A stretch of DNA of 64,000 nt, taken from assembly GCA_013289765.1 (NCBI GenBank), contig JABCZI010000004.1:124001-188000 (forward strand). Direction: 5' to 3'. A program made the translations under genes and the position numbers. The stretch comes from Acidobacteriota bacterium. GTDB taxonomy: Bacteria; Acidobacteriota; Terriglobia; Terriglobales; Acidobacteriaceae. Under the pieces are notes generated by a model. The model was not told the origin of the DNA, searched no databases, and saw only the letters and a list, made by a program, of their open reading frames with translations. Positions 1-64,000 of this stretch are shown one piece after another (the first letter of the stretch is position 1; each line of letters begins with the position of its first letter).

Positions 1-811
1 CACCACTGGCCTGTTCTGGCGACATATAACCGACGGTTCCCATCACCGTACCGGGATCGGTGAGTAAGTCGGCCTGAGTCGGGCGCTCCGGATCGAGAGA
101 GTGATCGCGCAGCTTCGCCAGGCCGAAATCGAGAATCTTGGCATTGCCATCTTGCGCGACCATAAGGTTTTCGGGTTTGAGGTCGCGATGGACGAGCCCG
201 GTTTCATGCGCCTTGGCGAGCGCATCGGCAATCTGCGTTGCGATCGCGATTGCCTTTCGATACGGCAAGGGCCCGGACGAAATCAGAGCACGCAGCGTCT
301 CGCCACAAATCATCTCCATTGCGATATAGTGCGTGCCGTTTAGGTGCCCAAGCTCGTAAATGGTGACGATATTGGGATGATTCAGCGCCGAGGCCGCCTT
401 GGCTTCGCGCTCGAAGCGGCTGAGAGCCTGAGGGTCGTGCGCTACGTCGTCGGGCAAGAATTTAAGAGCAACAAAGCGACCGAGATCGATGTCCTCTGCT
501 TTGTAAACAACCCCCATTCCTCCGCCGCCGAGCTTTTCAATCACGCGGTAATGTGAAACTGTAGTGCCGATGAGGTTCTTCCAAATCTCTTTGCGGGCCT
601 GGTTAGCAAGGATTTTGCCTGCCACCTCCATTGCAGGCGTTTCAATAAAATGTTGAGCCTTCTTCTCGTGAGCCAGCAGCGACTCCACTTCGTGGCGCAA
701 TCCGTCATCCCCTGCGCAAGCAGACTGGAGAAACTCGGCGCGCTGGCCCTCATCAAGTTCCAAAGCCTGCTGAAAAAGTTCTTCGACGCGACGCCAAACC
801 TCACGCCTCAT
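1..811 (-). CDS. Serine/threonine protein kinase, C-terminus cut by window edge
   Basis: Partial eukaryotic-like Ser/Thr kinase; 270 codons are visible and the reading frame runs off the left edge. A helical N-terminal segment of about 80 residues precedes a glycine-rich loop (LGGGGMGVVYKA, near residue 92), the catalytic loop HRDLKPEN (near 207), DFG (near 226) and the GTVGYMSPEQ activation/P+1 region. Catalytic residues are intact, so an active kinase is expected. The N-terminal extension before the kinase domain is common in acidobacterial kinases, which usually continue into a sensor or propeller region not visible here. The ATG at 811 overlaps the end of the upstream sigma-factor gene by 11 bases, so the two are probably co-transcribed and translationally coupled. 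Confidence 0.93.
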   Translation of the reverse strand, partial: MRREVWRRVEELFQQALELDEGQRAEFLQSACAGDDGLRHEVESLLAHEKKAQHFIETPAMEVAGKILANQARKEIWKNLIGTTVSHYRVIEKLGGGGMGVVYKAEDIDLGRFVALKFLPDDVAHDPQALSRFEREAKAASALNHPNIVTIYELGHLNGTHYIAMEMICGETLRALISSGPLPYRKAIAIATQIADALAKAHETGLVHRDLKPENLMVAQDGNAKILDFGLAKLRDHSLDPERPTQADLLTDPGTVMGTVGYMSPEQASG

Positions 812-1388
812 GGCTCGCCCTTCCACGGCTCAACTCGCGCAAAAGCCAGATTTTGGCCAATTTCCAGTCCCGCATAACGGTATCACTGGAAACACGCAGG
901 ACTTCAGCCGTTTCTTCGACGTTCAATCCGCCGAAGAATTTCAGTTCGACAACCTTGCTTTTCCTTTCATCCACCGCAGCCAGTGCTTTTAGAGCATCGT
1001 CCAGGGCCACCAGGTTCACGTCAGGTTCATCGCATACTGACGGAGCTTCTTCTAGAGAAATGTGAGGAGTCGCTCCGCCCCGTTTCAAATAGCCCCGCGA
1101 GCGTGCAAAGTCGATGAGAATGCGGCGCATCAATTGCGCCGATATTGCAAAGAAGTGGGCCCGATCCTGCCAATTCACTCGGCCGCAGTCCACCAGCCGT
1201 AAATAAACTTCGTTGACCAATGCTGTCGTCTGCAGTGTGTGGCCAGAGCGTTCCCCCGCCATGTACCGGCGCGCAACCTGGTGCAATTGCCTGTAGACCA
1301 ATGGCGTAAGCTTTTCCAGAGCCTGTTCGTCTCCGCTACTCCAGGCTTTCAGTAGGCTGGTGACTTCGTGACTAGAAGGAAAATCCAT
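801..1388 (-). CDS. ECF-family RNA polymerase sigma factor (TIGR02999-like)
   Basis: A 195-residue sigma factor of the ECF type common in Acidobacteria and Planctomycetes. Region 2 covers about residues 20-95 (LVYRQLHQVARRYM, FFAISAQLMRRILIDFAR) and region 4 about residues 130-185, with the helix-turn-helix LNVEETAEVLRVSSDTVMRD. No anti-sigma gene is adjacent; the next gene is a Ser/Thr kinase overlapping by 11 bases. In this lineage sigma/kinase pairs probably replace the usual sigma/anti-sigma pair, the kinase being a candidate regulator of the sigma factor (inference). Start is the first ATG; the ribosome site is weak. Confidence 0.93.
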   Translation of the reverse strand: MDFPSSHEVTSLLKAWSSGDEQALEKLTPLVYRQLHQVARRYMAGERSGHTLQTTALVNEVYLRLVDCGRVNWQDRAHFFAISAQLMRRILIDFARSRGYLKRGGATPHISLEEAPSVCDEPDVNLVALDDALKALAAVDERKSKVVELKFFGGLNVEETAEVLRVSSDTVMRDWKLAKIWLLRELSRGRASHEA

Positions 1389-1599
1389 CTATCTGCCACA
1401 GTGTCAATACATTACAACGAAAACACGTAAAAACCTAGTCTCGTTGTGGATTGACGGTTTTTGGCCGTCCGGGTCTTTTAATTCCTCCCTGCGGTTTCTT
1501 TCAGTCAAATCCCGCCTTACTAGATAGAGGCGTCCAGTTCGGCTTCAGCAAGAAGCTGAGAAGGCCGCCCCACAATACTTCGCGACGGGAGGCAACAAA
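1389..1599. other. Divergent intergenic region between sigma factor and secreted protein
   Basis: Carries the 5' regions of the leftward sigma/kinase pair and the rightward secreted-protein gene. A short inverted repeat (GACGG, TTTTTG spacer, GCCGTC) lies near 1454-1471. No gene is recognisable. Confidence 0.4.
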
Positions 1600-2019
1600 A
1601 TGACGACAAAAAAGCACACCGCAACACTGCTAATCCTGATGTTCGTCGGGTTGACGGGATTGGTACACGCGCAGATGTACACGACGATCAAGGCACAGGT
1701 TCCCTTCAACTTCGTAGCGAACGGCAAGACGATGCCGGCGGGCGAATGCACAATTCAATTTATGGTCGACGGACAAACAACGCTCTCGATCACCAGCGGG
1801 AAGCAGCACGCCTTCGCCTACCCCATTGTTGGTGAGTCGTCGAAGGGAAGCAAAAAGACGGCTCTTGTGTTTCACCGATACGGCGACCGGTACTTTCTTG
1901 CCCGTATCAAGCGCGCAGGAAGAATTGGCTATGACTTGCCACCGAGCAAATTAGAAAGCGAACTGCGGGCCGGAAACGTAGCCGAGGAAGTGTTCACGCT
2001 TCTCGCATCTGTCGAGTAG
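1600..2019 (+). CDS. Small secreted protein of unknown function
   Basis: A 139-residue protein with a clear Sec signal peptide (MTTKKHTATLLILMFVGLTG, cleavage after VHA-Q near residue 25). The mature part looks beta-rich, with the opening KAQVPFNFVANGKTMPAGEC typical of a small exported family often seen in Acidobacteria. No enzymatic motif and no lipobox were seen. A G-rich ribosome site (GGGAGGC) precedes the ATG by about 8 bases. A hairpin at 2081-2108 follows the stop codon. The function is unknown. Confidence 0.75.
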   Translation: MTTKKHTATLLILMFVGLTGLVHAQMYTTIKAQVPFNFVANGKTMPAGECTIQFMVDGQTTLSITSGKQHAFAYPIVGESSKGSKKTALVFHRYGDRYFLARIKRAGRIGYDLPPSKLESELRAGNVAEEVFTLLASVE

Positions 2020-2080
2020 ACCAATGGAAAGCGTTCGCACTACGAAATATGGCAGTGCTCGGGGGAAAAGACTCAAGAAA

Positions 2081-2108
2081 GGGGAACAGGGTTCAAAATC
2101 TGTTCCCC
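2081..2108. repeat. Perfect 9-bp inverted repeat after the small secreted protein gene
   Basis: GGGGAACAG at 2081-2089 pairs with CTGTTCCCC at 2100-2108 around a 10-base loop. It may end transcription of the gene ending at 2019, but no T-tract follows on the + strand. Confidence 0.5.
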
Positions 2109-2176
2109 TCCGGCTTCAGGCAACTACACAGCACGCTTGCTTGAGTACCTATCTATTGAGCGTAAGAAATCCCCAA

Positions 2177-2480
2177 ATTGGCTACCCGTCGTTCTGCTGT
2201 GATGATGTCAACCACCCGCAGGCCCTGATCTATGAGCCCTCGCCAAAACGGTTGAAGCTAGTCTGTGTCGAGTTTATTACGGACGCCGCACGTGGCTTAA
2301 GAACAACCAATAATCAATCTCCCATCTTGGAGGGGTCAGGTTTTTCTGCTCGTCGACACCCCGAACGGGTATGCCATCCCCAAACCGTTCTACGAATTCC
2401 ACGTCTGGGCGTGCTGGGACAATCCACATGGCGCATTCGTGGACTGGAACGATCACGCGACTTGCGCACACAATGAGTAG
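2177..2480 (+). pseudogene. Decayed gene for a secreted conserved protein (frameshifted remnant)
   Basis: Two pieces of one protein can be read in different frames. The first, about 2177-2300, includes HPQALIYEPSPKRLKLVCVEF. The second, about 2337-2480, includes PFYEFHVWACWDNPHGAFVD and ends with TAG at 2478-2480. Their order and spacing resemble, from memory, a conserved exported family with the pattern HPEALVYEP...LVAVEY...FYxxHVWxWxxNPxGxFxxWNP. The middle of that family and the N-terminus are missing or scrambled. A terminator-like hairpin follows at 2486-2519. A sequencing error alone would not explain the missing centre, so decay is more likely. The longer uninterrupted ORF covering this region in one frame loses the match halfway. 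Confidence 0.5.
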
Positions 2481-2485
2481 ATTGC

Positions 2486-2519
2486 CGGGAGACGTCCAGC
2501 TGATGATGGGCGTCTCCCG
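2486..2519 (+). terminator. Terminator-like hairpin after the decayed gene
   Basis: CGGGAGACG (2486-2494) pairs with CGTCTCCCG (2511-2519), followed by TTTG. It lies just after the stop codon of the remnant. Confidence 0.5.
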
Positions 2520-2604
2520 TTTGTATGAACGTTATGAAGAAGCGAGACTCCCTATGCTCTACCAATGGATGCGCATATAATGACCCGGATTTGAGAGGAA
2601 CTTA

Positions 2605-3123
2605 ATGGATATCAGATCGCTACAGCGGCCTTTGAAAGACACATATCGGCAAGCTCCAGCCAGTTCCAGGATTACTTTGGTGGCCCACGGTAGAAAAACG
2701 GACGTGCCCATCTCTTGTTCGATTGACCTGGGCCGGGCGATCTATGACGCTCAAGCGCACAGAGGGGTCGGAGGGGCGGGCACCAGCGCCTGCTCCGGCG
2801 ATCTGCTGCTAGGTGCATTAGCCGCTTGCGCACAGATCACCTGCCAGATGGTCGCCGCGGCGATGGGAATACCGACTGATAATATCGAGGTGACCGTTGA
2901 GGGAGACCTGGATTTGCAGGGGACACTCGGCATGTCGAAAACGGTGCCGGTCGGATTCGAGAGTATAAGGGTCAATTTCGATATCCGCGCGCCGCAGGCA
3001 ACGCAGGAGCAGTTAGCAGCTCTTCAACAAAAAACCGAGCAGTATTGTGTTGTGATGCAGACATTGCTGCATCCTCCCGAAATCAAGAACGTATGGGCAG
3101 ATGCGCATTCGACCAATGACTAA
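2605..3123 (+). CDS. OsmC family peroxiredoxin-like protein
   Basis: A 172-residue OsmC/Ohr-superfamily protein. Both conserved cysteines are visible: the first in LLLGALAACAQITCQMVA (near residue 72), the second in EQYCVVMQTLLHPPE (near 152). Family members reduce organic or fatty-acid hydroperoxides with thiol cofactors. The N-terminus (about 40 residues before SCSIDLG) is longer than in Ohr, so this is a YhfA-like or general OsmC protein and not clearly Ohr. The ATG at 2605 follows a GAGAGGAAC ribosome site. It stands alone, transcribed toward the convergent Tag gene. Confidence 0.88.
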   Translation: MDIRSLQRPLKDTYRQAPASSRITLVAHGRKTDVPISCSIDLGRAIYDAQAHRGVGGAGTSACSGDLLLGALAACAQITCQMVAAAMGIPTDNIEVTVEGDLDLQGTLGMSKTVPVGFESIRVNFDIRAPQATQEQLAALQQKTEQYCVVMQTLLHPPEIKNVWADAHSTND

Positions 3124-3456
3124 TGCGGTTGCTTGTTCGGTGCGTCAATCTGGGTACAAGGACTGGCTGCCATTCCGTTATCATTTCGGAGGCTACTCGG
3201 AAGTAGTTCTACTAAATCGCCGAAGAGCAGGCGGTTATTCTCTATATATATCTTCCCGGCTGGTGTCGTACCGGAGGCTCCAGAGTTGCCATTTCAGAGT
3301 CACCGAAATTTGTGTAGTTATGGATCGCCAGTCTTCCCAAGGACTTAAGCTTTAAACATCCGCTGCGTCTGCCAGTTCCGCCATCCCGGCTGGGGTTAAG
3401 TTTAGCGTATGGAGGGTTTCAAAATCCACCCGGGGCTTCATGCAGCGGGTTTGGGA
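3124..3456. other. Convergent intergenic region
   Basis: About 330 bases between the 3' ends of the OsmC and Tag genes. Short ORFs are present but show no protein-like composition or ribosome site. No convincing gene or terminator was found. Confidence 0.4.
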
Positions 3457-4053
3457 TCATTTGGCATTCTTCAGCGTGGCATAGCGGAAGCAGGTTACGA
3501 CGTGGTCGTTTACCATGCCGACCGCTTGCATGAACGCGTAGCAGATGGTGGATCCCACGAAATTGAAGCCGCGTTTCTTCAGGGCTTTACTCATGGCGTC
3601 GGAATGCGCGGTGAGTGCGGGAAGGCGATCCATGGATTTCCAGGAATTTATTTTCGGGCGTCCGTCCACGAATTGCCATATGTAGCGATCGAAGGTGCCG
3701 TATTCTTTTTGCACCTGCAGCAACGCTTTGGCATTCTGCACGGCGGAGGCGATTTTCAGGCGGTTGCGGACGATGCCAGGGTTCTTGAGGAGTTGCGCGA
3801 GTTTGCGCTTGTCGTATCCGGCCACGCGATTGGCATCGAAATTGCCAAAGGCGGCGCGGTAGTTTTCGCGTTTGTTGAGTATTGTCTCCCAGCTGAGTCC
3901 GGCTTGCGCACCTTCGAGAATCAAGAATTCAAACAGGGTGCGATCATCGTGGACCGGAACGCCCCATTCTTCGTCGTGATAGCGGATGGATAATTCGGTG
4001 CGCGGCCAGGCGCACCGGCTGGGAGATTGTGCGGCTTTGCGGATACGCGTCAT
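3457..4053 (-). CDS. tag: DNA-3-methyladenine glycosylase I
   Basis: A 198-residue Tag-family base-excision enzyme that removes 3-methyladenine from alkylated DNA. Features seen are RCAWPRTELSIRYHDEEWG, holding the first zinc-ligand cysteine and histidine, FEFLILEGAQAGLSW with the conserved hydrophobic/aromatic helix, and near the C-terminus DHVVTCFRY with the second His/Cys pair. Length is close to the family norm (about 190). No adjacent alkylation-repair genes are seen, so it is probably a single transcription unit convergent with OsmC. Start is the ATG at 4053. Confidence 0.95.
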   Translation of the reverse strand: MTRIRKAAQSPSRCAWPRTELSIRYHDEEWGVPVHDDRTLFEFLILEGAQAGLSWETILNKRENYRAAFGNFDANRVAGYDKRKLAQLLKNPGIVRNRLKIASAVQNAKALLQVQKEYGTFDRYIWQFVDGRPKINSWKSMDRLPALTAHSDAMSKALKKRGFNFVGSTICYAFMQAVGMVNDHVVTCFRYATLKNAK

Positions 4054-4152
4054 GGCAAAGATTGGGTCCGCAGGGGCCGCGGTTAAGCCACGGCCTTAAT
4101 ACGAATCGATGATCGACCACAGCAGCCCGTGCATCGGCAGCCGGGTCGCTAT

Positions 4153-4872
4153 TTACTGCAGCGATCTTGCTTCCGATTTGTTCTTTGGTGATTTCGACTG
4201 CAGCAGCGAAACCAACTGGTGGGCGCAGGCTGGGACGCCTACTTTGTGTTCGACAATGATCTCTTTGGCGGTTAGTTTTCTCCCGTAAAGCTTTTCATTC
4301 GCGCTGCCATCGGATCGAAGAGTGGAGCCTTCCAGAGAAACGCCGGCAAACAGTCCTTTGTTACGTGAATAGGAAAGAATCTCGGCGTTCATGACGACAT
4401 CGGTGGCGCCTTCCGCGGTGCGGCCTTTGGGACCAGCGGCAGCGGAAGCGTCCGCGCCCAGCTTCACTTTGCTCGTCAGCAGCGAGCGCGCACCCTTGGT
4501 ATTCACGACGAGCAGAACAAAATCGGTGGCCTGGCCCCCCAATTGAAATCCGATGCTCACACCTTCCAGCGCGTACAGGGCTGGAGCGCCCCAGGGACCT
4601 GTGTAGTGCTCACCGCTACGGCAGATCATCACGCCTCGTCCGTAGCTGCCACCCACTCCGAACGCGCCTTTCTTTACCGAGGGCAGAACGACAATGCACT
4701 CCGCCTTGTCAAGCAAGTCCTGTGGGATATCGTCTGGAATATTCAGGATTTCTTTCATAACCTCGCCGGCTTCCTTCACCCGCTCTACTTCTTTTGCGTC
4801 GTTAGCGGCGAAGGCTGGAGATGCGGTAAGGCCCAGGGTGAGTAAGCAAACGGCAAGTTTTTTTAAGTTCAT
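4153..4872 (-). CDS. SYLF/YSC84 domain lipid-binding protein, exported
   Basis: A 239-residue protein with a signal peptide (MNLKKLAVCLLTLGLTASPA, cleavage after FAA). It carries a SYLF (YSC84, DUF500) domain over most of the mature chain, with PSVKKGAFGVGGSYGRGVM, then QLGGQATDFVLLVVN and AEILSYSRNKGLFAGVSLEG. The family binds phosphoinositides in eukaryotes; bacterial members are periplasmic and their roles are little known. A longer ORF begins at 4902, but the ATG at 4872 has a better ribosome site (GAGGAAAT) and begins directly at the signal peptide. Confidence 0.9.
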   Translation of the reverse strand: MNLKKLAVCLLTLGLTASPAFAANDAKEVERVKEAGEVMKEILNIPDDIPQDLLDKAECIVVLPSVKKGAFGVGGSYGRGVMICRSGEHYTGPWGAPALYALEGVSIGFQLGGQATDFVLLVVNTKGARSLLTSKVKLGADASAAAGPKGRTAEGATDVVMNAEILSYSRNKGLFAGVSLEGSTLRSDGSANEKLYGRKLTAKEIIVEHKVGVPACAHQLVSLLQSKSPKNKSEARSLQ

Positions 4873-5005
4873 CGACGGTGATTTCCTCAGTTCGTGGTTC
4901 ATGCAAGAGTACGACGTGGCGCCCCACCATCTTAACTCTTTCTACAGAATCGCAATGTAAGCGTGTGGTCATGTCCTTGCGGCATGCCGCTGGCGAGATA
5001 AGTTT

Positions 5006-6940
5006 TTACTGCTCCCCGGTCATGGAGACGTATTGCGGCGTGCCGGACGCATCGGTCACCACTAAAATTCCGGTGATCGGCGTAGATGAACACCAGTTCA
5101 CAGTCACCGTGCAACTCGCTCCCGAGGCCAGCGTTCCGCAGTTGTTGGTCTCAGTGAATGGCCTTGTGACTTTCACCGACTTGATGGATGTGCTCGCGCT
5201 CAGCGGATTCGTCACAGTCACGGTCCCGGAAGCGCAAGCAAACATAATGAGCGAATTAGTCGAAAGCGTAACCAGCGCCCCGCTTCCGCTCAGCGATGTC
5301 GCCTTGCTCAAAGCCCCCTTGAGCGTGAACTTCGCCGATCCTTTGCGCAACCCGCCAATGGTTGGCTTGAATGTGACGCTTGCAAAGCAGCTCTCGCCCG
5401 CAATAAGCGTGGACGGGCAGTTATTGGTGATGGGGAAATCCGCCAGCGTCGACGTAACCGACGTGACCGTCAACGGAGCTGAGCCAATATTGCTCAGCAT
5501 CGTGCTCTCCGTGGGGCTGGAAACGCCCACCAGTTCGGTCGGAAACGTCAGGCTTGACGGCGTAACCGCGGATACGGCCACGCTCCTGGTTTCTTGTTGC
5601 GTTACCGCTGCGTGCGGCATGCTCAGATTTCCGATGCCAGCCCCCGGCGTTCCAAGAACGATCTGGTCGTTATAGCTCATGCCGAAGAGCTGATCGATGC
5701 GATTGTTTCTCGTGTCCGCAATGTAGATGAGACCGCTCGGATCCACGAAAATCCCCGAAGGCCCTTCCACCCCATTGATGTAGAGCAGATAGTTCACGTT
5801 GAGCGAAACTTCATTCGTCCCTGAAATGTTGTCCGCACGAATGACCTGGTTCTGCAGCGAGTCGGTCGTATAAATCTTTCCTGCCGCGTCCACGGCCACG
5901 CCATCGGGAGTGAGATAGTTCAGCGGAAACTGCCACACCGCCCAGTTCGTCCCCAGCATGTCGGAAAATTCAACCACGCGCGCATTGGCGTTGTCGGCCA
6001 CGTAAATGTTTCCCGCGGAATCCGTTGTCACCGCCGCGGGGCTGCTGAACTGGCTTGCCCCATTCCCGAGAATGCCGAGCGAAGTGAAATTCGTTCCTAT
6101 CATGTCGTCCATGCGGACAATGCGGTTGTTTCCCGCGTCGGCGACATAAATCTTCTTGCTGGAATCCACCCATAGCCCTTCTGGATTCGAGAACTGGCCC
6201 GGGCCCGCGCCGCAGGTTCCATACGAAATCCAATTCGTCCCGGCCATGTTGTCCATGCGGACGATGCGGCAATTGCCGCTGTCCGAAACATAAATCTTTC
6301 CCGCCGCGTCGAGCGCCACGCCGTAAGGCGCCGTAAATTGCCTGATTCCAGTTCCCAGTTTGCCAAGGCTCGTCCACTTCGAGCCGAGAATGTCCGCTGT
6401 CTGCACAATGCGGTTGTTGCCCGTATCGGCAATGTAGACCGGCTCAAACTGCTGGCTGGCATCGATCAATCCACTCTGGATCGTTCCGCTCACCGAGGTC
6501 AACGGGGAGGTCAGGGTCGCCACAGTTTCCATCACCGCGCCCGCCACCGCGACTGACTTGCCGTTAATCGTTTGCGACGCGGAAATGTTTGCATAGAGCG
6601 CGTAGTTGTAATAATAAGTACGGTTCACTTCGCTCACTACCTCGGTGAACAGTCCGCTGGCAAAAACGCCGTTGATCGCAGTCGTGCCATCCGCCGACTG
6701 AAACGAGAAGCTGCCGCCGGAGCACGTCCACTCCGATGAGAAACCGAAGCTCGGGATAATTTCCGTCAGGTTGCACGACATTGAAACCGTGCCCGCCGGA
6801 CTGCTCACGGTAGAACCACTGATGGTAACCGTGGTCGCGGTCTGGCTAACGCTCCCGCCGCCGTTGCTGTGGGAAGATTGTGTCGCCGACAAGCTGGCCC
6901 CTGTAATGAATACGAGCGCGCAAGCCCACATCACTTTCAT
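5006..6940 (-). CDS. Secreted NHL-repeat beta-propeller with choice-of-anchor Ig-like tail
   Basis: A 644-residue exported protein. A signal peptide (MKVMWACALVFITGASLSA) precedes a Ser/Thr-rich beta domain (about 25-165) and five or six NHL repeats (about 165-425) with the recurring pattern YVADTGNNRIVRMDDM, forming a beta-propeller. The C-terminal part (about 440-644) resembles the ASPM/HYDIN-type choice-of-anchor D domain: PSSLTFPTELVGVSSP and VTFKPTIGGLRKGSAKF. No catalytic motif is seen. Such proteins are abundant in Acidobacteria and probably act in surface binding or adhesion (inference). Confidence 0.85.
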   Translation of the reverse strand: MKVMWACALVFITGASLSATQSSHSNGGGSVSQTATTVTISGSTVSSPAGTVSMSCNLTEIIPSFGFSSEWTCSGGSFSFQSADGTTAINGVFASGLFTEVVSEVNRTYYYNYALYANISASQTINGKSVAVAGAVMETVATLTSPLTSVSGTIQSGLIDASQQFEPVYIADTGNNRIVQTADILGSKWTSLGKLGTGIRQFTAPYGVALDAAGKIYVSDSGNCRIVRMDNMAGTNWISYGTCGAGPGQFSNPEGLWVDSSKKIYVADAGNNRIVRMDDMIGTNFTSLGILGNGASQFSSPAAVTTDSAGNIYVADNANARVVEFSDMLGTNWAVWQFPLNYLTPDGVAVDAAGKIYTTDSLQNQVIRADNISGTNEVSLNVNYLLYINGVEGPSGIFVDPSGLIYIADTRNNRIDQLFGMSYNDQIVLGTPGAGIGNLSMPHAAVTQQETRSVAVSAVTPSSLTFPTELVGVSSPTESTMLSNIGSAPLTVTSVTSTLADFPITNNCPSTLIAGESCFASVTFKPTIGGLRKGSAKFTLKGALSKATSLSGSGALVTLSTNSLIMFACASGTVTVTNPLSASTSIKSVKVTRPFTETNNCGTLASGASCTVTVNWCSSTPITGILVVTDASGTPQYVSMTGEQ

Positions 6941-7273
6941 GTTGGTTGCTCCGTGCTTCTAGATGCCGGCGCCAAAACCCGTGGCGGAATTATAGCGTGC
7001 GCTTAATGAACGCAATATTAAACTTCGGGACGTATTCCGGGTGAAGATCGGAAGTTGCGTCCCCCTATGGCAATCCCGACTAAAGCGCCCCAAAACTTCA
7101 ATCGCTTCGAAACACGGCTGCTTCTGGCATGACCAAACGAGTGCTCCTTTTGTAACTTGGCGTTTTCTGCCGCATGCTTCTAAAGTCAAGACAGCGCAGG
7201 GCGAATGGATGACTGCCATTCGGCACGCGGCGTGCATCTAATTAGTAGGAAGTGCTGTTTGGGCTGGGTGGAG
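6941..7273. other. Divergent promoter region
   Basis: About 330 bases between the divergently transcribed NHL-repeat and VWFA genes. It must hold both promoters, but no strong -35/-10 pair or dyad was picked out by eye, and no gene was recognised. Confidence 0.4.
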
Positions 7274-8308
7274 ATGAAAATTTTGGATTCTTTAGGAATG
7301 AAGTACATGCGCTCCATTTCGCGGATCTTGGCGCTACTGGCCGTTTGGGCCGTGGCCGCGCCGGGTTTCGCCCAGTCTTCAGCCTATGTGAGCAGCGCGG
7401 CTAACGTGAATGCGTATGATTCTGCCGCCGCTTCCATTCCTTCCGAGGCGGACGATCCACAAGCGGGAGCGATGCTCACGATTCACAAGCGCGTGGATGA
7501 AGTGAACGTGCTGTTCATCGCCACCGATAAGCACGGTAAATTTGTGCGTGACCTGAATCAGAACGATTTCGAAATTCTCGACGACCACAAACCTCCGCAA
7601 TCGATCATCAATTTTCGACGCGAGACCGATCTCCCGCTGCACTTGGGTTTGTTGATCGACGTCAGCGGATCTGTACACAGCCGCTTTGATTTCGAGCAAA
7701 ATGCAGCTATCAACTTTCTGCAGAAAACAGTGCGCGTCGGTTTTGACCGGGCATTTGTGGTCGGCTTCAACAAGCAGAGCCAGATGGCGCAGGATTTCAC
7801 CGACAACGTTCAACTGCTCTCGAATGGAATCCACAGGATGCAGGATGGCGGAGGGACCGCGCTCTACGACGCCATCTACAAGGCATGCAAGGAAAAGTTT
7901 TTGAAAGACCGCCCCGATCATCCGGCGCGCAAGGCCATCATTGTGGTCAGCGATGGCGAGGACAATCAGAGCGATGTGACGCGGGCGCAGGCTATTGAAA
8001 TGGCACAGCGGGCCGAAGTAATTATTTATGCGATCTCGACCGACGACAGCGGATTGATTCTGCGCGGCGACAAAGTTCTGGAACAGCTGGCGTCGGCAAC
8101 CGGCGGACGGGCCTTTTTTCCATTCAAGATGAAGGACATGACCCGTTCATTCGGGGCCATTGAAGACGAACTTCGGAGCCAGTATGTGGTTTCCTACCGG
8201 CCGGCGGATTTCGATGCGGACGGACGGTACCGCTCGATTGAAATCTCCACCCTGAAAAAGGATTTGCAGGTGCGGGCGCGCAAGGGATATTTCGCCCCGC
8301 AGCAGTAA
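7274..8308 (+). CDS. VWFA-related acidobacterial domain protein (copy 1)
   Basis: An exported von Willebrand A-domain protein. A signal peptide (ISRILALLAVWAVAAPGFAQ) is followed by a low-complexity linker, then VNVLFIATDKHGKFVRDLNQ, a short beta domain before the A domain, and the A domain with the MIDAS motif DVSGS (family consensus DxSxS) and the later GGGTALYDAI. The C-terminus RKGYFAPQQ is characteristic of the family. ATG codons at 7274 and 7298 are both possible; the second starts directly at the signal peptide. It is closely similar along its length to the copy at 56678-57667 and more distantly to that at 51261-52268. Metal-dependent protein binding is likely; the partner is unknown. 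Confidence 0.9.
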   Translation: MKILDSLGMKYMRSISRILALLAVWAVAAPGFAQSSAYVSSAANVNAYDSAAASIPSEADDPQAGAMLTIHKRVDEVNVLFIATDKHGKFVRDLNQNDFEILDDHKPPQSIINFRRETDLPLHLGLLIDVSGSVHSRFDFEQNAAINFLQKTVRVGFDRAFVVGFNKQSQMAQDFTDNVQLLSNGIHRMQDGGGTALYDAIYKACKEKFLKDRPDHPARKAIIVVSDGEDNQSDVTRAQAIEMAQRAEVIIYAISTDDSGLILRGDKVLEQLASATGGRAFFPFKMKDMTRSFGAIEDELRSQYVVSYRPADFDADGRYRSIEISTLKKDLQVRARKGYFAPQQ

Positions 8309-8529
8309 CGCGGTTCTTTCGTACCTTGTTCTGAACTACCTGGTCGTTTAGGGAGATCAAAAGCTGCCCGGGCAATTACTTGTCCTTGAAGAGTGGTTTT
8401 CGCTAACCGAATGTGTTCCTGAATCGCAGCTTGGAGCTCTGGGATAATCCGCTCGACCTCCGCCTCTGTTCTCGCGGCGAGGGCTTCAGCGCAAAGGTGT
8501 TGAATCTTCCACTCAGTGTGAACTGGCAC
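8194..8529 (-). CDS. Small helical hypothetical protein, antisense tail overlapping VWFA gene
   Basis: The first 55 or so residues look like a genuine small helical protein: TEWKIQHLCAEALAARTEAE, then IIPELQAAIQEHIRLAKTTL. Similar short WKI-QLC-A-AL proteins are common in Acidobacteria as far as I recall. The remainder of the frame reads antisense through the 3' end of the VWFA gene and is not protein-like, so the original stop codon may have been lost. The GTG start has no clear ribosome site. It may be an intact gene with an extended tail or a decayed one. Confidence 0.4.
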   Translation of the reverse strand: MPVHTEWKIQHLCAEALAARTEAEVERIIPELQAAIQEHIRLAKTTLQGQVIARAAFDLPKRPGSSEQGTKEPRYCCGAKYPLRARTCKSFFRVEISIERYRPSASKSAGR

Positions 8530-8663
8530 GGTTGCATGGTATCGAACAGGGGTGTGTCCGGACGATACAGGAAAAACCGTAAGGCAAATGACCGACAGTT
8601 ATCGTCGTCAGGCACAAAGAAAACACAAAGAAAAAAAGAAGAAGTGAATCTTTAAAAACGTCT

Positions 8664-8740
8664 TGGTGCGCCCGGAGAGACTCGAACTCCCAACCCTCTG
8701 CTCCGAAGGCAGATGCTCTATCCAGTTGAGCTACGGGCGC
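8664..8740 (-). tRNA. tRNA-Arg (anticodon TCG)
   Basis: A full cloverleaf can be drawn on the minus strand. The 7-bp acceptor stem is GCGCCCG/CGGGCGC, the D-arm contains AGCTCAACTGGATAGAGC, and the anticodon arm TCTGC-CTTCGGA-GCAGA puts TCG at positions 34-36. The T-arm contains the GTTCGAGTC loop. The discriminator is A and the 3' CCA is encoded at 8664-8666. It lies just downstream of the peptidase terminator on the same strand. Confidence 0.95.
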
Positions 8741-8764
8741 ATGAAGGTCATTCTACTAGAAATG

Positions 8765-8790
8765 AAAAAGGCCGCTAGTGAATAGCGGCC
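8765..8790 (-). terminator. Intrinsic terminator of the subtilisin gene
   Basis: On the minus strand GGCCGCT (8790-8784) pairs with AGCGGCC (8776-8770) around a 7-base loop and is followed by TTTTT. It lies about 25 bases after the stop codon of the S8 peptidase. Confidence 0.85.
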
Positions 8791-8815
8791 TCTTCCAGTT
8801 GCGAGTGCGAAGGAT

Positions 8816-10573
8816 TTATTTCTCTCCACCGGAGAAGTCGCTGCCCCAGAGCACATTGCTTCCCCACAGGACGTTGCTGCCCCAGAGCACGTTGCTTCCC
8901 CATAACACATTCGATCCCCACAGCACATTGCTGCCCCAGGGCTCTTGCGATCCCCAGAGAACGTTGCTGCCGGAAAGCGTGCTGGTTGAGTAGGTGCTGG
9001 TGGTCGAGGATGTCCCCGTCACGAATTGTGACGATCCCCAGACGGCGGCGTTGGTCCATGCGGAGGAGGTATTCCAAACGGCGGAGCGGTTGTCCGACAT
9101 GGAAACCTGGTTGGTGGTTGAGTTGAAAGTAGCGATCGGAGACATTGCGGTCCCTTTGGCTACATCGGTGTTGATCAGGGCGGCTTCGACGTCGACGTAA
9201 CCGGCGCCGACGGTGAAGACGTCATCCTGGTCGGTATAGGTGATGCCGGTCGTCGCATCCGTGGTGCTACTGTATGCAGGAAGAGACTTCCAGGCGGTCT
9301 TCATCAAGCGGGCTTTGACCTGATCGGGATTCAGGGTTGGATTCTTCTGTAGGAGGTCGGCTACGACTCCGCTGACTACGCCCGTGGCCATGCTGGTGCC
9401 GCTGAGCGTGAAGTAAGTAGAGGAGGATGCGCTGCTGCCGTCGTCCACATAATAGCTGTACGGAACGCGGTTGCCAGGATTTTGTATGTAGAGAGTGGAG
9501 TTGGGCGCAGCCAGCGAGACGAGCAGGTTGCCGGGTGCGACAAGATCGGGCTTGACGACGGCGTCAACCACCGTGGGACCCTTGGAGCTGTAGCTGGCCA
9601 TGACATCGTCGGTGCGCTGCGGTGTGCCCATCGGCTTCATCGCGCCTACGGTCAGCACGTAAGGATCATTGCCCGGCGAAGTGACCGTGCCGTAGCCGTT
9701 GGTGGACTGATAGCGGCCATTGTTGCCCGCGGCGACTACAACCACGATGCCGTTCTTCCAGGCTTTTTCGACCGCCTGGCAGAGCGGATCAAGTTTGTAG
9801 GTCTCGTATACCGCGCGTCCGAGCGAAAGGTTAATGACGCGAATGTTGTATTTCGACTTGAGAGAGATGGCTTGGTTGATGGCGGCGATGACAACGCTGT
9901 CGGTAGAGCCGCCATTGGCATCGAGGACGCGCAGGTTGACGATGTTGGCGCCGGGGGCGATTCCTTTGAAGGTCCTGGTGTAAAGCGGTCCGGTGGAGTT
10001 GAGGCCGTCGCCGGCGATTAGACCGGCGATGTGGGTGCCGTGTCCATACTGATCAACGGCGCTGGAATTTCCCGGCACGAAAGATTGTTGATACACCACC
10101 CGTGAGAGCGGCACGATGCCTTGATTGAGGTCGGAGTGATTGACGACGCCGCTATCGATCAGGGCGATGCCAATTCCGGCGCCGGTGTAGTTCGACTGCC
10201 AGGCAAATTCCGCATTGATGGCTGAAGCGGCATTGCTGAGCGATGGCGACAGGGGCCGGTCAGCGCTGATGTAAACCACGTTCGACTGGTTGGAAAGGCT
10301 CTGGATTCCGTTACCGTCAAGCGCCGCGACAAGGCCATTGATCAAGGGCAACTGGCCGAGGATCGTGCCACCCAGTTTCAGAATGTCACCGACCAGACAG
10401 AAGACAAGTCCGAGTAGCCCGCTGCACGTCACCTGAGTTCCTGGGGCATATTGCACGATGACTTGCGCCTTCTGGGTCGAAGGAAGGTTGCGCAGTTCCG
10501 GCGATATCTTCGAATCGTCAGCAAAGGCCAGCGAGGCCGTGACGATTAACAAAAGAGCTAGAAGTTTTTTCAT
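8816..10573 (-). CDS. Secreted S8 subtilisin-like serine protease with C-terminal NVLWGS repeats
   Basis: A 585-residue exported subtilase. A signal peptide (MKKLLALLLIVTASLAFA) is followed by an inhibitor-like propeptide (about 20-110), then the catalytic domain with ALIDSGV (Asp), GHGTHIAGLIAG (His), AAGNNG (oxyanion Asn region) and SGTSMATG (Ser). The triad is complete. After about residue 520 the chain becomes Ser/Thr/Trp-rich and ends in six NVLWGS hexapeptides, five of them consecutive, encoded by an 18-bp DNA repeat at about 8835-8950. Trp-Gly-rich tails of this kind occur on acidobacterial subtilases; their job may be surface attachment (inference). Confidence 0.95.
   Translation of the reverse strand: MKKLLALLLIVTASLAFADDSKISPELRNLPSTQKAQVIVQYAPGTQVTCSGLLGLVFCLVGDILKLGGTILGQLPLINGLVAALDGNGIQSLSNQSNVVYISADRPLSPSLSNAASAINAEFAWQSNYTGAGIGIALIDSGVVNHSDLNQGIVPLSRVVYQQSFVPGNSSAVDQYGHGTHIAGLIAGDGLNSTGPLYTRTFKGIAPGANIVNLRVLDANGGSTDSVVIAAINQAISLKSKYNIRVINLSLGRAVYETYKLDPLCQAVEKAWKNGIVVVVAAGNNGRYQSTNGYGTVTSPGNDPYVLTVGAMKPMGTPQRTDDVMASYSSKGPTVVDAVVKPDLVAPGNLLVSLAAPNSTLYIQNPGNRVPYSYYVDDGSSASSSTYFTLSGTSMATGVVSGVVADLLQKNPTLNPDQVKARLMKTAWKSLPAYSSTTDATTGITYTDQDDVFTVGAGYVDVEAALINTDVAKGTAMSPIATFNSTTNQVSMSDNRSAVWNTSSAWTNAAVWGSSQFVTGTSSTTSTYSTSTLSGSNVLWGSQEPWGSNVLWGSNVLWGSNVLWGSNVLWGSNVLWGSDFSGGEK
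8835..8950 (-). repeat. 18-bp coding tandem repeat (NVLWGS)
   Basis: On the + strand, near-identical 18-bp units built around CCCCAGAGCACATTGCT, with CCCCACAGGACGTTGCT-type variants, encode the hexapeptide NVLWGS six times at the end of the subtilisin. Third-position differences between units suggest an older array under selection for the peptide. Confidence 0.85.
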
Positions 10574-10859
10574 AGGTCCTCAAAAGCGTGAGTCGCCAGC
10601 CAGAGGCGGCGTTGCTTCGGGACTGAAGGTGCACCCCGAGGACCAAAGGGACAAGACTTCATCCCTAATGAATCAGTGAGTTAGCGAGCGAAGACATCCG
10701 GAATTGGGGACACTCTGTCCCACTCCCCGGGTACCAGGACAGATTGTCCCTTGAGTGTGTGGGGGAGGTTGCCGTCGACGAGCACACCGTAGTAACCAGC
10801 GGAGTCACTTTTGCGCGGACACGGACCCGGTATTGGGCAAAAATCAACAAGGAACCCCA
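10574..10859. other. Divergent intergenic region with two small palindromes
   Basis: Separates the leftward subtilisin and rightward HD-GYP genes. GGGACA-CTC-TGTCCC lies at 10707-10721 and GGACA-GAT-TGTCC at 10737-10749, two similar short hairpins 30 bases apart. They could be a repressor site pair or REP-type repeats. No gene is seen. Confidence 0.45.
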
Positions 10860-12830
10860 ATGTCCTGGCCACGACATATTGGCGCACGTGTGTATATCGC
10901 GGGAATGGCGCTGGCAGCGTTCGGCTGCCTGGTGTTGGCGTTTTTTCATTGGCAGTCCACTGATCAAGTTAAGTTCATCTGCTACATGGGCGCCGCACTT
11001 CTCGCGTCGTCCTTCAAAGTAAGCCTGCCGGGTATTGAAGGAACGCTGTCGATGAATTTTCTGTTCACCCTCATCGGCATTCTGGAAATGAGTTTGCCCG
11101 AGACGCTGCTGATCGGGCTGTTGAGCACGCTGGCGCAATTTTATTGGAAGCCTGCGCGACGGCTGAAGCTGGTGCAGTTGACCTTCAATCTGTCGCAGGT
11201 CACAGTTTGCGGCGCCGCGTCGTACGGCGCTTACAAGCTCGTTTCCATTTATTTTCTTCATGGCCCGGGACCACTGGCATTGCTGGCTGCGGCGATCACG
11301 CACTTCGTCGTCGGCACGGCTGCGATGTCGGCGATTATCGGCCTGACGGAAGAGAAGCCAGTGGTGAAGGTCTGGACCGAAAGCTACCTCTGGCTGTTTC
11401 CGTACTACCTGGTTGGAGCCGCCATCGCCGGACTCGTCAGCGTCTTGAACCGGCACATTGGATGGCAGGCTTCCCTGCTGGTTTTGCCTCCAATCTATCT
11501 CCTGTACCGCTCGTATCGTCTCTATTTAGGAAAGCTGGAGACGGAAAAACAGCACGCGGAAAAAGTTTCGAATCTTCACCTACGAACCATTGAAACTCTG
11601 GCCCTCGCGATTGAAGCCAAGGATCAAACTACCGGGGACCATTTACAGCGTGTGAGGATTTATGCAATGGAACTCGCTCGCGAACTGGGGCTGAGTGACG
11701 ACGAAACGGAAGCGTTGCGAGCGGCCTCGGTGCTTCACGACATTGGCAAGCTGGCTGTGCCAGAGCACATCATCTCGAAGCCGGGCAAGTTGACACCGGA
11801 GGAATTCGACAAGATGAAGATTCATCCCATTGTTGGCGCGGAGATTTTGGAGCAAGTGGATTTCCCTTATCCGGTGGTTCCGATTGTGCGCGCGCATCAC
11901 GAGAAATGGGACGGCAGCGGTTATCCGTACGGGCTGCGAGGCGAAGAGATCCCGATGGGAGCGCGCATTCTGGCGGCCGTCGATTGCCTGGACGCGCTGG
12001 CTTCGGACCGCCAATACCGCCGGGCATTGCCCTTGCATGAAGCGATGGCGAAAGTGGCGTCGGAAGCGGGGAGCAGTTTCGATCCGCGGGTGATTGAGAT
12101 TCTCGAGCGCCGCTATGTAGAGCTGGAGAAACTTGCGACCGAGCAGCCGTTGCAGGCTCCGCCGAAGTTATCGACGGACATTAAAGTGGAGCGGGGATTG
12201 GCTCCGGCGGCGGGATTCGCGGAAGCGGAAATGTCGGTGACGGACGGGTCCGGGTCAGCGAAAGATTTAGTTACAACGCTGGCAAAGGCGCGGCAAGATG
12301 CCAAAGCGCTCGGGGAATTCGAGATCAAGCTGGGCAGCTCGCTGCGCATCGACGATGTACTTGCGCTGCTTGCGGTGCGGGTGAAACGTTTAGTGTCAAA
12401 TGATTCGATGGCCCTGTACGTTCTCAGGAACAAGGTCCTGATTCCGGAGTTTGTGAGCGGAGAAAATTTCCGTTTGTTTTCTTCGTTGAAAATTCCGATG
12501 GGTGAGGGATTATCGGGGTGGGTGGCGCAGAATAGCAAACCAATTCTGAATGGGAACCCGTCGGTTGAGCCGGGCTATCTGAATGATCCAACAAAGTACA
12601 GCACGCTCCGGTCGGCGCTGGCGGTGCCGCTAGAGGCAGCCGGAAGCGTGGTCGCAGTGCTGGCTTTGTATCGAACGCGACAGGATGGATTTAGCCGTGA
12701 TGACCTGAAAGTGTTAGAGGCCATGGGATCTGGAATAGGATTGATTATCGAAAGAGCATTGCGGGATGGTCTGGCACCAGCTAGCGAGAGTTCCGGGAAT
12801 GCGTGTGCGGCGGGCGCGGGGGCTGATTGA
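10860..12830 (+). CDS. Membrane HD-GYP cyclic-di-GMP phosphodiesterase with GAF domain
   Basis: A 656-residue signalling protein. Residues about 10-215 form some seven or eight membrane segments (VYIAGMALAAFGCLVLAFFH onward). The HD-GYP domain follows at about 235-410, with the metal ligands SVLHDIGKLAVPEHI (near 292) and the signature HHEKWDGSGYPYGLRGEEIP (near 346), both intact. A GAF domain lies at about 480-640 (FEIKLGSSLRIDDVLALLAV, MGEGLSGWVAQ). It should hydrolyse cyclic di-GMP at the membrane. A longer ORF starts at 10755, but the ATG at 10860 has an AAGGAA ribosome site and begins just before the first membrane helix. Confidence 0.93.
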   Translation: MSWPRHIGARVYIAGMALAAFGCLVLAFFHWQSTDQVKFICYMGAALLASSFKVSLPGIEGTLSMNFLFTLIGILEMSLPETLLIGLLSTLAQFYWKPARRLKLVQLTFNLSQVTVCGAASYGAYKLVSIYFLHGPGPLALLAAAITHFVVGTAAMSAIIGLTEEKPVVKVWTESYLWLFPYYLVGAAIAGLVSVLNRHIGWQASLLVLPPIYLLYRSYRLYLGKLETEKQHAEKVSNLHLRTIETLALAIEAKDQTTGDHLQRVRIYAMELARELGLSDDETEALRAASVLHDIGKLAVPEHIISKPGKLTPEEFDKMKIHPIVGAEILEQVDFPYPVVPIVRAHHEKWDGSGYPYGLRGEEIPMGARILAAVDCLDALASDRQYRRALPLHEAMAKVASEAGSSFDPRVIEILERRYVELEKLATEQPLQAPPKLSTDIKVERGLAPAAGFAEAEMSVTDGSGSAKDLVTTLAKARQDAKALGEFEIKLGSSLRIDDVLALLAVRVKRLVSNDSMALYVLRNKVLIPEFVSGENFRLFSSLKIPMGEGLSGWVAQNSKPILNGNPSVEPGYLNDPTKYSTLRSALAVPLEAAGSVVAVLALYRTRQDGFSRDDLKVLEAMGSGIGLIIERALRDGLAPASESSGNACAAGAGAD

Positions 12831-12969
12831 GTAGTTCGTAAAAAGCTTTAAACGCGGAGATTCTGGAGAACGGCCGCGGAGGACGCAAAGAACTGTACGA
12901 ATGTGAGCGCGCCAAAATCGCTGAGTTGATGTGAAATTCCTCAAGGGACGGGGCACCCGCCGCGCCGTT

Positions 12970-14499
12970 CTACTCCATTTCAAAACTCAGATACGTTAGG
13001 CCGTCGCTGCGTTCGATTTGGAGGACGACAGGAGCGCCGGTTTTCAGGGCAAGAACCGCGCTGCGCAGGGCGTCCACGGAAGTGATGGAATCGGTGTTTA
13101 GGGCGTGAATGATGTCGCCGGTTTGCAGGCCGGTTTCGGGAGTAATAAGGTCGGCGGCGCGGCCGAGAACGATGACCCCAGAAGGAATGCGGAGAGAAGA
13201 AATATTCTTACGGAGCTCAGGGGTGAAATCCACGGCAAGAATGCCAAGGCGCGGGATGAGGCTTTTTTCGGGATCGGCGGCGTCGAAGAGTTGATCCATT
13301 GGGTCGCGCTCTTCTATAGCGGGAACATAAAGAGTTTTTCTATTCTCGCCGCGTAAGACTTCCAGCTTCAGAACTTCATCGAGACGATGAAGATACAGGG
13401 CTGAAGAAAGGTTGGGAAGAGTTTCGATGCGGCGGTCGTCAGCAGTAAGGACGATATCCTGAATCTTTAGTCCGGCAGTGGCGGCCGGGCCATCGGGCTT
13501 CACGTCCGCCACAATCACGCCCCAGTGCTGCGCCAGGTGGAGACCGTCGGCCATTGCGGGCGTAATTTCCTGCGCTGCCGCGCCAATCTCTACGCGATGA
13601 ACGTGGCCATATTTGCGCAGGCTGTGATAAACGAAGTCGACGATGCGCGAGGGAATAGCGAAGCCGAGGCCTTCGCTGCCGCCGCCGGTCGAAAGAATGA
13701 AAGTGTTAATGCCAACGACCGAGCCGTTCATGTCGACCAGCGGGCCCCCGCTGTTACCGGGGTTGATGGGAGCGTCGGTCTGGATGTAGGTCATGGCTTT
13801 TTCGGGATCGGGCTGGCGGGCGACAGCGCTGACGACGCCCATGGTGACGGAATTTTGCAGTCCCTCAGGACTGCCAATAGCGAAGACGAGTTGCCCGACG
13901 CGGGGACGCTGTTGGGTAACGAGAGGAAGCGTCGGAAGATCTTTCTCGTCGATTTTGAGCAGCGCAAGGTCAGTATCTTTGTGACTGCCGATAAGGCGGG
14001 CTTCCAGGATGTGGCGCTTGCCAATGGGGACGGCGCGGCCTGAGTCGCTGGCAAGGGGGAGCGCGACTCGGATGCGCTGCGCACCCTCGACCACGTGGGC
14101 GTTGGTCATGATGTAGCCGTTGGAATCGACGATGACCCCTGAGCCGACGGCGTGCTGGCGCACGATAAGAGCGGTCTGAGTGCGATTTTCCTCGCGAGAA
14201 GGGCCGTACCCGGTCACTAGAATCTGGACGACCGCGGGAGACACTTTAGCGGCGAGCCCTTCGAGAGCGTTGTTCAGTTGGACGAGCGATGCGGCGGCGG
14301 ATGCCGATTCGTCCGGCTTGGTCGGAGGCTTTTGCGCCGCACGTTTGGAGACGGAATTCTGGCTGGCAGGTTTCTGAGCGGCGGAGTCCTGGGCCAAAAG
14401 GCCCACGGCACTGAGGCTGAGGATGACGACGAGAGGCACAGCTATCCCGCGGATGAGTTCGCGCCGCGCACTCGCGCGCGGAAAGCTTAAACGGAGCAT
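12970..14499 (-). CDS. HtrA/DegP-like serine protease with two PDZ domains
   Basis: A 509-residue exported protease of the DegQ/DegP family. The N-terminal signal/anchor (IAVPLVVILSLSAVGLLAQ) and a Ala/Lys/Pro-rich linker precede the trypsin-like domain with NAHVVEG (His, near 134), DTDLALLKID (Asp) and NPGNSGGPLVD (Ser, near 249). Two PDZ-like regions follow (GVIVADVKPDGPAATAGL and the ETGLQTGDIIHALNTDSI region). The triad is complete. The ATG at 14499 has an AGGAG ribosome site; a longer ORF from 14526 does not. The envelope protein quality-control role is inferred from the family. Confidence 0.93.
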   Translation of the reverse strand: MLRLSFPRASARRELIRGIAVPLVVILSLSAVGLLAQDSAAQKPASQNSVSKRAAQKPPTKPDESASAAASLVQLNNALEGLAAKVSPAVVQILVTGYGPSREENRTQTALIVRQHAVGSGVIVDSNGYIMTNAHVVEGAQRIRVALPLASDSGRAVPIGKRHILEARLIGSHKDTDLALLKIDEKDLPTLPLVTQQRPRVGQLVFAIGSPEGLQNSVTMGVVSAVARQPDPEKAMTYIQTDAPINPGNSGGPLVDMNGSVVGINTFILSTGGGSEGLGFAIPSRIVDFVYHSLRKYGHVHRVEIGAAAQEITPAMADGLHLAQHWGVIVADVKPDGPAATAGLKIQDIVLTADDRRIETLPNLSSALYLHRLDEVLKLEVLRGENRKTLYVPAIEERDPMDQLFDAADPEKSLIPRLGILAVDFTPELRKNISSLRIPSGVIVLGRAADLITPETGLQTGDIIHALNTDSITSVDALRSAVLALKTGAPVVLQIERSDGLTYLSFEME

Positions 14500-14881
14500 G
14501 ATGTCGCTCTCCTGAATGGGGCTCACACTTCACACTTCTATCAGACGGTAGCACGTTAGGTTGGGATGCACTGTAGATGCACTGTAAAGGACAAGTGAAT
14601 GCAGGGGGCGCTATCTGGGATCGAGTTAGCGAGGTCAAAGGCGTCGGACAGGAGTGTCCGACCCACAAATGCGGCGGGGGAACCTAGAGTCTACCCATAA
14701 CTATTTCGTTATCAGGCTTTTATAGCGCTGGCATCCGTGATATAACGCCGATGGGCAACAAAGTGGCTGATCCGCCTGCCAGAAGCGTATTCTGGTGGCA
14801 TTGGCTTGATTCGCCAAGGATGAAAGAATCAGGGCCCAAAGGATTGTGTCAGTGAATCTCAGTCACGAAAGAGGAGGCACT
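14500..14881. other. Divergent intergenic region with hairpin and direct repeat
   Basis: Holds the 5' regions of the HtrA and PilZ genes. GATGCACTGTA occurs twice in tandem at about 14567-14588. A perfect hairpin GTCGGACA-GGAG-TGTCCGAC lies at 14643-14662 and belongs to the palindrome type scattered through this window. No gene is recognised. Confidence 0.45.
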
Positions 14882-15202
14882 GTGTCCGAAGCGCGGACCG
14901 GAAAAAGATTTCCGTTGGAACTGCCTATCAAGATTCATAAAGAGGGCGCGAGCGGCGACGCCAAGGGTACTACGGGAGATTTGAGCGCAGCCGGAGTTTA
15001 TATTCGTGCCGACGCGTCGCTCGATATTGGATCTCCGGTGGAGTTTGAGATTACGCTTCCACCCGACGTTACCGGAGGACAGGAGAGCGTCACCATTCAG
15101 TGCAAAGGCCGCGTGGTGCGCTCTGATGCCACGGGAGCCAGCGCGGACGGCAAAGGTGTGGCCTGCGTGATTGACTCGTACGAATTCGTAAGGAAGCCGT
15201 AA
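14882..15202 (+). CDS. PilZ domain protein
   Basis: A 106-residue single-domain protein. It opens with VSEARTGKRFPLELPIKIH, resembling the RxxxR c-di-GMP-binding region, followed by TTGDLSAAGVYIRAD, matching D/NxSxxG, and a beta-barrel with VQCKGRVVRSD-like strands. The first arginine of the switch is present in reduced form (R-x-x-x-R appears as RTGKR), so binding is likely but unproven. The GTG at 14882 has a strong GAGGAGG ribosome site 5 bases upstream; the earlier GTG at 14846 does not. It may work with the HD-GYP protein or the response regulator nearby. Confidence 0.85.
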   Translation: MSEARTGKRFPLELPIKIHKEGASGDAKGTTGDLSAAGVYIRADASLDIGSPVEFEITLPPDVTGGQESVTIQCKGRVVRSDATGASADGKGVACVIDSYEFVRKP

Positions 15203-15267
15203 AGTTTCTGGTACTGGGTTTTTGGTGCGTAGCTTTTTCAAGCGTTACTTTTTGGAGCGCAGATAAC

Positions 15268-15942
15268 ATGCTCAAACTGATTCTGGCTGATAACCAGGCA
15301 ATCTTCCGGGCCGGCATTGCCAAGGTGCTGGCGGTGGAAGACGAGATGCGCATTGTGGCGCAGGCTCAGACGCCGGAGCAGATGTTCATGGCTCTGGATA
15401 AATTTCGCGCCGCTGTGCTGATAGTGGCAGCGGGCTTTCACAACGATTTTGCGGCCATCGTGCAGGGCGCGAACAAGGCAAAGACTCGTGTTGTAGTGCT
15501 GGCGGATACGGGCGAGAGCGCGCAGCGGCAGATGGCGAACGGCGCTCATGGCGTGGTCTACCGCAACGTCACCAGTGCAGCGCTGGTTGACTGCGTCCGC
15601 AAAGTGGCGCGCGGCGAAACCTGGGTGCAGGACGTCGCGGTGCCCAGTGAACTCACGGAAAACGATATGGTCGGACTTCGCGTGCGTGATCGCCTGACTG
15701 CGAAAGAGCTCCGCATCGTGGCTCTGATTGTGCAGGGCTATAAGAATAAAGAGATCGCCACCCAGTTGGGAACGACCGAACAGGTGATCAAGAATTATCT
15801 GCGCAACGTGTATGACAAGATCGGCGTCTCGGACCGGCTGGAGCTGGCGCTGTTTACCATCCATCATCGGATCTTGAATGAAGCTGCCGCGGCGACCACG
15901 CAGGGGGCCATGCCACAGCCTCCGGCCGGGGTTATGCCGTAG
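15268..15942 (+). CDS. LuxR/NarL-family regulator with degenerate receiver domain
   Basis: A 224-residue protein of response-regulator layout: receiver (about 1-120) and LuxR-type HTH (about 145-205, LTAKELRIVALIVQGYKNKE and IKNYLRNVYDKIGVSDRLEL). The DNA-binding half looks normal. In the receiver, the acidic pair is D-N (LILADNQ), the strand that normally carries the phosphoacceptor Asp reads AVLIVAAGF with no Asp, and the usual Lys is Arg (VVYRNV). It is therefore probably not controlled by phosphorylation. No histidine kinase is adjacent. A strong terminator follows at 15963-15990. Confidence 0.9.
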   Translation: MLKLILADNQAIFRAGIAKVLAVEDEMRIVAQAQTPEQMFMALDKFRAAVLIVAAGFHNDFAAIVQGANKAKTRVVVLADTGESAQRQMANGAHGVVYRNVTSAALVDCVRKVARGETWVQDVAVPSELTENDMVGLRVRDRLTAKELRIVALIVQGYKNKEIATQLGTTEQVIKNYLRNVYDKIGVSDRLELALFTIHHRILNEAAAATTQGAMPQPPAGVMP

Positions 15943-15962
15943 GGAGTTTTGATTTTGCAATG

Positions 15963-15990
15963 AGCCGCCCGAAGGGGCGGCTTTTTATTT
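15963..15990 (+). terminator. Intrinsic terminator after the LuxR-type regulator
   Basis: AGCCGCCC (15963-15970), loop GAAG, GGGCGGCT (15975-15982), then TTTTATTT. A textbook rho-independent terminator 20 bases past the stop codon. Confidence 0.93.
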
Positions 15991-16119
15991 GTGGCGGGTA
16001 TGGCTGCGGGAATAAATGCCGCCCTAAAAGACGCCCGTCATAGGGTCAATGCGTGTAATTCGATATTACGACAGCTACGCGGAAATCGCCCCGGCACAGC
16101 TAAACTCGTGCCCTTCCAA

Positions 16120-17487
16120 CTACGGGATCACGCGAAAAGGTACGTCGCTGGTTAGCGTGCCACTGGGCGAGGTCACGGTGACAAGGCCTGATGTCGCGCC
16201 GTCGGGAACGACGGCCCGAACGAACGTGTCGGACTTGACGGTGAACGACGCGGCAGTTCCGTTGAAGGAGACGCTAGTCGTCCCAGCGAAGCCCTGCCCC
16301 AGTATGCCGATCGTCATTCCCGCTACGCCGACGGAGGGCCGCAAAGCCGCGAACGGCGCCAAACCCAAATTAAGGCTATAGAACGTGCCACTGTCGCCAC
16401 CCCCTGTGCCGCCGGTTGAAGTTGTTCCGTAAAATGTGCCATTTGTATGCTGCATCAGGCCATAAGGATCTCCGCCACTCGTATAGTCAAAGCTGTGCAA
16501 GGTAGTCAGAGTATTCCCGATCAGAGAGAAGATAGTCCCATAGTTGGTTTCTCCACCGCGGTAGGTGACCCCGTAAACTTTGCCGTCCGCGACTATCAGC
16601 TTGCTATAAGGATTAGCGCCATCTGCTCCACTGAAGGTGTAGAGCGTCGTCAAAGCTCCGGTAGGTGTGATCCTGAAGATAGTGCCGTCCTTATTCGCCC
16701 CGCCGATGGGCGTACTCCCATAGAAGTTACCGTCAGGCCCCAACGCAATACCCTGGGTCGCGGGGTAGTTGTAAATGCCAGCGAAGTTATACAGAGTCGT
16801 GAGTTCACCGGCAGGGGTAATTTTAAAAAACGTTCCCCCGCCATCAGACCCGCCCTCGGAAGTTGTGCCATAGAAGTTGCCGTCATTTCCTAGCGTCAGC
16901 CCGCTGGGAAGAGAGCCATTCGTGCCGTTGAAACTGAATAAGCTCGTAAATGTACCGGTCATAGTTAACTTAAATATCGTGCCCTTCCCATAGGTACCAC
17001 CAGCTGATGTGCTTCCGTATAAAGTGCCATTGGGGTGCACGGCCATTAACTCGCTCGGCAATGGAGCGTATCCATCCACGGTGTCGAACTCGTGTACGAC
17101 TGTATAGGTGCCAGTCGTGGTGATTCTGAAAATGCCGCCGGGCACACCGGTGTATGTGTTGAAATAAGTTCCATAGAGATTGCCGTCGTTGCCAAAGACC
17201 AGCGGAGTATTGCCGTCACCGGCGACCCCGTTAAAGCTGAACGCGCCAGTTAGTTCTCCTGACGGGGTCATCCCCAAAATCGTACCCCAGTCGTGCATTC
17301 CACCATTTGCGGTGGACGTGTAAAGGTTGCCGTCCTGCTCTTGCACAAAGGGCTCGGCGGGATACGTCCCGGTACTTGGTTTCATATTTTGTAGAGTGGT
17401 GAAGACTTGTGCGGGGGCGGCAATCGCCGTCGCGGCACAAAGCAGAAACGCGGCGCAGATTTTTTCCCAGCTCTCTAGCGCCTTCAT
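16120..17487 (-). CDS. Secreted GloVer-repeat (TIGR03803) protein with IPT/TIG domain
   Basis: A 455-residue exported protein. A signal peptide (AFLLCAATAIAAPAQ) is followed by about nine repeats of roughly 45 residues with the pattern GTIFKLTMTGTFTSLFSFNG and DGNFYGTTSEGG, typical of the choice-of-anchor tandem-repeat GloVer family. A C-terminal IPT/TIG-like domain begins at GMTIGILGQGFAGTTSVSFN. The function is unknown; a propeller-like surface protein is likely. The ATG at 17487 has a GGAGGATT ribosome site; the longer frame from 17559 adds residues that do not look like a leader. Confidence 0.9.
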   Translation of the reverse strand: MKALESWEKICAAFLLCAATAIAAPAQVFTTLQNMKPSTGTYPAEPFVQEQDGNLYTSTANGGMHDWGTILGMTPSGELTGAFSFNGVAGDGNTPLVFGNDGNLYGTYFNTYTGVPGGIFRITTTGTYTVVHEFDTVDGYAPLPSELMAVHPNGTLYGSTSAGGTYGKGTIFKLTMTGTFTSLFSFNGTNGSLPSGLTLGNDGNFYGTTSEGGSDGGGTFFKITPAGELTTLYNFAGIYNYPATQGIALGPDGNFYGSTPIGGANKDGTIFRITPTGALTTLYTFSGADGANPYSKLIVADGKVYGVTYRGGETNYGTIFSLIGNTLTTLHSFDYTSGGDPYGLMQHTNGTFYGTTSTGGTGGGDSGTFYSLNLGLAPFAALRPSVGVAGMTIGILGQGFAGTTSVSFNGTAASFTVKSDTFVRAVVPDGATSGLVTVTSPSGTLTSDVPFRVIP

Positions 17488-17559
17488 ATGGAATCCTCCA
17501 GATGCATGTACGAGAACTTCTGAGGCAAGCCCCAGCCAAAAGACGGAGCGATTTCCCAA

Positions 17560-17864
17560 GCGGAATTGGCTGCAAGTGAAGCGTGCAGCGGATTAGGTGC
17601 GAAGATTGTCCTCCGGACCCAGTCAGTTGTCAAGGCCAGATGGACAGTTCATGAAACGAGGCGATTACACTCCTGACCCCGTTTTAGAGAGGTCCGTTTC
17701 GACAGAGGCTCCAAGCAGACAAACAGGCGCTGCGGCGGAGTGTAACACTCTCGACAGCTAAAGCTCATGAGGCTTTTCGCACTTTACGCGGCGCTGAAGC
17801 GCCGCTCCTCCACGGTATTTCAAGCTTAACGGCGCGGCTGCAAGCCGCACCCTTTCAAAACAAG
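17560..17864. other. Intergenic region carrying palindromic repeats
   Basis: Between the GloVer gene and the 3' end of the P5C dehydrogenase gene. It contains the GCGGCGC-family repeat (17783-17815) and a second hairpin GCGGCT-GCA-AGCCGC (17834-17848). No gene is seen. Confidence 0.6.
17783..17848. repeat. Palindromic repeat, module B copy plus second hairpin
   Basis: TTTACGCGGCGCTGAAGC followed by GCCGCTCCTCCACGG at 17783-17815 is module B of the composite repeat also found at 31135, 46379, 48402 and (degraded) 56501. Here it stands without module A but near an unrelated hairpin at 17834-17848. It sits between converging or tandem gene ends and may also end transcription of the P5C dehydrogenase gene. 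Confidence 0.8.
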
Positions 17865-19472
17865 TCAGCTGATTTTTTCGCCTACGGATTTTGCTTGCGT
17901 AAACAAGTAGAGATAATCCGGCCCGCCGGATTTGGAATCCGTTCCCGACATGTTGAAGCCGCCGAAGGGGTGCGCGCCCACCATCGCGCCCGTGCATTTG
18001 CGGTTGATGTACAAGTTGCCCACGTGGAAGTCGCGAATCGCTCGCTCAATTTTGTCGCGCGATTTGGTGTAGATGGCGCCGGTGAGCCCGAACTCGGTGT
18101 CGTTGGCGATTTCGAGCGCATTATCGAAGCCGCGGGCCTTGATCACTGCCAGCACCGGTCCGAAGATTTCCTCCTGCTCGAGTTTTGATTTGGCGGGAAT
18201 GTCGGCGATTACCGTGGGCCGGACGTAGTAGCCTTCTCCGGCTTCGGTGGCGCGCTCGCCGCCGGTGATGAGGCGTCCATCTTTTTTGCCTTGCTCGATG
18301 TAAGCGAGAATGGTCTTCATCGAGCCTTCGTTGATGACCGCGCCCATGTTGCTGTTTTCGGCGGGATCGCCAATGGTAATTTTTTCTACGCGGGCTTTGA
18401 GCTGATCGAGGAATTTATCGTAGACACGCTCGTCGACGATGGCGCGGGAGCAGGCCGAGCATTTTTGGCCTTGAAAGCCGAACGCGGCCTGCGCCACGCC
18501 TTCGACGGCGGAGTCGATATCGGCGTCGGCGTCGACGATGATAGCGTCTTTGCCACCCATTTCGAGGACGGTGCGCTTGATCCAGAGCTGCCCGGGAGCT
18601 TGCGTGGCGGCAACTTTATTAATGTGCAGTCCAACTTCGCGCGAGCCGGTGAAGGCGATGTAGCGAGTTTTGGGATGCGCGACCACGGCATCGCCGAAGC
18701 TGGCGCCGGCCCCGGGGCAGAAGTTCACCACGCCTTCTGGCAGCCCCACTTCTTCGAGCAGTTCGATGAATTTTGCGGCGATGGTGGGCGAGTCGCTCGA
18801 AGGCTTCAAGATTACAGTGTTACCGCTGACGATGGAAGCCACGGTCATTCCGGCCATAATGGCGCACGGAAAATTCCACGGAGGAATCACCGCGCCCACG
18901 CCGAGCGGAATGTAAGTGAGCGAATCGCGCTCGCCGGGAAGCTGCGTGGGCGCTTCGGTTTTCGCCAGGCGCAGGGCTTCGCGGGCGTAGAACTCGCAGA
19001 AGTCGATGGTCTCGGAGATATCGGCGTCGGCCTCGCCCCAGTTTTTGCTGACTTCAAACACCAGCCAGGCCATGTAATCCATTTTGCGCCGCCGCATGAG
19101 GTCGGCGGCGCGGAACAGCAGGCTGGCGCGCTCCTCGACGGGAACGTTCTTCCAGGTCGCGAACGCCTTCAGGGCAGCCTGCATGGCGGGCTCCACATGC
19201 TCTTTGCCGGCTTTCTGGTGGATGCCGACGACCTGCGATGGCTTGGAAGGATTCAGCGATTTGATCTTGTCGGCAGTTTTGACGCGCTGGCCGCCGATGA
19301 TCAGGTCATACTCGCGGCCGAGTTGGCCGCGAACGCGCTCGATGGCAGCGCGCATTTTGCGCGCGTTCTCTTCTTTCGTGAAATCGAAAAAGGGCTCGTT
19401 GATGAAGGGGCCTTGATGAGATTGCGATGAAGATGACGTGCGCGGCCGGACGGGGGCTTCGAGCGTTGCCAT
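17865..19472 (-). CDS. L-glutamate gamma-semialdehyde (1-pyrroline-5-carboxylate) dehydrogenase
   Basis: A 535-residue aldehyde dehydrogenase of the PruA/RocA type, oxidising glutamate semialdehyde to glutamate with NAD+ in proline breakdown. Features are FINEPFFDFTKEENARKMRA near the N-terminus, PPWNFPCAIMAG, FTGSREVG, catalytic Glu in LEMGGKDAIIV and catalytic Cys in GFQGQKCSACSRAI. EEIFGPVLAVIKA and NRKCTGAMVGAHPFGGFNMS near the end are diagnostic for this subfamily. No proline dehydrogenase gene is adjacent. The ATG at 19472 has an AAAGGA ribosome site; the ORF opens upstream at 19502. Confidence 0.95.
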   Translation of the reverse strand: MATLEAPVRPRTSSSSQSHQGPFINEPFFDFTKEENARKMRAAIERVRGQLGREYDLIIGGQRVKTADKIKSLNPSKPSQVVGIHQKAGKEHVEPAMQAALKAFATWKNVPVEERASLLFRAADLMRRRKMDYMAWLVFEVSKNWGEADADISETIDFCEFYAREALRLAKTEAPTQLPGERDSLTYIPLGVGAVIPPWNFPCAIMAGMTVASIVSGNTVILKPSSDSPTIAAKFIELLEEVGLPEGVVNFCPGAGASFGDAVVAHPKTRYIAFTGSREVGLHINKVAATQAPGQLWIKRTVLEMGGKDAIIVDADADIDSAVEGVAQAAFGFQGQKCSACSRAIVDERVYDKFLDQLKARVEKITIGDPAENSNMGAVINEGSMKTILAYIEQGKKDGRLITGGERATEAGEGYYVRPTVIADIPAKSKLEQEEIFGPVLAVIKARGFDNALEIANDTEFGLTGAIYTKSRDKIERAIRDFHVGNLYINRKCTGAMVGAHPFGGFNMSGTDSKSGGPDYLYLFTQAKSVGEKIS

Positions 19473-19733
19473 GGGGGATCCTTTCAAAAACTGCTCGTTC
19501 AAACCTCGGAGGTTGGACGGTAGGATTTCTTGGATATTTTACACCTCGAGGCAGAGCAGCGTGGAGTCGTCACCGGGGACTGTTTTTAGGATCACCTAAT
19601 TCGACGCAACTCGATCTGGCCGGACGCCCCCAGGTGATTCACGCCGAACGCGACTGGAAGTTGGCAGCGGCTCGGCAGCAACGGCGTTATTCATCCCCAG
19701 CAGGTCGCATAAGAAAGTGCGTCAAACACCCCC

Positions 19734-20860
19734 TTATGGCCGGTAGATCCAGGTCTGCGTTGTTCCCCGATCGTTGTTCGCATATCCGCCCGCCAGTAAT
19801 ACGCTGCCATCGCGGAGCTTCGTTTCGGTCATGTAGTGCCACTTGTCGTTCATCTGGCCCGACACCACGAAAAATTTCCCGCTCGCCGGATCGAAGATCT
19901 CTGCTTCTCTGCTCCCACCGGCAACCAGCAGTTTTCCGGCCTGCAACTGCACCGCCTCTCCCGGCAACTTAAAGCGGCTGTCATTCATTGAGGATGTCGG
20001 TGCGAACTTCCCCGTGCCCGGATCGTAGATTTCCGCACTGTTCAGGTTCCCGCTCCAGTCGCGCTCGTCGGAGCCTCCAGCGATCAGCACTCGACCATCC
20101 GGCAGTAGCCCCGCCGTGTGCTTGTAGCGCGCCGTGACCAAACTACCGGTCTCACTGAATGTTCCGGTCTTTGGGTCGTAGAGCTCGGCACTTGCGGTCA
20201 AACTTTCGCCTTGACCTCCAGCAATCAGAACCTTCCCGTCGTTGAGCAATGTCGCCGTGTGCGCCACGCGGGCATGGTGCATCGCCCCGGTTGCCTGGAA
20301 CGACAGGGTGGCCGCGCGAAAGACTTCAGCTGAACCTAAATGCCCGCTCGGCCCGTCGTGATCGTCTCCTCCAGTAATGAGCACGTCGCCATTGGCCAGC
20401 AGGGTCGCGTGGGTTCGCCGCGCCGAGCAGTCAGCTTTGCTATCGCCGTGAACTTCCCCGTCGCCGGATCATACAGTTCGGCCGAGTCAGTGGCGCCGCG
20501 ACCCACCCACCCTCCGGCGACTAAAACCTTTCCCGACCGCAGCAGCACCGCGATATGTCCCACACGCCGCTCGGCCATCTGCCCCGTAGGCTGAAACCTG
20601 CCGGTTGTAGGGTCATAGAGCTCGGCAGACTTGTAGAAGTCCTGGTTACGGCGCATGCCCCCGGCGATGAGAACTTTGCTGTCGGGAAGGAGGGTGGCGG
20701 TCTGTCCCGAACGCGGTTCGAGCATCGGTGTGGCGGCCGTGACTGTTCCCACGCGCGATACTGCGGGAGCAGTTGCACGAAATGCTGCAGCTGCGACGGC
20801 AAAACTGATCGTGAAACTGAGAGTGGTACAAGCAACAAACAACAGGCGCGACCGGTTCAT
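19734..20860 (-). pseudogene. Kelch-repeat (galactose-oxidase-like) secreted protein, frameshifted
   Basis: The gene reads in two overlapping frames. The 5' part starts at ATG 20860 (GAGGA ribosome site) with signal peptide MNRSRLLFVACTTLSFTISF and then kelch-like repeats of about 50 residues (SAELYDPTTGRFQPTGQMAE, TATLLPDSKVLIAGGMRR). Near 20411-20430 the frame is lost within GC-rich CGGCGCGGCGAACC; the protein sense continues from RTHATLLANGDVLITGG in the -1 frame through to 19734. One missing base restores about 375 codons. It may be a true mutation or a sequencing or assembly error. The intact product would be a seven-bladed or six-bladed extracellular propeller. Confidence 0.8.
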
Positions 20861-21013
20861 GGCATCCTCGTTGAGAAATAAGACGTACCGCCGGGTGAAC
20901 GGTAAGCGATCATCGTTCGTCGTTGCTCGCAGCGCAAACTTCACCGTGCTTTGCCACAATATTTTACGCCTCAGGACAGGGCGCTGAACGAAGCCTGTTC
21001 GCTAAAGTCAAAA

Positions 21014-21057
21014 GCCCCACCCTGTCTCCGAAAATACGCGGAGACGAGGTAGGGCGC
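21014..21057. repeat. Long palindromic repeat, CCCTGTCTC family (copy 1)
   Basis: GCCCCACCCTGTCTCCG (21014-21030) pairs imperfectly with CGGAGACGAGGTAGGGCGC (21039-21057). A second copy with the same left flank (GTCAAAA) is at 44692-44733, and a half-site ends at about 12955. It separates the kelch and BlaR1 genes and could act as a terminator-like structure. Confidence 0.75.
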
Positions 21058-21097
21058 CCGTTGGTCAACTCTTCTCCAATTCTTGATCCGACGGCCC

Positions 21098-22918
21098 TTA
21101 ATTCGCCGACGGCATTTCGACGTGATCGACCACCAACACCTGCACTGGCTCGGTGTTCGATTCGAGTTTGAGGCCGAGCTGCTCCTCGAGAGCTGTGGCG
21201 AGCGGCGGTCCATGGGGATCAGGAGACCCGGGGGCCTTCGCGCCCATGGCGGCCTCAGCGGCGCGGAAGCGGGCGTCCTCAGCGGCGTCGGGAGTCCAGC
21301 GGAGGGTAAAGGCGTAGTTGCCCCCGAGGCCGGTGCTATCCAGCACCGTCTGGCCCAGGATCTGCGACAACTGCTCGGTCAAAATGTGGATAGGAATCCC
21401 CTGCGAGTCCAGCTCTCCTCGTTCGAGGTGGATGAAGAGCCCCGATTTCGTTTCCTGCATTTTGGAGCCGCCGTCCACGACAACGAGGTGATAGACGGGA
21501 AGGTTTCTGGCCTCCGGATGGAGCGCCAGTTTGAAGCGCTGCGCCAGAAGGGTCTTGAGCGCGAGTTGGTCGTCGAAACTTTTCTGCTGCTTGAGAAGCG
21601 CATCAGCCGCGCCGCGATTCAGCTTGGCATCAATATCGAACTTCATTGTGTTGAGCTCGGCTGGGCCGGAAATTTGCGTGTCCTGGACGCGGTAGGCCAT
21701 CTGGATCAGCCGTTGTAGTGTGACCCCGCTTGCGGTGAAGCTGCCGTCCTGAAGGGAGAACATCATCTTTGCGTAAAATTTGCCTCCTGTGTCCGGGCTA
21801 CGCTTGATCGAAACCGATTCGAATGTGGGTGCGACGGTAGAAATGCTGTCGGATTGCGGTTGGGCCTGGCTTGGGGTCGCGTGAAACAGGCCGAAGGTAA
21901 TAGGAACGGCAAGCGCCAGGAAAGCGGCGGCGGTGAGTAGGAGCTTCTTGGCGAAGTCAAGTTTGTGCAACATGCGGTCGGACATAATGTGAACCATCCT
22001 TTGTTTGAGATCGGCGCCGGTGACGCCAGAGACGCAGACCAATGGGGAACTCAGGCAAAATTCACAGACTTTCAAAATGCTCTCGGCATAAACCTGGCGG
22101 TCGCTGATCAATTCGATGACCTCCTCGTCGCAGGCGCGTTCGCGCTCTTCGAGCAGGCGCGATCCCAGCCACCAGACAAGCGGATAGAACCAGAAAACCG
22201 CTTCGACCAGCATATGCAGCGCGGCGTAGAGATTGTCGCGGCGGCGTACGTGCCAGAGCTCGTGCGCGAGGATGGCTTCGAGGTGCGCGTCTTCCAGGCG
22301 GTGCGAGATGCCCTGGGGCCAGATCAGCACTGGGCGGGTGATGCCGAAAATTCCGGGCTCCAGCGAGGTACGTGACAGCAGCATGTCAATCTGCTTACGG
22401 ATTCCGCCGACGCGCTCGAGACGCCGCAGCGCGCCAACTTCACGCCCTTCGCGCAACCGGTCGGACGACTTGACGGCCGCAGAAATACGGTGCCAGCGCA
22501 TCGCCCATACAAACGGCACGGCGAGAAATCCACACAGCCAAATCGCGGCAGCGATTAGTGGAAGGAAATGGATCAGACCGGGTTGCGCCGTCGAGGCTGT
22601 GGTCGCGCCCAGTGCCGGCGCCGCCTGGGTAAACGGCTGGCTGATCTCTTGCATCGCAAGGTACAGCGCGGGCGATGCCGCTGGAGTGGCATTATGCGAC
22701 CACGCAAGCGATTTGCCGATGCTGACCAGCAATGAAAACGGAACCAGGAATTTCAGCGACGCTGCCAGCCAGAGCCAGTAGCGAACGCGGGCGTGATGCT
22801 GGCGCAGGATTAATGTAAGCAGGCCAGCCGCAACCGCGACCAGGGTGGATTGCCACAAGTGATTGGCCAGGCCGGGCGCAAGGGAGTTCGAGATCGTCGA
22901 TAAGGATTTCTCGATCAT
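21098..22918 (-). CDS. BlaR1/MecR1-type M56 membrane peptidase fused to TIGR03435 domain
   Basis: A 606-residue integral-membrane sensor peptidase. The N-terminal part (about 1-310) has membrane segments and the zinc protease motif AILAHELWHVRRRDN with downstream Glu in EERERACDEEV. After a further membrane helix (LLLTAAAFLALAVPITFGLF) the C-terminal 240 residues form a TIGR03435-type domain instead of a penicillin-binding sensor: FESVSIKRSPDT, ASGVTLQRLIQMAYRVQDTQ, LKTLLAQRFKLALHPEARNL, LDSTGLGGNYAFTLRWTPD. The start overlaps the BlaI gene by four bases (ATGA). The ligand of this extracellular domain is not known. Confidence 0.93.
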   Translation of the reverse strand: MIEKSLSTISNSLAPGLANHLWQSTLVAVAAGLLTLILRQHHARVRYWLWLAASLKFLVPFSLLVSIGKSLAWSHNATPAASPALYLAMQEISQPFTQAAPALGATTASTAQPGLIHFLPLIAAAIWLCGFLAVPFVWAMRWHRISAAVKSSDRLREGREVGALRRLERVGGIRKQIDMLLSRTSLEPGIFGITRPVLIWPQGISHRLEDAHLEAILAHELWHVRRRDNLYAALHMLVEAVFWFYPLVWWLGSRLLEERERACDEEVIELISDRQVYAESILKVCEFCLSSPLVCVSGVTGADLKQRMVHIMSDRMLHKLDFAKKLLLTAAAFLALAVPITFGLFHATPSQAQPQSDSISTVAPTFESVSIKRSPDTGGKFYAKMMFSLQDGSFTASGVTLQRLIQMAYRVQDTQISGPAELNTMKFDIDAKLNRGAADALLKQQKSFDDQLALKTLLAQRFKLALHPEARNLPVYHLVVVDGGSKMQETKSGLFIHLERGELDSQGIPIHILTEQLSQILGQTVLDSTGLGGNYAFTLRWTPDAAEDARFRAAEAAMGAKAPGSPDPHGPPLATALEEQLGLKLESNTEPVQVLVVDHVEMPSAN

Positions 22919-23301
22919 AGGGGCGTGTCCTTTTTCTCGATTTTGCGGAGGGTCTTCTCGGCTTCTTTGACGTCGGCCAGCGTGAGTTTGCCCGATTCAA
23001 TGAGATGCGCCATGACTGGCTGGGTACGGCCGCCGAACAGTGCGAGCAGGTCATCGATCAATTTCCGCTGCGCGACGTCGCGAGAAACGGCGGACTCGAA
23101 GATGTGGAAGTTGCCGACCTTCTTGACCCGCCGCACTGCCTTCTTGCTTTCGAGGCGGTAGACTGTGGTTTGGATCGTAGTGTAGGCCGGGCGGTCCGTC
23201 TCGGGAAAGTCTTCCTGAATTTCGCGGATGGAGGCCCTGCCGCGGGTCCACAGGGTTTCCATGATCTTCAACTCCAAGTTGGTGAGTTTGGGGTTGGACA
23301 T
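22915..23301 (-). CDS. BlaI/MecI family transcriptional repressor
   Basis: A 128-residue Penicillinase_R-type repressor. The winged-helix part (LTNLELKIMETLWTRGRASI, PAYTTIQTTVYRLESKKAVR) is followed by the helical dimer region (RKLIDDLLALFGGRTQPVMA). The family site for BlaR1-dependent cleavage lies between the two. The gene overlaps the peptidase gene by four bases, so they form an operon in which the peptidase is expected to inactivate this repressor. A perfect dyad at 23330-23345 lies 29 bases before the start codon. Confidence 0.95.
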   Translation of the reverse strand: MSNPKLTNLELKIMETLWTRGRASIREIQEDFPETDRPAYTTIQTTVYRLESKKAVRRVKKVGNFHIFESAVSRDVAQRKLIDDLLALFGGRTQPVMAHLIESGKLTLADVKEAEKTLRKIEKKDTPL

Positions 23302-23329
23302 TTGCAGCTCCTATCAGCGTGTGTATTAT

Positions 23330-23345
23330 TACTACGCGTGTAGTA
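23330..23345. promoter_or_regulatory. BlaI-type operator dyad
   Basis: TACTAC-GCGT-GTAGTA is a 6-bp perfect dyad with a 4-base spacer. BlaI/MecI operators are TACA/TGTA dyads; this is a close variant at the expected place upstream of the repressor gene, so autoregulation of the operon is likely. Confidence 0.75.
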
Positions 23346-23639
23346 AACGTGTCAAGAGATTTTTTGAGTCTCTGAGACGTCAAAATCTTCACCCCTTCGG
23401 CTTCGCTCAGGCAAGGCTCGAACGTCGCAAAGGGCGCGACCGTCAGGATGGGGCCCTGGGTTCTGATCTAAATTGATGTTCTTAGCGTTTGTCGAGTCCC
23501 TCGGTGACTTTCTTTCCTATGAGGGCGCCGAACGAGTGAGCTGAAATGGTTGTAAGGTGTGTGCGGTATGGTACATAAGAAGGATTTTTGGCAGTCTGGT
23601 TGTGATCCAAGGAGCCCCTTCGCCAGAAAGAAGGCTGCC

Positions 23640-23822
23640 GTGGAAAACTATAACGTCGAGGAACTACGAACCGAGCTTAATCAACTGCTCAAGAAGCAGA
23701 CCGAGGTCCTGGAATCGCGAACCTTCGGCGCGGCCACGGACACGGAAATCCTCGAATACGAGATTCGGCGAGAAATCATTCACGACATTTGCAATGAACT
23801 CGCCAACTCCGTCGCAGAGTAA
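23640..23822 (+). CDS. Small helical protein, paralogue of 54271-54462
   Basis: A 60-residue, charged, probably two-helix protein: NVEELRTELNQLLKKQTEVL then SRTFGAATDTEILEYEIRRE. It aligns without gaps over much of its length with the protein at 54271-54462 (shared LR-EL--L----------RTF). The family is not one I can name. The GTG at 23640 follows AAGAAGG at suitable spacing and starts where the paralogue starts; a longer frame opens at 23559 with less protein-like sequence. It stands alone, convergent with the following lipoprotein gene. Confidence 0.6.
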   Translation: MENYNVEELRTELNQLLKKQTEVLESRTFGAATDTEILEYEIRREIIHDICNELANSVAE

Positions 23823-23854
23823 CCGGGTAATTGCCGGTCACGATTTGGCGCGGG

Positions 23855-24271
23855 TTACGGGCATGTCAGTTGCGCCGTGGCCGAAACCTGTTTTGTCGTC
23901 ATCGACATTTGCGACAAAGTCACGCTCGGGTCGACCGGAGCAACCGCCCAGATCGTATATGTCCCCGCGGGAGCGAGAGTCTCGCATTGTGCCAGCCCGG
24001 TGCTGCTCACCGATATCAGGAACGGGGTCGGCGGGTAGGTCCAGGGCTGGTTGGTCCACCACATGGCGTTGACTGCAGCAGTATGGCTCGAACCCACAAA
24101 CGTCCCAATCGCGGTGAATTGAACCTGCGTTGAGCCGGCAGCGGGGGTGATGCTCAGGGACTGGAGTTGCCGCGCGGAACTGCCGCAAGCCAGGCAGAAA
24201 AGTGCCATCAGAAAAACCCCGACACGACAGAAATAAAGGATCCCGGTTTTGTTCATAGGAGCCTTGCTCAT
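23855..24271 (-). CDS. Exported Ig-like (BIG2-type) protein, possible lipoprotein
   Basis: A 138-residue protein with signal sequence GILYFCRVGVFLMALFCLAC, where the final LAC may be a weak lipobox. The mature part is one Ig-like beta domain (LQSLSITPAAGSTQVQFTAI, ending APVDPSVTLSQMSMTTKQV). Similar single-domain exported proteins recur in Acidobacteria. The ATG at 24271 follows GGGAGG; the leader region contains a direct repeat of GCTCCTATGA, giving a second possible start at 24256. Three direct repeats GCAGAATT lie upstream at 24309-24348. Confidence 0.7.
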   Translation of the reverse strand: MSKAPMNKTGILYFCRVGVFLMALFCLACGSSARQLQSLSITPAAGSTQVQFTAIGTFVGSSHTAAVNAMWWTNQPWTYPPTPFLISVSSTGLAQCETLAPAGTYTIWAVAPVDPSVTLSQMSMTTKQVSATAQLTCP

Positions 24272-24308
24272 AGGAGCCTCCCAACGCGACGCCGGATTCC
24301 ACCCGGTT

Positions 24309-24348
24309 GCAGAATTATGCTTCGCAGAATTAACGGTCCGCAGAATTG
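24309..24348. promoter_or_regulatory. Three GCAGAATT direct repeats upstream of the Ig-like gene
   Basis: GCAGAATTA at 24309-24317, GCAGAATTA at 24324-24332 and GCAGAATTG at 24340-24348, spaced 15 and 16 bases. Regular spacing in a 5' region suggests repeated transcription-factor sites, but they could be chance duplication. Confidence 0.35.
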
Positions 24349-24556
24349 ACGTAGCTTGTTACATCTCAGGCCCGGAAATGACGCCTCGCACCACCATCCT
24401 GCATGCCGCCGCAAGCAACGTCTCTACGTATGATTTTACCAACCCCGTCCTACACTGAAAGTTTTTCTCGGAGCCCCGAGTTCCATCAGACTGAAGGCTG
24501 GTGGTAGACTCGAACGTTTTCCCAGGGGTGGCAGGATTCGCGCGCGAGGCAGATTT

Positions 24557-25405
24557 ATGCAATTGCAAAAAGTAGGCGTCATTGGCGCGGGGACAATGGG
24601 CAACGGCATCGCTCACGTATTTGCCCGCAGCGGGTACTCGGTAACTTTGTGCGATGTGGAGCAGTCGCTTCTCGCCCGCGCGCTCGACACCATCACCATT
24701 AATCTCCACCGTGAAGCACACAAGAAAAAGATTTCTGCCGAGGACAATGCAGCGGCCCTGAAGCGAATCACGCCGGTGACTGACCGCTCCAGGCTGGCCG
24801 ATTGCGACTTCATTGTGGAGGCGGCGACCGAGAAGTTTGAAATCAAGACGGAAATTTTTCGCGATCTCGACCGGCTGGCGCGGCCCGAAGTCATTCTGGC
24901 TTCGAACACTTCGTCGATCTCGATTACGAAACTGGGTGCACTGACTCGGCGTCCCGAAAAGGTCATTGGCATGCACTTTTTTAATCCCGTGCCGGTGATG
25001 AAGCTGGTGGAGGTGATTCGCGGGCTGGCGACTTCGCAGGAAACGTTCTCTGAAACTCGTAACCTGGCACTAAAACTGGAGAAGACTCCGGTCGAAGTAA
25101 ATGACGCCCCGGGATTTGTTTCGAACCGGGTGCTGATGCCGCTGCTCAACGAAGCCATGTACGTCGTAATGGAGGGCGTGGCGACGGCGGAGGCGGTGGA
25201 TGAAGTGTTCAAACTGGGGATGGCGCATCCCATGGGCCCGCTGACGCTGGCGGATTTTATTGGCCTCGATGTTTGTCTCGATATTATGCGGGTGATGCTG
25301 GATGGGTTGGGAGATCCGAAGTATCGGCCGTGTCCCTTGCTGATCAGGATGGTGGATGCGGGGTGGCTGGGAAGGAAGAGCGGGCGCGGGTTTTATAAGT
25401 ATTGA
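24557..25405 (+). CDS. 3-hydroxybutyryl-CoA dehydrogenase
   Basis: A 282-residue NAD(P)-dependent 3-hydroxyacyl-CoA dehydrogenase, oxidising 3-hydroxyacyl-CoA to 3-ketoacyl-CoA or the reverse. The Rossmann start VGVIGAGTMGNGIAHVFARS is followed by SNTSSISITKLG and the catalytic His motif GMHFFNPVPVMKLVEVIRG. The C-terminal helical domain begins at NDAPGFVSNRVLMPLLNEAM. Length matches Hbd/PaaH exactly. No beta-oxidation partners are next to it. The next gene starts at or near the stop codon. Confidence 0.96.
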   Translation: MQLQKVGVIGAGTMGNGIAHVFARSGYSVTLCDVEQSLLARALDTITINLHREAHKKKISAEDNAAALKRITPVTDRSRLADCDFIVEAATEKFEIKTEIFRDLDRLARPEVILASNTSSISITKLGALTRRPEKVIGMHFFNPVPVMKLVEVIRGLATSQETFSETRNLALKLEKTPVEVNDAPGFVSNRVLMPLLNEAMYVVMEGVATAEAVDEVFKLGMAHPMGPLTLADFIGLDVCLDIMRVMLDGLGDPKYRPCPLLIRMVDAGWLGRKSGRGFYKY

Positions 25406-25845
25406 TGGTTGATAGTACTCAGTACCTGGTACCGAGTAACGAGCCAAGTAACGAGCGTCCAGTGGAAGCCCCAGCAGCCATGATGAGCCAGCCAAATCTG
25501 CGACCCGGCCGCAGCGATTTGCCTTTCTATTTGCTGGGAGCACTCGCGGGTATTGGCACCGGCTGGATCGACGTTGCCGTCGACGATTTGCTTTTCACCG
25601 CGCTGCTGGTGTTGATGGCGTGCATGCTGCTGGGACTGTTGCGACCGCGCTGGCCCTGGCGGTGGGTGGTCGTCGTGGGAATATTTATTCCTTTGACTGA
25701 GTTGGCTGCCTATCTGATTCGAACCGTGAAGCCAACGCGGGCGCAGGTGTATGGATCGTTTCTGGCGTCACTGCCGGGATTCGCCGGAGCTTACGGCGGG
25801 GCGGTGGTGCGCGGGGTCATTGAGAATCTGCGGCAAGGGAAGTGA
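25405..25845 (+). CDS. Small multi-pass membrane protein of unknown function
   Basis: A 146-residue protein with about four membrane helices: FYLLGALAGIGTGWIDVAV, LLFTALLVLMACMLLGLL, WVVVVGIFIPLTELAAYLI and YGSFLASLPGFAGAYGGAVV. Its ATG overlaps the TGA of the upstream dehydrogenase by one base. The first 25 codons include repeat-like DNA (GTACTCAGTACCTGGTACCG), so the true start may be the ATG pair at 25480, just before the first helix. No family was recognised. Confidence 0.65.
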   Translation: MVDSTQYLVPSNEPSNERPVEAPAAMMSQPNLRPGRSDLPFYLLGALAGIGTGWIDVAVDDLLFTALLVLMACMLLGLLRPRWPWRWVVVVGIFIPLTELAAYLIRTVKPTRAQVYGSFLASLPGFAGAYGGAVVRGVIENLRQGK

Positions 25846-26004
25846 GAGCGGCTCCCAGCGTCCGGCGTCGCCTCTCGGTTGACCTCCAGGAATGGCGCAG
25901 GCCCGGCAGCCAGACACCGGAAAGCGGAAGCCGCATCTCTCCCCGTTCCACCCCAAGGTATTGGATAACTTAAAAGTTACTCCCAATCCACAGGGGATGC
26001 GCGT

Positions 26005-26820
26005 ATGCTCCCTAGCATGTGTGTCACAGTTTCGATGCTGGCCAGCGGCAGCAAAGGAAATTGCGCGTTTGTGGCGAGCTCGCGCACCAAGATTCTCGTC
26101 GACGCCGGCATCTCTTGCCGCGAAACGTTCAAGCGCATGAAGTCGCTAGGCGAAGATCCGCAATCGCTGGCGGCCATCCTGATCACGCACGAGCATTCCG
26201 ACCATGTTTATGGGCTGGCAACGCTGGCAAAAAAGTTGCGCATCCCAGTTTTCATGACTGGAGCTACGCATACCGCCTGGGCGCGGGCCATGCGTACGGT
26301 GAATGGCCTGCGGCCGCAACTCGACAAGCTGGAAAAATTCGAGTCCGGCCACCGTTTTCAGATCGGCGACATTGAAGTGAAACCCTTCACCATCCCGCAC
26401 GACGCCGCCGATCCCGTAGGCTTTACCTTTCGCATTGAAGGCAGCAAGGTAAGCGTGGCCACCGACTTGGGCTACTTGCCGGTCAACGTTCGCGACCACC
26501 TGCGCGGCTCCGATGTGCTGATTATGGAATCGAATCACGATGTCGAGATGTTGCGCGGCGGCCCCTATCCGTGGTCGGTCAAACAGCGGGTCGCGAGCAA
26601 CGTGGGCCACCTGTCGAACCTGAAACTCGCGGATTTCTTTACCGGGGATTATGATAATAAAGCAGCGTATGTCGTTCTGGCGCATCTCTCTGAGCAGAAC
26701 AATCACCCAGAGATAGCACGGAGAGAGGCAGAAAAAGCGCTGGCCGTGCGGGGTGGGCTGTTTCAGAACCGGGTGCTGGTGGCGGTGCAGTCAGAAGTTT
26801 TGCCGCCTATCCAGCTCTAA
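26005..26820 (+). CDS. MBL-fold metallo-hydrolase, YycJ/WalJ type
   Basis: A 271-residue metallo-beta-lactamase-fold protein. The opening SMLASGSKGNCAFVASSRTK is the YycJ signature; metal ligands are in LITHEHSDHVYG, with later His in VGFTFRIEG-adjacent TIPHDAADP, Asp in VATDLGYLP and His in VVLAHLSEQNNHPE. The family is linked to DNA exonuclease activity and cell-wall coordination in Firmicutes. The ATG at 26005 has AGGGG upstream; the alternative at 26017 lacks a site. It is followed 15 bases later by a small membrane protein gene. Confidence 0.92.
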   Translation: MLPSMCVTVSMLASGSKGNCAFVASSRTKILVDAGISCRETFKRMKSLGEDPQSLAAILITHEHSDHVYGLATLAKKLRIPVFMTGATHTAWARAMRTVNGLRPQLDKLEKFESGHRFQIGDIEVKPFTIPHDAADPVGFTFRIEGSKVSVATDLGYLPVNVRDHLRGSDVLIMESNHDVEMLRGGPYPWSVKQRVASNVGHLSNLKLADFFTGDYDNKAAYVVLAHLSEQNNHPEIARREAEKALAVRGGLFQNRVLVAVQSEVLPPIQL

Positions 26821-26835
26821 CGGCTGAAGTTCCTT

Positions 26836-27279
26836 ATGAGTCAGAAGTGCATCGATCCGATTGTGGGAAAGATTCTCGCGGGCTGGAGATACGACATTTC
26901 CGGCCTGGCGGCGGAGATGCGCGGCGACTATGAAAGCCACCTCGCGGCCTGCGAGCACTGCCGTGGACGGCAGCGCATCCACCGCATGATCGATGTTGGC
27001 CTGATCGCGCTGGCCTCGGTCTCCGGCTTCGTCTTTCTGCTGGCCTTTGGAGTGATTCGCCACTTTGGTCCGCGGCACGCCTTCTGGCTGGAGATTGCTG
27101 CTCTCTCAGGCTTTGCCCTTTCGGCGCTGATCTGGCTCGTTGTGGCGGTGGCTACCCCCGCGCCGGTTACGATGCTCGACGCCGCTCGCGAAGGCGCTCG
27201 GCGAGTCCACGACCGCCTTCCGGCGGAGATTCGTGAGCGCCTGCCGGAAGAGTTGCGCGTCAAGATTACTGGAACCTAA
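26836..27279 (+). CDS. Small membrane protein with zf-HC2-like zinc motif
   Basis: A 147-residue protein. A short cytoplasmic N-terminus holds an HxxxCxxC motif (SHLAACEHCRGR, as in anti-sigma zf-HC2 domains), followed by two membrane helices (LIALASVSGFVFLLAFGVI, WLEIAALSGFALSALIWLV) and a basic C-terminal tail. Anti-sigma activity is conceivable but no sigma gene is adjacent. It lies 15 bases after the MBL gene and is probably in the same operon. Confidence 0.75.
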   Translation: MSQKCIDPIVGKILAGWRYDISGLAAEMRGDYESHLAACEHCRGRQRIHRMIDVGLIALASVSGFVFLLAFGVIRHFGPRHAFWLEIAALSGFALSALIWLVVAVATPAPVTMLDAAREGARRVHDRLPAEIRERLPEELRVKITGT

Positions 27280-27281
27280 CG

Positions 27282-27623
27282 GTGGCCCGTCCTCTCTTCC
27301 AAATCGTCGCTATTCTGCTGCTGAGCACCATGGCCGCCGCTACGGTAATGGTATGCGGATTTTCCCTCGCGGCAGCGCCTGCGCCGGTAGCCGGATGCCA
27401 CCATAACCGTATCCCGCTTCATCCTGACCCAGCAGGCCATCGCTGTTGCGGTAGCGATCATCGTGCCGTTCTGGCGACAGTTACCTTTTCGCCGCGCTCC
27501 GCATTGGCGGGGTTAAGACTGCCTGCAGCTGTCGACAGCTTTGTGCTTACCAACGACAGTGACATGCCTCAGGTCGCATCCGCCCCTTCTGGCGGCCCTC
27601 CTTCGCTTATTCTTAGAATCTGA
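27282..27623 (+). CDS. Small exported His/Cys-rich protein, possibly copper-related
   Basis: A 113-residue protein beginning GTG two bases after the previous stop. A hydrophobic leader (LFQIVAILLLSTMAAATVMV) precedes a short metal-ligand cluster GCHHNRIPLHPDPAGHRCC followed by SDH. The remainder is low complexity. The cluster and the following Met-rich outer-membrane gene suggest copper or other soft-metal binding (inference). A GTG start without a strong ribosome site lowers confidence; translation may be coupled to the upstream gene. Confidence 0.55.
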   Translation: MARPLFQIVAILLLSTMAAATVMVCGFSLAAAPAPVAGCHHNRIPLHPDPAGHRCCGSDHRAVLATVTFSPRSALAGLRLPAAVDSFVLTNDSDMPQVASAPSGGPPSLILRI

Positions 27624-27786
27624 TTCGGCCTCCTTCCTCCGTTCTCCATCAACACATGCCAGAGATTAAGTGCGTCCCTCTTAGGACTCGCTTGTTTTAG
27701 GAGGTTTGTTCTCTGTCTCACTCCCCGATGCCATTTTCGGGAGCTGAGTGAAATGCCCCTGAGGGGCTGGAAGGCTCAGGACCACT

Positions 27787-29073
27787 ATGTACTTCCTTGT
27801 AATATGCGCGGTGTTCCTTGCGACGTTTTTATCACCGGCCTGGTCGCAAGAAAGTTCTATGGGCGCCATGGACATGAATGGCATGAAGATGAACCAGCAG
27901 GAGACTTTGCAGTTGCCCTCGCCGCACGCCGGCTCGGGTACGGCTTGGGAGCCGGCGTCCGTCCCAGAGCATGAGTGGATGCTGATGCGCGGCGGTTGGG
28001 AGCTCATGGCGCACGGCCAGATTTTTATCGACTACAACCAGCAGGGCGGCCCGCGCGGCGGCGGTGCGAAAGCCGAATCGGTCAACGTCGGAATGCTGAT
28101 GGAGCAGCACCCGCTCGGTCGCGGAACAATTTTGCTTCGCGAGATGCTTTCCGCGGAATCGCTGACCTCGCCGCATCCCGGATTTCCTGAGCTGTTTCAA
28201 ACCGGAGAAACCTATCACGGCGCTCCGCTGGTCGATCATCAGCACCCGCATAACGTCTTCGGAGAACTCTCGGCGCTGTATTTGCTTCCGCTCTCAACCA
28301 AAATTTCGTGGGAGTTGTACGGCGGACCATCCGCGGAACCGGCGCTGGGACCGGTCACCTACATTCATCGCACCTCGGCTTCTGAGCTGCCGCTTGCGCC
28401 CCTGGGACATCATCTGCAAGATTCCACCCATACCAGCTTTGGCGTAATCACCACCGGCTTCATCATCGAGCGCGTCAAGCTCGAGGCCTCGGCCTTCAAC
28501 GGGCGCGAGCCGAATGAACAGCGCTGGAGCATTCAACTCGCTGCCCTGGATTCCTGGTCGGGGCGGGCGAGCGTTGCGCCCGGGCGGAATTGGACGGCGC
28601 AGTACAGTGTTGGACGGCTGGAGCATCCTGAAGCGCTGGAACCCGGCAGCCAGTGGCGGCAGACTGCGTCAGTGGAATACAACCGTGCGCTGCCCGATGG
28701 AAATTGGGCAACGTCGGTGGTATGGGGACGCGTGCACAAGATTGAGACGGGAACAAATCTCAACGGGTACCTGCTCGAATCCACTCTGAATTTTCTGCGG
28801 CGAGATTACGCCTTCACGCGCATCGAGCTCGTCGACAAGGACGAATTATTTCCCCAGGCCGCGGTGCATCCAGCCTACCGCATCGGCGCCTATACTTTCG
28901 GTGGCGTGCGCGATCTGATACAGGACAGAGCGTGGCAACTCGGACTCGGCGCGGATGTAACGCTGTACTCGAAGCCAGCGGCGCTGGATGCAGCTTATGG
29001 AAATTATCCAGTGTCGTTTCAGATTTTCCTGAGGATGCGTCCGGGAAAGCAAACATCGGAACATCATCGATAA
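27787..29073 (+). CDS. Outer-membrane beta-barrel protein with Met-rich N-terminus
   Basis: A 428-residue exported protein. A signal peptide (MYFLVICAVFLATFLSPAWS) leads into a Met-rich segment (MGAMDMNGMKMNQQ) like those in copper-handling proteins. Alternating amphipathic strands follow to the end (FQIFLRMRPGK). Conserved-looking stretches include TGETYHGAPLVDHQHPHN, rich in His. Proteins of this type often lie near copper-efflux genes in Acidobacteria and Proteobacteria as I recall; here the only possible partner is the His/Cys-rich protein just upstream. Start ATG at 27787. Confidence 0.75.
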   Translation: MYFLVICAVFLATFLSPAWSQESSMGAMDMNGMKMNQQETLQLPSPHAGSGTAWEPASVPEHEWMLMRGGWELMAHGQIFIDYNQQGGPRGGGAKAESVNVGMLMEQHPLGRGTILLREMLSAESLTSPHPGFPELFQTGETYHGAPLVDHQHPHNVFGELSALYLLPLSTKISWELYGGPSAEPALGPVTYIHRTSASELPLAPLGHHLQDSTHTSFGVITTGFIIERVKLEASAFNGREPNEQRWSIQLAALDSWSGRASVAPGRNWTAQYSVGRLEHPEALEPGSQWRQTASVEYNRALPDGNWATSVVWGRVHKIETGTNLNGYLLESTLNFLRRDYAFTRIELVDKDELFPQAAVHPAYRIGAYTFGGVRDLIQDRAWQLGLGADVTLYSKPAALDAAYGNYPVSFQIFLRMRPGKQTSEHHR

Positions 29074-29088
29074 TCCAAATCCATCGTC

Positions 29089-29565
29089 CTACGCTTTGAT
29101 GTGGCAACTCGCCAGGCCGCGCTTCTCGAGATATTGCTGGTGGTAATCCTCAGCTGGATAAAAAGTGACTGCCGGAACGATCTGCGTCACAATTGGTTTT
29201 GAAAAGCGGTGCGCTTTTTCCAGCGATTCTTTCGAAGCTTGGGCTTCAGCCTGCTGTTCCGGGCTATGAAAAAAGATCGCGGAGCGGTATTGCGTTCCCC
29301 AGTCCGGCCCCTGGCGGTTGAGTTGTGTGGGATCGTGATTTTCCCAGAAAACTTTCAGCAGGTCGCTGTAACGAACCTGCGCTGGATCGTAATCCACCTC
29401 GACCGCTTCGGCGTGGCCCGTGCGGTCGGTGCAAACTTCTTTATACGTTGGATTCTCGGTTTGCCCTCCGATATACCCGACGCGGGTCGACGCCACCCCT
29501 GGCATCGCGCGGAATGTGGCCTCCACTCCCCAGAAACATCCTGCTGCGAATGTGGCTTTTTGCAT
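29089..29565 (-). CDS. msrA: Peptide-methionine (S)-S-oxide reductase
   Basis: A 158-residue MsrA, reducing methionine-S-sulfoxide in proteins. The catalytic motif [16 protein letters not shown] is present near the N-terminus, followed by [30 protein letters not shown] and [13 protein letters not shown]. No second catalytic Cys pair of the usual C-terminal kind is obvious apart from ASCHIKA at the end, which may act as the resolving Cys. The gene ends 16 bases from the converging outer-membrane gene. Confidence 0.96.
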
Positions 29566-29602
29566 CTTAAGTTCGCTCCTCTGCCGGGGTCTGCCCCTGA
29601 CT

Positions 29603-29641
29603 TTTAACTTCGATCTTTAACTTTGATCTTTAACTTCGATC
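29603..29641. repeat. Three 13-bp tandem repeats
   Basis: TTTAACTTCGATC, TTTAACTTTGATC and TTTAACTTCGATC lie head to tail at 29603-29641, between the divergent MsrA and BNR genes. Their role is unknown. Confidence 0.8.
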
Positions 29642-29802
29642 GAGTCTTATTAGATGACGAATCTGCCGGAAAGTCACGTCCAAGAACTCGAACCGTCTGC
29701 CCTAGTGGGCAATTGACGCTGCGGCAGGATTCCGATAAAGTTCGGGCAGGCTGTCGCAGGTTCTGTTGCTCGTGCAACAGAAGTCTCGTCCAGGAGAAGT
29801 CT

Positions 29803-31098
29803 GTGGTTTCCCAATCCCGCCACCCTAGGCTTGTCCAGACGTTCGCTCTCTGCCTGTTTCTGGCCCTGGCGACCGCGCAGGCAGCGTTGGCGGTTCCCAA
29901 CTTCACCACCCAGCGTCGGGTTGGCTACAGTAACGGCGATCAATGGGAGCCAGCGCTCGCAGCCGATGGGCACGGCCACATCTATATTCTTTTTCCTCAA
30001 TATGGCCCGGTGGCTGGGTGTGCGGCCTGCACCGCTCCGAGCATCGCTCTCTTAACCAGCAATGACAACGGCGTCTCCTGGGAAACTCCACATTCCCTGC
30101 TGCCTTCTTCGACGGGACAATTTGATCCGCAAATTGTGGTCGATCCCCTGGACCGCCAGACAGTCTATGCCTCGTGGCTGCAGAACAATAAGCGCGACGT
30201 GATGGTAGCCCGATCCCAGGATTTTGGGCACACCTGGAATCTGGCAGTGGCCGAGCGCTCTGCTGATGACGCCGATAAGCCCGTTCTCGCAGTCCGTGGC
30301 CCTGACGTCTACGTGGGATTCAATCACGAGCAAAAATTCCTGGTCGCCGCCTCGCACGATTATGCCGGAACCTTCACCTCAGTCGAGGTGAATCCGAATG
30401 CAGAACCCGGGTGGTCTTTGGCCGGCGGCGCAACCGTCGATACCAGCGGTGGCGTGTACTTCTCGTGGATGGCGTATGCGCGCCAGGAACTTAGCACCCG
30501 TCCCGTAGACATTTTCGTGAGCCGGTCATCGGATGCTGGCCGCAGCTGGAACACGGTTCTGCTCGACGTTTCGAGCGCTCCGCCGGACTGTTCCGCGCAG
30601 GCCTGCCAGGCTGGATTTCTTGGGGCGCAGATCGCGCTCGCTTCCGACGCCGCGGGAACCGTCTACGCGCTTTGGAACGCCGGCACAGCACCGGGCGGCG
30701 TCGAGCGCATTTATTTTTCTTCTTCCACCACCGGCGGCGCGAGTTGGACGTCAAAAGTTAATATGTCTGCGGCCGCTAACAACGTCGAACATTCTTTCCC
30801 CGCAATCGCCGCCGGCGCCGCCGGCGATGTCCGCATCGCTTGGATGGACACCCGCCGCGCCCCGTTCTGGAATGTTTACCTGCGCAGCTCAAGCAACGGC
30901 GGCGCGACCTGGTCGGACGAGACCCAACTCTCAAACCCAGTACGAGGCTACGACTACATCCTGCCCCAGGGCTTCCGATTCCCTTTTGGCGATTACTTTT
31001 CCATTGCAATCGACAACCTTGGGAACACCCATGCGGTATGGGGCGAGGGCCGGAATTATAAGTCTCCGGGGTCGATCTGGTATAGTCGCGGGCGGTAA
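29803..31098 (+). CDS. Secreted sialidase-like BNR-repeat propeller
   Basis: A 431-residue exported six-bladed propeller. A signal peptide (QTFALCLFLALATAQAALAV) is followed by BNR/Asp-box elements such as SNDNGVSWETP, SQDFGHTWNLA, SSDAGRSWNTV, TTGGASWTSK and SSNGGATWSDE. The catalytic Arg triad and Tyr/Glu pair of true sialidases were not located, so enzymatic activity is uncertain. The GTG at 29803 has an AGGAG ribosome site 7 bases away. A longer frame from 29623 includes the tandem repeat and a hairpin (CTGTTGC-TCGT-GCAACAG, 29763-29780) and is not protein-like. Confidence 0.85.
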   Translation: MVSQSRHPRLVQTFALCLFLALATAQAALAVPNFTTQRRVGYSNGDQWEPALAADGHGHIYILFPQYGPVAGCAACTAPSIALLTSNDNGVSWETPHSLLPSSTGQFDPQIVVDPLDRQTVYASWLQNNKRDVMVARSQDFGHTWNLAVAERSADDADKPVLAVRGPDVYVGFNHEQKFLVAASHDYAGTFTSVEVNPNAEPGWSLAGGATVDTSGGVYFSWMAYARQELSTRPVDIFVSRSSDAGRSWNTVLLDVSSAPPDCSAQACQAGFLGAQIALASDAAGTVYALWNAGTAPGGVERIYFSSSTTGGASWTSKVNMSAAANNVEHSFPAIAAGAAGDVRIAWMDTRRAPFWNVYLRSSSNGGATWSDETQLSNPVRGYDYILPQGFRFPFGDYFSIAIDNLGNTHAVWGEGRNYKSPGSIWYSRGR

Positions 31099-31105
31099 CG
31101 CCTCA

Positions 31106-31158
31106 GGGGCTAAAGCCCTTAAATTAAAAACGTCTTTACGCGGCGCCGCTCTTTCACG
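31106..31158. repeat. Composite palindromic repeat, modules A+B
   Basis: Module A GGGGCTAAAGCCC (31106-31118) and a shortened module B, TTTACGCGGCGCCGCTCTTT then CACG (31135-31158), lie between the BNR and PyrD gene ends. In this copy module B has lost its central GAAGC, removing the hairpin loop. Confidence 0.8.
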
Positions 31159-31208
31159 TTATACGCAGGCACGTTACTCGCAGCTTTTGTTACCTCACCT
31201 AAGTCTTA

Positions 31209-32153
31209 TCACTCCAGAATCATCCCGCCCACAAGCTCTGCCAGGCGGCTCACGCTGCGCTCTTCGCACCAGCGCTGCAGTTCGTCGACAATTTTCTCCG
31301 TGGCGCACGGATCCCAATAACTGGCGGTGCCGATCTGCACCGCGGTTGCGCCTGCAAGCATGAACTCCACCACGTCCGCTGCAGTAGAAATTCCTCCCAT
31401 GCCGATCACGGGAATATTCACCGCATGCGCCGCGTCGTAAACCATGCGCAAGGCAATCGGCTTGATCGCTGGCCCGGAGAGTCCAGCCGTTACATTCGCG
31501 ATACGGGGCTTGCGCGTGTCGGCGTCGATCGCCATGGCCACAAAAGTATTGATTAGCGAAATGGCGTCGGCCCCCGCTTCCTGCGCGATATGCGCCATCT
31601 GCGCAATGCTCGTTACGTTGGGCGAAAGCTTTACGATCAGCGGACGCCGCGAAATGCGCTTCGCCGTCGTCACCACTTCATCAAGCGAGCGCGGATCGCA
31701 GCCAAACTGCAGTCCACCCTCAGACGTGTTCGGGCAAGAGACATTCAATTCGTAGGCGGCAATACCTTCGCCGTCGTTGAGAATCTCGATGGTTCTTTCG
31801 TAGTCCTCGCGGGTGTAGCCGAAAATATTGGCAAGGACCACAATATTTCTCATCTGCCGCAGTTTTGGGAGCTTCTCTTCGAGAAACGCAGCCGCGCCAA
31901 TATTCTGCAGCCCGATTGCATTAAGCATGCCGGCCGCGGTCTCCCATAACCTCGGTGGAGGATTGCCGATCATGGGTTCGCGCGAAAGCCCTTTCACCAC
32001 GAACCCACCCAACTTGTCGAGATGAACGACGTCGTCAAACTCCACGCCGTAGCCAAACGTCCCGCTGGCCGCAAGAATTGGGTTCTTGAGTTCGACGCCA
32101 GCGAAACTCACGCTGAGATCTGGGTTGGAGCCGCCCTCGGCAGGTGTGGTCAT
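31209..32153 (-). CDS. pyrD: Dihydroorotate dehydrogenase, class 1B
   Basis: A 314-residue FMN-dependent TIM-barrel enzyme making orotate in pyrimidine synthesis. FAGVELKNPILAASGTFGYG, LNAIGLQNIG, NVSCPNTSEGG (the active-site Cys base, class 1), and NVTAGLSGPAIKPIALRMV with GMGGISTAADVVEFMLAGAT mark the family. The class 1B enzyme normally works with the iron-sulfur subunit PyrK; pyrK is not in the window. Start ATG at 32153. Confidence 0.95.
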   Translation of the reverse strand: MTTPAEGGSNPDLSVSFAGVELKNPILAASGTFGYGVEFDDVVHLDKLGGFVVKGLSREPMIGNPPPRLWETAAGMLNAIGLQNIGAAAFLEEKLPKLRQMRNIVVLANIFGYTREDYERTIEILNDGEGIAAYELNVSCPNTSEGGLQFGCDPRSLDEVVTTAKRISRRPLIVKLSPNVTSIAQMAHIAQEAGADAISLINTFVAMAIDADTRKPRIANVTAGLSGPAIKPIALRMVYDAAHAVNIPVIGMGGISTAADVVEFMLAGATAVQIGTASYWDPCATEKIVDELQRWCEERSVSRLAELVGGMILE

Positions 32154-32211
32154 CGCGGTTGTAGTGTACCGCGAGCGCTTCTCAAGGAGCGAGCATCTCC
32201 CTCACCCACAT

Positions 32212-32580
32212 TCACGGCTGCCAAAGATCCAGGGTTTTCGAGCGATATTGGGGCAGCATCCGGCACATTTCCCTGATTTTCCCCGCCTGCTCCACGCTCA
32301 GGTTCATAAATTCGAAGCCGCAAAATCTTCCGAATCTGCGCCGTATTATCGCCGTGACACTTCGGCCGCCGATCGGCTCCAGTTCGACCGAGTCGCCCAC
32401 CATCAGGGCGGCGCCAGTTACCGCTGACAGGCCGCACTCACTAATCTCCACGCTCATGCCCTGCGACTCGGGCCCATTCGTGGGACGCACAATAATCGGC
32501 ACGCTGTAACGGTAGCGTGGAAATCGCCTCCGTTCCGAGACCGCTGGCACAACCTCTGGGACTGCAACACCAGGATTCAT
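32212..32580 (-). CDS. PilZ domain protein
   Basis: A 122-residue single-domain protein. It starts near ERRRFPRYRYSVPIIV, giving the RxxxR-type c-di-GMP site (RRRFPR), then MSVEISECGLSAVTGAALMV, matching the D/NxSxxG region, and FCGFEFMNLS near the end. Both motifs are close to consensus. The ATG at 32580 has CGGAG 7 bases upstream; the longer ORF from 32667 does not look like protein at its start. This is the second PilZ protein in the window. Confidence 0.88.
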   Translation of the reverse strand: MNPGVAVPEVVPAVSERRRFPRYRYSVPIIVRPTNGPESQGMSVEISECGLSAVTGAALMVGDSVELEPIGGRSVTAIIRRRFGRFCGFEFMNLSVEQAGKIREMCRMLPQYRSKTLDLWQP

Positions 32581-33049
32581 ATTCGAACTCCGTTTCCTAA
32601 ACTCCCTGCGCTTTACGAGCCAGAACCCCCCGGCCGGAGGCGGTTGATCGATCAACAGCCAAAACATCCCGATGTGCCGACTGGTTTCGGGTTTCAGCTG
32701 GGTGATGTCGATCAGAATTGCCTTAGTTTCTCAGAACGAGACGTGCATGCGTGACCCAACCCCGATCCTCCTTGTCTCGGACCCTGCTTCGTTACGACAG
32801 CATCCCGATCCCAGGCAAGATCACCAGGGCGCACATGGCTATTCTCTTGGTGTGGATGGTCATGACCAGACACTGAAGGTGCGTCTTCTAGTTGGATCGG
32901 CAGGAATCGATCGAGCTTTAGGGCCATTTGCAAAGTTTTGTAAACGTCGCCGCCGCGATCCTGCAAAAGTTTGCTACCACCCTTGACTTCCCGTAAAATC
33001 CTTGTAATAACTATTCGGTCCTTCCGGACGGGTTTGGGGGTGTGTCTGT
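32581..33049. other. Intergenic region upstream of rpsU
   Basis: About 470 bases with no gene I can support; short ORFs in it lack ribosome sites and family features. It must carry the rpsU promoter and the 5' region of the divergent PilZ gene. Confidence 0.4.
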
Positions 33050-33247
33050 TTGGCGGAAATTCGACTGCAAGAGGGTGAATCCCTCGAAAATGCTCTGCGC
33101 CGCTTCAAGCGCAAAGTGCAGCAGGAAGACATCATTAAAGAAGTTAAGCGCCACTCCTTTTACCTGAAGCCCGGTGAAAAAAAGCGCGTGAAAGCCGCTC
33201 TCGCTCGCAAGCGCGCTCGTAAGAAAGTTCGCAAAGAGCAAGACTGA
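33050..33247 (+). CDS. rpsU: 30S ribosomal protein S21, TTG start
   Basis: A 65-residue S21: AEIRLQEGESLENALRRFKR, VKRHSFYLKPGEKKRVK and a basic C-terminus. The start that gives the usual AEIRL N-terminus is TTG at 33050, with the G-rich GGGGGTG about 7 bases upstream; no ATG or GTG in frame lies nearby. A TTG start may limit expression. A GC hairpin follows at 33272-33293. Confidence 0.95.
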   Translation: MAEIRLQEGESLENALRRFKRKVQQEDIIKEVKRHSFYLKPGEKKRVKAALARKRARKKVRKEQD

Positions 33248-33271
33248 AGGAGTTGCTAAAAGCAGTAAAGG

Positions 33272-33293
33272 GCCGTCCCCTTCCCGGGACGGC
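33272..33293 (+). terminator. Hairpin after rpsU
   Basis: GCCGTCCC (33272-33279) pairs with GGGACGGC (33286-33293). The following TCTGCTCT is only weakly T-rich, so termination efficiency is unclear. Confidence 0.55.
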
Positions 33294-33518
33294 TCTGCTC
33301 TGCCGGCCCCCACCGCGCAGAGTTGCAGCCGGGATTATTCAAGATTCATCATTCATTCGGCATTCCAGTAAATAGCCGTACCCACGCCCCGTTCCAGGTG
33401 CGTGGCGGGCCGAGTCCAGGGGCAGTTTGAGGGGGATGTACACATTCTGTGTTGGCTTTGCGCCCACGCCTCCCCGCGTGCGGCCACCGCCTCCACGGGT
33501 ACAAGGGAGCCATCCTCA

Positions 33519-33839
33519 ATGGAATTTCAGGACAAGACACTCACCTGTATCGACTGCGGCGCCGAATTCGTCTTCACTGCCGGGGAACAACTGTTTTTCC
33601 ACGACAAGCAATTCAAGAACGAACCTAAGCGCTGCAAAACCTGCAAGTCTAAACGCATCGCCATTCTCAGTTCCCCGCCCTCTTCACGCGGCGAAGGACA
33701 TCACTATAATCGCGTCGAAACTCGCGCCACCTGCTCCCAATGCGGCAAGGACACCACCGTTCCCTTCCGCCCCACGCAGGGCAGGCCGATCCTTTGTCGC
33801 GAATGCTTCACTCAGAGAAAGACTGCGGCCAGCGCCTGA
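33519..33839 (+). CDS. Zinc-ribbon protein with two pairs of CxxC motifs
   Basis: A 106-residue protein. The N-terminal ribbon has LTCIDCGAEF, a central FFHDKQFKNEPKRCKTCKSK (resembling the zf-trcl type), and a second ribbon has ATCSQCGKDTTVPF and PILCRECF. In all there are four CxxC motifs, so two zinc sites are expected. The function is unknown; nucleic-acid or protein binding is possible. The ATG at 33519 follows AAGGGAG. The longer frame from 33402 adds non-conserved-looking residues. Confidence 0.85.
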   Translation: MEFQDKTLTCIDCGAEFVFTAGEQLFFHDKQFKNEPKRCKTCKSKRIAILSSPPSSRGEGHHYNRVETRATCSQCGKDTTVPFRPTQGRPILCRECFTQRKTAASA

Positions 33840-33907
33840 TCGCAGAATGGTCGGTAGCAGAGTTGGAACTGGACCGGGCAAAGTCGCGAAGCGACGCCAT
33901 TCATTAG

Positions 33908-33927
33908 CCCAGCACGTAAGTGCTGGG
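33908..33927. repeat. Short perfect hairpin
   Basis: CCCAGCAC-GTAA-GTGCTGGG between the zinc-ribbon and mtaB genes. It resembles the other small palindromes of this window and may act as a terminator, without a T-tract. Confidence 0.6.
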
Positions 33928-34059
33928 TAAGTCCGTTAGAGACAATCGAGTCCCTTTGGGGACGACACTCTGGCGGGCCGCGCTCTTGTGAATAACTCCG
34001 CTCTTGCAAATATCGCGGGAGGGCAACCGCCGCCTCCCTGATTGCGCTACGATAATCCC

Positions 34060-35571
34060 GTGCCCACCTACCACGTCGAAAATTTCGGATGCCGCGCCAC
34101 TCAGGCCGACGGCGCCGCCCTCGAACGCCAATTCGAAACCCGCGGCCTAACCCGCGCCGCGTCCAACCATGCCGACTTGGTCATCCTCAATACCTGCACC
34201 GTTACGAATTCCGCCGACCAGGATGCACGCGCCGCCATCCGCCGCGTCCAACGCCAGAATCCGCTGGCGAAAATCATCGTCACCGGATGCTACGCGCAGC
34301 GCGCTCCCGCAGAAATCGCCGCGCTGCCGGGCGTAACTTGCGTGATCGGCAACTCGCACAAACATCAACTCGCAGAAATCGCCCTCGATAATTTCGCAGA
34401 CGGCCCGGGAGATTTTGAGTGGCGCAGCGCTTCCAGCGCTGCGATTAGTGTTACCCATTTTCAGCCGGCTTTAGCCGCTGAGGGCAAAGCATTTATTCCA
34501 GTCGCGAATCTTACCGCCGACACCGGAGGCCGGAACCTCGAAGCCCGCCTCCACGTCTCTGACATTTTCGCTCACACCGAACTTCTCGCCGCCCCGGTAT
34601 TCGAATCTGCGAACGGTCCCGATTCAAACGACCGCACGCGTCCCAACCTGAAGGTTCAAGATGGCTGCGACAACCGCTGCTCATTCTGTGTGATCCCGAG
34701 CGTCCGTGGCCAGAGCCGGTCGCTGCAATTGCCGGAAATTATTCGCGAGGTGACTGCACTGGTGGCCGCAGGCTACCGCGAACTCGTAATCAGCGGCATC
34801 AATCTCGGCCGCTGGGGACGCGACCTTGAAACCCGCTCGCCGGGGGCCACTTTCCGGAAGCCGGAAGCCGGAAGCCGGACCCCGAACTTCCCTTCCCTCC
34901 TCCGCACCATCCTCGCGGAAACTCGAGTTGAAAAACTCCGCGTATCGAGCGTCGAGCCGATGGATTGGACCGACGATCTGATTTCCCTGGTTGCTTCTTC
35001 TCCACGCATCGCCAAACATGCGCACGTGCCGCTGCAATCCGGTAGCGACGCCGTGCTGCGCCGCATGCACCGCAAATATCGCCCCTGGCACTATCGCGAG
35101 AAGATTGAAAAGATTCGCGCCACCATGCCCACCGCCGCCATCGGCGCCGACGTCATGGCCGGATTCCCCGGCGAAACCGACGCCGAATTCGAAGCCACCC
35201 GCCGCCTCATCGAAGACCTGCCCTTCACCTACCTGCACGTCTTCACCTATTCCGCGCGCCCCGGCACCCCCGCCGCGGCCATGCCGAATCAGGTTCCGGT
35301 CCACATCGCGCGCGAACGCAACAAAATCCTGCGCGACCTTGCCGCCGAAAAAAAACTCGCCTTCATGCGATCTTTCATCGGGAAAAAGCTGGAGGCCATC
35401 ACCCTCAACGTCGTTCACAGCGATGCCGACGGAGAACGCACCGAAGCCCTCACCGACAATTTTCAGAAGTTGTATTTGAGTGGAAGGCATGAACCTAATC
35501 GGTGGCTGCCGATCCAAGTTGATGATGTGTCAGACGGTGCGTTCGTAAGTAGATTTAAGCCGCCGGCATAG
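34060..35571 (+). CDS. mtaB: tRNA t6A37 methylthiotransferase MtaB with repeat-derived insertions
   Basis: A 503-residue radical-SAM methylthiotransferase forming ms2t6A at tRNA position 37. The UPF0004 domain has FGCRATQADG, ILNTCTVTNSADQDA and TGCYAQRAP (three Fe-S Cys), and the radical-SAM core has the CxxxCxxC motif QDGCDNRCSFCVIPSVRGQS. HVPLQSGSDAVLRRMHRKY is conserved; a TRAM-like end follows. Two stretches look foreign: EWRSASSAAISVTHFQPALA, encoded by palindromic repeats at about 34421-34490, and FRKPEAGSRTP, encoded by CCGGAAG repeats at about 34852-34878. Length is above the usual 430-450. GTG at 34060 is the best start; a TTG lies at 34042. Confidence 0.93.
   Translation: MPTYHVENFGCRATQADGAALERQFETRGLTRAASNHADLVILNTCTVTNSADQDARAAIRRVQRQNPLAKIIVTGCYAQRAPAEIAALPGVTCVIGNSHKHQLAEIALDNFADGPGDFEWRSASSAAISVTHFQPALAAEGKAFIPVANLTADTGGRNLEARLHVSDIFAHTELLAAPVFESANGPDSNDRTRPNLKVQDGCDNRCSFCVIPSVRGQSRSLQLPEIIREVTALVAAGYRELVISGINLGRWGRDLETRSPGATFRKPEAGSRTPNFPSLLRTILAETRVEKLRVSSVEPMDWTDDLISLVASSPRIAKHAHVPLQSGSDAVLRRMHRKYRPWHYREKIEKIRATMPTAAIGADVMAGFPGETDAEFEATRRLIEDLPFTYLHVFTYSARPGTPAAAMPNQVPVHIARERNKILRDLAAEKKLAFMRSFIGKKLEAITLNVVHSDADGERTEALTDNFQKLYLSGRHEPNRWLPIQVDDVSDGAFVSRFKPPA
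34421..34490. repeat. Palindromic repeats inserted in frame in mtaB
   Basis: CGCAGCGCT-TCC-AGCGCTGCG (34423-34443) is a perfect 9-bp palindrome; an imperfect hairpin around CAGCCGGCTTTAGCCGCTG follows at about 34462-34482. They interrupt mtaB between the UPF0004 and radical-SAM domains without breaking the frame. Confidence 0.75.
34852..34878. repeat. CCGGAAG short tandem repeat in mtaB
   Basis: CCGGAAG-type units repeat three to four times in frame. Related CGGCTTCCGGC sequences occur in pheT (about 46317-46342) and in gene gaps near 44630, 50875 and 57680. Confidence 0.75.
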
Positions 35572-35869
35572 CGGACTGAGTCACTATCGTTGAGATCGTG
35601 GAGCGACGCTTATTGGGTGCGAGGTCTTTTCGAAGCGAACCGCTATTATTTTCGCTATCCTTGCGCAGTTTTCTGGACCCATGCCTCTGCCCCGGCATCC
35701 AGTTCAGGATGATCTTCCGTCTTCCACGCAGGCTCATCGTTGCGCAAGAAACGCAACAGCCTATCCTCCCGCCCCTGTTCAATACCCACCATATCTGTAT
35801 CTTACTAGCTGCAGCGCGCGCAAAAACGTGTTCAGTTAGTGAATACGTATTCAGAGGATACAGTGCCCC
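35572..35869. other. Intergenic region after mtaB
   Basis: About 300 bases. A + strand ORF across it lacks protein-like features. Nothing recognisable was found. Confidence 0.35.
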
Positions 35870-36100
35870 CTACATCTGCGCCGGCTCATCCGGATCGGGC
35901 TCACGCATGGGAGCATCTGGATTTTCAGGAGCGTCCGGTGGCTCCTTGATCGGCGGCGGGGAAGGCTCAGGTGGCTTGCGTACGTGAAGATCAAGCGGCG
36001 GGATTTCGAATTGCGATAAGACCGTCATAACTCTCAGATGCGGAAGAGTCTGAAAGGGAAGCCAACCGGCGGCTACGCAGGAATTTACACGGACTGTCAC
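35870..36100 (-). CDS. Small Pro/Glu/Asp-rich protein
   Basis: A 76-residue ORF with GTG start preceded by a strong GAGGAG ribosome site. The C-terminal half is a proline-rich acidic segment (KPPEPSPPPIKEPPDAPENP, ending MREPDPDEPAQM). Short proteins with P-EPP--P--PD-PVREP patterns exist in several phyla as far as I recall, with unknown function. A shorter version could begin at the ATG at 36028. Confidence 0.5.
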   Translation of the reverse strand: MTVRVNSCVAAGWLPFQTLPHLRVMTVLSQFEIPPLDLHVRKPPEPSPPPIKEPPDAPENPDAPMREPDPDEPAQM

Positions 36101-36361
36101 GAAATCTCCTCGTGGTTTTTCCCATCAACGCCTCCGCGCCAAACTGCATCTTAAATCCGACACCACAATCGCGCGCCGCGCGGCGTGGTTCGGACTCGCG
36201 AAGACGAACAGCGTCAGCGAATCGGCGGAGGATATGAGGCGGTGAGGTTCGGATTTTTGCTGTTTCTCTGGACGGAGCCAACGATTATTTACGCCGATTC
36301 AGAGTCCACCACCCCTGATTCCGATGAAGCTTAGTGCACTCCTGAATTTGCCATTGCCAAC

Positions 36362-37654
36362 ATGTCCAACTCCGACCTGACCTCGATTCTATTCATCCTC
36401 CTATTACTCGTGGGGTTGGCGCAGTTGCTGGGCTATTTCTTCGTGAAGCTCCGGCAGCCGAGAGTTGTGGGCGAAATACTCGCGGGGGTCGTGCTCGGTC
36501 CGGCGCTGCTCGGGAAACTGCCCGTCGCGGCGCGTGTTATGCAGACCGCGCAACATCAGGCCAGCGTTTTTAATTTCGTTTACTGGCTCGGATTGCTGCT
36601 GCTGATGTTTCTCTCCGGCGCGGAAACGCGCCAACTCTTTACCCGCGACGAGCGCCGCGAAGTGGCATGGCTTTCGATCCTCGGCAGCGGAGCGCCGTTT
36701 CTGCTGGCCCTTACGCTGGGACCGTGGCTGATCCGTCCAGCGCTCGCCGGACCGAACGGGAACCGACTGTCGCTGATCATCATTCTCGCCGTCGGCGTGG
36801 CGGTCACTTCCGTTCCCGTAGTCTCGAAGATTTTTGCCGACCTGAAAATTCTTCACACCCGATTCGCGCGCCTCGTTCTTGGCGTTGCCGTCCTCGAAGA
36901 CATCGTGTTGTGGCTGGCGCTGGCCGTGGCTACGGCGCTGGCGGGAAAAGCTCAGCTCAACTCTCGCCAGATCGCGCTTCATCTCGTCACTACAGTGGGA
37001 TTTTTCGGGTTAGGCCTGACGATTGTTCCTCGCATCGTGAAGCGGATCAACAAATCACGCTTCAATGTTCTGGCGAAACATTCTCCGATCGCTTACGCCA
37101 TTGCGGTGTTGCTCGCCTACTGCGTGGTCGCCGGAGCGCTCGACGTCAGCGTCGTCTTCGCCGCATTTCTCGCGGGCTTCGCAGTGGTCCACAAGAAGCG
37201 CAAACTTTTCGCCGAGGCGCTCGACGCCATCGGAAAAGTTTCGTTCGCATTTTTCATTCCCGCATATTTTGCGATCGTAGGTTTGAAACTCGATTTGGTC
37301 CGCGGGCTGTCGCTGGCCATGGTCGCGGCCTTCCTGGTCGGAAGCTGTGTGGTGAAGATCGTTTCCGTATCGTTCGCCGGACGCTTCGCCGGATTTCGCG
37401 GCCTCGACCTGATGAATCTTGCCATCACCACCAACGCCCGCGGCGGACCTGGAATTGTCCTCGCCAGCGTGGCCTTCGATGCCGGCATCATCAGCCCGAA
37501 GTTCTACACCACTCTAGTTCTGGCCGCCGTGCTCACTTCGCAGATTGCCGGGGCGTGGCTTGATTACGTTTTGCGTAAAGGCTGGCCGTTGCTCACGCCG
37601 AGCGCGGGACCAGAACCGGCCGCGTTGCCGGCGGAAAGTGCAACGCCAGCCTGA
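36362..37654 (+). CDS. CPA2-family cation:proton antiporter
   Basis: A 430-residue Na+/H+ exchanger of the Kef/NapA type. It has some 12-13 membrane helices from LTSILFILLLLVGLAQLLGY onward, with conserved VVGEILAGVVLGPALLGKLP, GAETRQLFTRDERREVAWL, and RFARLVLGVAVLEDIVLWLA (the Asp of the ion site). GLDLMNLAITTNARGGPGIV marks the later cross-over helix. No cytosolic RCK/TrkA_N domain follows, so it is the membrane part alone. Start ATG 36362 with no strong ribosome site. Confidence 0.92.
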   Translation: MSNSDLTSILFILLLLVGLAQLLGYFFVKLRQPRVVGEILAGVVLGPALLGKLPVAARVMQTAQHQASVFNFVYWLGLLLLMFLSGAETRQLFTRDERREVAWLSILGSGAPFLLALTLGPWLIRPALAGPNGNRLSLIIILAVGVAVTSVPVVSKIFADLKILHTRFARLVLGVAVLEDIVLWLALAVATALAGKAQLNSRQIALHLVTTVGFFGLGLTIVPRIVKRINKSRFNVLAKHSPIAYAIAVLLAYCVVAGALDVSVVFAAFLAGFAVVHKKRKLFAEALDAIGKVSFAFFIPAYFAIVGLKLDLVRGLSLAMVAAFLVGSCVVKIVSVSFAGRFAGFRGLDLMNLAITTNARGGPGIVLASVAFDAGIISPKFYTTLVLAAVLTSQIAGAWLDYVLRKGWPLLTPSAGPEPAALPAESATPA

Positions 37655-37862
37655 ACCGCGGCGGACATCGAACGGAACTGCTTATTGACAAGAGTTTACA
37701 GAGCGTCGTTTACATAGAGCGAAGATCGAAAACCCGCAACCGTCGCTTGTTTCCGCCAAACCTCTTGCACCCGTCAGTGCATCTCAGTTTGGAACATTTT
37801 CCGTGGATTCGGCGGTACTCCTGTGATCTGCGTTGTTCTCGGAAAATGAGTTATACAAAGCT

Positions 37863-38417
37863 ATGCGCTTTCGCTCCAAAGCCGTCGTGTCGTTGCTCCT
37901 GCTGATCCTGGCAGCCATTCCGGCTGCGCGGGCGCAGGAACAGCAAGCCGGCCCGAACGGAGAGTATCGCAGCGCGCGCGACAATCGTGACTCGCGGCAG
38001 AAGACCGCACCTCAATCGCTCACCACCGACGAACGCCTGGCCATCCTCAGCACCGCACTCGATTTCCGCCGGCGTACCAAGCGCGCTCACGATTGCTCAC
38101 ACTTTATTCACTCGCTGTATGAGAGCGCCGGCTTTCCTTACGAATACGCAAGCTCGGCGGACCTCTACGCCGGGATTGACGAATTCCAGCAAGTGTCCCG
38201 TCCGCAACCGGGAGATCTCGTGGTCTGGCGTGGGCATGCGGGGATTGTGACCAATCCCGCGCAGCATTCGTTTTTCAGTTTGCTCAGCTCCGGGCCCAGC
38301 GTCGATTCCTACGATTCCCGCTATTGGAAAAAGCGCGGACACCCGCGCTTCTTTCGTTACGTCAAAACCTCTCTGAGCGTGCGCTCCAGTTCCTTCCGCA
38401 GCGCGGATGACTACTAG
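37863..38417 (+). CDS. Exported NlpC/P60-like peptidase
   Basis: A 184-residue protein with signal peptide (AVVSLLLLILAAIPAARAQ). The catalytic-type Cys lies in RAHDCSHFIHSLYESAGFPY and His in QPGDLVVWRGHAGIV, the order and spacing of NlpC/P60 or CHAP cell-wall amidases; the third residue is uncertain. It probably cuts or binds murein in the periplasm. The ATG at 37863 begins at the signal peptide; a TTG at 37833 opens the ORF. Confidence 0.75.
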   Translation: MRFRSKAVVSLLLLILAAIPAARAQEQQAGPNGEYRSARDNRDSRQKTAPQSLTTDERLAILSTALDFRRRTKRAHDCSHFIHSLYESAGFPYEYASSADLYAGIDEFQQVSRPQPGDLVVWRGHAGIVTNPAQHSFFSLLSSGPSVDSYDSRYWKKRGHPRFFRYVKTSLSVRSSSFRSADDY

Positions 38418-38487
38418 ACACTCTTCTTGCAACCTTGCAGTTTCTACTCTCGCAGAGCGTACAAACCATATCCCACCACGCGTCGAA

Positions 38488-38763
38488 TCACTTGAGGTAC
38501 GCACGGACTAGGCCAATAAGATCTTCTGCCAGCTCTGCGGCGGGCATCGAGCTCTTTTCGTCGCTCAACATGTGCAGACGGATGTGGTCTTCGAGAACTT
38601 CAGCCATGAGGCTGTTGATCCCGCCACGAACATTCGCCAGGAGCATCAAGACGTCCGCGCAGTCGTCGTCAGACGTCAACGAACGTTCGATGGAGTCAAC
38701 CTGCCCACGAATCCGCTTAATGCGAGCGATCAGCTTCTGTTTTTCTTTTTCAAGATGCGACAT
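38488..38763 (-). CDS. CsoR/RcnR/FrmR-family repressor with H-C-H-H ligand set
   Basis: A 91-residue all-helical repressor of the DUF156 family. The backbone is FrmR-like (KRIRGQVDSIERSL, LMAEVLEDHI, GLVRAYLK). The fingerprint positions read His3, Cys35, His60 and His64, which in E. coli define the Ni/Co sensor RcnR; FrmR keeps Cys35 and His60 but not the other two. A metal, not formaldehyde, is thus the likelier signal (inference). The gene is leftward, directly next to a G-tract operator at 38775-38797, pointing to autoregulation. No Ni/Co efflux gene is in the window; the only rightward gene behind the operator is the TonB-receptor ORF. Confidence 0.92.
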   Translation of the reverse strand: MSHLEKEKQKLIARIKRIRGQVDSIERSLTSDDDCADVLMLLANVRGGINSLMAEVLEDHIRLHMLSDEKSSMPAAELAEDLIGLVRAYLK

Positions 38764-38774
38764 TTTCCTTGCCT

Positions 38775-38797
38775 ATATGCTAGGGGGGTATGATATA
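38775..38797. promoter_or_regulatory. G-tract operator for the CsoR-family repressor
   Basis: TATGC-TAGGGGGGTA-TGATA: a run of six G flanked by A/T-rich inverted elements, the form of CsoR/RcnR/FrmR operators. It starts 12 bases from the repressor start codon and lies between the repressor and the rightward genes. Confidence 0.75.
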
Positions 38798-38849
38798 ACA
38801 AACGAGTCGAGATTCCTAAACGAACTCAACGGAGAATTATAGAAGGACT

Positions 38850-38933
38850 ATGAACATTGCATCCGCGCAAGACCCTCCGTGTAGCCCGAGGGTTGGCCTG
38901 TGCTGTGAAGAGCGTTCTAGAAGAAGCTGCTAG
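38850..38933 (+). CDS. Possible 27-residue leader peptide, Cys-rich
   Basis: An ATG at 38850 with an AGAAGGAC ribosome site starts a 27-codon frame that ends in TAG, with four Cys including a CC pair and a C-terminal Cys (MNIASAQDPPCS...GLCC...RSC). It is just downstream of the G-tract operator. It could be a small metal-binding peptide or a translated leader of the receptor gene. A chance ORF is equally possible. Confidence 0.3.
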   Translation: MNIASAQDPPCSPRVGLCCEERSRRSC

Positions 38934-38955
38934 CGTCTTGTGCGCCATCTCTTCC

Positions 38956-38995
38956 TCGCTCGTCACAGGACTTGACCCGTGACCTGAGCGAGCGA
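38956..38995. repeat. Interrupted inverted repeat in the receptor leader
   Basis: TCGCTCG (38956-38962) pairs with CGAGCGA (38989-38995), with TCAC/GTGA extending inside (38963-38966 and 38979-38982). It lies in the leader between the G-tract operator and the receptor ORF. Confidence 0.5.
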
Positions 38996-39121
38996 ATCCC
39001 GCCGTTGTGAACGGCTCGACTCACTCCTCCTAACCAAATTACTTGCCGAGAACTGTCTCCGGTCGCGCCGCAAGGCAAGCGCGCGTCCAGACGGGATACG
39101 TGTCTCTGCTGGGAGGGAACA

Positions 39122-42100
39122 ATGACGAACACTTTTATTCCAACGTTGAGCCGTCAACCACTTTATTGCGTTTGGATCGAGACAGGAAATCCATCGCGTC
39201 CACTCGACCGCGTCTGGATTGATCCCGAACTTCGCAGTTTCGTTCACGTGGAGACAGCCGCACCGGTTCACGAGACAAATGATGAATTTGAAGCTGAAGC
39301 GGCGGAGGCCCTTCCCGAGAAGGGCCCTTTCGCCGGCCGGTTATCCATTAGCCCAATCACGAGAGAGAAAATGAAACTCAAGGCGTACTCAGCGATGAAA
39401 CGGCTTTCATGGGCTGTGGTTGTGTTTTGGTTTTTGCTCAACATCACATGGGCCGATGTGGCAGGTAGAATCTCCGGGATGGTCAGTGATCCCAGTGGCG
39501 CATCCGTCGCTGGTGCGGCAGTTACTCTCAGCAACGTGGGCAACGGAACCAAACAAACCGCAACCACCAACGACCAGGGACAATATTCGTTCCCGGTCGT
39601 TCCTGTGGGACGGTACGAACTTGAAGTCAACTCTGCCGGCTTCCAGCCTTATAAGAAGATTGGAGTGGTCATTGACGTAAACAGCGCATTGCAAATCGAC
39701 GCCACCTTGCAGATCGGCCAAAACACCCAGACGGTGGACGTCAACGATAGCGTGGTCACGATTCAGATGTCCGATACCGAGATTGGCGAAACCATTAGCA
39801 GCGAGCACGTGGCCGAGGTGCCGCTTAATGGCCGTAGCTACACGGATTTGCTTGCAACCCAGGCAGGAGTATCCCCCGTCACCACCAGCGGCGCTGCTAA
39901 CAGTAGTTCGGGCGGAGGATTCGGGACCGTTCCCGTGGCAGGCAATGAGAACACCGGCCAATTCTCCATCAACGGCCAGCGCGAGTCTGCCAACGGATTT
40001 TTCCTGAACGGCGCCAGCGTCCAGGAATCGATCGGGCAACAGGCCGGCATCATCCCGAACCTGGATTCAATCGCTGAGTTCCGAATTATCAGCAGCAATG
40101 CCGACGCAGAATATGGAGGCTACAGCGGCGGGCTGATTAATGTCGTCACCAAATCCGGCGGAGACCAGTTTCACGGATCGGTATTTGAATTCCTTCGCGA
40201 TACGAACGTGGACGCACGCGGTTACTTTTCGCCGGAGCGTTCGACCTTTCAGCAGAACCAATTCGGGGGAACATTCGGCGGTCCAATCAAGAAAGGAAAG
40301 ATCTTTTTCTTCGGAGACTATCAAGGTCAACGCACGGTAGAGGGAATTGAGACAGGCCTCGTAAGTGTGCCTTCCCTGCTTAACCGCACGGGAAACTTTT
40401 CTGATTCGGCTGGTTCGCTGACCGGCAAGGTTAACGGAACCTCTCTAGCCCAAACCCTTTCCAGCCGCCTGGGATATCTGGTGAATAACGGCGAGTCCTT
40501 CTACGCGCCGGGCTGCACTTCGAACACCCAATGTGTGTTTCCCAACGCCATCATTCCTCAACAAGCATTCGGACTCCCGGCGACCAAGATGCTGCAGTTC
40601 ATTCCTTCCCCCAATGTGGGAGGTAATCAGTTCTCCTCTGGCGCGGAAAAGCGGCGGACCAATGATGACAAAGGCTCCGCTAGGATCGACGCGAACACCA
40701 CCAAGTATGGGAATTTCTCCGCCTATTACTTCATTGATCGCTACAACCTCGATGACCCGTACCCGGTCGGCTTCGGCGGCGCCACCGTTCCCGGCCCGTC
40801 TGGCGCGTACGATGCACTCTCAGACGGCACGGACCAAGTCATCGTCCTGCGTGACACCAAGACGCTTGGCGCGACCATGGTCAACGAAGCGCATTTCAGC
40901 TACACACGCTTGAACAATACTCTTGGCGTTCCCAAGGGAGGCGTTGGAATCAGTCTGGCGGATCAGGGCATCTCTAGCGGCCCACAAAGTATTCAGCAGG
41001 GGTTCCCTCAGTATGCCGGCGTGGAGACTCTTTATTTCAATTCGTTCACAATGGGAACAAATCCCTTCTTTCTCGCGCAGGTCAACAATACATACCAGAC
41101 GGCTGACAACATCTCGAAAGTCGTCGGGAATCACACCTTGAAAATTGGCGGACAGTACCTCTGGTACAAGGTCAAGCAATTGCCAGATCTGGTTGCGAAC
41201 GGGACATTCTCATTTTTCGGCTCCGGAACTCAGTCCACTGGAAACGGATTTGCCGACTTTTTATTGGGCCTGCCCGATTTCTATTCGCAACAGTCTTCCC
41301 CAACATTCTACGAGAGCGCCGCAGACGGAGGTATTTTTGCTCAGGACAGCTGGCGCATCAAGACGAATCTGACTCTGAACTATGGCATGCGTTGGGACTA
41401 CGTAACTCCGTGGGCGGAGATGCATCACCAAACCACCACTCTCATTCCCGGAGTTGAATCACAGACCTTTCCGGGTGCGCCCCTCGGATATCTCGTGCCG
41501 GGCGATCGCTTGCCCAATGGCCAGGCAATCCCCGCCGGGATTGCGCCTACCCCGAAAGATAATCTCTCGCCTCGTATTGGTTTGGCCTATTCTCCAAATT
41601 GGTCAGACGGTTTTCTGGGCAAGTTGACGGGCGGACCGGGCAAAACAAGTATTCACTTTGGCGCTGGACGATTCTTCACGTCACCTGAGGGACTAACGGT
41701 CGCTTATCCCACCGGCAACCCGCCCTACGGGCTCACCTACACCAGCCCCGAGCCGCCGCTGATGAGCACGCCTTTCACGGGCGCGCTCACGGGAACACAA
41801 TACATTCAGCAGTTTCCTGTTAACGTCCCCCCATACAACGTTTCTCCAAAGAACCCCGACACGAATGTGAACTGGAATCGATACACGCCGATCAGCGGAG
41901 CAGGAAGTGTCTGGTACCAGAACAAGACGCCGTACACAATGTCATTGAATTTCAGCGTCGAACGGCAGATCGGATCGAACATGCTCGTAAGCGCGAGCTA
42001 CATCGGATCCGAGAGCCGGCATCTGCTGACCGTGGTCGGAGCGAATCCAGGAATCCCCTCTCTCTGCATGGCCCTGAGCCAACCGCAAGACGTGGCTCCT

Positions 42101-42949
42101 GGATCTCCAACCTGCGGACCGTTTCTCGAGAACAACGTATTCACCCGAGCCGACGGAACCGTTGTCAACGGCACACGCGGTCCGTTTCCCAACACGATCG
42201 GCACTGACGCCTGGTACAAAAACGTGGGCAATGCGAACTACAACGCCTTGCAGTTCACGCTTAAGCGCACAACCGGACCTCTCACGCTCCTCGCCAGTTA
42301 CACCTATGGAAAATCGCTCGACCAGTCTTCCAGTATTCAGGAACAGGTCTATCCCTACAACTACCACGAGGAGTACGCGCCTTCCGCGTTCGACATCAAA
42401 CAAAACTTTGTCGTCAGCTACAACTACGAACTTCCCTTCGCGAAGCTCTCCGGAAAAGCGAATCGCCTGACCGACGGATGGTCGCTCTCCGGAATCACTC
42501 GCTTTGCCTCGGGCCTGCCCGTAACATTCGCCAGCTTCGGCGACAACGCTTTGGTCTACGTCCAGAACAACGGCGTGAACTCCGTCAGCATCGACCTGCC
42601 GAACTACACTCCCGGCAACCTGGAGATCAACCACAACCCGCGCAACGGGCTCCCCTATTTCAACACATCACTGTTCACCCCGAATGCTATAGGGACGCAA
42701 GGCAACGCCAGGCGGCGCTTTTTCTACGGGCCCGGCATTAACAATTTCGACGTCGCTCTGCGCAAAAACACAAAACTCACAGAAACCAAGGCGCTCGAAT
42801 TCCGTTTAGAAACCTTCAACACCTTCAACCACGCGCAGTTTTATCCCAACGGCTCGGTCGACGGAAACATCAACAGCCCGACATTCGGACACGTGCTGAA
42901 AGCAGCGCCACCGCGGATCGGGCAAATTGCGGTCAAATTCACTTTCTGA
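39122..42949 (+). CDS. Oar-like TonB-dependent receptor with CarboxypepD_reg domain
   Basis: The open frame holds 1275 codons. From residue 84 (ATG 39371) it is a normal exported receptor: signal peptide (LSWAVVVFWFLLNITWA), carboxypeptidase-regulatory domain (GRISGMVSDPSGASVAGAAV), plug (EVPLNGRSYTDLLATQAGV) and a large beta-barrel ending RIGQIAVKFTF. The first 83 codons have their own strong ribosome site (GGGAGG before ATG 39122) and encode a soluble segment including PLYCVWIETGNPSRPLDRVW, unlike any receptor N-terminus. A terminator-like hairpin (GGCCCTTC-CCGA-GAAGGGCC, 39307-39326) lies inside this segment. The likeliest product starts at 39371 (1192 residues). The ligand is unknown. Confidence 0.9.
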   Translation: MTNTFIPTLSRQPLYCVWIETGNPSRPLDRVWIDPELRSFVHVETAAPVHETNDEFEAEAAEALPEKGPFAGRLSISPITREKMKLKAYSAMKRLSWAVVVFWFLLNITWADVAGRISGMVSDPSGASVAGAAVTLSNVGNGTKQTATTNDQGQYSFPVVPVGRYELEVNSAGFQPYKKIGVVIDVNSALQIDATLQIGQNTQTVDVNDSVVTIQMSDTEIGETISSEHVAEVPLNGRSYTDLLATQAGVSPVTTSGAANSSSGGGFGTVPVAGNENTGQFSINGQRESANGFFLNGASVQESIGQQAGIIPNLDSIAEFRIISSNADAEYGGYSGGLINVVTKSGGDQFHGSVFEFLRDTNVDARGYFSPERSTFQQNQFGGTFGGPIKKGKIFFFGDYQGQRTVEGIETGLVSVPSLLNRTGNFSDSAGSLTGKVNGTSLAQTLSSRLGYLVNNGESFYAPGCTSNTQCVFPNAIIPQQAFGLPATKMLQFIPSPNVGGNQFSSGAEKRRTNDDKGSARIDANTTKYGNFSAYYFIDRYNLDDPYPVGFGGATVPGPSGAYDALSDGTDQVIVLRDTKTLGATMVNEAHFSYTRLNNTLGVPKGGVGISLADQGISSGPQSIQQGFPQYAGVETLYFNSFTMGTNPFFLAQVNNTYQTADNISKVVGNHTLKIGGQYLWYKVKQLPDLVANGTFSFFGSGTQSTGNGFADFLLGLPDFYSQQSSPTFYESAADGGIFAQDSWRIKTNLTLNYGMRWDYVTPWAEMHHQTTTLIPGVESQTFPGAPLGYLVPGDRLPNGQAIPAGIAPTPKDNLSPRIGLAYSPNWSDGFLGKLTGGPGKTSIHFGAGRFFTSPEGLTVAYPTGNPPYGLTYTSPEPPLMSTPFTGALTGTQYIQQFPVNVPPYNVSPKNPDTNVNWNRYTPISGAGSVWYQNKTPYTMSLNFSVERQIGSNMLVSASYIGSESRHLLTVVGANPGIPSLCMALSQPQDVAPGSPTCGPFLENNVFTRADGTVVNGTRGPFPNTIGTDAWYKNVGNANYNALQFTLKRTTGPLTLLASYTYGKSLDQSSSIQEQVYPYNYHEEYAPSAFDIKQNFVVSYNYELPFAKLSGKANRLTDGWSLSGITRFASGLPVTFASFGDNALVYVQNNGVNSVSIDLPNYTPGNLEINHNPRNGLPYFNTSLFTPNAIGTQGNARRRFFYGPGINNFDVALRKNTKLTETKALEFRLETFNTFNHAQFYPNGSVDGNINSPTFGHVLKAAPPRIGQIAVKFTF
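39307..39330 (+). terminator. Attenuator-like hairpin inside the receptor ORF leader segment
   Basis: GGCCCTTC, loop CCGA, GAAGGGCC, then CTTT. It lies 40 bases before the ATG at 39371. Confidence 0.45.
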
Positions 42950-43027
42950 CTCAATGGCTTCCAAAGAGAGCCTTCTCTGGATAGGTGGCAAAGAGCCAAG
43001 CATACGCATGGCTGTCGCTACCCCCAT

Positions 43028-43035
43028 GCTATAAT
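43028..43035 (+). promoter_or_regulatory. Probable -10 element for the infC operon
   Basis: GCTATAAT with upstream T (TGCTATAAT, extended -10 form) about 38 bases before the proposed infC start. No good -35 hexamer is present at 17 bases. Confidence 0.5.
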
Positions 43036-43072
43036 TTCCCTATTCACAGTCGCTTAGAGCGCGGAGGACCGT

Positions 43073-43756
43073 ATCGATAAACGTTTTATCAGAACCAATG
43101 ACCGCATCCGGGCGCGCGAAATTCGCGTGATCGGAGACGAGGGTGAACAGATCGGCGTAATGCCTCCCTTCGAAGCGCTTAAATTGGCCAAAAGCAAGAA
43201 CCTGGACCTGGTTGAGATTTCGCCCACGGCGCAGCCTCCTGTCTGCCGCATCATGGACTACGGGAAATATCTCTATCAGCAGGAAAAGAAAGAGCGCGAA
43301 GCTAAGAAACACCAGAAAACAATTACCGTAAAAGAGGTCAAGTTCCGCATCAATGTGGACGACCACGATTACGAGACCAAAAAAAATCACGTGCTGCGCT
43401 TTCTGGATGGCGGAGACAAAGTAAAGGCCACGATTTTTTTCCGTGGCCGCGAAATGACCCGCACCGGCCTGGGCCGGCAGATTCTGGAGCGCCTGATCAA
43501 GGACGTGGAACCCTTCAGTATCGTGGAGTTCCGTCCGCGGCAGGAAGGCAATACGCTGCACGCGATTCTGGCGCCGAAGAAAACCGCCGCCGAGCGCGAG
43601 AAAGAACGGGAAAAAGAAGCCAAGGCGAAAGCGAAACTGGAAAAGAAGCTGGCGCAGGAAAAAGATAAAGACAAAGCGGGACCGGAGCCAGAAAAAGAAA
43701 AGCAGCCTGCGGCAGCCGCGCACGAAGAAGTCCCCGCCGCAGTTTCGCATTCTTAG
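43073..43756 (+). CDS. infC: Translation initiation factor IF-3, predicted ATC start
   Basis: A 227-residue IF-3. The N-domain (RTNDRIRAREIRVIGDEGEQ, FEALKLAKSKNLDLVEISPT, PPVCRIMDYGKYLYQQEKK) and C-domain (VKEVKFRINVDDHDYETKKN, VKATIFFRGREMTRTGLGRQ) are complete. The extra C-terminal tail is Lys/Glu/Ala-rich. No ATG, GTG or TTG precedes RTNDRI; the frame upstream reads ATC-GAT-AAA-CGT and the ATC at 43073 has GGAGG exactly 5 bases before it. Rare AUU/AUC starts in infC allow self-control by IF-3 in many bacteria. First gene of the infC-rpmI-rplT-pheS-pheT cluster. Confidence 0.93.
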   Translation: MDKRFIRTNDRIRAREIRVIGDEGEQIGVMPPFEALKLAKSKNLDLVEISPTAQPPVCRIMDYGKYLYQQEKKEREAKKHQKTITVKEVKFRINVDDHDYETKKNHVLRFLDGGDKVKATIFFRGREMTRTGLGRQILERLIKDVEPFSIVEFRPRQEGNTLHAILAPKKTAAEREKEREKEAKAKAKLEKKLAQEKDKDKAGPEPEKEKQPAAAAHEEVPAAVSHS

Positions 43757-43881
43757 AGTTTCTGCACGGTTGATCTGCATTGACGACGCCGCAATTCACG
43801 TCGACGATTCCAGAGCAAAATTAAGAATTAAGATGAAGTTTCAGAACTGACAGCTGAAAGCTGACAGCTACTTGAGGACTT

Positions 43882-44079
43882 ATGCCGAAATTAAAAACGC
43901 ACAAAGGCGCCTCCAAGCGCTTCAAGAAAACCGGGACCGGAAAAGTGAAGCGCGGACATTCGCATCTGCGCCACATCCTGACCTCGAAAGATAAAAAACG
44001 GAAACGCAAGCTGGGCAAAAGCACGCTGGTAAGCCCCGGCGATGTCCGCAAAGTAAAGCGGATGATTCCGTACCAGTAG
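43882..44079 (+). CDS. rpmI: 50S ribosomal protein L35
   Basis: A 65-residue L35: [20 protein letters not shown] and [18 protein letters not shown] are diagnostic. Start ATG with a GAGGAC ribosome site 6 bases upstream. In the 5' gap the sequence CTGACAGCT is repeated and AGCT-GAA-AGCT can form a small hairpin. Confidence 0.98.
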
Positions 44080-44084
44080 ACGAC

Positions 44085-44168
44085 TGTCGATTGTGCGATT
44101 GCTGATTGTTGATTGAAGACCGCGGCTTGCTTAGGTCTTAATCAGCAATCAAAAATCAACAATCGTTG
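44085..44168. repeat. Imperfect inverted repeat between rpmI and rplT
   Basis: The left arm, with GATTGCTGATTGTTGATT, and the right arm, with AATCAGCAATC then AATCAACAATC, pair around GAAGACC/GGTCTT. The stem may be an L20-controlled leader for rplT or an example of GATTG-rich repeats. Confidence 0.5.
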
Positions 44169-44256
44169 TCAGGCGAGTGAAGAGGTCAGAGACGCCGCAA
44201 GGCGATCCTCCTTACCTCCAGCCGCTCAGTAACTAGAAAATAAAAAGGAGAACACC

Positions 44257-44613
44257 ATGCCTCGTGTAAAACGCGGAACCAAACGCCGCGCCAAACGCAA
44301 AAAAATATTAGACCGCGCCAGCGGATACTTCCTTACTAAATCCAAGCTGTACCGTTCTGCAAAAGAGGCCGTAGAACGCGGCCTCAAATTTGCATATAGC
44401 GGGAGGAAGCAGCGGAAGCGGCAGTATCGTTCGCTGTGGATTGTGCGCATTGGGGCAGCTTCGAAGCTGAATGGGTTGAGTTATAACCAGTTCATCCACG
44501 GCTTGAAGGTCGCGGGAGTGGAACTGGACCGCAAAATTCTGGCGGACCTGGCGGTGCGCGATGCGGCGGCGTTTAAGACGCTAGTGGAACAAGCCAAGGG
44601 CGCGCTGGCGTAA
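44257..44613 (+). CDS. rplT: 50S ribosomal protein L20
   Basis: A 118-residue L20: [38 protein letters not shown]-like core ([20 protein letters not shown]) and [20 protein letters not shown]. The start has an AAGGAG ribosome site. L20 often represses its own operon; the inverted repeat upstream at 44085-44168 is a candidate site. Confidence 0.98.
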
Positions 44614-44691
44614 AGGGTTCCGGCGCTCGGCTTCCGGCTATCGGCCCTTCCGCGGGGCCATCTTTTCTGATTTAGTTTGTGAGGTCAAAAT

Positions 44692-44733
44692 CCCCGCCCT
44701 GTCTCTCCGAAGAACGGAGAGACAAGGACGGGG
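44692..44733. repeat. Long palindromic repeat, CCCTGTCTC family (copy 2)
   Basis: CCCCGCCCTGTCTCTCCG (44692-44709), loop AAGAA, CGGAGAGACAAGGACGGGG (44715-44733). It shares the GTCAAAA left flank and sequence with 21014-21057. It lies between rplT and pheS and inside the upstream extension of the pheS frame. It may modulate pheST expression. Confidence 0.8.
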
Positions 44734-44762
44734 CACCCGCATTCCAGTTGGCTGCGAGGAAC

Positions 44763-45935
44763 GTGGCTTATACAGTCTCCAAATTGACGGATTATTCGGC
44801 GGGGGCGCTGGAACGCGCCTCCGCTGAACTTTTTTCTGCGCTCGGCGAGGAAGCATCGGCCGTGAAAAACGAAGCCGACTGGAAGGTTTTTCGCGACCGT
44901 TGGATGGCTAGGAAGAATGGCGTGTTGACGCAGGTTAACGAGCTTTGGCTTAAGGCTGCTCCGAGAGAAGCAAAGCGAGAGGTTGGCCAAGTGGTGAACC
45001 GAGTCAAAGAACAAGTTGAGCAAAAGATAAAAGGAGCCAAGGATTGGCTTGATGCCCCTAGTCTTGAGATTATGCATCCGGGCTATACCGTCTCCGCCGA
45101 GGAATTGGAAAAATACAGGTTCGAAAAAATCGGTTCGGTTGATATCACCCTTCCCGGCATCCGCCGTCCCATCGGCGCTGAACATCCCGTCGTTAAAACC
45201 ACGAACGAGATGGTGCGGGTGTTTCAGAAGCTTGGGTACTCCGTGGCAGAGGGGCCCGTTGTTGAGACGGATTATTACAATTTCGAATCGCTGAATTTTC
45301 CGCCGAATCATCCGGCGCGGGACACGCAGGATACTTTGTTTATCGCGGGTCAGCAGGCGAAGCCGCAGCGGGAGCGGTTGCTGCTACGGACGCATACTTC
45401 TCCAGTGCAGATTCGCACGATGGAGAAGATGCGGCCGCCGCTTCGCATTGTGATTCCGGGGACGGTGCATCGCAACGATCCTCCGGATGCGAGCCACTCG
45501 CCGATGTTTCATCAGATTGAAGGGCTCGCAGTCGATAGCAACATTACGTTCGGCGATTTGAAGGGAACGCTCGATCATGCGATGAAGGAATTTTTTGGAT
45601 CGAGTGTGAAGACGAGTTTTCGTCCATCGTTTTTCCCGTTCACGGAGCCGAGCGCGGAGATGTATGTCTCGTGCTTTATCTGTGGCGGAAGCGGGAGACG
45701 CGGAAGTGATCCGTGCCGTCCGTGCAAGCAGACGGGATGGATTGAGATTCTCGGGTGCGGCATGGTCGATCCGAATGTGTTTGAGTTTGTGAAAGACAAC
45801 GGATATGACCCGCGGAAAGTTTCGGGATTTGCCTTTGGCATGGGCGCGGACCGGATCGCTTTGTTGAAGTATGGCGTGGATGATATTCAATTGTTTTTTC
45901 AGGGGGATGTCAGGTTCTTGCGGCAGTGGGCGTAG
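44763..45935 (+). CDS. pheS: Phenylalanine-tRNA ligase alpha subunit
   Basis: A 390-residue class II synthetase subunit. An N-terminal coiled coil (about 1-95) precedes the catalytic core with motif 2 region PPLRIVIPGTVHRNDPPDAS and motif 3 GFAFGMGADRIALLKYGVDD. An inserted Cys cluster (CFICGGSG..CRPC) before GWIEILGCGMVDPNVFEFVK could bind zinc; it occurs in PheS of several phyla. The GTG at 44763 has GAGGA 5 bases upstream; the frame extends back to 44679 through the palindromic repeat, which is unlikely to be coding. Confidence 0.96.
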   Translation: MAYTVSKLTDYSAGALERASAELFSALGEEASAVKNEADWKVFRDRWMARKNGVLTQVNELWLKAAPREAKREVGQVVNRVKEQVEQKIKGAKDWLDAPSLEIMHPGYTVSAEELEKYRFEKIGSVDITLPGIRRPIGAEHPVVKTTNEMVRVFQKLGYSVAEGPVVETDYYNFESLNFPPNHPARDTQDTLFIAGQQAKPQRERLLLRTHTSPVQIRTMEKMRPPLRIVIPGTVHRNDPPDASHSPMFHQIEGLAVDSNITFGDLKGTLDHAMKEFFGSSVKTSFRPSFFPFTEPSAEMYVSCFICGGSGRRGSDPCRPCKQTGWIEILGCGMVDPNVFEFVKDNGYDPRKVSGFAFGMGADRIALLKYGVDDIQLFFQGDVRFLRQWA

Positions 45936-45942
45936 AGGGACG

Positions 45943-45970
45943 GTCGTTAGTCGTTAGTCGTTAGTGGTTA
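45943..45970. repeat. GTCGTTA short tandem repeat
   Basis: Three GTCGTTA units plus GTGGTTA in tandem between pheS and pheT. Confidence 0.7.
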
Positions 45971-46033
45971 GCTAAAAGCTGCAAGTTCGTCGGGAGAATG
46001 CCTTGAGGCAGCTTGGCTGAGACAAGAACTGCA

Positions 46034-46072
46034 GGGGTCCTTCGGCGCAAAGGCGCGCCTCAGGATGACAGA
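46034..46072. repeat. CCTTCG...CTCAGGATGACAG repeat (short copy)
   Basis: GGGTCCTTCGGCG ... CTCAGGATGACAGAG. Same end sequences as the elements at 48518-48583 and 49869-49932, with a shorter middle. It ends 15 bases before the pheT ATG. Confidence 0.75.
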
Positions 46073-46087
46073 GCTTTTTAGAGCGCC

Positions 46088-48361
46088 ATGAAAATTTCGC
46101 CACAGTGGGTGCGGGAATTTGTTCAGCTATCCGTCGATGACCGGCGGCTGGCGGAGGATTTGACTGGCGTCGGCATCGGGGTCGAAGGGATTAGCGGAAG
46201 TGGTGCGGACGCCGTGTTCGAGATGGAGATTGGGACGAACCGTCCGGACGCGATGAATCATTACGGAGTGGCGCGGGAGGCGGCGGCGATTTATGATTTG
46301 CCGCTCAAGGAGCTGTCCGGACTCCGGCTTCCGGCTTCCGGCGTGGCGGGGGCTAAAGCCCAGTCGAGTGTGAAGGGCGTTTACGCGGCGCCGAAGCGCC
46401 GCTCTTCCACGGGGCACGGCCGCGCAGGAAAGAAAACCTCAGCGCCTAAAGCCGCTTCTTCCCGGACTTCTCACGGCACGACTGAAGTCGTGCCCTTCCC
46501 CGGCGTGGCGTCCTCGGGCGTGGTCTCCTCGAAAAGTTCCGAACGTGAAATCTTTCCGATCACTGTCGAGGAGCCGGAACTTTGTCCGCGATTTTCGGCG
46601 CGAGTGATTCGGGGGACGACGATCAAACCTTCGCCCGAGAAGATTGCACACCGATTGAAGTTGCTGGATCAACGGCCCATCAGTAACGCGGTCGACGCGA
46701 CCAATTATGTTTTGTGGGAGATGGGAAAGCCGACGCATGTTTTCGATATGGATTTGCTGGAGGGCGGGCGGCTGGTTATTCGGCACGCCAAAAATGGCGA
46801 GAAGCTGAAGACACTGGATGGCGTTGAGCGCACGCTTTCTTCGGACGATCTTGTGGTCGCCGATGCTAAAAAAGCGGTCGGGCTCGCAGGTGTGATGGGT
46901 GGCTACGACACCATGATCACCGACAAGACTAAGAATATTGTGATTGAGTCGGCGTGGTGGGATCCGGGGACGGTGCGGAAGATGTCGCGGCGGCATGGGA
47001 TTCATACCGACGCTTCGCACCGGTTTGAGCGCGGCGCGGATTTTGAGTCGACGGTTTTGTCGTGCGATCTGGTAGCGGCGCTGATTCTGGAATCGGGAGG
47101 CGGAGAGTTGTCAGGCGGCGCGATCGATGCAGTTTCGCGACAGATGGATCAGGCTCCGATCGTGTTGCGGCTCTCCGAGGTGCATCGCATACTCGGAGGA
47201 AATCTTAGTACGGGAGAGATTTTCCGCATTCTGAAGAAGCTTGGGTTCGGCTTGATTCCCGAGGGCCAGGCCGATGCGCAGATACGGGTACAGATTCCGA
47301 GCTGGCGGCTGGATGTGGAGCGCGAGATTGATGTGATTGAAGAGATCGCGCGGCTGCATGGGTACGACAAATTCGAAAACAGTTTGCCGGCTTACAGTGG
47401 CGCGGTGGTGGATCTGCCGCACGCCGCTATGGACGCGACTTTACGGGAGCGGGCGTTGGCTCTCGGATACAACGAGGCGGTGTCGTTGACGTTTATTTCG
47501 CATGCGGCGGCGGAGACATTTTCTTCCGGGGCGGGAGTCTTGGAGTTGGAGAATCCGCTGAGCGAGGAAGCGAGCGTGATGCGGACTTCGCTCGCTCCTG
47601 GCATGCTCGACATGCTGGCGTGGAATTTGAACCGCGACGCGGAAGACGTGCGGCTGTTTGAGATGGGACGCGTCTACGAAATGCGGGACGGGGAGCGGGT
47701 TGAGCCGGCGCGCGCGTGCCTGGGTGCGACGTTGGCGGCGGTGAAGAATGGTTTGCCCATGGGCGGCGTTCTGGATGTGAGCAAGGGCGAGCATGCCGCG
47801 GCGGCTGAGGTGTTTCGCTTGTTTAAGGGCGACCTGGAAACTTTGTTGGCGGCATTTGCTTATCGCGAGTTGAGTTTTGATCGGCAGACGGCGGAATATT
47901 TTCATCCGGGACGTTCGGCGCGGGCTTTGATGGATGGGGCGGTGGTAGCGCAGTTTGGGCAACTTGCGGAAGAGGTGAAGGCGGAACGGAAGTTGCGGCA
48001 GGATGTTTTTCTGGCGGAGATCGATTTGGATGTGCTTCGTGGGCAGGGACTGCGGCAGGTGAGGTTTGCGCCTTTGGGAAAATATCCGGCGGTGGAGCGG
48101 GATTTTTCGTTCGTGTTCTCGGATGATGTGGAGTTTGAGGCAATGCGGCGAGCAGTGATGGGGTTGGGCATTTCCGAGTTGCGTGAATTTAAGCCAGTCG
48201 AGATTTTTCGTGGCGGGTCGATTGGGGCGGGGAAATATTCGATTTTGGTTCGGGCCCGATTGCAATCGGATGAGGCGACGTTGCGGGATGAGCAGATTGC
48301 GGCATGTGCGGAGAAGATTGTTGGTGCGCTGAAGGGTATGGGCGGGTCGCAGCGGGCTTAG
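46088..48361 (+). CDS. pheT: Phenylalanine-tRNA ligase beta subunit with repeat-derived insertion
   Basis: A 757-residue PheT. The core features are normal: MKISPQWVREFVQLSVDDRR, the MEIGTNRPDAMNHYGVAREA region, TVEEPELCPRFSARVIRGTT (B3/B4), DVEREIDVIEEIARLHGYDK, LENPLSEEASVMRTSLAPGM and the C-terminal anticodon-binding-like domain FAPLGKYPAVERDFSFVF. The tRNA-binding EMAP/OB domain between them is absent. Between LPLKEL (near residue 77) and IFPITVEEPE about 75 residues of Ser/Ala/Lys-rich low complexity (KGVYAAPKRRSSTGHGRAGK) are encoded by at least four palindromic repeat units. The reading frame is intact. A terminator follows at 48373. Confidence 0.95.
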   Translation: MKISPQWVREFVQLSVDDRRLAEDLTGVGIGVEGISGSGADAVFEMEIGTNRPDAMNHYGVAREAAAIYDLPLKELSGLRLPASGVAGAKAQSSVKGVYAAPKRRSSTGHGRAGKKTSAPKAASSRTSHGTTEVVPFPGVASSGVVSSKSSEREIFPITVEEPELCPRFSARVIRGTTIKPSPEKIAHRLKLLDQRPISNAVDATNYVLWEMGKPTHVFDMDLLEGGRLVIRHAKNGEKLKTLDGVERTLSSDDLVVADAKKAVGLAGVMGGYDTMITDKTKNIVIESAWWDPGTVRKMSRRHGIHTDASHRFERGADFESTVLSCDLVAALILESGGGELSGGAIDAVSRQMDQAPIVLRLSEVHRILGGNLSTGEIFRILKKLGFGLIPEGQADAQIRVQIPSWRLDVEREIDVIEEIARLHGYDKFENSLPAYSGAVVDLPHAAMDATLRERALALGYNEAVSLTFISHAAAETFSSGAGVLELENPLSEEASVMRTSLAPGMLDMLAWNLNRDAEDVRLFEMGRVYEMRDGERVEPARACLGATLAAVKNGLPMGGVLDVSKGEHAAAAEVFRLFKGDLETLLAAFAYRELSFDRQTAEYFHPGRSARALMDGAVVAQFGQLAEEVKAERKLRQDVFLAEIDLDVLRGQGLRQVRFAPLGKYPAVERDFSFVFSDDVEFEAMRRAVMGLGISELREFKPVEIFRGGSIGAGKYSILVRARLQSDEATLRDEQIAACAEKIVGALKGMGGSQRA
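46317..46500. repeat. Cluster of palindromic repeats inserted in frame in pheT
   Basis: In order: CTCCGGCTTCCGGCTTCCGG (46321-46340), module A GGGGGCTAAAGCCC (46348-46361), module B with GCGGCGCCGAAGCGCCGC (46385-46402) and trailing TCTTCCACGG, a weak AGCGCCTAAAGCCGCT (46441-46456), and the hairpin GGCACGAC-TGAA-GTCGTGCC (46475-46494). Module A+B has the same order and spacing class as the intergenic copies. Confidence 0.9.
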
Positions 48362-48372
48362 GGGCGTAGCTC

Positions 48373-48435
48373 GGGGGCTAAAGCCCCGATTTTTTATCTG
48401 TTTTACGCGGCGCCGAAAGCGCCGCTCTTCCACGG
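48373..48435 (+). terminator. Composite palindromic repeat A+B, module A acting as pheT terminator
   Basis: GGGGGCTAAAGCCCC (48373-48387) is followed by GATTTTTT, a good intrinsic terminator 12 bases after pheT. Module B follows at 48402-48435 (TTTACGCGGCGCCGAAAGCG then CCGCTCTTCCACGG). Confidence 0.85.
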
Positions 48436-48517
48436 TGTTGCCGACAGTTATGCGGCGGGCGAGCGTAGCGTTCGCGACGGAAACTCCTTTCGGAACTGCT
48501 GCTTGCGTTATGGGGCA

Positions 48518-48583
48518 GGGATCCTTCGACTATGCATTTCTTATCGCTTCGCGATAGCAAATGCTCCGCTCAGGATGACAGGG
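48518..48583. repeat. GGGATCCTTCGACT...GCTCAGGATGACAGGG repeat
   Basis: Outer sequence GGATCCTTCGACT and GCTCAGGATGACAGGG enclose an inner palindrome around GCTTCGCGATAGC. Matches 49869-49932 closely at both ends and differs in the middle. Confidence 0.8.
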
Positions 48584-48605
48584 CTCTTGTGCTAATCTGC
48601 CAGCT

Positions 48606-49814
48606 ATGGCGGACGTTATTTCTTCTTTATCCACCCATCCAAAGCAGTTTCTCAGCGATAAAGTATCGCGGTTTACCGAGTCGGTGATTCGGGAGATGAC
48701 GCGGCAGGCGATGCTGCATGGGGCGGTGAATTTGGCGCAAGGGTTTCCGGATTTTGCGGCTCCGGCGGAGATCAAGGCGGCGGCGCGGGCGGCGATCGAC
48801 GGCGACGTGAATCAGTATGCGATCACGTGGGGCGCAAAGAATTTGCGCAACGCAATTGCGCGGCAGATGGGCGCGTGGCAAGGGATTGCGGTCGATCCGG
48901 AAAAAGAAGTGACGGTTTGCTGCGGATCGACCGAGGCGATGATTTCGACGTTGCTTGCGGTGTGCAATGCGGGCGATGAGGTGGTGATCTTCGAGCCGTT
49001 CTATGAGAACTACGGGCCAGACGCGGTGTTGAGCGGGGCGCGGCCGCGGTTTGTGAAATTGCGGCCTCCGGCGAGCGAGGGCGGCGAGTGGACTTTTGAT
49101 GAGAAAGAATTACGAGCGGCGTTCGATAAGAACACCAAAGCCGTCATTGTTAATACGCCCAACAATCCAACGGGAAAAGTTTTCACCCGGACGGAATTGG
49201 AATTGATTCGCGATCTTTGCGTGGAGTTCGATGTGCTCGCGATTACGGATGAGATTTACGAACATATTTTGTATGACGGGACCGAGCACATTTCGATGGC
49301 ATCGCTCGAGGGAATGCGGGAGCGGACAGTCACGATCAACGGCATGTCGAAGACCTACAGCGTCACGGGATGGCGCGTGGGATGGGCGGTTGCGCCGGAA
49401 AAGATCACGAACGCGATCCGCAAGGTGCATGATTTTTTGACGGTGGGGGCGCCCGCGCCTTTGCAGGAGGCGGGCGCGGCAGCGCTCAGTTTGCCGCAGG
49501 AATATTATGCGAAGCTGGCGGAGGGTTATCGCGGGCGGCGCGATCATTTGATTCCGGCGCTGGAGGCGGCGGGGTTTAAGTGTTTTCGTCCGCGAGGGGC
49601 GTATTACGTGATGACGGATATTTCTGCGTTTGGATTTGAGGATGACGTTTCGTTCACGAAATATCTGGTGAAAGAGGTTGGGGTGGCGGCGGTGCCGGGG
49701 TCGAGTTTTTATCGGGATGCGCGGGATGGGGCGCGGCAGGTGCGGTTTGCGTTCTGCAAGAAATTGGAGACTCTGGATCGGGCGGCGGAGAAGTTGGGGA
49801 AGTTGAGGAAGTAA
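48606..49814 (+). CDS. Class I/II PLP-dependent aminotransferase
   Basis: A 402-residue fold-type I aminotransferase resembling the kynurenine/methionine aminotransferase group. NLAQGFPDFAAPAEIKAAAR, CCGSTEAM, FEPFYENYGPDAVLSGARPR, NTPNNPTGKVF, DEIYEHILYDG and the PLP-lysine motif NGMSKTYSVTGWRVGW are all present. Its substrate is not certain; it could serve aromatic, methionine or keto-acid transamination. It starts 16 bases after a repeat element; no strong ribosome site is visible. Confidence 0.93.
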   Translation: MADVISSLSTHPKQFLSDKVSRFTESVIREMTRQAMLHGAVNLAQGFPDFAAPAEIKAAARAAIDGDVNQYAITWGAKNLRNAIARQMGAWQGIAVDPEKEVTVCCGSTEAMISTLLAVCNAGDEVVIFEPFYENYGPDAVLSGARPRFVKLRPPASEGGEWTFDEKELRAAFDKNTKAVIVNTPNNPTGKVFTRTELELIRDLCVEFDVLAITDEIYEHILYDGTEHISMASLEGMRERTVTINGMSKTYSVTGWRVGWAVAPEKITNAIRKVHDFLTVGAPAPLQEAGAAALSLPQEYYAKLAEGYRGRRDHLIPALEAAGFKCFRPRGAYYVMTDISAFGFEDDVSFTKYLVKEVGVAAVPGSSFYRDARDGARQVRFAFCKKLETLDRAAEKLGKLRK

Positions 49815-49868
49815 TCCCGGTCCGGAGCGAGAATTCCTCTCGGAGCCGAACAGAGCTTACGCAGACAA

Positions 49869-49932
49869 GGGACCCTTCGACTTCGTATGGGCTTCGCTTC
49901 GCGAAACCCATACTGCGCTCAGGATGACAGGG
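49869..49932. repeat. GGGACCCTTCGACT...GCTCAGGATGACAGGG repeat
   Basis: Second full copy. An inner inverted repeat GTATGGG...CCCATAC encloses TTCGC-TTC-GCGAA. It lies between the converging aminotransferase and SodC genes. Confidence 0.85.
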
Positions 49933-49952
49933 CAAATTTAGAAAGCAAAAAC

Positions 49953-50459
49953 TTATTTCGTAATCACGCCGCAGGCGATGCGGTCGCCGGAAGCGCCAGC
50001 GGGATCGGTTTTGTAATCGTCGGCCTTGGCGTGGATGACGATGGCGGTACCGCCGTTGCTGAAGATCGAGTGGGCGTCGGCGCCGAGGTTTACGTCTTTA
50101 TCTTCGACCTTGGCGTCGGCTTTGCCTTGGGCATCGACGGTGAAGTTTTTCATGTCGCCGGCGTGGTGGCCTTCGGGATTGTCGAATCCATGCTTTTTGC
50201 CGTCGGGATTGAAGTGCGAACCGGCGGATTTGAAGTCCGGTGCAACGCAGCTAGGATTCTGATGGAAGTGAATAGCGTGCTCGCCGGGGGGAAGGCCGTG
50301 AAGATGCAACTGGAGGGCAACGGCCGATCCCTGTTGCGAGACGAGAATCGTGCCGACGTCCTTGCCTTGGGCATCTTTGAGTTCGACTTTGGTTTTAGCG
50401 GCGCTGGGAAGCGCGGCGACGACCAGGATGGCGATGAGGAAGAACCCTGGATATTTCAT
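49953..50459 (-). CDS. sodC: Superoxide dismutase [Cu-Zn], exported
   Basis: A 168-residue periplasmic Cu-Zn SOD. Signal peptide MKYPGFFLIAILVVAALPSA; copper/zinc ligands lie in LHGLPPGEHAIHFHQNPSCV, FNPDGKKHGFDNPEGHHAGD and AIVIHAKADDYKTDPAGASG, and the final Cys in RIACGVITK completes the disulfide. All expected ligands are seen. The ATG at 50459 starts the signal peptide; a longer frame opens at 50516. It detoxifies periplasmic superoxide. Confidence 0.95.
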   Translation of the reverse strand: MKYPGFFLIAILVVAALPSAAKTKVELKDAQGKDVGTILVSQQGSAVALQLHLHGLPPGEHAIHFHQNPSCVAPDFKSAGSHFNPDGKKHGFDNPEGHHAGDMKNFTVDAQGKADAKVEDKDVNLGADAHSIFSNGGTAIVIHAKADDYKTDPAGASGDRIACGVITK

Positions 50460-50571
50460 GCAGGGAATTATAGCGAATGCGGCTGCACCTGCACCAATGT
50501 GCCATGCTTGATTCACAGGGGAGTGGAGTATACTGCGAAAAAGTTTGGAATCCCTTCAGGAAAGTGGAATC

Positions 50572-50865
50572 ATGGGTTTGAATGCGGCGGAGCAGGTGAC
50601 GGAGCAGGTTCCGGTGGATGATTTTCAGGCGCTGGAAGAGAAAGTTTATCGCACTATTGAGAGATACAAAGCGGCGCGGCAGGCGCAGGCTGCGGCCGAG
50701 CGCGATGCGCAACGCGTGCGTCAGCAACTGGAAGAACGCGACGAGCAATTGGTGGCCTTGCGGCGCGAGGGGGTGCAGTTGAGGAAAGAGCGGGAAGAGA
50801 TTCGCGGGCGCGTGGAGAAGATGCTGGAGCAGATAGATTCGATTGCGGAGGAGCGGGCTAGTTAG
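50572..50865 (+). CDS. Small coiled-coil protein next to ZapA (ZapB-like)
   Basis: A 97-residue, nearly all-helical coiled coil: FQALEEKVYRTIERYKAARQ, then VRQQLEERDEQLVALRREGV and REEIRGRVEKMLEQIDSIAE. The gene directly precedes zapA on the same strand, an arrangement that in many bacteria holds a ZapB- or TolA-like FtsZ-ring factor. The sequence alone does not prove that role. The ATG at 50572 follows AGGAAAGTGG; a TTG at 50545 opens the frame. Confidence 0.8.
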   Translation: MGLNAAEQVTEQVPVDDFQALEEKVYRTIERYKAARQAQAAAERDAQRVRQQLEERDEQLVALRREGVQLRKEREEIRGRVEKMLEQIDSIAEERAS

Positions 50866-50941
50866 GAAAATCGGCTTCCGACGCCCGGCTTCCGCAACCC
50901 GGCGACAGTTTAGTTCAGCTCAGAGATAAGGTTCACTGATT

Positions 50942-51283
50942 ATGGCTACGGCTACGAAGGATTCGACATTGAATGACTCGCAGAATGCGGGCGTGCGCGT
51001 GGAGATTTTCGATCAGGCGTATAACCTTCGAGGGTCGGATCCGGAATATATTTTGAAGTTGGCGGAGTATGTGGACGCGAAGATGCGCGCGGTGGCCGAA
51101 GCGACGAATACGATCGATACGGTGCGACTGGCGGTGCTGGCGGCGCTGAATATTGCGGATGAATATCATCTTTTGAAGCGGACGAAGGATAACGGGGCAG
51201 CGGATTATCAGAAGCGGGCGCACTTGCTGGCAAACGCGCTGGATGAAGTGTTGGGCGAGAATGAAAGCCGCAAGGCGGGCTAG
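50942..51283 (+). CDS. zapA: Cell division protein ZapA
   Basis: A 113-residue ZapA that bundles FtsZ filaments. VRVEIFDQAYNLRGSDPEYI is the diagnostic N-terminal beta unit, followed by LAEYVDAKMRAVAEATNTID and VRLAVLAALNIADEYHLLKR and a short coiled coil. It probably forms a unit with the upstream coiled-coil gene. The next gene overlaps its last 23 bases. Confidence 0.95.
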   Translation: MATATKDSTLNDSQNAGVRVEIFDQAYNLRGSDPEYILKLAEYVDAKMRAVAEATNTIDTVRLAVLAALNIADEYHLLKRTKDNGAADYQKRAHLLANALDEVLGENESRKAG

Positions 51284-52268
51284 GCTGCGGCGGGCGGCAA
51301 TCCATTTTATTTTCTGCTTTCTTTTCTGCGCGTTGCTGACCAGCGGCGCGGTTTGCCAGGAAACAACTCTCCATAGTCAATCGAACGTGGTGGTGATTCC
51401 CGCGCTGGTGAAGAGCGCGCAGGGCGAAGTTGTGTACGGGTTAGGGGCAAAGGATTTTGTCGTCGAGGACGATGGCGAGGAACAGGCGGTGCACCTGGAC
51501 GAGGCGGCGGAGGGCCAGCCGGTCTCGATGGTGATTGCGATTCAACGCGGACGGCGGGCGGATTATGAGTTTCCGCGGATGCGCGGGCTGAGTGCGATGC
51601 TGGATCCGCTAGTGGCGGAGGGACGTGGATCGGTGGCCATTGTGGAGTTCGACAGCCAGGTACAAACTGCGCAGGAATTTACCGCGAGCTCCGAAAAAAT
51701 TGCGTGGACGCTGAAAGGATTGCAGCCGGGCGATGGCGGGGCGGCGATTCTGGATGCGGTGGAATATTCGGTGAAAATGCTGGAGAACACTCCGAGAGAC
51801 CGCCAGAGAGTGCTGTTAGTGATCAGCGAGACGCGCGACCATGGCAGCGCGGCCAAGGTGGAGGACGTGGTGGCGGAGATTGGACAGAGCCGCACGGCGG
51901 TGTATGCGCTGGCATTTTCGCCGTCGCGGTCGAATGTGCTGGATACGATGCGGGGGAACAATCTTAACGAGATGAATCCGTCGCCGGATTTGCTGGCGCC
52001 GTTGCTTATGGCGGCGCAGGCAATGCGGAAGAATATGCCGAAGACTGTGGCCGCGATGACTGGCGGTGAGTATGAGATGTTCGCGACCGGAAAGAACTTC
52101 GATTTACGCATGATCGACTTCAGCAATCATTTGCACAGCCGGTATTTGTTGAGCATCGAGCCGAAGAATCCGCATGCAGGGTTGCATCGGTTGAAAGTGA
52201 GGTTGCGGAACGCGGGGGATCGGATTGTGCTGGCCAGGGAGAGTTATTGGGCGGCGGGTGCGAAGTAG
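51261..52268 (+). CDS. VWFA-related acidobacterial domain protein (copy 2)
   Basis: A 335-residue exported protein. Basic leader and signal helix (AIHFIFCFLFCALLTSGAVC), then VVVIPALVKSAQGEVVYGLG, the family's front domain, and an A domain. The MIDAS Asp-x-Ser-x-Ser motif is not kept: the first strand reads VSMVIAIQRGRRADY. It is thus a divergent member, perhaps not metal-binding. The C-terminus keeps the family pattern (LKVRLRNAGDRIVLARESYW). The ATG at 51261 lies inside zapA, overlapping 23 bases, which suggests coupling. Confidence 0.88.
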   Translation: MKAARRARLRRAAIHFIFCFLFCALLTSGAVCQETTLHSQSNVVVIPALVKSAQGEVVYGLGAKDFVVEDDGEEQAVHLDEAAEGQPVSMVIAIQRGRRADYEFPRMRGLSAMLDPLVAEGRGSVAIVEFDSQVQTAQEFTASSEKIAWTLKGLQPGDGGAAILDAVEYSVKMLENTPRDRQRVLLVISETRDHGSAAKVEDVVAEIGQSRTAVYALAFSPSRSNVLDTMRGNNLNEMNPSPDLLAPLLMAAQAMRKNMPKTVAAMTGGEYEMFATGKNFDLRMIDFSNHLHSRYLLSIEPKNPHAGLHRLKVRLRNAGDRIVLARESYWAAGAK

Positions 52269-52273
52269 TAGCC

Positions 52274-52287
52274 GGGGGCTGAAGCCC
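52274..52287 (+). repeat. Module A hairpin (single copy)
   Basis: GGGGGCTGAAGCCC, 5 bases after the VWFA stop codon, without module B. No T-tract follows. Confidence 0.7.
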
Positions 52288-52589
52288 GATTCACCGAAGG
52301 ACGCTTCTCACCGCGCTGGAAGGCGTTGCGCTACCCAAAATCGAAGTGCTGTGCGATCTAAAATTAGGGCTGCGCGAGTCGAATGCAGAGGTGGTGCAGG
52401 CAGAGACGTAGCGAGCTAAGTCTACGGAGAATGTGGCGATGGCTTCGGGCATTTTTGCACAGGGTCGGTGGGCAGATTTGCAAGTGGGGAACGTTGCGGC
52501 GAGATTACTTTCGTTGCAAGTGTTCTGCCAACTATTTGCTGGTTGCCTATTGCTAATTCACGGGGAGTTCTCCTAGCATCACAGGTGAA

Positions 52590-52789
52590 AGCCGACCTGC
52601 GGGGTTGGTGATGGCGGTAACCGATTTTTGAACCAATGCTGAATGAACGGGGACTCGACTCGAACTAGGATCCGGTGTGCAACGCTCCGCCATGCGGAGA
52701 TGCCTAAAGGGTCTCGGCGGGTTCCCAACGTCTACCTGACGGTTCATTCTCGGCCCGTCACACGGCACAGTGGGTCGGCTTGATTTTTT
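52590..52789 (+). ncRNA. Candidate structured RNA, possibly 6S RNA
   Basis: A closing stem AGCCGACC (52590-52597) with GGTCGGCT (52773-52780) is followed by TGATTTTTT, an end like an intrinsic terminator. Inside, GAATGAAC (52641-52648) pairs perfectly with GTTCATTC (52742-52749) and CTCCGC-CAT-GCGGAG forms an apical hairpin at 52685-52699. The length of about 190, the long rod shape with a central open part, and a place downstream of zapA (as for ssrS in many bacteria) fit 6S RNA. I could not confirm the conserved 6S bubble sequence, so the family call is tentative. Confidence 0.5.
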
Positions 52790-52884
52790 CTGTGGCTTCG
52801 CTGTCGTCGAATTCGATAGCACCCTCCAATTTTTCCATGTCATGCTGAACGTAGAACGCCCTTCGCGCAGCGAGGGACGTTCGA

Positions 52885-52989
52885 AGTCGAAGCATCCCTA
52901 GGTGCGGCATGCTTTCGTTTTTCGTGGCTTGAGGCATTCGCCAGGACGGCCTTCACGGTGCATTGTGCCGGGGTAGGGATGCTTCGACT
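52885..52989. repeat. Inverted pair of CTTCGACT repeats
   Basis: AGTCGAAGCATCCCTA (52885-52900) is the exact reverse complement of TAGGGATGCTTCGACT (52974-52989). These are end sequences of the CCTTCGACT/GGATGACAG element type; the right copy runs on to GGCATGACAG at about 53036. Confidence 0.8.
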
Positions 52990-53027
52990 GCGCAGGAGCA
53001 TCGCTTCGCTACTCTGCTTCGCGCGGC

Positions 53028-53912
53028 ATGACAGATGCAGCGAGCATTCCTGTTAAACTGAGGTTGGAACAAAGTCTCGGTTCGCGCATCCAATTAACTG
53101 TGTTTCCTCAATTAGTGCATTTCGGGTGGTTTGTTTTGCCGACGTACGGCTTCCTGGTTTCGCTGGGAGTCCTGATCGGGTTGTGGATCAGTGTGCGCAA
53201 TTCCGAGCGGCTGGGAAGTGACGGCGAGAAGGCGTGGAACCTGGGGATTCTGGTGGTGTTGTGCGGAATTGTAGGCGCGAAGGCGCTGTACATTATTAAT
53301 GAATGGAGCTATTACCGGGCGCATCCAGCGGATATTTTCAGCGTCAGCACACTGCAATCCGGAGGAGTTTTTTCGGGCGGATTGATTGCGGCGTTCGCGG
53401 CGGCAGCGTGGTACGTGCGCAGGTATCACATGCCCCCGCTTGGAACCTGCGACGCATTTGCTCCGGGGCTGGCTCTGGGACATGCCATCGGGCGCGTCGG
53501 CTGCTTTGCGGCGGGATGCTGCTACGGGAAAGAGACGCATCATGCGTGGGGAGTGGTGTTTCATAATCCACTGGCAAATCAGATTACGGGAACTCCGCTG
53601 AACGTGCCGCTGGAGCCGACGCAATTGTTCGAGGCGGCGGTGGAGTTGGCGAATTTCTTTTTTCTGATGTGGCTGCTGAAGCGCAGGAAATTCGATGGCC
53701 AGGTATTCGGCGCATTCCTGTTTATCTATGGAGTGGCGCGATTCTTTCTGGAATTTCTGCGCGACGATCCGGGGCGAGGGTCGGTGTTCGGCGGAGCGAT
53801 GTCGGGCACGCAGCTGATTGCGATTGGGCTGGTTGTGGCAGGCGGGGTCATCTGGTGGTTGAGGCCGGGGCCAAAGAATGTGACGGCGCAGCCGGTGGGG
53901 GCGACGCGGTAG
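53028..53912 (+). CDS. lgt: Prolipoprotein diacylglyceryl transferase
   Basis: A 294-residue membrane enzyme attaching diacylglycerol to lipobox Cys. About seven helices; the signature is GHAIGRVGCFAAGCCYGKET with essential Arg, and VPLEPTQLFEAAVELANFFF and FIYGVARFFLEFLRDDP are conserved. The ATG at 53028 falls inside a repeat element, and residues 1-24 before VFPQLVHFGWFVLPTYGFLV are not conserved in my recollection; GTG at 53100 is a fair alternative start. The substrates in this window would include the lipoproteins at 54860 and 59704. Confidence 0.94.
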   Translation: MTDAASIPVKLRLEQSLGSRIQLTVFPQLVHFGWFVLPTYGFLVSLGVLIGLWISVRNSERLGSDGEKAWNLGILVVLCGIVGAKALYIINEWSYYRAHPADIFSVSTLQSGGVFSGGLIAAFAAAAWYVRRYHMPPLGTCDAFAPGLALGHAIGRVGCFAAGCCYGKETHHAWGVVFHNPLANQITGTPLNVPLEPTQLFEAAVELANFFFLMWLLKRRKFDGQVFGAFLFIYGVARFFLEFLRDDPGRGSVFGGAMSGTQLIAIGLVVAGGVIWWLRPGPKNVTAQPVGATR

Positions 53913-53927
53913 AAAGCAGAACTTCAG

Positions 53928-54170
53928 TTATTCTTTTTTCGCATTGGTCGCCTTCGAATCGGCTTCCACGGTAACGTCGACTTCGGAGCCTTTTTTAAGC
54001 TGAGTCTGCTTGCCATCTTCGGTGGTGAGTGTGTTTTCGATGCGGATCTCGCGGTACATTTCGTCTGCGCCTTCAATCTCAATCTGCACTTTTTCCGGTT
54101 GACCTGGCTCCGATGGTTTGATGACCTTCTCGACAGTTCCGGGAAGTGTGACACGGGGCTTCTTCGCCAT
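53928..54170 (-). CDS. Small hypothetical protein
   Basis: An 80-residue acidic/basic mixed protein: VTLPGTVEKVIKPSEPGQPE then VQIEIEGADEMYREIRIENT, predicted as a small beta structure. No family was recognised. The ATG at 54170 has AAAGGGAAG upstream; a codon at 54185 opens the frame. It lies tail to tail with lgt. Confidence 0.65.
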   Translation of the reverse strand: MAKKPRVTLPGTVEKVIKPSEPGQPEKVQIEIEGADEMYREIRIENTLTTEDGKQTQLKKGSEVDVTVEADSKATNAKKE

Positions 54171-54270
54171 GGGCTTCCCTTTCATGACAATGGGTCGAAC
54201 CCTCTTTTACTATATATAGATACAAAACCGCAATTTGGGATAGCGAAAGGCAGGGTTGCCGCCCTGCAAG

Positions 54271-54462
54271 CTAACGGCTAAGTCTCTTTAACGCCTCCAA
54301 AAAATCCGCGGACACTTCGCGGATGCGCTGCAGTCGCTCCTTTTCCAGTTGCACATCTTCCGGGCTAATTCCCAAAAACGTTCGCTTTTGCATGTTTTCA
54401 ATATGCTCCCGCATCAGCCGTGTAAGCTCATCACGAAGTTTCTCGATGCTGGGACCATCCAT
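54271..54462 (-). CDS. Small helical protein, paralogue of 23640-23822
   Basis: A 63-residue charged helical protein: IEKLRDELTRLMREHIENMQ then KRTFLGISPEDVQLEKERLQ. The spacing of LR-EL--L---------RTF and the following helix match the protein at 23640-23822. Function unknown. It follows the previous small gene on the same strand and could share a transcript. Confidence 0.6.
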   Translation of the reverse strand: MDGPSIEKLRDELTRLMREHIENMQKRTFLGISPEDVQLEKERLQRIREVSADFLEALKRLSR

Positions 54463-54859
54463 AAATCACGCTGACACTGAGCACCACAATCTTGGACCAC
54501 CACAATCTCGTCGACACATTCATACTGCGGGGATGGCTGCAACGGGCGGCGAAGTTGGCTCATAACTTTTTCAGCGCTCACGAATGGTTGGCGCGAACCA
54601 TTTTTTCTACAGCATAAAAACCTGTCGTGAAGTCTGAACGTCAGTACGGTAATGCTTTGACATCAGATGTAGCTGAGGTGAAACGTTAGGGCAATACAGG
54701 CAAAACCTGACTTGCCGTCACACGACAGGTAAAGGTTCGACTCGGACTTACAGATTCTCGGGAGCTATCAGCCGAAAAGCGAGAGCAGGGGCATTGGTTG
54801 TTGTCCCAATGAGCCTCCTATGAACGGCACTGCCCAGCAACAGGGGGTACGATTGGGAC
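54463..54859. other. Intergenic region with a 111-bp element bounded by inverted repeats
   Basis: No gene is seen. The only structure noted is the inverted pair at 54620-54730. Confidence 0.4.
54620..54730. repeat. 111-bp segment with perfect 10-bp terminal inverted repeats
   Basis: ACCTGTCGTG (54620-54629) and CACGACAGGT (54721-54730) are exact reverse complements. The inside has a second pairing around GGCAAAACCTGACTTGCC. It could be a miniature mobile element or a structured RNA. Confidence 0.5.
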
Positions 54860-55279
54860 ATGCATGCAAACACGAGGAAAGCTATCAGCGCTTTCTTGCG
54901 ACCTCTCACTACGCTTCTATTCGGATTGCTTTTCTTGCAAGGCTGCAATGCACTCAACCCCTTGTGCGGAAGTGCCCGTCCAGTTCCGATGATTAGCTCG
55001 CTTTCTGCCAGCACGGTTACGATGGCTGAAGTGCAGGCGGGCTTTCTTCTCACGGTGAACGGTAGTCAGTTCGTTTCGTCTTCTGTCGTAGTGATCGACG
55101 GGACGACGCTAAGCACCACGATTACCAGCAGCCAGCAATTACAGGTCACAATCACGACCGCCCTGATATCCGCTGCCGGAACAGCAAGCGTGATAGTCAA
55201 TACGCCGAGCGGGAACACGGGGAACCTTGGCTGCACGAGCGGTGGAACCAGCCACGCTCTCGTCTTGACAATCACTTAA
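54860..55279 (+). CDS. Small IPT/TIG-domain lipoprotein
   Basis: A 139-residue lipoprotein with a clear lipobox (LLFGLLFLQGCN, LQGC). The mature part is one IPT/TIG Ig-like domain: MISSLSASTVTMAEVQAGFL, LTVNGSQFVSSSVVVIDGTT, ITTALISAAGTASVIVNTPS. Extra Cys residues in LNPLCGS and GNLGCTSGG may form a disulfide. The function is unknown. Start ATG at 54860 without an obvious ribosome site. Confidence 0.8.
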   Translation: MHANTRKAISAFLRPLTTLLFGLLFLQGCNALNPLCGSARPVPMISSLSASTVTMAEVQAGFLLTVNGSQFVSSSVVVIDGTTLSTTITSSQQLQVTITTALISAAGTASVIVNTPSGNTGNLGCTSGGTSHALVLTIT

Positions 55280-55497
55280 GGCCAACGCAACAGAGGCAGC
55301 TCAATGCCAACAATTGGCGCGAGCTGCACGCAGGGGAACCTGGAGCAGGTTTGCGTGCATGGCCGTCGGGCGAGCCGGGATAGCCCTTGGTCTCGCATTC
55401 GATTCACCACATTCTCAACTGCCGAAATCAGGTGACGCGGGTGATCGATGGCTCGCGCTGAGCTATCTTATGAGACAGTGGGTTGTACTTCCAACGC

Positions 55498-56484
55498 ATG
55501 CCCGAATCATTTCCCATTCTTATTTCCGTTGCTGCTGAAGATGCCGGCAAGCGGCTGGACCAATTTTTGGCTGCGCGGCTCGCGTCCGTAAGCCGGGCTC
55601 GGGTGCAGGAGATGATTGGCGCTCGGCTCGTGCTGGTGAATGATGCGGCGGCAAAGGCTTCGCTGAAGTTGCGCGGGGGGGAGCGCATCAGCGTGCTGGG
55701 CAAGGCACAACGGGCTCCGATCAAGGCGATCGCAGAGGAGATTCCTCTCGACATTGTTTATGAGGACGACGATCTGGCTGTGATCAACAAGCCGGCAGGA
55801 ATGATGGTCCATGCAGGCGCTGGGGCAACGGAGGATGCGCGCAATCGCGGAACGCTGGTAAATGCGCTCCTGCATCATCTGGGGAGTTTGTCGGGAGTGG
55901 GCGGCGAGTTGCGGCCGGGGATTGTCCATCGTCTGGATAAAGAGACCAGCGGGTTGATTGTGGTGGCGAAGCGGGACGAGGCGCATCGCAAGCTGAGCGC
56001 GCAGTTTGCGGCGCGGGAGGTGAAGAAAAAGTACGTGGCGCTGGTGCATGGGTGGGTGAAAAAAGATTCGGGGACGCTGGCGCAGAGCATCAGCCGCCAT
56101 CCGGTTCGGCGAATGCGGATGACGACGCGGCTCGAAGGCGGACGCACGGCAGTGACACATTACCGCGTGGTCCGGCGGTTGGATACGAAGTTTGGAAAGT
56201 TCACTTTGCTGGACGTGAAGATCGACACGGGACGGACGCACCAGATCCGGGTGCATGTGGCGACCATGGGACATCCGATCGTGGGGGATACGCTGTATGG
56301 GGCGCCGCGGCAGGCACGAGGGAAAAATGCGGTAATTGGATTGGCGCGGAATTTTCTGCATGCGGCGGAGTTGGAGTTTCGGCATCCGCGATCCGGGGAG
56401 CTGATTGCATTGAAGAGTGACTTGCCAGAGGAGTTGCGGGAATTCTTGGGGAAGGTGGAAGAAGCAGGCGCCCACGGGGGCTGA
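55498..56484 (+). CDS. RluA/RluD-family 23S rRNA pseudouridine synthase
   Basis: A 328-residue enzyme. An N-terminal S4 RNA-binding domain (AGKRLDQFLAARLASVSRARV) is followed by the catalytic domain: KPAGMMVHAG, PGIVHRLDKETSGLIVVAKR (catalytic Asp in RLDKETSG), DTGRTHQIRVHVATMGHPIV. It most likely modifies 23S rRNA like RluD. The ATG at 55498 is preferred; a TTG at 55483 opens the frame. A module A hairpin with T-tract follows at 56476. Confidence 0.95.
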   Translation: MPESFPILISVAAEDAGKRLDQFLAARLASVSRARVQEMIGARLVLVNDAAAKASLKLRGGERISVLGKAQRAPIKAIAEEIPLDIVYEDDDLAVINKPAGMMVHAGAGATEDARNRGTLVNALLHHLGSLSGVGGELRPGIVHRLDKETSGLIVVAKRDEAHRKLSAQFAAREVKKKYVALVHGWVKKDSGTLAQSISRHPVRRMRMTTRLEGGRTAVTHYRVVRRLDTKFGKFTLLDVKIDTGRTHQIRVHVATMGHPIVGDTLYGAPRQARGKNAVIGLARNFLHAAELEFRHPRSGELIALKSDLPEELREFLGKVEEAGAHGG

Positions 56485-56537
56485 AGCCCTTTTTCCCCGG
56501 CGCGTTAGGCGGCGCTTGAATTGCCCCTCTTCCATGG
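56476..56537 (+). terminator. Composite palindromic repeat A+B, module A acting as rluD terminator
   Basis: GGGGGCTGAAGCCC followed by TTTTT overlaps the last codons of the pseudouridine synthase gene. A degraded module B (CGCGTTAGGCGGCGCTTG, then CCCCTCTTCCATGG) follows at about 56501-56537. Confidence 0.75.
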
Positions 56538-56677
56538 TGCTGCATTCATTTGTGATGGTCCTGGCACTTAGCAGAGGGCGCGAGCTTTCAAGACAACATC
56601 ACAAGCAAAGTCAGTGTGGATATAATGAACAATTGATGAAGGGACCTTTCGGCATCATGAGGTTCGAGGGGAGTTCC

Positions 56678-57667
56678 GTGACTAGATGGGCTGCATCCTT
56701 ACTGCTGCTGGCAGCTCTGTCTCTCGCCGCTGTCGGTCAGACAAGCACGTCAGCGCCGCAGCAGGCGCCTGCCGCCGCGCAGGATTCCGAACCGCAACCG
56801 GGCGAGACTGGGAGCGATCCGGCGAGCGTTGCAAAAATCAGGGTCGGCACCAATGAAGTGAATGTAGTCTTCACGGTGACGGACAAACACGGCAAGCGCG
56901 TAACCGATCTGAAGCAGAACGATTTTCGGTTTGTGGACGACAGCAAGCCAGTGTCGGAACTTCGCAGCTTTCGCGCAGAGGCAAACCTGCCGCTGCAGGT
57001 AGGGTTGTTGATCGATGCCAGCAGTTCGGTAAGGGACCGGTTCAAATTCGAACAGGAATCGGCGATTGAGTTTTTGAATCAGACGGTGCGCAAGCGCTAT
57101 GACCTGGCATTTGTAGTGGGCTTTGACGCCACTCCAGAAGTGACGCAGGATTTCACCGACGACACGGAAAAGCTGGGCCACGGAGTGCGCGAGCTGCGTC
57201 CGGGCGGCGGCACTGCGATGTACGATGCGCTCTATTACGCCTGCCGCGACAAGTTGCTGAAAAGGCCCACGAGTGGCCCGACGCGACGCGCGATTATTTT
57301 GTTAAGCGATGGCGACGACAACCAGAGCCACGTGACTCGCGAAGAAGCCATCGAGATGGCGCAGCGCGCCGATACCATTGTGTACACGATCAGCACAAAT
57401 GTGAGCGGCAGTAAAGGATCGGGCGACAAGGTGCTCGAACGAATTGCCGATGCCACGGGTGGGCGAGCGTTCTTCCCCTTTCAGATTCGCGACGTGGCCA
57501 ACGCATTTGCCGAGATTCAGGACGAATTGCGCAGCCAGTACGCGGTGTCGTATAAGCCGGCGGACTTCAAACCGGACGGGCATTTTCGTACCATTGAGAT
57601 TGTGGCGAGTGACCGGAAGAATTTCCGGGTGAGGGCGCGCCGGGGGTATTACGCGCCAATGCAGTAA
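56678..57667 (+). CDS. VWFA-related acidobacterial domain protein (copy 3)
   Basis: A 329-residue exported protein. Signal peptide (TRWAASLLLLAALSLAAVGQ), Gln/Pro linker, VNVVFTVTDKHGKRVTDLKQ, then the A domain with MIDAS DASSS, GGGTAMYDALYYACRDKLLK and ending RRGYYAPMQ. Nearly every block of the copy at 7274-8308 has a match here. The GTG at 56678 has a strong GAGGGGAG site 5 bases upstream and begins at the signal peptide; a longer frame opens at 56417 inside the rluD gene. It probably binds a protein ligand outside the cytoplasmic membrane. Confidence 0.92.
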   Translation: MTRWAASLLLLAALSLAAVGQTSTSAPQQAPAAAQDSEPQPGETGSDPASVAKIRVGTNEVNVVFTVTDKHGKRVTDLKQNDFRFVDDSKPVSELRSFRAEANLPLQVGLLIDASSSVRDRFKFEQESAIEFLNQTVRKRYDLAFVVGFDATPEVTQDFTDDTEKLGHGVRELRPGGGTAMYDALYYACRDKLLKRPTSGPTRRAIILLSDGDDNQSHVTREEAIEMAQRADTIVYTISTNVSGSKGSGDKVLERIADATGGRAFFPFQIRDVANAFAEIQDELRSQYAVSYKPADFKPDGHFRTIEIVASDRKNFRVRARRGYYAPMQ

Positions 57668-57732
57668 GGCGAAATCGGCCTCCGGTTGCCGGCTTCCGGG
57701 TTTGCACCTTCCTTTATCACGGACGACGAATC

Positions 57733-58140
57733 ATGCCGGGATATTCCGGAACTCCACTTCCGAAAAAATTGGGAATCAAGGCGGGATTTCGCGTGTGCTT
57801 GGCCAGCATGCCGGCAGAGGTGCGGGCGGAATTGCGCGACGCGCTGGCGGAGTGCACGGTCACGAAGAATGCGGGTGCGGTGGATTTTGCAATGATGTTC
57901 ACTAAATCGCGCGCGGAATTGACGAAGCAGTTTCGGCGGATTGCGAAGGTGCTAGCTCCGGCTGGAATGGTATGGGTGATCTGGCCGAAAAAGAGTTCCG
58001 GAGTGGCGAGCGATCTCGATGAAAACCTGGTGCGGGGAGTTGGACTCGACGCGGGATTGGTGGATGTAAAGGTATGCGCGGTGACAGAGATATGGTCAGG
58101 GCTAAAATTTGTGCGGCGGGTAAAGGATCGTCGTCCGTAA
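57733..58140 (+). CDS. DUF3052 family protein
   Basis: A 135-residue cytoplasmic protein opening MPGYSGTPLPKKLGIKAGFR, the typical DUF3052 beginning, followed by AVDFAMMFTKSRAELTKQFR, GMVWVIWPKKSSGVASDLDE and VDVKVCAVTEIWSGLKFVRR. Family function is unknown; it is distantly like a methyltransferase-type fold. It follows 65 bases after the VWFA gene. Confidence 0.85.
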   Translation: MPGYSGTPLPKKLGIKAGFRVCLASMPAEVRAELRDALAECTVTKNAGAVDFAMMFTKSRAELTKQFRRIAKVLAPAGMVWVIWPKKSSGVASDLDENLVRGVGLDAGLVDVKVCAVTEIWSGLKFVRRVKDRRP

Positions 58141-58146
58141 AAGCAA

Positions 58147-58195
58147 CCACCTCTCGCGTTACGCGGCCGTTTAGCCGTACGACGCTGAGAGGTGG
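58147..58195. repeat. Inverted repeat after the DUF3052 gene
   Basis: CCACCTCTC (58147-58155) pairs with GAGAGGTGG (58187-58195) around a 31-base loop that itself contains ACGCGGC/GCCGT. It may end transcription of both facing genes. Confidence 0.55.
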
Positions 58196-58286
58196 CGTGC
58201 TGTCGCCGGTGTTAGGGCTAAGAGCACAAGCTGAAGGCAACGGAGCCGGTTAGCTTCCGTCCGATCAGCCCGGCCCAAGGAGAAAT

Positions 58287-58448
58287 CTATGCGGTCCTGG
58301 TCCCCATAAACAGATGGGCCACGAACGAGATGACCGCGAGTAGCAGCAGCAAATGAATCAAGCCGCTGGCAACATGAAACATCAAAAAGCCGCCCGCCCA
58401 CATAATGAGTAACAATAAAGCAATCATTAAAAAGGGTCCGAATCGCAT
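58287..58448 (-). CDS. 53-residue membrane protein, lmo0937-like
   Basis: A very short gene easily missed by size cut-offs. The product starts MRFGPFLMIALLLLIMWAGG and has a second hydrophobic stretch FHVASGLIHLLLLLAVISFV, giving two membrane helices as in the lmo0937/DUF5670 family. The ATG at 58448 has GAGGGGG 7 bases upstream. The role is unknown; such proteins are often stress-linked. Confidence 0.8.
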   Translation of the reverse strand: MRFGPFLMIALLLLIMWAGGFLMFHVASGLIHLLLLLAVISFVAHLFMGTRTA

Positions 58449-58620
58449 TTACAGCCCCCTCGGAGTATCAAAGTCAGTTGCCAAGTGTTTCATTTGCCAA
58501 TCACATTCCGCCGATCACAGTGTTGTTATACGACGGGCTAAGAGACGCCGCTATCGGCAGAAAACTGTAAACGGCTGCTAAGGTAGTTGTAGAAAGCTGC
58601 GAGAAATCAGGGAGATTCGC

Positions 58621-59679
58621 ATGGTACGCGTGGGATTAATTGGATTTGGGCTGGCGGGGCAGGCCTTTCACGCTGCGGTAATCCGCGGCGTGCGGGGAAT
58701 GGAATTGGCTTGCATCCTTGAGCGCAAGGGAACCAAGGCGAAGGAGAAATATCCCGAGGTACGAGTGGCGCGCACGATCGAGGAACTGCTGTCGGATAAG
58801 GGAATCCAGCTCTGCGTGATAGCAACGCCGAACGATTCGCACTTTGAACTGGCGCGGGCGTGCCTGCTGGCCGGGCGGGACGTTGTAGTGGACAAGCCAT
58901 TTGCACCGACTCTGCGGGAGTCTCAGGAACTGGTGCGGCTGGCGGGAGAGCGCGGAAGGTTAATCACCGTTTATCAGGACCGGCGCTGGGATGGCGATTT
59001 TTTCACGGTAAAAAAGCTGGTCGAGTCCGGCGAGCTGGGCAAGATCGTCGAGTATGAGTGCCGCTTTGACCGCTTTCGCCTGGAGCCCAAGGCGAATGCC
59101 TGGCGGGAGCATCCGGACCAGCCTGGGTCTGGAGTTTTGTTTGATCTCGGTCCGCATGTGATTGATCAGGCACTGGTTTTGTTTGGGGAGCCATCGGCGA
59201 TCATGGCCTCGGCGTTTTGCCAGCGCGAAACCTCGCAGGTAGACGATTCGTTTGATGTTTGTATGGAGTATCCCGGGTTGCGGGCGTTGGTGCGCGCAAG
59301 GATCATTGCCTTTGCGCCAGGGCCGCATTTGCTCATTCATGGCACCCAGGGATCGTTTGTGAAGTATGGAATGGACCCGCAGGAAGCGCGGCTGCGTGGG
59401 GATAGTGTTCCCGAAGGAACGGATTGGGGCGCGGATTGGGGAGAGGAACCCGAAAGTTTGTGGGGCAGGCTGAGTGTGGTGGGCGAGCCGAGCGTGAAGT
59501 TAAAGACCGAGCGCGGAGACTATCGCGGGTTCTACGAGAATGTGCGGGACGCGATCGAGAAGAAGGCCCCACTTGCCGTCACGCCGGAGCAGGCGCTGCG
59601 CACCATGCGCGGGGTATTGCTGGCGCACAAGAGCAGCCGCGAGCGGCGGACGGTGGCTTGGGAGGAAGCAGTGGAATGA
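58621..59679 (+). CDS. Gfo/Idh/MocA-family oxidoreductase
   Basis: A 352-residue NAD(P)-dependent dehydrogenase-like protein. The Rossmann start is VRVGLIGFGLAGQAFHAAVI, followed by CVIATPNDSHFELARACLLA, VVVDKPFAPTLRESQELVRL (the EKP/DKP motif) and LFDLGPHVIDQALVLFGEPS with the His of the C-terminal domain. Similar proteins act on sugars, inositols or related polyols; the substrate is not known. A GGGAGATTCGC ribosome site precedes the ATG. Confidence 0.93.
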   Translation: MVRVGLIGFGLAGQAFHAAVIRGVRGMELACILERKGTKAKEKYPEVRVARTIEELLSDKGIQLCVIATPNDSHFELARACLLAGRDVVVDKPFAPTLRESQELVRLAGERGRLITVYQDRRWDGDFFTVKKLVESGELGKIVEYECRFDRFRLEPKANAWREHPDQPGSGVLFDLGPHVIDQALVLFGEPSAIMASAFCQRETSQVDDSFDVCMEYPGLRALVRARIIAFAPGPHLLIHGTQGSFVKYGMDPQEARLRGDSVPEGTDWGADWGEEPESLWGRLSVVGEPSVKLKTERGDYRGFYENVRDAIEKKAPLAVTPEQALRTMRGVLLAHKSSRERRTVAWEEAVE

Positions 59680-59703
59680 TGTGACGCCACGCAAGTGGCG
59701 ATC

Positions 59704-61104
59704 TTAGAAGAACTCGTTCATCTGAGTTGCGCTTTGGCATCCACCCGGAAAGCTGTTCAATCCCAATCCCTGCATCGACAACCGGCAAACGCTTTGGTGC
59801 TGATAGAACGTATTCGACTGATATCCCTTCTTATCCAGCGGACTGATTACGACTGCTGCAACCTGTCCACCGCCGTGCTGCGTGTCAGTGTCAAACGATT
59901 CATCAAACACAATAATCAGTAGCCCGTTGTTCTGGAAGGTGGAACTGGCAATGAGAGGTGCGATGTTGGTTCTAAGCCAGCTATCTGCCTGACTCAGACT
60001 TCCATCGTGTCCGTCATCCAGCATATTCGGAATGATGAACGAATATGCCGGAAGCTGGTTGTTCGTGAGGTCAGAGGCAAATTCTGAGAACGGGACCAAA
60101 TTGCTCAACTGATTCTGGCTGTCCACGACATCGGTAAAATAGGCGAACGGATTGTGATGTTTGGCGTAGGGATAAACGTCGCCGCCCGTGTAGCTGGCCG
60201 CTGGCAGATTCTCCGCATAGGATTTCCAGGTCTTGCCCGCGCTTAACAGATGGCGAACCACATTGTCAGCGCTCACCGTCCCGGAAAAACTGTCGTCGTT
60301 CGTAATGATCTGGCCAGTCGTCAACTCAAAGTAGTTACCGATCGAGGGATGCGTATTCGCGAAATATTGAGTGGCCAAGCCATATTGCTGGGCCAGGCTG
60401 TTGAGGTAAGGCATGGACGAGCTTCCAATCACGCTCGAGTAGCTGTGATTTTCTTCCATCAACAGAAAAACGTGCTGGAATGAAGGCATCCCGGTCGGTG
60501 TGACGGTGATGCTGGTGGAGGCTTTGGCCGTACCGCCTGCTCCCTGCACTGTCGCGGTGTAGGTAGTATTGGCGCTGGGTGTGACGTTAGCGGACCCATT
60601 TGTCCCAAACACTCCGACCCCGCTGATGCTCACTGAAGTTGCATTCGTTGTCGTCCAGCTCAGAACTGCAGATGTTCCTACCGTAACGCTGCTGGGATTT
60701 GCGCCGAACGTGATCGTGGGCGCAGGGGTTTGACCTGGAATGGGACCGGAGGTTGTTACGGTAACTACTGTTGAGGATTTAGCCGTTCCCCCCGAACCCG
60801 TTGCCGTCAAGGTGTAGGTTGTGGTGGCTGCGGGAGTAACGCTCTGCGAGCCACTGGGTGGGAATGTGCCGACACCGCCGATGCTGACGGAATTCGCGTT
60901 GCTTGTGGTCCAACTCAGCACCGTCGATGCTCCGCTCGCAATGATTCGAGGCTGAGCGCCGAAATTGATGGTGGGAGCTGGCTGCGAGCTGGTGGGTCGC
61001 GAGTTGCTCGACGCGCCCATGGACGATCCTCCGCCGCATCCGGTAGCTGCAATCAGAACCGTAAATAAAAATGGCAACGCCGATATGCGTGAGGGAATCC
61101 GCAT
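59704..61104 (-). CDS. Exported phosphoesterase/acid-phosphatase-like lipoprotein with two Ig-like domains
   Basis: A 466-residue lipoprotein (lipobox ATGC in LFTVLIAATGCGGGSS). Two Ig-like repeats follow (about 45-210), each containing LSWTTSNANSVSIGGVG-type and YTLTATGSGGTA-type strands. The C-terminal domain (about 215-466) is a PF04185-type phosphoesterase: FLLMEENHSYSSVIG, NTHPSIGNYFELTTG, DGHDGSLSQADSWL, IVFDESFDTDTQHGGG. The active Thr/Ser and metal residues look conserved. It may release phosphate from esters at the cell surface (inference). Confidence 0.9.
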   Translation of the reverse strand: MRIPSRISALPFLFTVLIAATGCGGGSSMGASSNSRPTSSQPAPTINFGAQPRIIASGASTVLSWTTSNANSVSIGGVGTFPPSGSQSVTPAATTTYTLTATGSGGTAKSSTVVTVTTSGPIPGQTPAPTITFGANPSSVTVGTSAVLSWTTTNATSVSISGVGVFGTNGSANVTPSANTTYTATVQGAGGTAKASTSITVTPTGMPSFQHVFLLMEENHSYSSVIGSSSMPYLNSLAQQYGLATQYFANTHPSIGNYFELTTGQIITNDDSFSGTVSADNVVRHLLSAGKTWKSYAENLPAASYTGGDVYPYAKHHNPFAYFTDVVDSQNQLSNLVPFSEFASDLTNNQLPAYSFIIPNMLDDGHDGSLSQADSWLRTNIAPLIASSTFQNNGLLIIVFDESFDTDTQHGGGQVAAVVISPLDKKGYQSNTFYQHQSVCRLSMQGLGLNSFPGGCQSATQMNEFF

Positions 61105-61303
61105 AAGGTTCTCCTTCTTATTGGGAAGTCGGCGCAGTGGCAGGTTTAAGGCTGTACCTTCGAGTCTAAGCAGTTATCCTCTAGCCCGCAAGGATCTCCT
61201 GGAAGTAAATACTCGGAAGTACATGGCAGTTCCAGAACCCGGTACGAAAAGAACCCACCTAATTGCTATTACTAGATGCAGCAAGGCCTCAGGACGCTGC
61301 GCT

Positions 61304-62410
61304 TCACACAGTCAGCATCCGCCATCCCAGGGAAATGCCGTTGGCGGCGAAGTCCAGAGGCGACAAAACTCCGACGTGCATGGCAAGCATGCCGCCGAAC
61401 AGACGAGGGTCGGAATTGAAGGCGCGCATTACCCGCTGGCGTAAAGACGTCTTCCAATCTAGGGTCAACATCAAGCGCGACATTATGGCGGGGGGCCGCG
61501 CCAGTTTTCTGTGCTCCTGCTGATAGCGGCGAAGGTCGCCGGCGGCAAAGCATTCCGCTAAAACCTGGGCCTGGCGAAAGGTAAGGCATAAGCCCTCGCC
61601 CGTGATGGAATCGACCGAGCCCGAGGCATCCCCAACCAGCGCAACCCGCCCTTGATACACCTGATGAAGCATACGAGTGGAAGTGGTTGCACCGCGCTCA
61701 ATCGATGAAACATCAGCACCGCGCAGCCGCGAAATCATTTCGGAGAACGCTGGCAGGGCGGCGTCCAGGCGCAAATGCGGATCGTGAGAGACCACCGCGA
61801 CGCAGATTTCATCATCGGCAATCGGGGTTACATAGATCTGGCACTTCGGGCCCCAGTGCAGTTCCATGAAATCGGTCCAGGGAGCAACGCGGTAATGGCG
61901 GCGGAAGGCGAAGCGGGTACGATCACAGCGGTAACGGTCAAGACCAGCCCAACGACGCACTAACGAGTGGCCTCCATCCGCACCCACCACCCACCGGGAT
62001 CGCACGATTTCCTTACCGAGCAGCACGCCATCCTCATGCAAGCCTTTGACCGGAGTATTCCAGAGAAGAGAAACGCCGGCAGCCTCGGCTCTTTCAACCA
62101 TGAGGCGGTGCAGAACGGTGCGACGGACTCCGATGCCGCAACCGTTGGGGAAATTCGCTTCGGCGCGCAGTCCGCCGCTGACAAAGCTGATGCCGCGAAA
62201 CGGGTGGGAGAATTCTTCCGGGACGAAAATTCCCAACTCAGCCAGCGCGGCGCGGCCATCGGGCATCAAGCCTTCGCCGCAAGGTTTGTCGATCGGGGGA
62301 CGCGAGCCATCGGCGACGATAACGTTGAAACCACGCTGGCGTGCGGCGATTGCCGCCGCTAATCCCGCGGGGCCGCCACCAATTACAAAAACGTCGGTTG
62401 CTTTCTCCAT
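61304..62410 (-). CDS. FAD-dependent oxidoreductase, geranylgeranyl-reductase-like
   Basis: A 368-residue flavoprotein. The dinucleotide motif is VFVIGGGPAGLAAAIAARQR, followed by DKPCGEGLMPDGRAALAELG, VVGADGGHSLVRRWAGL and ALVGDASGSVDSITGEGLCL. It belongs to the p-hydroxybenzoate-hydroxylase/geranylgeranyl-reductase group; in some bacteria close relatives sit beside type III polyketide synthase genes, but no such gene lies in the window. The gene is 63 bases downstream of the aminotransferase gene on the same strand, probably one operon. Confidence 0.9.
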   Translation of the reverse strand: MEKATDVFVIGGGPAGLAAAIAARQRGFNVIVADGSRPPIDKPCGEGLMPDGRAALAELGIFVPEEFSHPFRGISFVSGGLRAEANFPNGCGIGVRRTVLHRLMVERAEAAGVSLLWNTPVKGLHEDGVLLGKEIVRSRWVVGADGGHSLVRRWAGLDRYRCDRTRFAFRRHYRVAPWTDFMELHWGPKCQIYVTPIADDEICVAVVSHDPHLRLDAALPAFSEMISRLRGADVSSIERGATTSTRMLHQVYQGRVALVGDASGSVDSITGEGLCLTFRQAQVLAECFAAGDLRRYQQEHRKLARPPAIMSRLMLTLDWKTSLRQRVMRAFNSDPRLFGGMLAMHVGVLSPLDFAANGISLGWRMLTV

Positions 62411-62473
62411 GAATAAAATGCCAATAACTCCATTACCGCGCTTTATTTCTTAGGGAGATTTTTTGGCGTGCGC

Positions 62474-63829
62474 TTACGCTGTAACCACTCTCCGCGCCAA
62501 ACCCAAAGCTTCAGACCAGAAACCGCCAGGACGATGCGCAAAATTCACCACTTCACGGACCGACGATACAAATTCATCGACCTGTTCCGGTGAAACCACC
62601 AGAGGAGGCGCGACTTTCAGCACCATGAAATCGTTACCGCAAATCTGGGTGAGAATGTTGCTGCCGCGAAAAAGGCGCATGACCATAATCTGGCCGAACA
62701 TCGCGGGATGAATCTGGCCAAAGGCTTCGAACGGCGCGCGCAGGGCCAATCGCCGCGGAGCTGTGAATTCAATGCCCAGCAACAGGCCTTTGCCGCGGAC
62801 CTCTTTCACCATCTCATATCCGCCGAGGGCTGCGGTCAACCGCAGCTTCAATTCACTGCCAAGAGCAGTCGCGCGCGCCCCCAGCTCTTGCTCTTCGAGC
62901 ACGTCGAGAGTCGCCAACCCGGCTCGCATCGACAAACTGTTTTCACTAAAGGTGGATGCGTGGACGATGGAGCGCTTGAAGGAACTGAACACCGAGCTGT
63001 GTATTTCATCCGACATCAGAACAGCGCTCACTGGCATCAGGCCGCCGCTCAGAGCTTTCGCCAGCACCACGATGTCCGGCATAATTGCAAAATGATGCGA
63101 AGCCAGAAAAGGTCCAGTGCGAAACATTCCCGTCTGCACTTCGTCGGCAACCAGAAGCGTTCCGTAGCGCCGGCACAAGGCGTGCGCATCCTTCAAGTAG
63201 TTTCGCTCGGGGACTCGAATACCGCCCTCCGCCTGAATTGGTTCGACAAAGAAAGCGGCGTAGCGCTTGCTGGACAATTCTTTTTCGAGCGCCGCCAGAT
63301 CGCCGAATGGTACGAAGGCCGTCTCCGGAAGAAGCGGCCCGAAGCCTTTTCGCCAATAGTCCCCGTTCATCAGCGACAGCGCACCGCAAGTAAGGCCGTG
63401 GAATGCGCGGTCGCAGGAGAGCAATCCAACGCGGCCGGTGTGCGCTCGCGAAAATTTAATTGCGGTTTCTACACCTTCACTTCCCGAACTCGCGAAGAAA
63501 ACCTTGCTCAGTCCGCCGCCGGCAAGTTTGCACAGCCGTCCCGCAAGTTCGCCGGCAAGCTCGGCAACGTTGCTTTGCAGCATCACTGGCCCCGACCGAT
63601 CTAATTCCTGTTTGAGCGCGTCGACAATTGCGGGATGATTATGGCCCGTATTGTGAACGCAATAGCCGGAGAGAAAATCGAGAATGCGTCGCCCGTCCGC
63701 CGTGAAAAGCTCCGCTCCCACGCATCGCTCATACGCAACGTTCATCTCAAGAAGATTGAGGAGTTTCACCCACTGCGGATTGACATGGTCGGCGTAAGCG
63801 TCGGTTGCAGGCAGTTCGGCAATAGGCAT
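62474..63829 (-). CDS. Class III PLP-dependent aminotransferase
   Basis: A 451-residue omega-aminotransferase. LDFLSGYCVHNTGHNHPAIV, FFASSGSEGVETAIKFSRAH, FFVEPIQAEGGIRVPERNYL, VADEVQTGMFRTGPF and the PLP-lysine motif VLAKALSGGLMPVSAVLMSD are seen. It is near the ornithine/acetylornithine aminotransferase group, but the substrate cannot be deduced. First gene of the pair with the FAD oxidoreductase. Start ATG at 63829. Confidence 0.93.
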   Translation of the reverse strand: MPIAELPATDAYADHVNPQWVKLLNLLEMNVAYERCVGAELFTADGRRILDFLSGYCVHNTGHNHPAIVDALKQELDRSGPVMLQSNVAELAGELAGRLCKLAGGGLSKVFFASSGSEGVETAIKFSRAHTGRVGLLSCDRAFHGLTCGALSLMNGDYWRKGFGPLLPETAFVPFGDLAALEKELSSKRYAAFFVEPIQAEGGIRVPERNYLKDAHALCRRYGTLLVADEVQTGMFRTGPFLASHHFAIMPDIVVLAKALSGGLMPVSAVLMSDEIHSSVFSSFKRSIVHASTFSENSLSMRAGLATLDVLEEQELGARATALGSELKLRLTAALGGYEMVKEVRGKGLLLGIEFTAPRRLALRAPFEAFGQIHPAMFGQIMVMRLFRGSNILTQICGNDFMVLKVAPPLVVSPEQVDEFVSSVREVVNFAHRPGGFWSEALGLARRVVTA

Positions 63830-64000
63830 AGTTCCATCTCAGTAGAGTCGCGCAACGCCTAAATGGACTCCAGGTTGTTTGTAAACTTTTGTATGAACGA
63901 AAGCCTTTGGAGCGGGCGTCTTGGCCGGTTTCTAAGTTGGATGCGGTGGCGTAAAGGGCTGGTTGCCAGCCCTTGTAGCGCTCGAACGTTACTACTGTTC
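63830..64000. other. Upstream region of the aminotransferase pair, window edge
   Basis: Holds the 5' region of the leftward operon. CGTAAAGGGCTGGTTGCCAG and CCCTTGTAGCGC near 63951-63980 include GGGCTGG-TTG-CCAGCCC, another small hairpin. No gene is visible. Confidence 0.4.

Follow-up and report, generated by a model that had tools for sequence, protein, structure and literature searches.

The closest described counterparts of the repeats reported here are the REP elements and their RAYT transposases, also treated as TnpAREP or REPtron systems (Corneloup et al., 2021; PMC8266576). Di Nocera et al. (2013; PMC3733652) report REPs inside genes, tRNA synthetase genes included, and REPs within RAYT genes, together with the idea of flexible loops, appear in Quentin et al. 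(2018; PMC6006769); tRNA synthetase and DNA repair genes are among those with in-frame copies, and loops have been suggested as tolerated sites. Rickettsia palindromic elements (RPE; PMC2229807) are the classic case of palindromes translated in frame in conserved protein genes. Acidobacteria such as Koribacter carry tyrosine transposases described as TIRtrons or TIRYT, whose ends belong to repeat families and whose repeats can be dimeric (PMC3733652).

Here we describe palindromic repeats that lie in frame in pheT within a window of 64,000 nucleotides, the whole stretch of DNA that was analysed. The 4.8-Mb assembly is of the Candidatus Sulfotelmatobacter type, the best named PheT match being a Candidatus Sulfotelmatobacter MAG. 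Our repeats resemble REP/RAYT systems in being short palindromes present in repeated copies, in flanking RAYT genes in inverted orientation and in lying in frame within some genes. They differ in having GAAG rather than GT[AG]G or CGTC at the hairpin foot, in a unit built of two unlike hairpins, in the stacking of several families in the same loop of one gene over a genus, and in a hairpin, A, through which the RAYT frame continues to form the C-terminus at three loci (L315, L306 and L324). Like RPE they are palindromic elements in frame in conserved protein genes; unlike RPE, from which we set them apart by description, they belong to another phylum, have another unit and come with a candidate transposase with matching ends. 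They can be likened to the TIRtrons by description, for which the available part of PMC3733652 reports no in-gene insertions. Our literature search turned up no title on such elements in Sulfotelmatobacter; as far as it reached, what is new is the families themselves, the GAAG foot at their RAYT ends and the way the same loops are filled over and over across a genus. We think it quite probable that non-autonomous REP-type elements are stacked in the pheT insert, that RAYTs mobilise them, and that they persist where they can be translated and fall in disordered loops.

The composite insert in pheT and its element families

The features discussed below have the following positions in the window.

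46088..48361, plus strand: pheT, phenylalanine-tRNA ligase beta subunit, 757 aa (ORF, Pfam and PDB matches to PheRS)
46316..46342, plus strand: heptamer direct-repeat tract (CGGCTTC)n, opening part of the insert (direct-repeat family D6)
46338..46348, plus strand: CCGGCGTGGCG, left member of an 11-bp direct repeat flanking the insert
46348..46361, plus strand: head hairpin A of the A-B unit (GGGGGCTAAAGCCC; copy counts below)
46385..46412, plus strand: hairpin B and tail of the A-B unit (copy counts below)
46438..46454, plus strand: imperfect head hairpin A' of the A'-C unit, with a CTCA foot (repeat family D4; A-C architecture in aligned copies)
46475..46499, plus strand: hairpin C of the A'-C unit with its CCTTCC tail, reading GTTEVVPF (copy counts and model R1 below)
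46500..46510, plus strand: CCGGCGTGGCG, right member of the 11-bp direct repeat
48370..48435, plus strand: intergenic A-B unit just downstream of pheT (repeat families D4, D5 and D9)
31102..31150, plus strand: A hairpin and truncated B hairpin (repeat families D4 and D5; sequence)
17783..17815, plus strand: B hairpin and tail, then a D-type hairpin (repeat families D5, D9 and D11; sequence)
16092..16117, plus strand: decayed C hairpin with tail (repeat family D20)

Between LPLKEL and the FPITVEEPELCPR block, the PheT linker measures 83 aa here versus 16 aa in outgroups such as L124, so that the insert amounts to ∼67 additional codons. Downstream of it lie the PheT domains B3_4, B5, CLM and FDX-ACB (Pfam), and upstream a PDB search returns N-terminal PheT matches. 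In order, the insert comprises a heptamer tract and two units of two hairpins each, first A-B and then A'-C. The original prediction had reported a tract and the modules A, B and C in an open frame extended by 60–75 codons, with the same units also present between genes. All of these modules were found where it had placed them, the frame is open throughout, and the added length falls within its range. What its module list overlooked was the second, imperfect A hairpin and the heptamer nature of the CCGGCTTCCGG tract, a repeat that also occurs elsewhere in the window, for example as (CGGCTTC)3 at 34857 on the minus strand.

The 11-bp direct repeat around the insert is possibly a target-site duplication; it is the one flanking repeat at pheT, and inspection by eye of the listed filled and empty linkers made no target-site duplication evident. 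In an Rfam search of the window the insert matched no family; scores over gathering were obtained for Acido-Lenti-1 RNA (33882–33927, minus strand) and 6S RNA (52591–52780, plus strand). The window further contains an 18-nt tandem repeat (family D1, 8819–8980). The PheT itself is of a type without the tRNA-binding OB-fold (B2) domain, which Pfam does not find and over which the PDB alignment jumps E. coli residues 38–154; the complete PheT proteins of relatives are similarly short, judged by length.

The modules are dispersed over the genome. At ≤ 3 mismatches, B with its tail and C with its tail were each found in 21 copies (reversed-pattern control, 0), and module A was found exactly seven times (control, 0). 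Aligned genome copies share one plan, in which a head hairpin A, in the form GGGGCTRAAGCCC or GCGGCTRAAGCCG, is followed by ∼20 variable bases and then by either B or C, each with a tail of its own; the A hairpin was recognised ahead of 35 of the 42 B and C copies. Family D is a third type that occupies the same slot in relatives, and the A-B, A-C and A-D units, each of two hairpins, are roughly 65–75 nt long. Six of 18 aligned copies of hairpin C retain a stem pair in which both bases have changed. Model R1, from which the pheT copy had been left out, found that copy with an E value of 1.8e-13 and reached 70 places at E ≤ 0.01, B type among them, in the 150 of 1503 candidates that this count covers.

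These are short palindromic repeats in many dispersed copies, as is typical of REP/RAYT systems. The bases at the hairpin foot are of another kind: in 17 of 18 copies, the minus strand has GAAG ahead of hairpin C. GTAG, the one form of the canonical REP guide GT[AG]G that was counted, occurred in 0 of 18 copies on either strand, and for the end tetranucleotides of the GTAG and CGTC superfamilies (Di Nocera et al., 2013) the result beside hairpin C, the hairpin covered by this count rather than A, was GTAG 0/18 and CGTC 1/18.

The PheT linker across relatives

The PheT set comprised 60 rows (59 named loci and the window's own), of which 55 were used; in L106, L120 and L142 the match did not include the start, and an anchor was missing from L109 and L144. 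The linkers of these 55 rows held A-B, A-C or A-D units, two units, an inverted A-C (sisters L104 and L112), hairpin E, heptamers, a repeat nested within C (L115), or were plain and short, with the labels for heptamers, E, nested repeats and decayed copies assigned partly by eye. Against this diversity, most outgroups have a 16-aa linker. Where the linker is filled, the native codons are replaced rather than cleanly split. The original prediction had named, as a result that would count against it, one conserved segment shared by most relatives. Many relatives do carry something at this site, yet its family, number and orientation differ, and close outgroups are empty. The earlier reading is thus refined: several element families are involved, the same loop was struck repeatedly, and the native linker was replaced as well as lengthened.

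Many relatives have a PheT linker rich in Ser, Ala and Lys, as would be expected of an ordinary low-complexity loop conserved for protein function, whose resemblance to repeats is incidental. We give this explanation very little credence. Linker DNA matched unrelated loci in 27 of 55 rows, versus 0/55 and 0/54 for in-gene controls, and the copy counts of B and C in the genome contradict it as well. When whole pheT genes were compared, unrelated-locus matches fell in the linker (24 species) and in a loop near residue 410 (three species), and nowhere else. This second loop (L124 numbering) contains in-frame repeat DNA in L102, L103 and L141; the L141 PheT is 840 aa long.

On a tree of the PheT core, in which 32 of 52 inner branches were well supported, parsimony required nine changes for the presence of A-X and 24 for the composite state, counts that carry no direction as to which changes are gains. 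Sister species differ in their contents: L125 is empty and L143, a partial row with 35% of the columns, holds A-C; L123 is empty and L119 holds a decayed A-C; and L091 (A-B) and L095 (E) contain different families at ∼0.04 changes per site.

Some points speak against a stack of REP-type elements. No consistent target-site duplication is seen, filled linkers do not split the native codons cleanly, and A-C occurs at the same place and with the same spacing in distant carriers (L143 and L093, and decayed in L119), which could also come from one old insertion with 14 losses. A competing account, which we regard as unlikely though the most serious of the alternatives, holds that a single A-C insertion at the base of the wider clade was inherited and then reshaped by recombination between dispersed repeats (B/C/D swaps behind a constant A hairpin, nested insertions and heptamer slippage), with little transposition into the gene. 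It would explain why the position of A hardly varies among many species and why several linkers have possible C remnants, identified by eye, after B or D. The A-to-X distance also fits, being 33 or 36 in 22/22 measured units of PheT linkers versus 30–38, mostly 33–35, over 35 measured genome copies, in-gene copies included. A single gain of A-X would require 14 losses. Against the account, many outgroups retain the same 16-aa linker. The inverted A-C of L104 and L112 demands a further event, the E and heptamer fillings have no A hairpin in common, and other genes possess filled loops of their own, as described below.

Third codon positions bear on the age of the units. For hairpin C in the PheT linkers of seven species, picked at ≤ 4 mismatches and hence favouring well-kept copies, 21/21 pairs were identical at all eight third positions, compared with 0.46 identity at 4-fold sites in the remaining pheT; for hairpin B in 12 species, third positions were 0.825 identical versus 0.48 at 4-fold sites of pheT. 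This excess indicates that the units arrived or were renewed after the species split, or are held at the DNA level. The latter would follow if the hairpins were retained in pheT for a role in DNA or RNA, e.g. as mRNA structure or a protein binding site. The identity of the C third positions favours such a role, which we nevertheless consider improbable: the 171-nt insert RNA did not fold better than shuffled sequences (z −0.95), many species are without any hairpin at the site, and families substitute for each other between sister species.

The relatives are almost all metagenome-assembled genomes, and some rows have defects. The L115 contig is labelled Betaproteobacteria, yet its PheT groups with Sulfotelmatobacter, so that it is probably mis-binned or mislabelled; pheT of L137 (578–2618), with an A-C linker, gives an ORF of 438 aa and is frameshifted downstream of the insert, either truly or by an assembly error; and L109 includes an ambiguous stretch. 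An assembly or binning artefact as the source of the inserts is nonetheless the explanation in which we place the least belief of all, since many MAGs, from different projects, likewise have such inserts in an open frame.

In-frame copies in other loops and genes

LipB, DusB and MoaA each have one loop with variable repeat fillings over the genus. The MoaA loop ranges from short linkers (e.g. RRPNGSNGEPL) to A-C, A-D, A-B, or C with a nested repeat, the last in L280, which resembles the L115 PheT. Linkers were extracted from 19 of 30 DusB loci and 20 of 30 MoaA loci (anchors failed in the rest), and from 28 of 30 LipB loci, 27 of them with ≥ 30 nt. Matches of linker DNA to unrelated loci were obtained in 22/27 cases for LipB (in-gene controls 0/28 and 2/28), 12/19 for DusB (0/19 and 0/19) and 10/20 for MoaA (0/20 and 0/20). 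Because the database used for these matches included loci fetched for carrying elements or transposases, the test was repeated on 149 loci fetched for other reasons, with self-matches dropped; the result was 27/55 for PheT, 21/27 for LipB, 12/19 for DusB and 10/20 for MoaA, with controls unchanged.

Within the pheT host genome, frames were read over 31 distinct C-type copies, 21 from the mismatch search and 10 further model matches; an eleventh new locus, L167, duplicates L036 and is not among them. At least two of the 10 (L172 and L174) look D-like rather than C. Nine of the 31 lie in frame within ORFs. The forward copies are in PheT and MoaA; the reverse copies are in LipB, a C26 peptidase, a YCF48-like protein, DusB, agmatine deiminase (AguA), a YoaA/DinG helicase and one hypothetical protein without a Pfam family. 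The elements are thus present in frame in conserved protein genes, as RPE are. Open frames over three more C copies were not accepted as in-gene, there being no Pfam match for L044 and L045 and one below cut-off for L049; a fourth, L035, which lay outside the Pfam scan, was left out of the count. Among the 21 B copies, PheT is the one family-confirmed gene, the open frames of the other B copies being outside the family scan.

For MoaA, agmatine deiminase and LipB, the PDB alignment is interrupted over the element stretch and picks up again beyond it; that of DusB ends shortly before the element, with no resumption after it. For PheT, an AlphaFold2 model from 29 rows had a mean pLDDT of 77.3 and a pTM of 0.50. 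Residues 77–152 had pLDDT < 50, with ∼30 in the disordered loop. The insert is accordingly predicted by the model as a disordered linker following the N-terminal domain; the best PDB matches of the model are PheRS beta chains with TM ≤ 0.48, which leaves domain placement uncertain. We infer that the loop is near-neutral for the enzyme.

Reading frames were surveyed in the linkers of the four genes and in five more genes of the pheT host genome. Forward C copies use one frame in 12/12 cases, where the consensus has two stop-free frames; reverse C copies, with three stop-free frames at hand, are read as REGHDFSRA or a close variant in 10/12, the exceptions being the sisters L104 and L112. D uses one frame (4/4), and B one frame in 13 PheT rows and a different one in MoaA L274. 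Since related rows are not independent, frame use is a bias, not a law. We abandoned a stricter rule, by which A and X would always stand a multiple of three apart in coding copies. It holds for PheT, but the distance is 35 in five reverse copies of other genes, and MoaA reads A in another frame.

RAYT transposases as candidate movers

PF01797 genes were present in 43 of 45 genomes of the genus. We read 92 transposase loci, 50 of which gave an ORF passing the motif filter. At two of them, both in relatives, the RAYT gene is bounded by inverted A-C units, the arrangement expected of a REPtron: [C'-A'] and [A-C] enclose the gene in L315 (genome G009) and likewise in L306 (G025), where the loop of C is a variant one. 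Taking the density of C near pheT as a basis, we put the chance of finding an inverted C pair among 50 RAYTs at roughly 0.0008. In L324 (G006), B'-A' stands ahead of the RAYT gene and inverted and direct A-B units follow it, so that the right end is not a simple A-B unit. In all three loci the RAYT frame runs on through hairpin A into the C-terminus (WPSAAEAA in L315). L315 and L324 scored 126.3 and 113.7 bits against the NCBIfam model NF047646 (REP_Tyr_transpos; cut-off 80), which places them in the RAYT family, and both also match PF01797.

Other hairpin families flank other transposases. E hairpins lie on both sides of L052, L321, L333 and L347, and F hairpins bound L053 and L319; L052 and L053 belong to the genome that carries the pheT insert. 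An A-B unit adjoins the E-bounded L052. No RAYT with clean A-D ends was found among the 50 RAYT ORFs. In L053 an F hairpin lies in frame inside its own RAYT ORF (1701–1740, reverse complement of the locus), with more F copies on both sides. An array of A-B and inverted A-B units surrounds the RAYT of L324 (760–1960), which we take to resemble BIME arrangements.

None of the six Y1_Tnp loci of the pheT host genome has A-B or A-C ends, a further point against a stack of REP-type elements. The transposase for A-C would therefore have to be lost, absent from the assembly or acting across families.

That a mobile palindrome can settle in genes where the frame permits, as originally proposed, agrees with the dispersal of the modules and with sister species that are empty or differently filled. 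The in-frame copies in other housekeeping genes and the RAYT genes of relatives bounded by the same elements point the same way. On the reading we prefer, a stack of REP-type elements, a RAYT would act on single-stranded hairpins and scatter copies over the genome; in relatives, RAYT units do end in A-C and, less cleanly, in A-B. Of the insertions into genes, only those that are in frame, stop-free and located in a disordered loop at the surface would survive. Once a loop contains an element, it would be a safe place for the next one, which would explain why elements of different families have entered the same PheT linker time after time, in either orientation and at times one inside another, and recombination between copies may aid turnover. 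Both the transposition step and the translation of the loop are deduced here. Genome parasites are thus probably turned into translated protein.

In-gene REPs and Rickettsia palindromes have mostly been seen as isolated examples. In this genus of soil bacteria, the PheT, LipB, DusB and MoaA loops can be followed through dozens of related genomes, where they range from empty to filled, refilled, inverted or nested, and candidate transposases come with them. More tentatively, a few permissive loops in housekeeping enzymes may be genus-wide safe harbours, and RAYT elements may be translation-compatible, so that selfish intergenic repeats would steadily become new disordered protein segments; we read the elements as translation-compatible because hairpin A forms the C-terminus of its own transposase and because in-gene copies use preferred frames. 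This system allows one to measure the conversion of selfish repeats into protein, selection on frame choice and the insertion tolerance of an essential enzyme.
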